Source: an uncultured Nitrososphaerales archaeon (GTDB lineage Archaea > Thermoproteota > Nitrososphaeria > Nitrososphaerales > JACAEJ01). Taken from it: a stretch of 34,261 nt of DNA. Positions 1 to 34,261 of this stretch are shown here, piece after piece (position 1 is the stretch's first letter; each line of letters starts with the position of its first letter). The position numbers and the translations under genes are program-made. The stretch is from the NCBI GenBank assembly GCA_938091495.1, contig CALLJF010000035.1:1-34261 (forward strand), read 5' to 3'. The notes beneath the pieces were generated by a model. That model ran no database searches. It had not been told where the DNA came from and saw only the letters and a list, made by a program, of their open reading frames with translations.

Positions 1-1
1 A

Positions 2-1054
2 GCCTTCACAATAGGTGATAAGCGCATATTTATAGATGCCAGGACGATAGGGAAAAGCGAATTAACTACAGTCATGCACTTGGAAGCTTGTCAGCGCTTT
101 CTCAACGGTGAAACTAGAACAATTCAAGAGTTATACGAACAAGCAATAGCACATATCAAACATTATGTTTGCCACTCATGGAATGAAGTGTTGTATGATA
201 TACATGCTTGCATATCCATAGCTTCCTATTTTTTCGACCTCTTTAATGCATTTCCTCTCATCCTATTCTTTGGGCCTCATGATTCTGGTAAGAGCAGGGC
301 CCTTAAGACTCTAATCTATCTTGGCCATAGGGGCATGGTCTTAGTAGGCCCTACTGTAGCCCCCATCTTCAGAACAATAGAAGCATGGAGACCATTCTTT
401 GGTGTTGATGAATTTGCTAAGCTCTATGAAGAATTGCTACAGATCGTAAGAGCAGTGTATAAGCGTGGCGAAAAGGTGCCAAGAATGGAGAAGTCAAAAA
501 GAGAGATAATGTATTTGAGGCTTTTTGAGACTTACACCCCCTTTGCTATGGGCACTACAGAGATGCCAGAGCCCATGACAGTTTCTCGTTGCATTATCAT
601 AAACATGAGAAGAGCGCCTGATCCAAGCAAAAGGGATCCTGAGCCTGAAGATTTTGAAGAGTTCAGAAACCAAGCATATATAGCAAGATTAACCCAAGCC
701 TATGAAGTATATGAAACTGCAAAGAAGTTAGATCAAGAAGAGTTAGAGCGAATAAAAAGGAAGGCAGGCATGGGCTTTGAGGTTAAAGTTGAATGGCTAC
801 CTAGCGAAGTGAAACTCATAAAAGGAAGGCAATTAGAAGAAGAGGTCGTAGGGGATACGATATTCATTTATTCAGATAGCTTAGATAGAGCTGTTGAGTT
901 AGTTAAGCATGGCTTCTCTGAATGGTTATTAAACCAGCATTCAAAACCATACAGGCAGATGATAAACAAGTTAATAGAGTTGTTTGAAGATATGCAGTAT
1001 GAGCAGAAGGAGAAGATAGCAAACATTATCGCCAAACTATTGGAAACTAAATGA
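2..1054 (+). CDS. P-loop ATPase/helicase-like protein of the kind found in mobile elements; 5' end lies outside the window
   Basis: Reading frame is open from base 2 (AFTIGDKRIFIDARTIGKSELTTVM...). Walker A-like GPHDSGKS and a following acidic motif (FFGVDEF). Confidence 0.6.
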   Translation, partial: AFTIGDKRIFIDARTIGKSELTTVMHLEACQRFLNGETRTIQELYEQAIAHIKHYVCHSWNEVLYDIHACISIASYFFDLFNAFPLILFFGPHDSGKSRALKTLIYLGHRGMVLVGPTVAPIFRTIEAWRPFFGVDEFAKLYEELLQIVRAVYKRGEKVPRMEKSKREIMYLRLFETYTPFAMGTTEMPEPMTVSRCIIINMRRAPDPSKRDPEPEDFEEFRNQAYIARLTQAYEVYETAKKLDQEELERIKRKAGMGFEVKVEWLPSEVKLIKGRQLEEEVVGDTIFIYSDSLDRAVELVKHGFSEWLLNQHSKPYRQMINKLIELFEDMQYEQKEKIANIIAKLLETK

Positions 1055-1124
1055 ACGGTCTCTGTTTTTATACTAATGAACTTATGTATACCCTTCGGAG
1101 GATCTACTTTCCGTTGATTATTCT

Positions 1125-1158
1125 CTGAAGTTATCAACCCATAAGTTGATAACTTCAG
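1125..1158. repeat. 14-bp perfect inverted repeat with 6-nt loop (terminator or operator)
   Basis: CTGAAGTTATCAAC-CCATAA-GTTGATAACTTCAG in the gap between two CDSs; T-rich tract follows. Confidence 0.8.
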
Positions 1159-1202
1159 TAAATCTTTTAATTACACCTTATTTTTTAATATATTGATTCC
1201 CC

Positions 1203-2069
1203 TTGTCATATGATCTTGAAGCGTATAAGCAGGATTTCAAAGCCGCTCAACTTGCATTGGAGGCTGAAGATTTTGAACTTATGAATATATTTGCGAATAG
1301 AATGATGGCTAATGCTTCGATATTTAAAGATAGTAAATTTGCCCTACCAGGCTTCTTTTTAAAAGACATAGCTCTAGCCTTACTCCCCCTTAAGGAGCGT
1401 CGATCACCCACCCCTTTAGTTACTGCTAAAAATGTTACTGAGAGTTACGTAAAAGAACTTTTTGAAAATACAAAAGAGGGAAAGTTCTCGCTTAAACATC
1501 TCTGGGAGAGCTATTTGGATTTCTATAATAGAGTTCGTGTAACCCTGTTAAACGAACAGGAGAAAGAAAGTTATATTAAGGAAATGCCTAATTTCACACA
1601 TATAGCCTACCAAAGATTATTAGAATTTCTTGATGCTAATAAAGAACTTCTACACCATAAGAGATGTAGACTTCTTGCCGGAATAATTAACGAGATGGAT
1701 AGAATCTCAAGAGCTCATGGCATAGAACTTGCTGACCTCCTTATTCGGTCTCTTATCGTATCACTGAATCGGTGTTACGAATATGTGTCAACAACATCTG
1801 ACTCACAAGAGGAGTTTACGAAAAGGGTGAAAGAAGAAATCCTCCATTATATACCAAGGATTCTTCAAGTAACTGAAATTATCGAAAAATCCGTCGAAGA
1901 GGCCAATAGCTTGCTATGGGAGCTGATAGACCAATGGAGGGAGTATTTTATGAAGTATATGGAAATACCACGTCCCATACTTGTAAAGGAACGTGAGGAA
2001 CTTCCAGAAGAAGTAAGGAAGAGACTTATAGAAGGTGTTGCAAAAGCTTTAGAAAAAGAGGTGAAGTAA
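1203..2069 (+). CDS. Conserved hypothetical, mostly helical protein (TTG start); first gene of a three-gene cassette
   Basis: 288-aa ORF, co-directional with the next two ORFs; start codon TTG. Confidence 0.6.
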   Translation: MSYDLEAYKQDFKAAQLALEAEDFELMNIFANRMMANASIFKDSKFALPGFFLKDIALALLPLKERRSPTPLVTAKNVTESYVKELFENTKEGKFSLKHLWESYLDFYNRVRVTLLNEQEKESYIKEMPNFTHIAYQRLLEFLDANKELLHHKRCRLLAGIINEMDRISRAHGIELADLLIRSLIVSLNRCYEYVSTTSDSQEEFTKRVKEEILHYIPRILQVTEIIEKSVEEANSLLWELIDQWREYFMKYMEIPRPILVKEREELPEEVRKRLIEGVAKALEKEVK

Positions 2070-2176
2070 CCCTGTCTTTATTAACTACTGTTCAGGAGAT
2101 ACATAGAATATATCCTGATATTAGCCCTGAAAAATTCGCAACTGTTTTAGACTTTATTTTAGCAGATGCGGTTAAA

Positions 2177-2863
2177 ATGATACGCCTCCCTCCTACACCT
2201 CCGATAATTGAGATAAAAAAAGAAGAGTTGTTAAGGAAAAGAATGCGTAAAGGTAAGACAAGGAGTCGTCTTTTAAGAGGTGAGCTTTACCAAGCAGTTG
2301 CAAAAGCAAAGGGAATTCTTAATGGTGGTTCATGTTCTGACGCGTTAGAGTGGTTATCCGAAATAGAAAGCGCAACGAGCTATAGGATAAGAGCTTTAAG
2401 TCCTATGACATATTTAACATACTTCCCTGATCGGGGTAAAGATCTAACCATACCTATGCCACCGGTTGAAGAAGCGGTTATGGAGAGAAGAGCGCCTCCC
2501 TCCTTAGTAAAATTTGACATTGGCAAATCTTTATCTGAGAAGATTCGAAAGGAAAATGTTTTCTTAGACTTCCTTGGAACTGTGGAACGGAGTTGTAGGA
2601 GATTCATCCTTAAACATAAGCAGAGATGGGAATTTATAGTTGAAGAAATAGCTGATGTCGAAGAACCTGAGTGGAGGCGGATAGTTCTCATAGCAAAACC
2701 CCCTCCTAACCTCTCATTAGATGATATCCTCAAACTATGGGACTCTTTGGATGATGAAGTTCGTAAGCCTTTAGAACATGCTATAAGTTCCATGCCAGAA
2801 CTAAAGGCGACTGCCATGCGGAGCTTAGAGGAGAGCCTTTACATTGAAGTGGATCTATGTTGA
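2177..2863 (+). CDS. Hypothetical protein; frame is open upstream to about 2072, so the true start may be earlier
   Basis: 228-aa ORF; in-frame upstream sequence SLLTTVQEIHRIYPDISPEKFATVLDFILADAVK has no stop. Overlaps the next ORF by 7 nt. Confidence 0.6.
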   Translation: MIRLPPTPPIIEIKKEELLRKRMRKGKTRSRLLRGELYQAVAKAKGILNGGSCSDALEWLSEIESATSYRIRALSPMTYLTYFPDRGKDLTIPMPPVEEAVMERRAPPSLVKFDIGKSLSEKIRKENVFLDFLGTVERSCRRFILKHKQRWEFIVEEIADVEEPEWRRIVLIAKPPPNLSLDDILKLWDSLDDEVRKPLEHAISSMPELKATAMRSLEESLYIEVDLC

Positions 2864-3288
2864 ATGGACCTTCTGGCTTATTTAAGCCTGAGCTTTTTTA
2901 TGAATTAGCTCAAAAGTTATTAGAAGATTCTAATTATGAAACGAATAGCAGGATAAGAACTGCTGTGAGTAGAGCATACTACGCAGCTTTCTTAACAGCA
3001 AGAAGTAGACTTGAAGTCCTTAACTTTAACTTGCACAGACAGCAAGTACATAAGGAAGTTCATGAAGCTATTAAAAGCAAGGATCCAAAACTAGCTCAAA
3101 AGTTGTCAACATTAAGGAGATATCGCAACGAGGCTGATTATGACCTTAACTTAACATTAACTATACATGCTGCGAAAAGTTACCTTGAGATATGCCGAAT
3201 AATTCTTAAACCTTTATCAGAACTTTCATTTACTATACAAGAAGCAAATTGCATTCAACAAAAATTTGAACTTCAGCTAAGGAAATGA
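2857..3288 (+). CDS. HEPN-domain-like protein
   Basis: Helical protein with SRAYYAAFLTARSRLE and LRRYRNEADYDL, resembling HEPN-family motifs; overlaps the upstream ORF. Confidence 0.6.
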   Translation: MLNGPSGLFKPELFYELAQKLLEDSNYETNSRIRTAVSRAYYAAFLTARSRLEVLNFNLHRQQVHKEVHEAIKSKDPKLAQKLSTLRRYRNEADYDLNLTLTIHAAKSYLEICRIILKPLSELSFTIQEANCIQQKFELQLRK

Positions 3289-3398
3289 GAAATCGATAGC
3301 ACTACGGAAAAATTTCAGTTAAACTCCGTATCTTATAGTATTCCATGGGTAGTTTGAATGCAAATGGGTCTTCCCTCAGAATAGAGGAGGCTTAGCTC

Positions 3399-3476
3399 AT
3401 CGAATTGTACGAAGATATACAGTATGAGCAGAAGGAAAGGATTGCAGACGCCATCACCAAGATACTTCACGACTAA
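3399..3476 (+). pseudogene. Orphan C-terminal remnant of a second copy of the ATPase at 2-1054
   Basis: LIELYEDIQYEQKERIADAITKILHD* matches the 74..1054 protein C-terminus LIELFEDMQYEQKEKIANIIAKLLETK*; in-frame TAG at 3393-3395. Confidence 0.75.
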
Positions 3477-3526
3477 GAACGCTCCGAGGAAGCGTTATAT
3501 TGGCAGTGGAAGAAAATCACAGAGGA

Positions 3527-3580
3527 GAGCTGTCAATAGATTGACAAACTATTTATAAATGAGCTGTCAATGATCTGACA
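3527..3580 (+). promoter_or_regulatory. Two operator-like repeats flanking a TATA box for the AAA ATPase gene
   Basis: GAGCTGTCAATAGATTGACA (3527-3546) and GAGCTGTCAATGATCTGACA (3561-3580), each palindromic. TTTATAAA lies between at 3552-3559; ATG at 3583. Confidence 0.65.
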
Positions 3581-3582
3581 GG

Positions 3583-5076
3583 ATGTCCCTTCCAATCGAG
3601 CTTACAGACCAGAATCCTTGGTGGAGAGACAAATCAACAATCGATAAAGATAGATACATAGCCACATGGAAAGTCTCCAGCGTCCCTTGGAACCCCAGAC
3701 TACAACACACCTTTGACCTTGATACTGACTTGGTGTATACGATTCGAGGTCCGAGGCAGGTTGGCAAGACCACTCTAACAAAACTCATGGTCAAGGACCT
3801 TCTTGAGAAGGTTGATGCGAGGAGAGTCTTCTACTACACCTGTGATCTTATTGCAAATCCTAGAGAGCTTACCAGCATAATCGCAACGTACATCGACTGG
3901 CTAAGGAGCTTCACTGATGAGAGGGCTTTCATGTTCTTAGACGAAGTTTCATCGATTCGAGAGTGGCAGAGAGCCATCAAACATCTGGCTGATACTGGTA
4001 AGTTGGAGGCTGTTACTGTCTTTCTCACTGGTTCTCACACGTTGGATATAAAGGCCATGTCTGAGAGGCTTCCTGGTAGACGTGGCGTAGCTGAAGACAC
4101 TTTGGACAAGATCTTGCTTCCCATGAAGTACTCCGAATATGTGGAAACTCTAAACAAAGAAATTTCACGGGAAGTTGCCTCTCTCAGTCTAAGAAGATGG
4201 GAGCGGAGGAGATCTTTAATTGAGATGATATCAAGAGGAGAGATTCCTAATGAATTTGACAGACTCGCTCTCTTCCTGAAGGACCTTAACGAAAACCTAC
4301 AGAACTACTTCCTGACTGGTGGCATACCTCATGTGGTGGATGACTATCTAAAGACTGGGAAGATTTCGGAAGGTGTGTACAGGACCTATATTGATGTTGT
4401 AAGAGGAGATCTGATTAGGTGGGGAAAGCGTGAGGGCTACTTAAGACAAGTTTTGAGCAGAGTTATGGAGACGCTAGGCAGCCCTGTAGGATGGAACACG
4501 CTTAGACAGAACACTGACATAGCAAGTCATAACACAGTAGCTGACTATGTCGACGCTCTCAAGGACAGCTTCATCCTAATCTATCTACACCAGTTCGATA
4601 TATCAAGAAAAAAGCCATCTTATCAAAAAGAGAAGAAGATTCACTTTCGCGATCCTTTCTTCCTGCATGCCCTAAGAGGCTGGGTTTCAGGAAGAGAGCC
4701 CTTCATGGAGAGCCTCGATTTCCTAAGAGATGCGGAGAATGTTGGAAGGTTAGTTGAGGGCATTGTGGCGGATCATCTCGTTAGACTGGCCTTCCATCTT
4801 AGTGAACAGAAACAGCTCTTCGAATATGAAAATGCATTGTTCTTTTGGAGAGGTAAGAAAGAGAGGGAGGTTGACTTTGTTCTTAGAATGAATGCAACAT
4901 ATCTGCCCATCGAGGTCAAGTATCAACGCAGCGTCAAGAGAAGCGATCTCTATGGAGTAATAGACTTCGGAAAGGGGGCAGAATCTAAGGGAGGCCTAAT
5001 CCTGTCGAGGGATAAGCTCCAAATTAAGAATAAGATCGTAGTCGTGCCTCTTGCTTTGTTCTTGATGCTGGCATGA
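3583..5076 (+). CDS. AAA ATPase with C-terminal DUF4143-type domain
   Basis: Walker A GPRQVGKTT, Walker B-like AFMFLDEVSS, C-terminal EVDFVLR...LPIEVKYQ. Confidence 0.85.
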   Translation: MSLPIELTDQNPWWRDKSTIDKDRYIATWKVSSVPWNPRLQHTFDLDTDLVYTIRGPRQVGKTTLTKLMVKDLLEKVDARRVFYYTCDLIANPRELTSIIATYIDWLRSFTDERAFMFLDEVSSIREWQRAIKHLADTGKLEAVTVFLTGSHTLDIKAMSERLPGRRGVAEDTLDKILLPMKYSEYVETLNKEISREVASLSLRRWERRRSLIEMISRGEIPNEFDRLALFLKDLNENLQNYFLTGGIPHVVDDYLKTGKISEGVYRTYIDVVRGDLIRWGKREGYLRQVLSRVMETLGSPVGWNTLRQNTDIASHNTVADYVDALKDSFILIYLHQFDISRKKPSYQKEKKIHFRDPFFLHALRGWVSGREPFMESLDFLRDAENVGRLVEGIVADHLVRLAFHLSEQKQLFEYENALFFWRGKKEREVDFVLRMNATYLPIEVKYQRSVKRSDLYGVIDFGKGAESKGGLILSRDKLQIKNKIVVVPLALFLMLA

Positions 5077-5127
5077 GACTATGGAATCCTTAGCAAAGAT
5101 TACTTGAATCATTAAAACAATACAGTA

Positions 5128-5193
5128 TTGCCAGTATCATCTACTAGAATCAGGAATAAAGAAATAGATGAGGAAGGGCATAAAATCAGATAG
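5128..5193 (+). pseudogene. C-terminal remnant of phosphopantetheine adenylyltransferase (coaD)
   Basis: LPVSSTRIRNKEIDEEGHKIR* matches the C-terminus of the CoaD protein at 27820-28293 (LPISSTRIRNKEIDEEGHKIKH*); the differences I counted are nearly all transitions. Confidence 0.85.
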
Positions 5194-5227
5194 TAAAACT
5201 TGGATTAAAAAAATAAGAGGTGGTTAG

Positions 5228-5695
5228 TTAATAAGGCCCTCCAAGACCATTAGGTGTTGCTAAGGCATACCATTCATGTTCGCCAGGTGTGGCTACTCCT
5301 TGATCCATTATTACTTCAAATTGATCCCAGATTGGATAGCCATCTTCTCTCCAATATGGACTATTTTGTAATTCTAGACCGACCCATATTATCTTATAGT
5401 GCCAAGTGGGCTCTCCTGAACCACTTGGAAACGCTCCGTTCCATTCGTTTGTGCACCAAGCATCAGGCGTCCAAGGTGCACCGTGAAATCTAGCATCATC
5501 CCATGCTTTGCTCCACTTCATAACAAGATGATCATTTGCATAAGTTGGGTCTCCCCAAACCGTTCCATCTAGAACTCTATCAACACCATCAGCCTTTCCA
5601 ACGAATACTCTTGCTTTATAATTGTATCCAAACTTATCGAAACCACTTTTAGCCATTACTGGTATTGCGAATACTGCCATGCTCATTAGGAACAT
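5228..5695 (-). CDS. Small secreted Trp/Tyr-rich hypothetical protein
   Basis: 155 aa; short hydrophobic N-terminus MFLMSMAVFAIPVMA; aromatic-rich mature region. Confidence 0.6.
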   Translation of the reverse strand: MFLMSMAVFAIPVMAKSGFDKFGYNYKARVFVGKADGVDRVLDGTVWGDPTYANDHLVMKWSKAWDDARFHGAPWTPDAWCTNEWNGAFPSGSGEPTWHYKIIWVGLELQNSPYWREDGYPIWDQFEVIMDQGVATPGEHEWYALATPNGLGGPY

Positions 5696-5929
5696 TGCAA
5701 CAGCGAAGATTGAAAATTACAAAGCAAAAACAATATCAAGTATTTCTGAGCGAAGTATTCTAGAATTCTTTTAAATATTTGACCATTATGATGTAAAAAG
5801 TATCTCGCTGTGCTCCCTCCCTACAGCCAAGCAATCTGTTGTGATATGTCTATCTTCCCAATATACCATACGACTTTATGGTGTTGATGATCTTTCAGGC
5901 TCTTATCACTTAAAAGCGCGTTAAGAAGA

Positions 5930-6382
5930 CTATCTCCTGGGTTTTTCTTTTTTACCCAAGACGAGCATATTCAAAGAGACTCCGTTGACTGTAGAAACTT
6001 TCCATCTTACTCCAGGTATATCGCCCATAGACCTTCCCATAGAGCCTCCTATCCCTTCAATTATGACTTCATCATGCTCATCCACATAATTTAATGCGCC
6101 ATCACCTGGAAGGAAGCTTGTTATCTGCTTGCCATTCTTCACCAATTGAACACGAACACATTTTCTTATGGCAGAGTTAGGCTGCTTTGATTCAACTCCA
6201 ACCTTCTCCAAGACTATGGCTCTGGCTTGAGGAGCACCTTCAAGAGGGTCTGCTTTCTTATCGAGCATCAATAGCCTACGCTTATAGTACTTGTCAGACC
6301 ATCTTAGCTTCTGCTTTTTCCTCCTCAATTTTCTAGCAGCCATTTCTCCTTTAGGAGACTTTGATTTAGACAATCTAACCAC
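5930..6382 (-). CDS. rps12: 30S ribosomal protein uS12 (archaeal type)
   Basis: [30 protein letters not shown] and [10 protein letters not shown] are characteristic of uS12/S23e. Confidence 0.97.
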
Positions 6383-6443
6383 CAGACTTTACTGTCCCAT
6401 ATAAAAGATTTTAGAACGATCTTTTCAACTTTGCGCTTCAACG

Positions 6444-6989
6444 ATGATTTCATGGAAGAAAGCAAAAATATATATCCCTCTCAATATTGGTGATTGTAGG
6501 CATCGAGCTATAGTGAAACACTCAGTAAAAACTGGATTTAGTTTCGGTTTGACCTCAGCAATAATCACAACGCTAGGATTGATGGTAGGCCTGACTTCTG
6601 GCACCCGCTCAGAACTTGCCGTTATCGGTGGAATATTAGTAATAGCTATAGCAGATGCATTTTCAGATGCACTAGGAATCCATATATCTGAAGAATCAGA
6701 GTGCAAGCACACATTAAAGGAAATATGGGAATCAACGATCTCCACTTTTCTGACTAAATTTATCTTCGCAACTACATTTATTGTTCCTGTCTTGCTATTT
6801 CCACTGACAACTGCAGTTATAGTAAGCATTGTTTGGGGGCTATCTCTTTTAGGAGTCTTTAGTTTCTATCTCGCAAGAGAGCAGAAGGCAAGAGCTTGGA
6901 AAGTTATCGCAGAGCATCTGTTAATTGCAATTATAGTTGTAATTATAGCGAATTTTGTTGGAGACTTTATCAGGTCGGTCTTTGTCTAA
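6444..6989 (+). CDS. VIT1/CCC1-like membrane protein
   Basis: VKTGFSFGLTSAIITTLGLMVGLTSGT and several TM segments, typical of the VIT1/CCC1 family. Confidence 0.7.
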   Translation: MISWKKAKIYIPLNIGDCRHRAIVKHSVKTGFSFGLTSAIITTLGLMVGLTSGTRSELAVIGGILVIAIADAFSDALGIHISEESECKHTLKEIWESTISTFLTKFIFATTFIVPVLLFPLTTAVIVSIVWGLSLLGVFSFYLAREQKARAWKVIAEHLLIAIIVVIIANFVGDFIRSVFV

Positions 6990-7016
6990 TGCTATAAATG
7001 CCAAAGAACTCAAACA

Positions 7017-7655
7017 TTACATCGAAATTGCCTGTGAAAACTCTTTCCAAAGACTGTTTCCTTTTTCTATCGTCTTAACAACCTTCCCACAGACAAGGTG
7101 TTTCTCGACGCTCTCTTTATGACCGCTGGTATCTGTCAGAAAGAAGCGATTTCCTTCGATTCTTGTAATCTTATGAACAACACATATAGGAACTTTCCCA
7201 CCTTGTAGCCATCTGAAACTTGGGTAAACGATTATATCTCCCTCTTTCAATTCCTCTGGCTGTAGCTTTCGCTTTATGATCAGCAAGTCACCTTCGTTGA
7301 TCAAAGGCTCCATGCACTTTTCCATGGCAAATAAGAAAGAATTCGTTTCAGTGACTTGTCTGCACATTTCACACTTAATTAACGCTAAGGCTTTCTCATC
7401 TTTTGCTAATTCTTCATCAACACCATGTCTTGCAATGAATTCTAGGAGAAACATAAGCATGACTCTGTAAGCTTCAGCGTAAATGAAAAATGGCGGACAA
7501 TCCTTCTTCATATCACAGTCAGCACAATTTTCTCTAATAATTCCTAGGATTGAATTTAACAAATCGCCAAGGGCTCTTTGGCAGGTTGCTAAGTATTTCA
7601 TGATTGCGCTTGGTATTTCATTAGCTTCCCTTAGATTTTGATTCTCTTGAGGCAT
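7017..7655 (-). CDS. S24/S26 peptidase-fold protein, Cys at nucleophile position, Cys-rich N-terminal region (paralog 1)
   Basis: CMEPLINEGDLLIIKR (cf. SMxPTxxxGD of signal peptidase/LexA-type proteins) and VVHKITRIEGNRFFLTD; N-terminal CADCDMKKDC and CEMC. Confidence 0.7.
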   Translation of the reverse strand: MPQENQNLREANEIPSAIMKYLATCQRALGDLLNSILGIIRENCADCDMKKDCPPFFIYAEAYRVMLMFLLEFIARHGVDEELAKDEKALALIKCEMCRQVTETNSFLFAMEKCMEPLINEGDLLIIKRKLQPEELKEGDIIVYPSFRWLQGGKVPICVVHKITRIEGNRFFLTDTSGHKESVEKHLVCGKVVKTIEKGNSLWKEFSQAISM

Positions 7656-7663
7656 TTTTTAAA

Positions 7664-8290
7664 TCATCTTCCCATCAACTTTTTCCATAATTCTGTGTCT
7701 CTTTTAATGATCTGGACGACTATGCCACAAATCCTCTCAACTGAGGTGAGTCCCTCATCAGGGGCTGGTTCAAAGTCGCCTTTCGTTCTAATATAGATCG
7801 AACCTTCTTTCCTAACTATCTCAACTATCCTTCTGATATGACAGTCTCCTGGACCCGCTCTCAATACAGCTATATCGCCAACATTTATAGTAAGGCGATC
7901 GATGGACCTTTTGATGAGTACTAGATCACCTTCCTCTACAGTAGGTTTCATGCACTCTTTACTCGATGCCCTTATGATGGGCTTTTTCTCTGTAAGCTGA
8001 CAGACAAAACACACCAAAGCAGGCCACCATTCTTCTAAAGATAATGAGCTATTCGAAGCCCAGGATACTAAACCGTCCCAGATACCATTGAATAGTGCGA
8101 AAACAGTTTCACGCGGGAGAAGCTCACAGCCTTCCTTTCCCTTAGATTTTGGACATTTAGAACAATATTCTTCGATAATAGACTTCTCTAGAGCTCTAGC
8201 CGTCTCATCGAAGTATAGAGTTGCATCTTCTATGATCTTCTTTGCTTTCTGTCCACTCATAATACTTTTTACGCTATTTTTTAAACTCAC
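7664..8290 (-). CDS. S24/S26 peptidase-fold protein, Cys at nucleophile position, Cys-rich N-terminal region (paralog 2)
   Basis: CMKPTVEEGDLVLIKRSI and HIRRIVEIVRKEGSIYIRTKGD; N-terminal CSKCPKSKGKEGC and CFVC. Confidence 0.7.
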   Translation of the reverse strand: MSLKNSVKSIMSGQKAKKIIEDATLYFDETARALEKSIIEEYCSKCPKSKGKEGCELLPRETVFALFNGIWDGLVSWASNSSLSLEEWWPALVCFVCQLTEKKPIIRASSKECMKPTVEEGDLVLIKRSIDRLTINVGDIAVLRAGPGDCHIRRIVEIVRKEGSIYIRTKGDFEPAPDEGLTSVERICGIVVQIIKRDTELWKKLMGR

Positions 8291-8330
8291 ATAAATTTAA
8301 AAGTTCTTTCTCATAATTTCTCTTAAAGCT

Positions 8331-9800
8331 TTATCGATTAACCTTCTTTATTCTATAGCCTTCTGGAATTTCTATTGCTTCTGAAAGGCTGAACTCACGC
8401 TTTAGAAATTTGCTTACATTATTATGCACAATCCCAAGCTTATAGCGACTTTTCAATAGCCTCATAAAGCTTAAGCTGACGTATCTTAATCGAAGCAAGA
8501 ACTTCTTAGATGCATAGTAGATCATGTTGTAAATCTCTTTTAAAGGAACGGCTTTAGGAGATATTTCTGGAGCATAGACTCCTTTCTCCCAGTGCTCATC
8601 CTCATTTAACAATCCCTTTGATACCAAATCTGCCCATAAAGGAGTCCCAGGATGAATTTCTAAAGGATGAAAGATCGGTACATCGATATCCAACTTTTGG
8701 GCAAAGTTGAGGGTATTCTGAATTTCTTCTCGAGTTTCGTCTGGAGCACCAACTATGAAAGAACCAACGATGATATCAATGCCAGCCTTTCTTGTAGCTT
8801 TGGTGACTGCTATGGATTGTGATGGTACTATTCCCTTTTTGTAGAAATCAAGGATTCTTTGATTCGCGCTTTCCATGCCATAGTAGATGATTCTACATCC
8901 GGCCTTGGCCATAGCCCTTAAAGAATCCATGGATATGCAGTCAACCCTGGCATCACAGACCCAATCCATATCAATCTTATTTTTCTTCATTAAATTGCAT
9001 AATTCTATCACTCTTTTTGGGTTCAAGGCAAAGTTGTCATCGACAAATAATATTTGCCTAAACCCTTGATGGTAAAGCATCTCTAACTCTTCCAAGATGT
9101 TTTCTGGAGACCTAGGCCTCCATCTTCGACGTGCAAATAGAGAACAAGCGCAATAAGTGCAATTGAAGGGACAACCACGAGAAGAGACTATAGAGGTGAA
9201 CTTTTTCGTAGCAACAGTTAATCCAGCAAGGGTTGATCTGTATTCTTTCTTTAGCAGACTTCTATCAGGAAAAGGAATTTTGTCCAATTCTTTGATAAGT
9301 GGCCTATCTGGTGTGAAGACTATTCTATCTCCTTCTCTAAAAACTATGCCTCTAACATCTTTGATGTCTTTTCCCTTTTCCAAGCAGTTTGCTATTTCTA
9401 GGCATGTAAACTCTCCTTCATCTCTGACTATCAAATCTACAAAGGGATATTTCCTTAAAATTCTCTCAGCATTAAAGGTAGCATGATAATTACCAAAAGC
9501 GATTTTGATGTTTGGGTTGATTTCTTTAACCTTCTCAGCTATGATTGCTGCTGATCTTCCTGAGCTAGATAATGTTGAAAAGCCTAGAAAGTCTGGGTCC
9601 TCTTTCTTAACCCATGATAATGCATCTTGAAGAGAAGTTTGACTTGCAGCGTCAAGAACAGAAACATCAAAACCATTTTGTTTTAGAAAAGTAGCAATAT
9701 ATAACAATCCTAAAGGGGGCCAAGATGCTGGAGCAGTAATAACATGAGTCCAAGATTCACTCGCTCCAGGGTTTATGAATGAGAACTTCATCTTAATCAC
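8331..9800 (-). CDS. B12-binding domain radical SAM protein
   Basis: N-terminal cobalamin-binding-like region, then SSRGCPFNCTYCACS (CxxxCxxC) and a radical SAM core. Confidence 0.93.
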   Translation of the reverse strand: MIKMKFSFINPGASESWTHVITAPASWPPLGLLYIATFLKQNGFDVSVLDAASQTSLQDALSWVKKEDPDFLGFSTLSSSGRSAAIIAEKVKEINPNIKIAFGNYHATFNAERILRKYPFVDLIVRDEGEFTCLEIANCLEKGKDIKDVRGIVFREGDRIVFTPDRPLIKELDKIPFPDRSLLKKEYRSTLAGLTVATKKFTSIVSSRGCPFNCTYCACSLFARRRWRPRSPENILEELEMLYHQGFRQILFVDDNFALNPKRVIELCNLMKKNKIDMDWVCDARVDCISMDSLRAMAKAGCRIIYYGMESANQRILDFYKKGIVPSQSIAVTKATRKAGIDIIVGSFIVGAPDETREEIQNTLNFAQKLDIDVPIFHPLEIHPGTPLWADLVSKGLLNEDEHWEKGVYAPEISPKAVPLKEIYNMIYYASKKFLLRLRYVSLSFMRLLKSRYKLGIVHNNVSKFLKREFSLSEAIEIPEGYRIKKVNR

Positions 9801-9884
9801 ATATAATGAACCATCTATCCAATTGTTTTGTAATAAAAGATTTGCTTTTTAAATAGTTTGGATTTCTCGATTTTGTTAATGAAA

Positions 9885-10301
9885 TCAAGCATTAAAATAA
9901 TTCAAGTTCTGAAGATAGTCGCCAAATCGACTCAACTCTTCTATATGCTTTATCTTTCCCTTACTCGCTTTTGCCAATTCTCTTCTGAAGAATAGGTCTA
10001 TCTTTCTACTCTTCTCTTGAAGGATCATGGCAGCCCTTTTTGTTAACGCTCTTCCTTTTTTATCCAGATCCAGAAGAAGAATTATCTTTTTGTACTTTTC
10101 AGCCTTAATGGCCAATTTTACTAAGCTTTCATTATGGCATAGCAAGAACAGATCTCCCTTAAATCCTATCGATTCAAGGGCCTTTGCATCACGCTGTCCC
10201 TCAACCACTACTAAAGCACCGTTTTTACATTCATCGTTTAATCTTTTCGTGAATAGCATCAATTCTTGAAGGGTATCTTGATTCGATTTAAAGTCTATCA
10301 T
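9885..10301 (-). CDS. TOPRIM-domain protein (UPF0292-like)
   Basis: VVVEGQRDAKALESIG and ILLLDLDKKGRALTKR TOPRIM motifs. Confidence 0.85.
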   Translation of the reverse strand: MIDFKSNQDTLQELMLFTKRLNDECKNGALVVVEGQRDAKALESIGFKGDLFLLCHNESLVKLAIKAEKYKKIILLLDLDKKGRALTKRAAMILQEKSRKIDLFFRRELAKASKGKIKHIEELSRFGDYLQNLNYFNA

Positions 10302-10365
10302 ACCATTTACCTTGGTGATAGCAATGAATAATAGTGTTCATTTTGAATATAAGTATTGTCTTATT

Positions 10366-10908
10366 CTACTTAAGGCTAAAGAAAAAATTCTCCACTCTTT
10401 TTGAGAATACTTTCCATTCTTCTATAGGAATTCTAAATTCAATGAATTTACACACCATTCCGCTGATAGGAAAGTCTGGCAAGTACTCATGAGTAAGAAT
10501 GTAATCTCTAGAAAAGGGAGGTTGATAAGGAATTGGAATTTGGTGAAAAAATGCATAGATTTCTAACTTGCCTTCTATCGATGATTGGATGATTTTGCTC
10601 AGGTAAAGTACTCTCATGTGAGGGATTTCAGTCTCTAGAGTAATGGGAAGGCTCGATCCAGCATCTATAAGGAACTTTGTAAGAATAGAGCCACGAGCTA
10701 CAACCTTGAATTCTAAGTTGCCATCTTCCTTTGGCAGATTAAAGTGGATTGCATACTTCATACTTTCCGATTCTACCAATTTGTCTGATCTATTATGGAG
10801 TATTATTTGAAAGGATATTGCAGGTCTTAGCTCTGGATCTTTGCCTATAGAGATCTTATCCAAAGTTACATCGAAATATTTGGAAACGTCAAAATAAGAA
10901 TTCATCAA
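10366..10908 (-). CDS. Hypothetical protein
   Basis: 180-aa ORF on the same strand as its neighbours; no recognised motif. Confidence 0.6.
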   Translation of the reverse strand: MMNSYFDVSKYFDVTLDKISIGKDPELRPAISFQIILHNRSDKLVESESMKYAIHFNLPKEDGNLEFKVVARGSILTKFLIDAGSSLPITLETEIPHMRVLYLSKIIQSSIEGKLEIYAFFHQIPIPYQPPFSRDYILTHEYLPDFPISGMVCKFIEFRIPIEEWKVFSKRVENFFFSLK

Positions 10909-11002
10909 ATTGGATTTAATGGCGTATCATATAAATAAGATGGATATATGAGCAAATGTATAGGAAAGAAAGTTGGAATAAAGAATTTTATGAATTTGAT
11001 TA

Positions 11003-11085
11003 GCTCCTGTCTGTCGCACGCCTGGGTAAACCCTATACTTCATCTTTTATCTGCTAGGGCCGTCAGCGAGCTTTTGGACAGGAGC
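11003..11085. ncRNA. Candidate structured RNA, strand unresolved
   Basis: 9-bp perfect closing helix GCTCCTGTC/GACAGGAGC; nested TCGC/GCGA and CCCTA/TAGGG; GC-rich island in AT-rich intergenic DNA. Confidence 0.5.
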
Positions 11086-11228
11086 CATAAAATGTTAATT
11101 AGATTCTATAGGTTAAGTTTTTTGTTTAACCCATGGATGCCAATCTTTACCATTGCTATTTATTTTTATGAAACTAATTCTTTTTTATTATCCTTAGCAT
11201 GCATTCGTATCTCCTAAGGAAGATCGGA

Positions 11229-11858
11229 TCAATGCTCCAAGTATTCTTCTATAATTCTTCTCTGGCTTCTCCTTAGAATTTCTAACAGCGTTGATGTAGT
11301 TATGTTCAGGCTTTTGGCTAGTTCTGAGAGATTTATTCTCTTTGGGTAGTCGAAATAGCCTGCTTCAAAAGCCGCCTGAATTATCTGCTCCTGCCTATTT
11401 GTCAAGACTCCTTTGACTCTCGTTCTAGTTATCTTGTTTATTTCAACTTCCAATCCTTTTTCAGCAAGCTTCTTCAATAGATGCTTGAACTGGTCGACCC
11501 CTCTCAGCATAAGAGTGTATTCTACATATCCATTTTTCTTGGTTCTAGCAGAGGTGAGAAAGCATTTTGATTCTGCGAATATTCTACAGGCGAGACAACT
11601 CGAAGTCTTTATTAAACCAAAAGCTCTACCTCTTCCAACTCTGATGATATCAGAATCACAGATGAGCTTATTTTGACTTATACTTTCTAATACCTCGTCA
11701 AGGATTTCGTCTGGCCCGGATATCTCCACAAGTTCCTCTGTACTACACTCTCCATCACTTGGTTTACAACCTTTGATCTTGATAATCACTGGGTACTTTT
11801 CAGTGATCTCTTCTATCCAAGTATTCGAAGTCTTAAGAATTAGGACAACCTCGATCAA
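11229..11858 (-). CDS. Bat-type HTH (HTH_10) transcriptional regulator
   Basis: C-terminal LTNRQEQIIQAAFEAGYFDYPKRINLSELAKSLNITTSTLLEILRRSQRRIIEEYL is typical of HTH_10; Cys-rich centre SSCLACRIFAESKCF. Confidence 0.9.
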   Translation of the reverse strand: MIEVVLILKTSNTWIEEITEKYPVIIKIKGCKPSDGECSTEELVEISGPDEILDEVLESISQNKLICDSDIIRVGRGRAFGLIKTSSCLACRIFAESKCFLTSARTKKNGYVEYTLMLRGVDQFKHLLKKLAEKGLEVEINKITRTRVKGVLTNRQEQIIQAAFEAGYFDYPKRINLSELAKSLNITTSTLLEILRRSQRRIIEEYLEH

Positions 11859-11900
11859 GGTTTACACCAAAAAGAAGACCTTATTCCAGCTTAACTGGGT

Positions 11901-12977
11901 TTAGGCCAAAGGAAGACCTAGCCTCTCAGCTATGCTCTTGTATGTCCTTAATGCTACCTCTTCATTGTGGATTCCTGAGCCAGAGGCTACCTGTAAGATA
12001 ACCACCCCTTCTTTCAGCACGCTCACCCTCACTTTATCATTATATTCAAAGGTTAAGCCCAACTTGCCCTCTGCCTTTAATATGATACCCTCGATCCGAA
12101 GCTTATTCGATATACTTTCTACGTTAAGCGACTTTCTTGTGTCGATGATGAATACGCCTCTTCCATCCCTCCCACATACACTGCTCACAGCCTTTTCGAG
12201 AGATCGAGATACTTCTGTTCTAGCTCCTCTACATGTAGGGCAATTGGCATTTTTCGATATTTCTAATAAATCAAAGCAGAAGTTCTCAAGGTCCACGAAC
12301 ATAAGACGATTTTTTAGGTGAGGTTCTTTTTTCAGTAGGATTCTGATAGCTTCTGATACTTCAATGCTGGAAACTATATCAAGAAGGGGCGTGAAGACTC
12401 CAACGGTTGCACACTTTTCCAAATCTTCGTCTCTTAGACCAGGGTAAAAGCATTCAAGACAAGCCGTTTCCCCAGGGATAAAAGTAGACACGTTTCCAAA
12501 GGTCTGGATAGCAGCCCCAAAGACGTATGGCATCTTCAGCTTCACAGCCGCCCTATTCAAGATATATCTGGCCCCTATGGTATCCAATCCATCTATAACC
12601 ACGTCTACTCCTTCTATCAGCTCTTCTACGTTGCTAGGTCTGATGGAGGTTGCGATAGGGTCTATTTCTACGCTGGAATTCAATATACTCAGTCTTTTTG
12701 TAGCGGCTTCGACTTTGGGTAGACCTATGCAGGATTCGTCATAAAGATACTGTCTATGGAGGTCTGATCTTGATACAACATCTCTATCTATGATACGAAG
12801 GTAACCTATGCCCATAGCCACTAACTTCAAGGCTATAGGAGAACCAAGCCCTCCTGCCCCCAAAAGGCATACTCTTCCATCTCTGAGAAGTGATTGCCCT
12901 TCATACCCTATGTAGTTCAGAGTTATCTGCCTTGAATACCTCTCCAAATCTTCATCTGTAAGATCGGTTCTTTCCAT
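11901..12977 (-). CDS. ThiF/MoeB/HesA family E1-like adenylyltransferase
   Basis: LLGAGGLGSPIALKLVAMGIGYLRIIDRDVVSRSDLHRQYLY; CxxC pairs (ACLEC, NCPTC). Confidence 0.95.
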   Translation of the reverse strand: MERTDLTDEDLERYSRQITLNYIGYEGQSLLRDGRVCLLGAGGLGSPIALKLVAMGIGYLRIIDRDVVSRSDLHRQYLYDESCIGLPKVEAATKRLSILNSSVEIDPIATSIRPSNVEELIEGVDVVIDGLDTIGARYILNRAAVKLKMPYVFGAAIQTFGNVSTFIPGETACLECFYPGLRDEDLEKCATVGVFTPLLDIVSSIEVSEAIRILLKKEPHLKNRLMFVDLENFCFDLLEISKNANCPTCRGARTEVSRSLEKAVSSVCGRDGRGVFIIDTRKSLNVESISNKLRIEGIILKAEGKLGLTFEYNDKVRVSVLKEGVVILQVASGSGIHNEEVALRTYKSIAERLGLPLA

Positions 12978-13022
12978 TTTAACCCCCTAAAAGAATACTA
13001 GACGGTCAGAAAACGAGTGAGG

Positions 13023-13304
13023 CTAACCTCCTCCTACAGCCGGCATAATTATAACACTATCTTTGTCTTTAAGCTTAGTCTTTAGTGAGTCAAGGAATCT
13101 AATATCCTTATTGTTTACGTATATATTTACAAATGGGCGTGGCGCACCATCATCATCAAGCACTCTTTTCTTAAAACTCTCGCCAAAACTTTTTACAAAC
13201 TCATCCAATAGCTCTGATATGTCCGAGGCTGAAACCTCAACTTCTTTCTTTCCACCCGTAGCTTCGATCAACCCACCGAAGAATCTCACCTTTACCTTAC
13301 CCAA
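13023..13304 (-). CDS. MoaD/ThiS-family beta-grasp sulfur carrier
   Basis: 93 aa with C-terminal IIMPAVGGG di-glycine tail; next to an E1-like gene. Confidence 0.92.
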   Translation of the reverse strand: MGKVKVRFFGGLIEATGGKKEVEVSASDISELLDEFVKSFGESFKKRVLDDDGAPRPFVNIYVNNKDIRFLDSLKTKLKDKDSVIIMPAVGGG

Positions 13305-13316
13305 ATGCCAACACCT

Positions 13317-14549
13317 CTAACCTAGAGAAGATGAAAGCGCTTCCAGTGTAGGCTCGATCTCGCTAAAAGCGAAGGTGTATTCGGATACAGCGTCGATGGT
13401 CTTTAACCCGTTCCCTGTCACACAGCATACCACTATATCATCCCTTCTAATCCTTCCCTCTTCGATAAGTCTTTTTGCCAGAGCTATGGTGACACTTCCT
13501 GCAGGCTCTGTAAAGATTCCTTCCGTCTTCGCCAAAAGCTTGATAGACTCAACTATCTCAAGATCTGAGACAGCACCCACAACTCCTTCGCTTCTTCTAA
13601 CTTCTCTTAAAACGTAAAGTCCATCTCCAGGATCGCCTATGGCTATACTCTTAGCGATGGTTTTTGGATGCTCAACCGGAAGGACCTTATCTGCTCCTAT
13701 TGTGAAGGCTTTTGCAATGGGCGCGCAACCTTCTGCCTGGGCACCATGAAGCCTTATCTTCTCCCCTTTTGTTAAACCAACCTTCTCCAGCTGTTGAAAG
13801 CCTCTTGAAATGGCGCAGAGTAAGGCTCCGCTGGCAACAGGGATGATAACATGATCTGGTCTATTCCAGTCTAGTTGCTCACAGATTTCAAAGGCAAGGG
13901 TCTTCGAGCCTTCACAGTAGTATGGTCGCGAAGTTATGTTCACTATGTTCCATCCATACAATTCTGATGCGAGATAGGCAAGCCGGTTTGCATCATCATA
14001 AGTCCCTCGAACTGGGATTATTTTTGCTCCGTAACTTGCTATCTGGGCTATCTTGCTAGATTCTATGCTCGATGGTGTAAAGACGTAGCATGGGAGATTC
14101 GCCTTACCTGCATGCGCTGCAACAGCCGCCGCAAGGTTCCCTGTTGAGACACAAGCTACAGCTGAATCCCCAAATTCTATGGCTTTTGAAACTGCCACTT
14201 CAGCCGGTCGATCCTTGAATGAAAAGGTCGGATTGACAGAATCATTCTTTACATATAAGTTTCTTATGCCAAGTGATTTGCCTAAGTTGACACATTTGAT
14301 TAGAGGTGTGAAGCCTGTGTTAAGATCAACAATGTTCTTCTTGTCGCTAATGGGCAGAAGCTCAGAGTACCTCCATATAGTGCGAGGTCTATTGTCAAAC
14401 GACGTTTTGCTAATATGTATTTTATCGTAATCATAGACTACATCGAGCGGGCCAAAGCATTTTTTGCATAAAGCAATCTTGATAGGTGGATACTCCGTTC
14501 CACACTCTCTGCACTTAAGAGATTTGACGAAGCTCATGGTAGTTGCCAC
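13317..14549 (-). CDS. thrC: Threonine synthase family PLP enzyme
   Basis: N-terminal CRECGTEYP...CKKC; PLP lysine motif NPTFSFKDRPAEVAV; ThrC-like C-terminus. Confidence 0.9.
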   Translation of the reverse strand: MATTMSFVKSLKCRECGTEYPPIKIALCKKCFGPLDVVYDYDKIHISKTSFDNRPRTIWRYSELLPISDKKNIVDLNTGFTPLIKCVNLGKSLGIRNLYVKNDSVNPTFSFKDRPAEVAVSKAIEFGDSAVACVSTGNLAAAVAAHAGKANLPCYVFTPSSIESSKIAQIASYGAKIIPVRGTYDDANRLAYLASELYGWNIVNITSRPYYCEGSKTLAFEICEQLDWNRPDHVIIPVASGALLCAISRGFQQLEKVGLTKGEKIRLHGAQAEGCAPIAKAFTIGADKVLPVEHPKTIAKSIAIGDPGDGLYVLREVRRSEGVVGAVSDLEIVESIKLLAKTEGIFTEPAGSVTIALAKRLIEEGRIRRDDIVVCCVTGNGLKTIDAVSEYTFAFSEIEPTLEALSSSLG

Positions 14550-14655
14550 ACCTTATGTAGCTCAAGTATTAATATATTTTTGATAAAAAAATTCCTTTTG
14601 GAATAATCTGTTTCCAGTATGTTGGCAAATCAAATTCTATAGTAAAAACTCTTCT

Positions 14656-14898
14656 TTATCTCCCTTTTTGGATGATGATGGTAAACACTTGATCTTTCTC
14701 TTTAACATCAATTATGATGTGCCCCTTGTTCTTCACTGTTTGAATCACACCTTTCAAGCTATCAGCATTATCGACCTCTATCCTTAGCTTTGAACCAACT
14801 TGAATCTTTTCTAGTTCTCTTATTGTCAATAGGTTAGTGTGAGGACAAAAGAGCCCCTTAAGGTCCAGCATCTTCTCATCGGTCATCTTCTTCACCAT
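14656..14898 (-). CDS. TusA-family sulfurtransferase
   Basis: LDLKGLFCPHTNLLTIRELEKIQVGSKLRIEVDN: TusA fold with CPHT in place of CPxP. Start may be MTDEKM at 14886. Confidence 0.85.
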   Translation of the reverse strand: MVKKMTDEKMLDLKGLFCPHTNLLTIRELEKIQVGSKLRIEVDNADSLKGVIQTVKNKGHIIIDVKEKDQVFTIIIQKGR

Positions 14899-15817
14899 AA
14901 ATCAAGGATTTTATTTCATCGAAGCCCAGTCTTTCGATCAAGGCTCCAAACCTCTCTTTCCTTACTCCATCCGCCAATCCTTCTTTTTCAAAGATCTTGA
15001 CAGCGCCTTCTATGATGGATAATACCATTTCTTCATCGGCGAATTCCATTACCTTCTTGGCTAGGCTTGGATGCCTACCTTGCTTTCCACCCAGAAATAT
15101 GGTTAGGCCTTCCTTCTCAGGCTCTATAGCATCGAAGGGGCACAGCCTTATGCAATCGCCACAGCAAACACATTTTTCAAAATCTATGACAGCCTTTTCA
15201 TCGACTATATTGATGGCTTTCTCCTTACATATGGCTACACAGACCTTGCAACCATTACAAATTTCTTCCTTAACTCTTGGTTTCACGACTCCTATGATGC
15301 CTATATCGTTAGAGTACACGTTGGCGCAGGAGTTCGGGCATCCAGCAATAGCTATCTTAAATTTACCCTTGAGGTTATAGCCAAGCTTTCTCTTATCTAT
15401 GAAATCCTTGATTCTATAGACTAGCTTTCTAGTACTAATGTTGGCATATTTACATTCAGGGTAGCCTGGGCAAGCTATGATGTTTCTAATCGTTGGACCA
15501 CACCCCCATGTGGGTGTACCGTTCTCCTTCAGCTTCTCCTGAATCTCGCTTAACCTTTCATAAGGCACTCCGGGTATCTGTATTCCCTGCCTTGTTGACA
15601 AGTGCACTTGCCCGTTACCATATTCATTGGCTAGTTTGCAGATGATCTCAAGTTGCTCTGCTGTAATAACCCCTGCTGGTATGCTGAGTCGACAGATAAA
15701 GAATTTTGGATCTCTTTGTTGAATTAATCCGTTTCTCCTCATCTCTGTCAATTCGGCTTTTGATAGCTTGTTCAGATCCTTGCTTAAGATTTCACTTAAA
15801 GAGTTTGCTTCTTCCAT
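14876..15817 (-). CDS. Nitrite/sulfite reductase domain plus 4Fe-4S ferredoxin domain
   Basis: Siroheme/Fe-S motifs ACPGYPECKYA and AGCPNSCAN; ferredoxin clusters CNGCKVCVAIC and CVCCGDCIRLCP. Start chosen at MEEANS. Confidence 0.92.
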   Translation of the reverse strand: MEEANSLSEILSKDLNKLSKAELTEMRRNGLIQQRDPKFFICRLSIPAGVITAEQLEIICKLANEYGNGQVHLSTRQGIQIPGVPYERLSEIQEKLKENGTPTWGCGPTIRNIIACPGYPECKYANISTRKLVYRIKDFIDKRKLGYNLKGKFKIAIAGCPNSCANVYSNDIGIIGVVKPRVKEEICNGCKVCVAICKEKAINIVDEKAVIDFEKCVCCGDCIRLCPFDAIEPEKEGLTIFLGGKQGRHPSLAKKVMEFADEEMVLSIIEGAVKIFEKEGLADGVRKERFGALIERLGFDEIKSLIYGEEDDR

Positions 15818-15831
15818 TCTATCACCAAATT

Positions 15832-16995
15832 CTAATCTTCTTCGATAAAGGGTTCCTTCCACCGAGTGATTACATCAGCAACTTCTGGCCTGATAAGTTC
15901 TGATGGCACCCTCCCCTCATTAACAATTGATTGCCTTATCTTTGTTCCGCTGAACTGTAAATGATATTCAGAACCATGGGGGCATATCTTCCTATTCACT
16001 ATAGAAAGGCATCTACTGCAATAGTAGAAGGATGGGAAAAATACGGGCGTAATACCAAGATCTGGAAATTCTGCAAAAGCCTCTTGGGCTGCATAAGGTG
16101 GGTAATAGTCCCCGATTCCTGCATGGTCTCTTCCTACTATAAAATGAGTGCAACCGAAATTCTTTCTCATTATGGCATGATGTATCGCTTCCCTTGGACC
16201 AGCGTACCTCATTTCAGTCTGTAGAACTCCGAAGACAACCCTTTCCATTGGGAAGTAGTTCGTAATCAAAGCTTTATAGGCATCTAGAATAACCTCATCT
16301 TTGAAATCTCCCTTCTTCTTCCTACCCAAAAGAGGATTGATAAAGAGCCCGTCAAAGAGAGACAAAGCCGTCTTTTGAATGCATTCATGTCCTTTGTGAG
16401 GGATATTCCTTGTCTGGAAGCCTACGACCGTCTTCCAACCTTTTGCTTTAAACAAACTCCTTGTGGCTGATGGTGCAAGGGCATATTCTTGAAAAGGAGT
16501 TATAAACTCTTCAACGAGATCTATCTTCCCTCCTAAAAGGATTTCTCTCATGTTATATGTCTTTACTACACCTGGATGTAATGGGTCTGTTGTTCCAAAG
16601 ACCTTTTCAGCAATCTCTTTCTTGTCAAACTTATAGATATCTTCTATATGCATAAGTGCAATTATTTCTTCATTGTAAATTAGTGCTATATCATCTCCCT
16701 CCTTTAAATCTTTAACATCTTCTTTAGAGACGTCTAGTAGGATAGGAATGGTCCATGGGAGACCTTTGGTAAGGCGCTTCCTTTCAAGTACGTTCAGATA
16801 GTCTTCTCTTACCATGAAGCCCTCTAGAGGACTTAGCACTCCTTTTCCTATGTTTCCCAGTTCTATACTAGTCTCTTTATCTATGTGAATCTTCGCCAAT
16901 TCTTTAGCTGTCTCCTTTGCTTTGTTCTTCATCTTGCCGACCAAGACTCTATCGATAAGTCTTCCGCCATGGGGTTTAGACAGATGATTATACAT
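15832..16995 (-). CDS. sat: Sulfate adenylyltransferase
   Basis: SKPHGGRLIDRVL start region; VGFQTRNIPHKGHE; GRDHAGIGDYYPPYAAQEAF. The track ORF is extended upstream into the neighbouring gene. Confidence 0.97.
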   Translation of the reverse strand: MYNHLSKPHGGRLIDRVLVGKMKNKAKETAKELAKIHIDKETSIELGNIGKGVLSPLEGFMVREDYLNVLERKRLTKGLPWTIPILLDVSKEDVKDLKEGDDIALIYNEEIIALMHIEDIYKFDKKEIAEKVFGTTDPLHPGVVKTYNMREILLGGKIDLVEEFITPFQEYALAPSATRSLFKAKGWKTVVGFQTRNIPHKGHECIQKTALSLFDGLFINPLLGRKKKGDFKDEVILDAYKALITNYFPMERVVFGVLQTEMRYAGPREAIHHAIMRKNFGCTHFIVGRDHAGIGDYYPPYAAQEAFAEFPDLGITPVFFPSFYYCSRCLSIVNRKICPHGSEYHLQFSGTKIRQSIVNEGRVPSELIRPEVADVITRWKEPFIEED

Positions 16996-17002
16996 TATCC
17001 AA

Positions 17003-17740
17003 TCACCTTCTAAGTCTATAGTGTAGCCCACACTCTTTTTCACCACGCTCCCACCACCAACGTCCAGCTCTTGGGTCTTCACCAGGCTTGACTGGTCTCG
17101 TGCAAGGCTCACAACCTATGCTTGGATAGCCTCTCTCATGTAGCTTATTGTAGGGAACGCTGTTCAGTCTTATGTAGTTCCAGACTTCATCAGAATTCCA
17201 TTCTGCCAATGGGTTGACCTTAACAATTTTATTGTTTTCCATATCCAGTTCGACCTTCCTTATGTTGGATCGCGTAGGCGTTTGGCTTCTTCTTAGACCT
17301 GTAATCCATGCGTCTAGCCCTGAAAGGGCTCTTTTTAGAGGCTCTACTTTCCTCACTTGGCAACAAAGATGACGGTGCCCTACGGACTTGTAGAATAAGT
17401 TGGGACCGTGCTCTCTTACCATCTGCTCTAATGCATTTGTCTGAGGATAGTAGACTTCGATTTTAATACCATATTTTTCTCTCACTGCATCCATGACATC
17501 GTAGGTCTCTTGGTGAAGCCTACCAGTGTCTAAGGTGAAGACCCTTACGTCTGGATCGATTTTATACATCATATCTATCAACACCATATCCTCTGCCCCA
17601 AAGCTGGAAGCTAAAGCAATTCTAGGATGGAACTCTTTAAGAGCCCATCTCAAGACCTCTTGAGGCTCCTTGCCTTCGAAGAATTGTGCTACCAAATCGA
17701 TTCTCTTCTGATCAAATCTTAATCTCATATTTTCAGCCAC
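17003..17740 (-). CDS. cysH: APS/PAPS reductase, probably APS-type (Fe-S)
   Basis: ALASSFGAEDMVLIDM, CCQVRKVEPL, ITGLRRSQTPTR and ECGLH; the Cys set of APS-type reductases. Confidence 0.93.
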   Translation of the reverse strand: MAENMRLRFDQKRIDLVAQFFEGKEPQEVLRWALKEFHPRIALASSFGAEDMVLIDMMYKIDPDVRVFTLDTGRLHQETYDVMDAVREKYGIKIEVYYPQTNALEQMVREHGPNLFYKSVGHRHLCCQVRKVEPLKRALSGLDAWITGLRRSQTPTRSNIRKVELDMENNKIVKVNPLAEWNSDEVWNYIRLNSVPYNKLHERGYPSIGCEPCTRPVKPGEDPRAGRWWWERGEKECGLHYRLRR

Positions 17741-17749
17741 TAACTACTA

Positions 17750-18535
17750 TCACCCCTTGAATATTAAAAGAAAACCTGAGACAAAAAGAATCAAGGCTAT
17801 AATTATCAAAAGAGGCCTTGCAGGAATCCTGGCGTTAAACTTACTTCCTAAGATTACGCCAGGTATTGAACCAATAAGCAGAAGGAATACGAGCGATAAA
17901 TCCACGTTACCCATGAAGATGTAAAGAGAACCGGCCAATGTAGTCAGTAGGGATGCTAGAAGGATATCAGTCCCCACTAGTTTTGAGGGTGGGAGAGGAA
18001 AGAAAAGGATGAGAAGGGGCATCAAAAGAACACCACTTCCTACAGATGTCGTGCTGACCAAAAAACCGACCACCAAGCCCAAAAAACATGCTAAAAACTT
18101 AGTCTTCTTAGAAAAAGATGTATTGATCAGATTTTTATGCATATTTCTTCTAAGTAATGACTGAATCAGAATTGATACGGCAATCACAAATAACGTAAAA
18201 CCTAGAATTGTACGAATGAAAGCATCTACAGTACTTCCATACTGAAAGTTTAGAAATGATAGAGAGCCTACACCTATAAGCGCTGCAGGAAGGGCTCCTA
18301 TGGCAAGATACTTGGCAACTGTCAGATCTAGTGTGCGTTGTCTGTAGTGTTGAAAAGCACCTACGGTCTTGGTCACAGCCGCAAAAACTAAATCAGTAGA
18401 AACAGCGAAAAGAGGGCGAACATCTGCAAAGAGTATAAGCATAGGGGTCATGAGCGCACCACCACCCATCCCTGACATACCGACCACAAAGCCAACAAGG
18501 AAACCAGCTAAAGGGATCAGGAACTCAACCAACAT
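17750..18535 (-). CDS. TauE/SafE-family membrane transporter
   Basis: FLVGFVVGMSGMGGGALMTPMLILF and VGFLVSTTSVGSGVLLMPLLILFFP repeats. Confidence 0.92.
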   Translation of the reverse strand: MLVEFLIPLAGFLVGFVVGMSGMGGGALMTPMLILFADVRPLFAVSTDLVFAAVTKTVGAFQHYRQRTLDLTVAKYLAIGALPAALIGVGSLSFLNFQYGSTVDAFIRTILGFTLFVIAVSILIQSLLRRNMHKNLINTSFSKKTKFLACFLGLVVGFLVSTTSVGSGVLLMPLLILFFPLPPSKLVGTDILLASLLTTLAGSLYIFMGNVDLSLVFLLLIGSIPGVILGSKFNARIPARPLLIIIALILFVSGFLLIFKG

Positions 18536-18538
18536 CTA

Positions 18539-19567
18539 TCACCTTTTGAGGCAGTTGTTCAGAAATCTGGCTTCTCCGATTATCTTTTCTAGCTCCTTAT
18601 GAGTAAATATGTGAAATTCATCTACATACACTGTCCCGTATTTATCCCCACTGTCTCCAAAAATCATAACACATGATCCATCATCCTCTTTAGCTATCTT
18701 TAGTGCAGCATGTAGCACAGCCCCTGAAGAAGGACCGACGTATAGCTTTTCCTTGAATGCAAGTCTTCTAACTGCGTTGAACGCTTCTTCATCTGAAACT
18801 CTTATCCATCTGTCTACAACATGCTTTCTCTCTTCAAAGACCTTTGGAGTCGCGGATTCCTCGAAGTTTCTTAGGCCTTGTATATGGTGCCTCTTCTGAG
18901 GTTCAACTGCTATCACTTTGATCTCAGGGTTCTTCTCCTTAAGGAACTGACCTACTCCTGTTATGGTACCGCCTGTGCCTACACCACATATAAAGTGGGT
19001 TATCTTACCATTTGTCTGCTTCCATATTTCGGGTCCAGTAGTCTCATAATGGGCAAGGAAGTTGTAGAAGTTTTCATACTGATTAGGCATAAAATACTCC
19101 TTTAACTTTTTCCTTCTTCTGAAAGGATTGCTTGCCACCATGCTCTTGGCTAAACTAATGCATTGGTCTGTGCCTACACCTACTCTAGGGCATAAGTCGT
19201 CAGATGTCTCTAAAACATTGGCTCCTAAAATTCTAAGAACTTCCTTTGTCTCTTCGCTTACCTTTTCAGGGATGATTACTTCTACTTCATATCCAAGGGC
19301 TCTGCTTACTCCAGCGAGGGCTATTCCTGTATTTCCCGACGTTGGTTCAACTATGATGGTCTTATCTGGAGATATCTCTCCCCTTTCTTCAGCCTTCCTT
19401 AGCATGTAGTAAGCAATCCTATCCTTGACCGAGCCCCAAGGGTTGCACCATTCGAGTTTCGCAAATAACTTCATCGATCTAGTACCAAAGTTGTGAATAG
19501 AAATGAGGGGGGTATTGCCAGGCTGATTAAGCATCGCTTCACTAACCTTTCGTTCCACTATCATCAC
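18539..19567 (-). CDS. Cysteine synthase/CBS family PLP enzyme
   Basis: WCNPWGSVKDRIAYYML, EPTSGNTGIALA and ICGVGTGGTITGVGQFL. Confidence 0.93.
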   Translation of the reverse strand: MMIVERKVSEAMLNQPGNTPLISIHNFGTRSMKLFAKLEWCNPWGSVKDRIAYYMLRKAEERGEISPDKTIIVEPTSGNTGIALAGVSRALGYEVEVIIPEKVSEETKEVLRILGANVLETSDDLCPRVGVGTDQCISLAKSMVASNPFRRRKKLKEYFMPNQYENFYNFLAHYETTGPEIWKQTNGKITHFICGVGTGGTITGVGQFLKEKNPEIKVIAVEPQKRHHIQGLRNFEESATPKVFEERKHVVDRWIRVSDEEAFNAVRRLAFKEKLYVGPSSGAVLHAALKIAKEDDGSCVMIFGDSGDKYGTVYVDEFHIFTHKELEKIIGEARFLNNCLKR

Positions 19568-19592
19568 TCCGAACCCCCAAGACTTATCTGAG

Positions 19593-19606
19593 CGACATGC
19601 TTGTCG
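19593..19606. promoter_or_regulatory. Palindrome upstream of the cysK-like gene, candidate operator
   Basis: CGACATGCTTGTCG (CGACA-N4-TGTCG) 26 bp upstream of the start codon. Confidence 0.35.
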
Positions 19607-19723
19607 ATCGACTTTCTTTTGTTACCATGCGCGAATTTTTTCATTGGAAGGAATATAATATAACAATGTTATAAATCTAATCCCTTATATGTTAGGGATT
19701 CTTGTCCTGTTGGTTTTTCAGAC

Positions 19724-21394
19724 TTAACTTTCTGTCTTTACTATATCGATAACTTTACTTAAATCTACTTCAAAGACAGATACAGGGTTTCTTAGCTTAA
19801 AGTTCTCTAAAACTAATGGATGTATCTCTCCAATTATCCCAAGCTTATTCTTTGCTGATACTATCTCTGCAACTCTGCCTGATGTAAAGGATGGATGACG
19901 AGTAGGAATGGTATTTATGCTGAGATTGAAAGTCTGTAGGAGAAGAGAGCTAAGAATCGATTTGACTTCTGTATAGTTGGCTGTAGAATGGGATACTGCT
20001 GTAGCGAGATGATAATCCTCTCTGATGCCATTAGGAGTTCTTAAATCCTTAGAGTATACTTTCGATATTTCGAATATTCTTTGTGGATACTCCTCATGCA
20101 AGTTCTTTGATAATACTATAAGCAAAGATGGGAATATATTATCTCTAAGAAATTCATACTCTATTGATTTAGGATTCTCGACCTTGACTATGGTTTTAGG
20201 CTTTCTTTTTGTAAATTCATAAAGGGCTTTTTCACTTATCAGGTGATAATTCATGACTTCTATACAGCCTAAACCTATCATAGCATCTCTAGCCAAGCCT
20301 ATTAATTTTAGATCGTCATGATACTTTCCAGCCTTTTTGAATTCTGGTAAAGTTGGAGTAAGCTTTTCAAACCCATAACCATAAGCTATCTCTTCAACTA
20401 AATCAACTTGATGCAATAAATCAACTCGATATCTCGGTATTAATGCTGTTAGCTTTCCATCCTTTGATGCTACGCTTATTCTGCTTCTCTCTAAACTTTC
20501 ACGAATTTCTTCATCATTGAGCTTTAATCCTAGAAGATCGTTTGCCAATTTTCTATCAACTTCCATCTGTTGAAGACTCATATCAGGAGTAATTTTGACT
20601 GAATTACCAAGCCTTATTTTCACAGATTCAATCTTAGCGCCAATATCATTCAAAGCTGCAGCTATTATGGCTAGAGAATCTTCATCAGCTTTTAGGTCAG
20701 TTGCTGTTATCTCAATGAGCAAATTCTTCGTTTCTGGAGTTAATCTGGTCAATTCTCCATTTATTATTGGAGGAAATGACAAAACTTGATCTAAACTATC
20801 CATTATCAAAGGGTAATTGGCAAAACTAGACACTATATGCCCATATTCTCTCCCAACATCTGTCTTTTCTAATATTTCTTTCATGCTCATCTCTTCTTTT
20901 TCTCCTAATGGGACAAATTTGAATTCTGGAGGAACCGTTGTGTATTTTATAGGAGGCTTTAAAACATCGAAGTTATGAATTCCAATGGACATCTTTCTCC
21001 TACGCCTTCCTATGCCTTCATGTAAGTCTTCTTGCATAGAAATTATCTCTTGGATCAGTTCATCATTAAGGGTTATCCCTCTAGCAACAAGACCGACGAC
21101 GAATGGTCTAACATGCTGCGTTGATTCATCAACTATCATTTCAACTCCTCCTTCGTTAATTACATAATTTGGTGCACCTCTTTCAAAGCCTAATATACCA
21201 TTCAAAGATCTGGCTATTCCATAGATGGTTGAGAAGTCAGGCCTGTTTGGATTGTATTCTATCTTTACATAATCATCCGTAGCCTCTTCAAGGGTAACGC
21301 CAATGTATGGGATTTTATCCATTAAATCTTTTGTAGATAATTCTCCCTTTATCAAACTCTTTAATTTATCATAATATAATGTTATTACAGGCAT
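19724..21394 (-). CDS. pheT: Phenylalanyl-tRNA synthetase beta subunit
   Basis: DYVKIEYNPNRPDFSTIYGIARSL; archaeal PheT length and architecture; follows pheS. Confidence 0.96.
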   Translation of the reverse strand: MPVITLYYDKLKSLIKGELSTKDLMDKIPYIGVTLEEATDDYVKIEYNPNRPDFSTIYGIARSLNGILGFERGAPNYVINEGGVEMIVDESTQHVRPFVVGLVARGITLNDELIQEIISMQEDLHEGIGRRRRKMSIGIHNFDVLKPPIKYTTVPPEFKFVPLGEKEEMSMKEILEKTDVGREYGHIVSSFANYPLIMDSLDQVLSFPPIINGELTRLTPETKNLLIEITATDLKADEDSLAIIAAALNDIGAKIESVKIRLGNSVKITPDMSLQQMEVDRKLANDLLGLKLNDEEIRESLERSRISVASKDGKLTALIPRYRVDLLHQVDLVEEIAYGYGFEKLTPTLPEFKKAGKYHDDLKLIGLARDAMIGLGCIEVMNYHLISEKALYEFTKRKPKTIVKVENPKSIEYEFLRDNIFPSLLIVLSKNLHEEYPQRIFEISKVYSKDLRTPNGIREDYHLATAVSHSTANYTEVKSILSSLLLQTFNLSINTIPTRHPSFTSGRVAEIVSAKNKLGIIGEIHPLVLENFKLRNPVSVFEVDLSKVIDIVKTES

Positions 21395-22890
21395 AGAGGT
21401 ACCTTCCTTAGCCAGCCTAAGTTATTTTCATAAATCTCTCTTATGTCATCTATTTGTAATCTAGCCATTATTATACGCTCTAAGCCTCCTCCCCATGCTA
21501 ACACTGGGTTCTTTACACCTAATGGTAGAGTCACTTCAGGCCTGAATATACCCATGCCACATAATTCCATCCAACCAAAGCCCTCCACATGAACTATGGA
21601 TTGTAAAGATGGTTCTGTGTATGGAAAATAGGTAGGCCAGAACTTTACCTTCTTCAGACCAAGTATTTTATAGAACTCACTTAAAATTCCCATAAGATCC
21701 CGTAGAGTAACTCTCTTACCAACCATTATTCCCTCTATCTGATGAAGCTCAGCAAGATGCTTTGGATCAAGCTTCTCGTTTCTGAATACTTTATCCACAG
21801 AGAATACCTTTGCTTCAGACACTTTATGATCGGCAAGGTACTTAACAGTCACAGCAGTTGTGTGAGTTCTTAAAACAAGCCTCTTTGCTTCATCCAAAAC
21901 CCAATAGTATCCCCACCCCTTAGAACCTGTATTCCAGCCATTAGTATGAGTTCTTGATACTTTTTCTATCAAGCTTGGGCTTGCTATGCTAGGCTCTTTC
22001 ACTTTAGATACATAAAAAGTGTCTTGCATATCTCTAGCAGGATGATCCTGGGGTACGAACAAAGCGTCAAAATTCCAGAAGGCTGGCTGAATAATTGGGC
22101 CTAGTATTTCCTCAAAGCCTAATGAGATAAAGGCTTCTCTAACTTCGTCTATGAAAAGTTGTACAGGATGCTTTTTGCCAGGATAAATGGTTGGTGCTAC
22201 TGCTTCAACATCGAGAGAGCGAAGCCTATGCTGTCTCCACTTTCCACTTATTATCAAGTCAGGAGTTAGATAGTCTATTTCTTTAACTTCCTTTATGGTC
22301 TCAGCAGTCTTCCTACCAAGCTCTGTAAGAGAAATATTCACGATCTTGATAGGCTTCTTTATGAGATAGTCAGGCCTCTTCATTAATCTGTTTACAACTT
22401 TTTTATCTTCCTCCGATAATTCTTCAAAAAATAATACTTTTTCACTGATTTCTTTCAGTAAAGACTCTTCCAATGGGCTTTGATCAGATTTTAAAAGCTT
22501 CACGATTACCTTGTCTTCAATACTTGATATGCTTATCCAGCCCTTCGATCTAGCATAACCAAAAGCAGCAGAGAACTCTTGAGGGGTTGAGTTGAAGGCT
22601 TTGCTAAGTTCATCAAGCTTAGCCTCTCCACCCAATTTTTTCAAAATTTCTATCAAGCGCCTTTCTGGAAGGCCTTGCTCTATTGCCCTCTTACCTTCTC
22701 CTAAAATTTCGATTTTATGGTGAACCTTTTCTTCAATTTTTATCATTTCTTTTGATCTTAGCCATTCTACAGCCCTTCTTGCCTGATCCATACTCATATT
22801 TGCTCTAGAGGCTACATCCTCAAGCAAGCCTCCGCCATTTCTTATCAGTGATAAAAGGAGTTTTCTCTCCAAAGCATGCAAGGGCTTCAA
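21385..22890 (-). CDS. pheS: Phenylalanyl-tRNA synthetase alpha subunit
   Basis: ILGPIIQPAFWNFDALFVPQDHPARDMQDTFY, FRNEKLDPKHLAELHQIEGIMVG and GMGIFRPEVTLPLG. Confidence 0.97.
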   Translation of the reverse strand: MKPLHALERKLLLSLIRNGGGLLEDVASRANMSMDQARRAVEWLRSKEMIKIEEKVHHKIEILGEGKRAIEQGLPERRLIEILKKLGGEAKLDELSKAFNSTPQEFSAAFGYARSKGWISISSIEDKVIVKLLKSDQSPLEESLLKEISEKVLFFEELSEEDKKVVNRLMKRPDYLIKKPIKIVNISLTELGRKTAETIKEVKEIDYLTPDLIISGKWRQHRLRSLDVEAVAPTIYPGKKHPVQLFIDEVREAFISLGFEEILGPIIQPAFWNFDALFVPQDHPARDMQDTFYVSKVKEPSIASPSLIEKVSRTHTNGWNTGSKGWGYYWVLDEAKRLVLRTHTTAVTVKYLADHKVSEAKVFSVDKVFRNEKLDPKHLAELHQIEGIMVGKRVTLRDLMGILSEFYKILGLKKVKFWPTYFPYTEPSLQSIVHVEGFGWMELCGMGIFRPEVTLPLGVKNPVLAWGGGLERIIMARLQIDDIREIYENNLGWLRKVPLCL

Positions 22891-22940
22891 TTTAAACTCA
22901 ATTTGATTAAGACAATTTTTAAGGATTGTTATATAGCATT

Positions 22941-24074
22941 CTAATCTCTTAGGATAAATTTGTCCATTATTCTCTTCGCTTTTTCTCTTTTCCTTTGATG
23001 ATCAGAAAGAAAATCTTTGACTCTCTTTACCAATTTTTGCTTATGCTCACCACAAAGTAAGCAACCATCTCTACAACTTTTATAAGTACTTGCAAGAGAT
23101 TTATCATCCCAGTCGAACAAGAAATATTCGTAAAAGTATACAGGGCATATGTCTGGATTCCCGCCTTTCTCTCTCTGCTCCTTTACTGTTGGTAACCCTC
23201 CAGTGAAGGCATTCTTTACCTTTCTCTCAGCTTGCTCTAATGAATCTGTTGTAAATATTGCAGTCTCTGGTTCACTTGCGCTCATCTTACCACTTTTTGT
23301 AAGGCTTGGGAAGAACTTTGAGTGAATCTCAGCAGGTTTGTAAAAGCCTAATTTTGGAGCAACATCTCTAGCAACTCTCCAATAGACTGATTGATCTATG
23401 GCAGCAGGTATCAAGCATGGAATGTTCTTACCTTTTAATACTGATGGGAAGAAGCAAGGTGCAGCCTGTATAGAAGGGAAGAAGATCATACCGATATTTG
23501 TGCTTGAATTAAAGCCAAAGGCAGCCTTTACTGTCGAGAAGGTCACATGCTTTGCAAATTGAGTTGCTATCTTATATAGAGTTCTCATGTATTCAGTGTC
23601 TAGAAAGATAAAGGTCTTTTTTGGATCAAAACCTAAAGCAATAACATCCAAAGCATTATCATAAGCATATTTGATAGTTTCATCAAGACTCATTTCAGGA
23701 TTATGTAAAAATTTTTCATCGTCTGTCATCTGAAAGTATAGCTCAGCATCAAACTTGTCTTGTAGATACTTTGTGAAGATCCATGGTATTAGATGGCCTA
23801 GATGAGTTTGCCCAGAAGGGCCTCTACCTGTGTATAAGAAGAATTTCTCATTATTTTCATATTTATCCAAAATCCAGTCAAAATCTCTATGAGAGAAGAA
23901 TATCTTCCTTTTTAACAATGGATGCAGTTCATTTGTATGCTTCTTTATTCTCTCAAGAAGATCATCATTTATTGGCATGGTACCAAATTCTCTTATTAAT
24001 TTATCATAATCAACTTCTCCTCTAACTTCCCAAGGAGTAACTATGAACTCTCTCTCGTTTGCCATATTTATCAT
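22941..24074 (-). CDS. trpS: Tryptophanyl-tRNA synthetase
   Basis: YTGRGPSGQTHLGHLIPW, CLIPAAIDQSVYWRVARD and SGKMSASEP. Confidence 0.97.
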   Translation of the reverse strand: MINMANEREFIVTPWEVRGEVDYDKLIREFGTMPINDDLLERIKKHTNELHPLLKRKIFFSHRDFDWILDKYENNEKFFLYTGRGPSGQTHLGHLIPWIFTKYLQDKFDAELYFQMTDDEKFLHNPEMSLDETIKYAYDNALDVIALGFDPKKTFIFLDTEYMRTLYKIATQFAKHVTFSTVKAAFGFNSSTNIGMIFFPSIQAAPCFFPSVLKGKNIPCLIPAAIDQSVYWRVARDVAPKLGFYKPAEIHSKFFPSLTKSGKMSASEPETAIFTTDSLEQAERKVKNAFTGGLPTVKEQREKGGNPDICPVYFYEYFLFDWDDKSLASTYKSCRDGCLLCGEHKQKLVKRVKDFLSDHQRKREKAKRIMDKFILRD

Positions 24075-24188
24075 TCCAGATTGAGCATTATTACTGAGAA
24101 TTGCCTCCCTTTTAATAATTTTCTAAAAAATTTTGTATTGAAAATTTTGACAAGATTAGATTAACTCTAATGATAGTAGCCGAAAGCA

Positions 24189-24533
24189 TTATTGCTTGAA
24201 ATCCTTTAAAATCTTATCAAATGAAGGTCTTAAATTAGGGATATCTTGTTTTACTGTATCCCAAACTGCTCTTAAATTAACTCCAAAGTACTCGTGAATC
24301 AATTTGTCTCTCATCCCTACCATTTCTTTCCAAGGTATCCCTTGATAGCGGTTTTTCACCCAATCTGGTATCTTTTTCGCAGCCTCTCCAATAATCTCTA
24401 TAGCTCTGATGACTGCATAGATGGTCTTTCTATCTTTTACAAAATCATCATATCTCATACCTTCTACAAAACTCACAGCATCATCCATAGCCTCAACTAT
24501 ATCTTCTATATAATCTAGAAATTCTACTTTCAT
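24189..24533 (-). CDS. HepT-like (DUF86) HEPN ribonuclease toxin
   Basis: MRDKLIHEYFGVN carries the R-x4-H-type HEPN motif; next to an MntA-like sequence. Confidence 0.9.
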   Translation of the reverse strand: MKVEFLDYIEDIVEAMDDAVSFVEGMRYDDFVKDRKTIYAVIRAIEIIGEAAKKIPDWVKNRYQGIPWKEMVGMRDKLIHEYFGVNLRAVWDTVKQDIPNLRPSFDKILKDFKQ

Positions 24534-24821
24534 ATGTTTACAACTTCTTCCAAGATGTGTTTCCCTATCCTTGGTTTCAATGTATCCTTCATAACTAAAT
24601 CTACCTTGGCTTCAATAAGGTCGCTAATATAATATTCCAATTCAATAAATTTAAGAAGGCTTACGGGTTCTGTAAATTCCACAAGAATATCTACATCACT
24701 CCCTTTTTTCTGCTCACCCCTAACAAAAGAACCAAAGACTCCTATCTTTTACCTTGTATTTTTGCCTTAATTCTTCTTTATGTTCTGCTAAAATGTTTTT
24801 TATCTCTTCAAGTGTTTTCAT
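24530..24821 (-). pseudogene. MntA-like nucleotidyltransferase antitoxin with internal frameshift
   Basis: MKTLEEIKNILAEHKEELRQKYKVK, then a frame change to IGVFGSFVRGEQKKGSDVDILVEFTEPVSLLKFIELEYYISDLIEAKVDLVMKDTLKPRIGKHILEEVVNI*. Confidence 0.85.
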
Positions 24822-24840
24822 AATCTCATTACTTTATCAT

Positions 24841-24880
24841 AAAAAAGAAATGGTGTCTTAGAGCATATTATTGCTCTAAG
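24841..24880 (-). terminator. Hairpin followed by T-rich tract at the stop codon of the 24876 CDS
   Basis: CTTAGAGCA-N6-TGCTCTAAG (24857-24880) followed on the minus strand by ACACCATTTCTTTTTT. Confidence 0.55.
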
Positions 24881-27017
24881 GTATTGTGAAGTTTACTACT
24901 ACGAAGCTATTGGCTTTTAGTGTTACTGATTTCTGTTGATTATAGTCTGGTAGCTTTATTGTGAAGGTTGCAGCCTTTCCAGTGTGTTTATAATTATACA
25001 TGTACCAGCCGTCTTGATCTGTATATACAGTAGCGATTAGCTTGTCATCTGGACCATAAATTTGAACCTTAACGCCTTTTATTGGGTTGCCAATAGCATC
25101 TGTTACTATGCCTGCGAAGCCTGGGTCACACTTGAAGACGTTGACGTTGTAGATTGTATCTGAGTCACTGAAAGGTCCGGAAACGCTGAAAGAGAAGTCA
25201 TCACCGTTTGGGATTTTGACAGGTTGTGGTGAAGGACTGAGCCCATCTAATGCGTTGCCAGACGCGTCTTTACTCAGTGCGCCGAGGGTCTTCTTCCAGC
25301 TAATGTCAAGGTGTATGGTGATGTAGATGGGTCCTGAGTAGTCATCACTAGGTTTTATGGTGAATCCTGTGAAGTCACCGTCATCAGAATAGTTTGGTTC
25401 TATTGTGAATTGTGAGGTTATGTCGTTTCCGCTTGGCAATATGTAGTCTCTAGAAGTGCTTATTGAGTCATAGATGTGTACTGGATTTGCCCCTTGGGTG
25501 ACGAATGGATCTGGAATTTTGATAGTAAACGCCTTAGAGATCGAGTCATCAGTATAGTAGAATATGTTGTAGAAGAACTGTCCTGGGTTTGTAGCTGTCA
25601 CTCTGTATAGATTTGGATAGGTTGGTACATCTGGCGTTAAGATAATCTTGAACTGTCTTCCATCTGCGCTGTCAAAGTCAAACAGGTAAAAGTTGCTGGA
25701 AGTAACGGCACTTCCAATCCTGTAAATAGTTACTGTGCAATCATAATCACCAGTGGTTTCTGTGTCACATGTTGTAAATGAGGCTGTGTTCTTGACGGTG
25801 TATATGCCAATGTTAGCGTATGGACCGATGGTTCTATAGTAAGTGAAGGTTTTGGGGGCTTCAGCATATTTGACAATTACGCCTTGTGGACCGCCACTGT
25901 ATGTATCGGTTACTGTTACGGATTCATCAACTTCGGTAATCGTTGCACTCTCGAAGTCAACATCTGCGCTGGCTGTCAAATTAGAAGTTCCCACCTTTGT
26001 CTTTACAAGCTTCGCTTCACCTGAAATGCTTGCCCAAGTGCCAGCTTGTCCAATGCTACTTGTCCATGTTCCGCTCATTGTTCCGTCAGAGGCTATTGTC
26101 CCAACAGCATCCCAGAAATAGCCTGTGTTGTAAACGCTGTGCCAGAAGACGTCGTTTACTGCCGTCACTCCTGTCACAGTTTCAGTGATGGAGTAGGGTG
26201 GTCCGCTGGCGGGGTATCCGCCAGTTCCTGTGAATGCTATCCCGTTGGATTCCATTGTTAATATAAAGTCGTGATCATAAGTGTCACCGTCGTAGACGCG
26301 AATAACCCAGTCGCCTGTCAGGTCCCAGAGGAATGGGCGCTCGTAGTTTTGCATAGTGACAGTTACGGTGTTTGTCCGTGAGTCAGCATGTAGGTCTGCG
26401 CTGTAGGTTAAAGTCAAAGTCTTTCCTGCTCCCAGCGTATATGGGAACGTTACCGATCCAAAGTCTATCGTCGCTTCAATGTTTGGAGAAACTATGTCTT
26501 CAATATCAGTTATGACGGTGTCTATTGGTGCGGGATTATAGATGGTAATTTTTCCTGTGACTTTCCAATCGCTGTCCTTGTAGGTAGCGCTCAACACAAT
26601 ACTGTAGCTGACAGTTTCCGTTGATGTTCCAGAACTTAATATCACCACCGATGGATCTGCTGTTTTGCTAATGGTCCAAGTGTATGTTCTTGTGAATGAG
26701 GTTTCAGCGGTCTTTGTTACCTCAAGTTGGTAAACCTTTACTGTTGCAGTGTCTTCTGCAGTAGCCCCTTCCTTACATGATACTACAGCCGTGTTTTCTA
26801 TGCTGGGTATATCAGAAGCAAGAACTGGACCGTAGGTAGCAGTGAACACCCAAGTCTCCTTAGGATCGAGTTCATTATCGCCATCAACATCTCCACCTAC
26901 CAAAGTAACAGTTAATGAACCATCAGTTACTGTTATGCTTGTAGCGGATGTTGTGCCAGTGTTCGTGACTTCGTAAATGTATCTTATTGTGTCCCCCACA
27001 AAAGAATGGTAATCCAA
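24876..27017 (-). CDS. Large surface/secreted repeat protein (DUF11/CARDB-like modules, C-terminal carboxypeptidase-regulatory-like domain); probably 5'-truncated
   Basis: YTNTG-type module VGDTIRYIYEVTNTGTTSATSITVTDG; C-terminal GIVTDAIGNPIKGVKVQIYG...TDQDGWYMYNY. TTG start with no signal peptide. Confidence 0.75.
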   Translation of the reverse strand: MDYHSFVGDTIRYIYEVTNTGTTSATSITVTDGSLTVTLVGGDVDGDNELDPKETWVFTATYGPVLASDIPSIENTAVVSCKEGATAEDTATVKVYQLEVTKTAETSFTRTYTWTISKTADPSVVILSSGTSTETVSYSIVLSATYKDSDWKVTGKITIYNPAPIDTVITDIEDIVSPNIEATIDFGSVTFPYTLGAGKTLTLTYSADLHADSRTNTVTVTMQNYERPFLWDLTGDWVIRVYDGDTYDHDFILTMESNGIAFTGTGGYPASGPPYSITETVTGVTAVNDVFWHSVYNTGYFWDAVGTIASDGTMSGTWTSSIGQAGTWASISGEAKLVKTKVGTSNLTASADVDFESATITEVDESVTVTDTYSGGPQGVIVKYAEAPKTFTYYRTIGPYANIGIYTVKNTASFTTCDTETTGDYDCTVTIYRIGSAVTSSNFYLFDFDSADGRQFKIILTPDVPTYPNLYRVTATNPGQFFYNIFYYTDDSISKAFTIKIPDPFVTQGANPVHIYDSISTSRDYILPSGNDITSQFTIEPNYSDDGDFTGFTIKPSDDYSGPIYITIHLDISWKKTLGALSKDASGNALDGLSPSPQPVKIPNGDDFSFSVSGPFSDSDTIYNVNVFKCDPGFAGIVTDAIGNPIKGVKVQIYGPDDKLIATVYTDQDGWYMYNYKHTGKAATFTIKLPDYNQQKSVTLKANSFVVVNFTIP

Positions 27018-27140
27018 TACCAGGCAAACTTTTTACACTTTATGCCTATTAGACAATCCTCTTTCTTAGATTTTTGCATATTCTTCCTAATCTCTTTTGG
27101 CTATTTATATTAAAGGATAAAGACAAATTCGCTCAGCATA

Positions 27141-27401
27141 TTATAGTTCCTTATAAAATTTCTCACGCTTACCAACCTTAAGTACAACTACCTCGCTGGC
27201 TTCAAAATTAATTACAAACGCTATTCTATAATCGCCAACTCTTCTTCGGAAAACACCCCTCAATGTGCTTATAGGTTTAACATCGCCAGAGAAGGGATTT
27301 AATTCCATGTTCTTTATAGCTCCTAATACCCTTTCCCTGTCTTTATTCTGCAATGATCTGATTTCATTTATGGCTTTTCTGTGAAGTATTACTTTGAACA
27401 T
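27141..27401 (-). CDS. RelE/ParE-family mRNA interferase-like toxin
   Basis: MFKVILHRKAINEIRSLQNKDRERVLGAIKNME...LRGVFRRRVGDYRIAFVINFEASEVVVLKVGKREKFY. Confidence 0.9.
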   Translation of the reverse strand: MFKVILHRKAINEIRSLQNKDRERVLGAIKNMELNPFSGDVKPISTLRGVFRRRVGDYRIAFVINFEASEVVVLKVGKREKFYKEL

Positions 27402-27588
27402 CCTTAAGCATCCCGTTAAGAGATATGAATTCTTCTCTTCTTGCTCTATAATCATTTAGTCTCTTCTTCAGATCATCGATCTCATTTTTAGGAAAAGTCT
27501 CGCCTTCCTCAAATAAGATTAGATAGAGGGCTCTTGATAGGATGCTGACTCTTTTCTCAAGCTCTAAGACTCTTGCCTCAACTTCCAT
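27364..27588 (-). CDS. Putative antitoxin partner of the RelE-like toxin
   Basis: 74-aa, charged, coiled-coil-like ORF directly upstream and overlapping the toxin. Confidence 0.7.
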   Translation of the reverse strand: MEVEARVLELEKRVSILSRALYLILFEEGETFPKNEIDDLKKRLNDYRARREEFISLNGMLKDVQSNTSQKSHK

Positions 27589-27819
27589 AAACCATCATAA
27601 AAGAAGTATGTAATTTTACTAATAAGCCTTTACTAGTAAACGCTTGCTATTGTATGCAATAATGCTAAACCTTCAAATTTGGAATTTCAGTTACGCTGTT
27701 AGGCATATCATCACTATCCTATTTAGCAGACGATGTCTTCTCTTAAAATACTTATATAAAAAATAAAAGGTAGGAGATTCGTCTTTTATGCATTAGTTAC
27801 AAATTTTAATAATTATCGA

Positions 27820-28293
27820 TTAGTGTTTAATTTTATGTCCTTCCTCATCTATCTCTTTATTTCTAATTCTAGTAGATGATATTGGCAAACCGTCATCTGC
27901 TTTAACAGTATCTACTATCATTATCTTCAAAGGTTTGAAGTTTTTTGCCTTTCTCAATTCGTTAGCCTCTCTTGCTCTATTGAAAGTCTCATCGCTAACT
28001 ACTATTGCTTCAACATCTTCATCAGTAATAACTGAACCAAAGTAATCATCAAGTTTGTGTATCTCATATCTTCTATTGGGGAAGAAAGAACTCAAGAAAC
28101 TCTTCAACATCTCAACTCTTTTATTAAAACTTCTTTCTACAATCTTTCCTAATTTCTTCACAAGATTATCTGATGTTACTCCTATGACAACGGATTCTCC
28201 AGATTCAAAAGCCATCCTTAGCAATGCTTTATGGCCAGCATGAACGTAATCGAAGGTTCCTCCTACTGCTACTTTTTTATACTTAAAGCTCAT
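27820..28293 (-). CDS. coaD: Phosphopantetheine adenylyltransferase
   Basis: VAVGGTFDYVHAGHKALL nucleotidyltransferase motif; C-terminal ISSTRIR. Confidence 0.94.
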   Translation of the reverse strand: MSFKYKKVAVGGTFDYVHAGHKALLRMAFESGESVVIGVTSDNLVKKLGKIVERSFNKRVEMLKSFLSSFFPNRRYEIHKLDDYFGSVITDEDVEAIVVSDETFNRAREANELRKAKNFKPLKIMIVDTVKADDGLPISSTRIRNKEIDEEGHKIKH

Positions 28294-28351
28294 CTTAAAT
28301 TATAAACAAATTTAAAAGGAATATAATAAATATGATAATTAATATTAGGTA

Positions 28352-29248
28352 ATGAATTTGAGCGTTCCTCAAGAATACTTCAAGGCTGGGAAGATAGCAT
28401 CAAAGGTCTGTGAAGAGATGGCTAAGAAAACATCCATAGGGGATAGAGTTTTTGACATATGTAACAAGGTTGAGGGTATGATAAAAAACTTAGGAGGAGA
28501 ACCTGCCTTTCCTTGCAATGTTGGAATAAATAGCGTCTCTGCCCACTATACTGCTGAAATAGATGATGAGAGCACAATAAGAAATGGAGATGTTGTAAAG
28601 ATAGACCTAGGAGTTCATATAAATGGATACATAATAGATACTGCCTTTACACTATCCTTCAACCCTGATTATGATTTAATGGTAAAAGCGGCTAAGGATG
28701 TATTGTATGAAGCCATTAGCATGGTAAGAGAAGGAGTTAGAGTAGGAGAGATAGGGAAGGTAATTGAAAATGGGGCAAGCAAAAGAGGCTTTAAGGTCAT
28801 ATCAAACCTCAGTGGTCATCTTTTGCAACAATACAAAATTCATGGAGGAGTATCTATACCAAATGTTTGGGTAGCCAACACTCCTTCATTAAAAGCGAAT
28901 GAAGTTTATGCCATAGAGCCCTTTTTGACAACTTTAGATGGATCAGGTGTAGTTGTAGATGATGCAAGAAGAAATATCTACGCATTAATTGGAAGAAAGA
29001 GGACAGGGGATAAGAACCTAGACTTTCTGGTAGATCAGATATGGAATCGCTTTAAGACCTTGCCCTTTACTGCAAGATGGCTGATAGACATCTTCGATAA
29101 AAAAGAGATTAAAATGTTGTTAGACAAACTTGTTCAAGTTAAGATTTTACATGCTTATCCTGTTCTTGTAGAAGCATCGAAAAAGGTTGTAGCCCAGTTC
29201 GAGCATACTTTAATACCAACAGAAAGTGGTGTAATAGTTCTAACATAA
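28352..29248 (+). CDS. map: Methionine aminopeptidase, type II
   Basis: FPCNVGINSVSAHYTAE, GDVVKIDLGVHINGYIIDTAFT, LSGHLLQQYKIHGG and QFEHTLI. Confidence 0.96.
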   Translation: MNLSVPQEYFKAGKIASKVCEEMAKKTSIGDRVFDICNKVEGMIKNLGGEPAFPCNVGINSVSAHYTAEIDDESTIRNGDVVKIDLGVHINGYIIDTAFTLSFNPDYDLMVKAAKDVLYEAISMVREGVRVGEIGKVIENGASKRGFKVISNLSGHLLQQYKIHGGVSIPNVWVANTPSLKANEVYAIEPFLTTLDGSGVVVDDARRNIYALIGRKRTGDKNLDFLVDQIWNRFKTLPFTARWLIDIFDKKEIKMLLDKLVQVKILHAYPVLVEASKKVVAQFEHTLIPTESGVIVLT

Positions 29249-29313
29249 TTTAACAAATAAGATATAAAGGTGGAAAATTTTAATGAGTGAAGAGAAGGCA
29301 TAGAGGATTGACT

Positions 29314-29388
29314 GGGCCGGTCGTCTAGCCTGGTAGTGATGCCTCTTTGGCATAGAGGAGGTCGTGGGTTCGAATCCCACCCGGTCCA
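29314..29388 (+). tRNA. tRNA-Ala (GGC)
   Basis: Acceptor GGGCCGG/CCGGTCC with the G3:U70 pair; anticodon arm CCTCT-TTGGCAT-AGAGG; T arm GTGGG-TTCGAAT-CCCAC. Confidence 0.95.
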
Positions 29389-29529
29389 CTCCTAATTGAG
29401 TGCGAAACGTAAGGATGGCATCGCGATAGGTTCGGATGAGAGAGTAGTAAGAGGAGATGAATATAGAGAGGAGCAAAAATTTTTAAAATTGGAGAGCGGT
29501 TAATTTTAGGAGCGACAGGTCATACAGGT

Positions 29530-30102
29530 GTGATTGCTAAACTGATCAATAGAATTTCCGGACTAGTTAACGAAATCGAAACAGAAGAAGAACGGTCAAA
29601 GATTGAACAAGTTATCGCTGAGATCTATCATAATCATATGAAAATTTATGGTGATATCTATAGGGATAAGGAAGATTTTGATTCAAGATTTAATGGAGAG
29701 ATATTAATAGTTGATGACGCGAATATCTATAAATACTTCATGGATGGTTACTATGAACCAGCAACTAATTATGAGCACATAGGAAGCGCTGGACCTTACA
29801 TTCGATCCATTCTTCGCACATTTTATGAAGAAGATATAGAGTTAGAAAGAGGTAAAGAGTTAATTATTTACTGTATTCTTCAAGGAATTAAGATCTCTCG
29901 TGACATAGGAGAACCCATTCAATTAGGTATAGTAAAAGAAAGAAAAGCCACTATTATGCCAGCCCAAGAGATAGAAGAAATCATTCATAAAATCAATGGA
30001 AGAGAGAAAATATTGCATGATATATGGACTCTCCTTTCCAAAAAGCCTGAAGTTCAGCAGGATGTAGAAAACTTAATAAAAGAAGGACTCGCACCTGATT
30101 AA
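29530..30102 (+). CDS. Hypothetical protein
   Basis: 190-aa ORF; no recognised domain. Confidence 0.55.
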   Translation: MIAKLINRISGLVNEIETEEERSKIEQVIAEIYHNHMKIYGDIYRDKEDFDSRFNGEILIVDDANIYKYFMDGYYEPATNYEHIGSAGPYIRSILRTFYEEDIELERGKELIIYCILQGIKISRDIGEPIQLGIVKERKATIMPAQEIEEIIHKINGREKILHDIWTLLSKKPEVQQDVENLIKEGLAPD

Positions 30103-30330
30103 GTATTAATACCACCAAACCTGCAGACCTCGAAGGTATGGACAGAACAAGGTATGTCCAAACTGGGCTATAGGCTGTAACTTGGAATTGCGTTCTCTAT
30201 AGAAGTCAAATCTACAAACTTTTGCAAGACAAATCCGTCTGAGATTAATAGAGATAAGAATAAAAATGGGTTTAAGATAAAATTCCATGGTGGAACTAGA
30301 AAGCATGAGGATGAAAGATTCCACTGCAAT

Positions 30331-30519
30331 GGGGTCGTCGTCTAGCATGGTTCCCTTTGAAACCCTAGAACTGCCTAAACTAGGATACTCTTGGGAAGGT
30401 ACTTCTAGTGAGGTAGGACGGCAGGCTCCAGAGATGTCTACAGGTTCGCTGACAATTGGATGATGTGCTTCTGGAGCGGGGGAACCTGTAGGTCGTGGGT
30501 TCAAATCCCACCGACCCCA
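30331..30519 (+). tRNA. tRNA-Trp (CCA), with a 52-nt intron at 37/38 (30432-30483) and an extra D-loop insertion of about 60 nt (approx. 30352-30413)
   Basis: Acceptor GGGGTCG/CGACCCC; D stem GTCT/GGAC; anticodon stem GCAGG/CCTGT; loop CTCCAG|A. BHB fits: H5 CTCC with H3 GGGG, bulges AG|A and GA|A. Confidence 0.9.
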
Positions 30520-30529
30520 CTATTTCATT

Positions 30530-30805
30530 GATGATTAAAGGCTCGGATCCTTCTTTCCTGTGGTTAATACCTGTATTAACTTGGTTAATGCTAATATTAA
30601 CCAAAGGACTTAAGGCCGATAAGAGATTAGGCCATGACTCTGCCTTATCCTTAATCAAAGGAAGCTCTAGGTTAATGAAGGTCTTAACCTTTGAAAGAAT
30701 ATTATGCCTCATGACTTTAGCCAGGTTAGGATTTGGATTAGTTTTGCCCATTAAGAAAGCTATCTCACTCTTAGTTAGTAATGCTGGTTTAGGTTCTTTA
30801 TTCAT
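30530..30805 (-). CDS. Small ORF abutting the tRNA-Trp 3' end; possible gene fragment
   Basis: MNKEPKPALLTKSEIAFLMGKTNPNPNLAKVMRHNILSKVKTFINLELPLI...; no stop before the frame enters antisense tRNA sequence. The 30530 end is approximate. Confidence 0.4.
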
Positions 30806-31348
30806 ATCTTATCATCTTTTAACAGTTTAACAAAACTATAAAGAATTAGTCAAAACTTTATCGCAAGTGGGTTAGTGAAGGTTTTGGAAGATTAAGCAGC
30901 TAAAGGATTTAGAAAAACTTCCAAAAGAGATTCAGGATAAAATAGGATGGGGGACGGATAAAGTTAAAGACGGTGTCAACTCGAGTTTACACCCTAGGAC
31001 TATAATAACAAGTATGAGAGCAGTTAGCTTCTCATTCTTCTTTACTCGATTATTCTAGTGACGTTTATGATGTTTATGTCGTTAATAAAGATCTTTTAGC
31101 ATACCCCTATCCTTTAGCAAATAAGAACCGCCTTCTTAATTGGGCATAGGGGGGAGAGTATATAAAGAAAGATGAGAGAGCTTAATAGCAAAAGGCTCTA
31201 ATAAAGTTGTAAGAGCGATGCTTTAAACTATCTTTTAAACTATTAAACCAAAGACCATAAATCCGCATACTCTCTCTTCAATTTCATGAGGCTTAATGGT
31301 TTAAGTCCTTGATCCTTAGCATATCTTACATAATAGCGAGCCAGGCCT

Positions 31349-31552
31349 TTAAGACTGCCTTCTATTCTTCCTCTTCTCTCTTAGTATCTCCAAAGCTAAA
31401 TAATAGCGAGGCTGAAGCTGCCTAGGGCTCCATCTAAACTTTAACATGATCGTAGCTTCAGAAGGAAGGCTTTTATGCTCCTTCAAATATTCTTCTAAGA
31501 AATTAGCTAATTTTTCAGCATCTTCATAAATCCTTAGCCTCCTATCTTTCAT
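31349..31552 (-). CDS. Small hypothetical protein; possibly the 5' part of a frameshifted longer gene
   Basis: MKDRRLRIYEDAEKLANFLEEYLKEHKSLPSEAT...; a continuation GRIEGSLKGLARYYVRYAKDQGLKPLSLMKLKREYADLWSLV is open in another frame downstream. Confidence 0.4.
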   Translation of the reverse strand: MKDRRLRIYEDAEKLANFLEEYLKEHKSLPSEATIMLKFRWSPRQLQPRYYLALEILREKRKNRRQS

Positions 31553-31592
31553 AATTCGTCCCTAAATGTGTGAGTGTGTTATTTCTTTGTGG

Positions 31593-31815
31593 TTAAAGAT
31601 AGTTTTTCAACCTCTCCATGGTCTTTATGAACTTCTTAGCTTCCTTTTCATTTGATATTTCAGCCAGTAGAGTTGCAAGATCGTCTTTCGATCCTATGCT
31701 TGCCTTTTCATATAATTTCTCTAATGTCCTTTACGTGTTCCTCTACAACACTTTCGAACTCCCTTTCCTCTTTAAACTCATGAAGGTAATATCTTACTCC
31801 ATCTATAAGTAACAT
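31593..31815 (-). pseudogene. Two-frame remnant gene, possibly deleted internally
   Basis: MLLIDGVRYYLHEFKEEREFESVVEEHVKDI in one frame, then EKLYEKASIGSKDDLATLLAEISNEKEAKKFIKTMERLKNYL* in another. Confidence 0.5.
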
Positions 31816-31944
31816 TAAAATTTCATGTATTTATCCTACACATAATTGTTCTGTTAGAACACAGGACAGAATGCTATTTGGGCTTGGTGGTTTTGGGAAA
31901 ATTATAAGGTCAAATATTAAACTTATCAAAAATCAGCATTAATT

Positions 31945-32883
31945 TTAGGTCCATACAAAGGCTTTCATGATGAGCATAGATAATAAAAAGCTAATCAATG
32001 TAATAGCTATCCAACTACCAACTATTTCATATAAGATAGCTCTATTAAAAATCACACGCCTTTTTGCAAGGCTTGCTCCAAAAATTCCCCCTATAACTGC
32101 TTGTGTTATAGATATAGGTATGCTAAATTGAGTGAAGAGCCACATAAGCAAAGCACTGCTGAACATACTTGTAAGTACGCTAATAGGACTAAGAACTATC
32201 AAGTCTTCTCCCACCGCTTTAGTAATCCTTTTACCAAACATTATAATTCCTAAAGCTACAGATAATGCAATAGAAATTATCATAAATTCTAATAAGATAG
32301 GATCGTTGATCAAAGGCATGTATAATCCATTTATCAAGCCTACATTATTGGCTCCTAAGGCATAAGTGATGTAAAATACGACTATGATTACTGCTACTCT
32401 ATTAAAAGCATCTAGGGTTAAAAGGCCAAAGCGCTTAGCTATTCGAGTTATGAACTTGTAAATTAAAATTGTAATTAAAGCGCTAAGAGCTGGAACTAAT
32501 AGCCAAGACAAGATTATCAGCTCTAAATTTGCAGTGTTCAATGATAGACCTATAACAGAATTAGCACCAACGTAAGCCCCAACGCTGACATGCGATAAAC
32601 TGACAGGTATGTGAAAAATTGTTAGAATTAGCGTCATCAAGAAGGTCGTTATGAAAACAATTAGCAAGGCTGTAGTGCTTGTACTCTCTGTTATAGAGCC
32701 TATCAAAGCCTTTCCCATCTTATTACCCTCTATCAAAGCCCCTGATATCAAGCCTAGGCTTGTCAAGACTATGCTCTTCCTATAGGATAATAAACCTGAA
32801 CTCGTTAAGCCTCCTTTAAATAGGCTAGAGTTATTCCAGCCAAATATGAAAGCCACCAACAGTGCCAATAATATTATTTGCAC
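31945..32883 (-). CDS. PiT-family inorganic phosphate transporter
   Basis: FGWNNSSLFKGGLTSSG, PVSLSHVSVGAYVG and ALGANNVGLINGLY repeats. Confidence 0.93.
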   Translation of the reverse strand: MQIILLALLVAFIFGWNNSSLFKGGLTSSGLLSYRKSIVLTSLGLISGALIEGNKMGKALIGSITESTSTTALLIVFITTFLMTLILTIFHIPVSLSHVSVGAYVGANSVIGLSLNTANLELIILSWLLVPALSALITILIYKFITRIAKRFGLLTLDAFNRVAVIIVVFYITYALGANNVGLINGLYMPLINDPILLEFMIISIALSVALGIIMFGKRITKAVGEDLIVLSPISVLTSMFSSALLMWLFTQFSIPISITQAVIGGIFGASLAKRRVIFNRAILYEIVGSWIAITLISFLLSMLIMKAFVWT

Positions 32884-32884
32884 T

Positions 32885-33562
32885 TTAGCTGTACCCTTTT
32901 GCTATCAATATGAGAACTATATCACTAGCGTCTTCTGCGTTGTCAGCAATGTCATCAGCAATGTTTATGAAGTCTTTAAACTGCATCACGCTCAATACAT
33001 TGAATTCTTCAGCCTTATCGAATATTCGATTTAATACTCTTGCTTTTAATTCATCTGCTTTCTCTTCATAATCTTCTACAGCGCCAATATTCTTAAAGGC
33101 AAAGTTCTTACCCTTCTCCAATCCGTTTATGACTTCCTTCAATTTCTTTACAGCCATGAAGCAATTTGATAGAAAATCCATCAAGTCATTATCCTCAAAT
33201 ACATAGTTTATGATTTTATCCTCAGGTCTCCTTAGCATCAAGATTTTAGCCGAGTCTTTAGCACTATCAGCGACATTGTCTATTTTTTCAAGCATGTTCA
33301 AAAGGTCCTCTCTTATGCCACCAAAAAATGCACCTTTACAAATTCCCTCTACAATATTTCTATGAACATCATCAGCCTTTTTCTCTAAATAATCGATTTC
33401 TAAGAAGTTTCTTTTAAAAGCCTCAAAGTCCAGCATCTTTAGGTATCTTAATGATTCGCCCAAATGATCAACAGTTGCTATAGTTAGCCCTAATTGTTTA
33501 TCTATAGATTCGAATAATTCTTCTTCTCTCCTCTTAAGGCTGAAGAATCTTTTAATGCCCAT
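32885..33562 (-). CDS. DUF47/PhoU-like phosphate transport regulator
   Basis: Helical protein with LLNMLEKIDNVADSAKDSAKI and FINIADDIADNAEDASDIVLIL; paired with PiT. Confidence 0.93.
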   Translation of the reverse strand: MGIKRFFSLKRREEELFESIDKQLGLTIATVDHLGESLRYLKMLDFEAFKRNFLEIDYLEKKADDVHRNIVEGICKGAFFGGIREDLLNMLEKIDNVADSAKDSAKILMLRRPEDKIINYVFEDNDLMDFLSNCFMAVKKLKEVINGLEKGKNFAFKNIGAVEDYEEKADELKARVLNRIFDKAEEFNVLSVMQFKDFINIADDIADNAEDASDIVLILIAKGYS

Positions 33563-33684
33563 TTAAAGCACACCGATCTAATTACTAAATGCTGGCTCAA
33601 CTTTAAAAACAGTAGGATAAATAATTGTTTTGACGAGAGATAAATTTGGATAAAGTATAATAGAAAATAAATTGAACGAATGAA

Positions 33685-33780
33685 GGGGTCGTCGTCTAGC
33701 TTGGTCTAGGATTCCAAAGATTCTAAATCTGAAGAAGCCTTGGGAGCTGGCGGTCGTGGGTTCAAATCCCACCGACCCCA
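33685..33780 (+). tRNA. tRNA-Pro (TGG) with a 20-nt non-canonical intron in the anticodon stem (33717-33736, position 29/30)
   Basis: Removing AAGATTCTAAATCTGAAGAA gives CCAGC-CTTGGGA-GCTGG (anticodon TGG, G37). BHB: bulges CA|A and AA|G, hairpin AGATT-CTA-AATCT. Confidence 0.88.
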
Positions 33781-33832
33781 CTTTCTCGTAATCAAAGCTT
33801 AACGACTTTTGAGAATGGAGAATAATTTTTGA

Positions 33833-33873
33833 CCTTACAATTTTCTGTAAGATCCTTACAGTTTTCCGTAAGG
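33833..33873. repeat. Tandem 20-bp palindromic units, 21-bp period
   Basis: CCTTACAATTTTCTGTAAGA (33833-33852) and CCTTACAGTTTTCCGTAAGG (33854-33873). Confidence 0.8.
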
Positions 33874-33963
33874 TAGTCTCCCAATTCAATTAACAGCGGC
33901 TTTGTCTTAGGGTTTTTTAAAAGCAAGGGAATGATCTCTTTGAGAAAACATTTAAAGGTTAAA

Positions 33964-33989
33964 GGTCACTAAAATTTTGGAAGGTGACC
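33964..33989 (+). promoter_or_regulatory. Inverted repeat just upstream of the nucleotidyltransferase start
   Basis: GGTCAC-N14-GTGACC ending 2 bp before the ATG at 33992. Confidence 0.4.
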
Positions 33990-33991
33990 AT

Positions 33992-34261
33992 ATGAAAAAC
34001 ATTGGGGAGATAAAGAAAAAATTAGAAGAATTGAAGCCGTCTTTAAAAGAAAAATTTAAAGTGAAATCCATTGGTATTTTCGGCTCTTACGTAAGGGGTG
34101 AAGAGAAAAGAGGAAGCGACCTTGACATTTTGGTTGAGTTTGAGGAGTCAGCAAGCCTAAGCCTTTTGGATTTTATTAGATTGGAGAATTATTTGAGTGA
34201 AGAGCTGGGGGTTAAAGTTGATTTGGTTGAGAAAAGCACCCTAAAACCAAGGATTGGAAGG
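33992..34261 (+). CDS. MntA-like minimal nucleotidyltransferase (antitoxin type), truncated by the window end
   Basis: KVKSIGIFGSYVRGEEKRGSDLDILVEFEE: GS...DxD nucleotidyltransferase motif; 90 codons open to the window end. Confidence 0.93.
   Translation, partial: MKNIGEIKKKLEELKPSLKEKFKVKSIGIFGSYVRGEEKRGSDLDILVEFEESASLSLLDFIRLENYLSEELGVKVDLVEKSTLKPRIGR

Follow-up and report, generated by a model that had tools for sequence, protein, structure and literature searches.

The window (the whole stretch of 34,261 nucleotides that was analysed) was found to contain a tRNA-Trp(CCA) gene at positions 30331 to 30519 of the + strand, and all parts of the gene described below lie on the same strand. 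The acceptor, T and anticodon stems of this gene were found to pair, with the T-arm at 30495-30511, the 3′ CCA was not encoded, and the top-scoring match in all family members was homologous. The gene contained two inserts, which are most likely the reason that neither ARAGORN nor Rfam made a call for tRNA-Trp at 30331-30519; a Rfam search of the anticodon-loop intron also gave no match to a small-RNA family. A tryptophanyl-tRNA synthetase gene was present about 6 kb away at 22944-24074 of the - strand, adjoined by the genes of the PheRS alpha and beta subunits. The contig was placed in Nitrososphaeria, close to Ca. Methylarchaceae: the methionine aminopeptidase encoded near the tRNA gene shared 98% identity with its counterpart in Nitrososphaeria archaeon JZ2_bin.220247, 88% with that in DRTY6_bin.138 and 74% with that in Candidatus Methylarchaceae HK01M. 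The host genome assembly comprised 1.39 Mb in 59 contigs, and its contig 21 contained a fibrillarin gene (PF01269, 5e-93) adjoining a Nop gene (PF01798, 3e-77). L7Ae, a universal archaeal ribosomal protein, was assumed to be present in the host.

One of the two inserts, which the preliminary description did not mention, was found in the D-loop at about 30351 to 30410 (approximate borders) by comparison with the relatives L009-L014. Its length was about 22 nt in four of the relatives, and the insert in the tRNA-Trp of the window exceeded this by about 40 nt. An extra hairpin of about 40 nt (CTAGAA...TTCTAG) was observed within this insert in the genomes G000, G002 and G004 (L009 and L010 compared with L011-L014); it is an insertion inside an intron and was patchy even within one genus. 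A further insert of about 20-25 nt, like AGTGTCTAC...GATCACCGC, was observed between the D-stem and the anticodon stem in L150-L161 of families f2 and f10.

The anticodon stem contained GCAGG (30421-30425) paired with CCTGT (30485-30489), and since these two halves pair, C30485 is C39. The anticodon loop was found to contain CTCCAG at positions 32-37 (30426 to 30431), in which C34 is 30428. A 52-nt intron (30432 to 30483) was present at the canonical position 37/38, bordered by G37 at 30431 and A38 at 30484, borders that follow both from the pairing of the anticodon stem and from aligning 124 further tRNA-Trp introns with this one. The GGGG nucleotides at 30478 to 30481 can pair with CUCC at 30426-30429 and form the 3′ strand of the central helix of a bulge-helix-bulge, with four of four pairs; among 70 introns, this helix contained 4/4 pairs in 29 and 3/4 pairs in 38.

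Two segments of the intron were complementary to the exons beside it. The first (guide 1), CTACAGGTTC at 30438 to 30447, was found on direct reading to be exactly the 10-bp perfect complement of GAACCTGTAG (30482-30491) that the preliminary description had claimed. It was followed by the presence of CTGA at 30449 to 30452 as box D′, and the fifth base upstream of this box, G30444, pairs with C30485, so that the N+5 position falls on C39 as had been stated. The box C′ nucleotides ATGATGT, described beforehand as C′-like, sit at 30460 to 30466, and six or more of the seven consensus positions of this box were matched in 53 of 70 non-redundant introns. The intron of the window was thus found to contain the inner D′ (CUGA) and C′ (UGAUGA-like) boxes of an archaeal box C/D sRNA, which together make a C′/D′ (kink-turn/kink-loop) motif with a 7-nt connector. 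The second segment (guide 2), TCTGGAGC at 30470 to 30477, was again the exact 8-bp complement of GCTCCAGA (30425-30432) that had been claimed, with G30474 paired to C30428 (C34), and a D+5 count from 30479 does lead to C34. When the intron was subjected to 20,000 dinucleotide shuffles, none of the shuffled sequences could pair over 10 bp with the 3′ exon side, 102 could pair over 8 bp with the anticodon side, and none could do both. The intron at 37/38 is likely to be a box C/D-type methylation guide, and good confidence is placed in that reading.

The tRNA-Trp genes of the class and the phylum were collected by a pattern that fixed exon bases only, and not the guide boxes, or by DNA similarity. 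Parsing covered 125 genes whose stems were consistent, and 84 introns less than 80% alike made up the non-redundant set. Conservation of guide and target pairing in related genomes, a test named in advance, was examined in the 125 introns; the pairing was found to be conserved and the guide was not refuted. No tRNA-Trp was recovered with either pattern in near-complete genomes of family f8 (G013, G027, G057 and others), in which the intron length or the exon sequence must differ from the patterns used, and the gene was likewise missed by these patterns in some other families. A set of very short f22 introns with a C box and a 34 guide only was rejected as an artefact of a second CTCCAG inside the intron, the true f22 introns being 59 nt long (L063, L064).

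The guide to C39 was examined in two ways, with guides sought by pairing alone and boxes sought by motif alone. The pairing-only search gave 34 introns with at least seven Watson-Crick pairs to the C39 region, of which 21 contained an exact CTGA at N+5 and 9 a 3-of-4 match; no D′ match was found in these guides at offsets 3, 4, 6, 7 and 8, and offset 2 contained ten 3-of-4 matches. The motif-only search gave good C39 pairing at offset 5 in 27 of the 70 non-redundant introns, followed by 4/70 at offset 2 and 0/70 at offsets 3, 4, 6, 7, 8 and 9. When exons were swapped between lineages, the mean pairing was 4.11 with the own exon and 3.58 (sd 0.08) with swapped exons, and for the 28 retained C39 guides it was 7.34 and 6.02, respectively; none of 20,000 permutations reached the own value in either case, in a procedure that treats the introns reduced at 80% as independent, which is true only in part. 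The guide and target pairs were found to differ by family, with AGGTTC/GAACCT in the window, GGGTCA/TGACCC in L150 and GGGTAT/ATACCC in L111, and at the level of sequence these pairs show repeated compensation directly. By these comparisons the C39 guide and its exon target are covarying between lineages. The C39 half of the dual guide to C34 and C39 that had been proposed stood firmly, with its exact D′ at N+5, its covariation and its register, and it is very probable that the intron guides 2′-O-methylation of C39.

The complementary segments could also be elements of pre-tRNA folding or splicing, or duplicated relics of the anticodon arm, with no methylation involved, since the intron and exon strands pair strongly by themselves. 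Such a role does not explain why CTGA should be held, from lineage to lineage, at exactly five bases from the base that pairs with C39, or why a C′ box should be kept, and a pairing that breaks the anticodon arm would be disruptive for the tRNA. Moreover, no such pairing was found in short introns of this gene: six tRNA-Trp introns of other lineages (L213-L218) were without boxes and without either guide, which means that splicing itself needs no guides. A purely structural role is hence considered very improbable beside that of a methylation guide.

Of the 70 non-redundant introns with inner boxes, 66 were found to contain a C34 guide with at least six Watson-Crick pairs to its target. No box D was found at N+5 of this guide in the window, in which 30479-30482 is occupied by GGGG, and an exact CTGA was present at N+5 in just one of 72 introns. 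The best match to a terminal C box in the intron of the window was GAGATGT, with five of seven positions, and matches of at least 6/7 were found in 2 of 70 introns against 1.1 expected, which is the level of chance. The weak points admitted earlier, namely GGGG in place of the terminal D and a degenerate C, were therefore real by the box counts in relatives, and the missing outer boxes are a trait of the whole group and not as a local defect. The claim of a dual guide was thus borne out for C34 as a conserved pairing (66/70), whereas its placement at N+5 of a box D was not (CTGA in 1/72). A terminal C box rebuilt across the circular junction was considered and rejected as not general. A shifted D box located 1-13 bases from the partner of C34 was also rejected, since exact CTGA was enriched at no offset. 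CTGN was common at offset 3 from the partner of C34, because the conserved GGAGC nucleotides precede it, and would point at A36. The place at which a box D would be expected (30479-30482) overlaps the strand GGGG/GGAG, the 3′ side of the bulge-helix-bulge central helix and the partner of CUCC at positions 32-35, and the splice motif would seem to have displaced box D in these compact introns.

The absence of both terminal boxes, together with a strand of the splice helix in the place of box D, would also fit an intron in which the D′/C′ module alone works, on C39, while TGGAGC is kept for splicing or folding and C34 is methylated otherwise or never. The pairing at C34 was conserved over 8-12 bp, which is well past the splice helix of 4 bp, and the short introns L213-L218 splice without the TGGAGC segment. 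In family f10 the C39 guide was lost, whereas the D′ box CTGA, the C′ box ATGATGT and the C34 guide were kept (11 non-redundant introns), an arrangement that is hard to understand unless the protein-binding motif formed by these boxes also serves the C34 arm. Such a half guide is accordingly judged unlikely, though less so than a purely structural role. The retention of D′ and C′ in f10, although its C39 guide is gone, points to a C34 arm that relies on the inner D′/C′ motif. The intron rather probably guides 2′-O-methylation of C34 also, without a recognisable D box.

The relatives contained further arrangements of the boxes and guides. The intron L171 (genome G113, family f18) was found to contain all four boxes, with GTGATGA as C, CTGA as D′, GTGATGA as C′ and CTGA as D; it sits on a contig of 1,153 bp, for which mis-binning is possible. 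Several members of family f19 had lost the C34 arm. With four boxes in L171, the C39 arm lost in f10 and the C34 arm lost in several f19 members, the intron of the window could be read as an ancestral four-box guide that is losing its function in this lineage. In the family of the window (f1; L001, L009-L014), however, the spacer bases varied, whereas the guides and the D′ and C′ boxes either did not change or changed with compensation, and guide 1 was found to contain ten Watson-Crick pairs. Decay is for these reasons quite improbable, and a guide still at work is preferred. In L152-L168 of f10, the segment before D′ was no longer complementary to the exon and was observed to pair with the C34 guide of its own intron, with up to 9 bp, for example in L164 and L167; this pairing is suggestive only, as the shuffle frequencies of single sequences were 0.02-0.5. 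The idea that the D′ guide of f10 now serves a different RNA target was rejected, since the distance from the motif to CTGA varies between genera.

The pairing of the guides fitted the precursor better than the spliced tRNA. In 26 retained C39 guides, the pairing scores of the bases D′-3 and D′-2 were 0.94 and 0.96 with the two final bases of the intron, whereas the same bases scored 0.48 and 0.42 against the spliced anticodon loop and 0.28 against a random intron base. The C34 guide fitted the intron bases i1 and i2 (0.96, 0.76) better than it fitted the spliced tRNA at positions 38 and 39 (0.85, 0.22). As the pairing spans the intron-exon junction, the guided methylation would have to precede splicing. 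The guide pairing within one molecule competes with the fold of the tRNA. Since both guide duplexes occupy bases that belong to the anticodon arm and to the splice motif, one fold is required for guiding and another for splicing. Constrained folds gave -70.5 and -73.5 kcal/mol for the guide-paired forms and -65.4 kcal/mol for the cloverleaf with the splice motif; these energies lie 3 to 8 kcal/mol apart, in an energy model too coarse to name the dominant form, and are consistent with a precursor of two states.

What we infer of protein binding, chemistry, order of events and the function of guide 2 without a recognisable D box is the following. L7Ae would bind the inner D′/C′ motif (30449-30466) and recruit Nop5 and fibrillarin. 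The carrier of the guides may be the unspliced precursor itself, or the intron after its excision, probably as a circle, which would then act on a different precursor. Guide 1 would pair across the junction, from the two final bases of the intron through A38 and C39 onwards, and direct the 2′-O-methyl group to C39 by the N+5 rule, whereas guide 2 would pair with the anticodon loop for methylation of C34. The methylated precursor would then refold to the bulge-helix-bulge and be spliced. A further and tentative proposal, which we regard as rather unlikely as a whole yet a little less so than the half guide, is that the intron of the Nitrososphaeria and related Thermoproteota is a reduced and in effect circularly permuted guide. 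The D′/C′ kink-turn would be its sole true C/D motif, the splice motif having taken the place of the outer pair, and the C34 guide would act free of a D box, through circularisation or a single L7Ae site; the C39 arm of f10 might have become an anti-guide (TTCAAACTC with GAGTTTGGA in L164) that locks or releases the methylation of C34.

Replacement of a missing intron guide by stand-alone C34 sRNAs gave no general rule in a pattern search of 61 genomes, in which most of the 16 matches were like coding sequence and the few good candidates belonged to lineages f33, f45 and f50. Candidate stand-alone C/D sRNAs with a CCA-type anticodon guide and CTGA at N+5 of C34 were observed in L230 (G417), L233 (G330) and L236 (G337), lineages in which no guide-bearing tRNA-Trp intron was found. 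Archaeal stand-alone C/D sRNAs for the tRNA wobble base, represented in the phylum by the tRNA-Trp C34 candidates L233 (G330), with the guide GGGTCTGGAGCA before CTGA, and L230 (G417), resemble the intron of the window in having a guide to position 34 upstream of a D-type box; they differ in their canonical boxes, in guides that fit the spliced anticodon loop and in not being borne by an intron. The tRNA-Met intron of Nanoarchaeum equitans is likewise a C/D-like RNA in a tRNA intron, with a guide role only suggested (PMC3491384), but it belongs to tRNA-Met and not to tRNA-Trp.

The closest known system is the tRNA-Trp intron guide established for archaea (PMC4090602, PMC7994747, PMC7714728). 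In Haloferax volcanii this intron is 103 nt long and is a box C/D guide for Cm34 and Um39, with euryarchaeal homologues including Pyrococcus sR50 (PMC2584109, PMC7994747, PMC4090602). Guides of this type have been reported from at least 29 archaea, with both C/D and C′/D′ boxes, action before splicing is already argued for Haloferax, and the in vitro data favour guiding in trans (PMC2584109). In both Haloferax and Thermococcus the tRNA-Trp intron is circular once excised (PMC7714728, PMC9014305), and the Haloferax intron is dispensable for growth (PMC7714728). No description of a tRNA-Trp intron guide for Nitrososphaeria was found among the open papers searched, which did not cover the 29-species list. 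The intron of the window and the Haloferax type share the same tRNA, the intron position 37/38 and the target positions 34 and 39 (PMC7714728, PMC4090602, PMC2584109), the order of a 39 guide before the inner D′ and a 34 guide after the inner C′, and a pairing that takes in intron bases and so precedes splicing. They differ in length (52 nt against 103 nt), in the terminal C and D boxes, which are not recognisable in the window whereas Haloferax is described with both pairs (PMC2584109), in the target at position 39, which is C in the window and U in Haloferax, and in the archaeal class. The known case of an intron as guide would thereby extend, on strong comparative evidence, into an archaeal class for which no published description was found. 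Natural test cases are present with four boxes (L171), with the inner two (the window), with the 34 guide only (f10) and with the 39 guide only (several f19 members), and should C34 methylation persist where the boxes are depleted, the rule that every guide needs an adjacent D box of its own would fail there. By sequence comparison, the intron of the window is best described as a compact and box-depleted variant of the known tRNA-Trp intron guide, with the same predicted task and the same anatomy and with the outer boxes absent.
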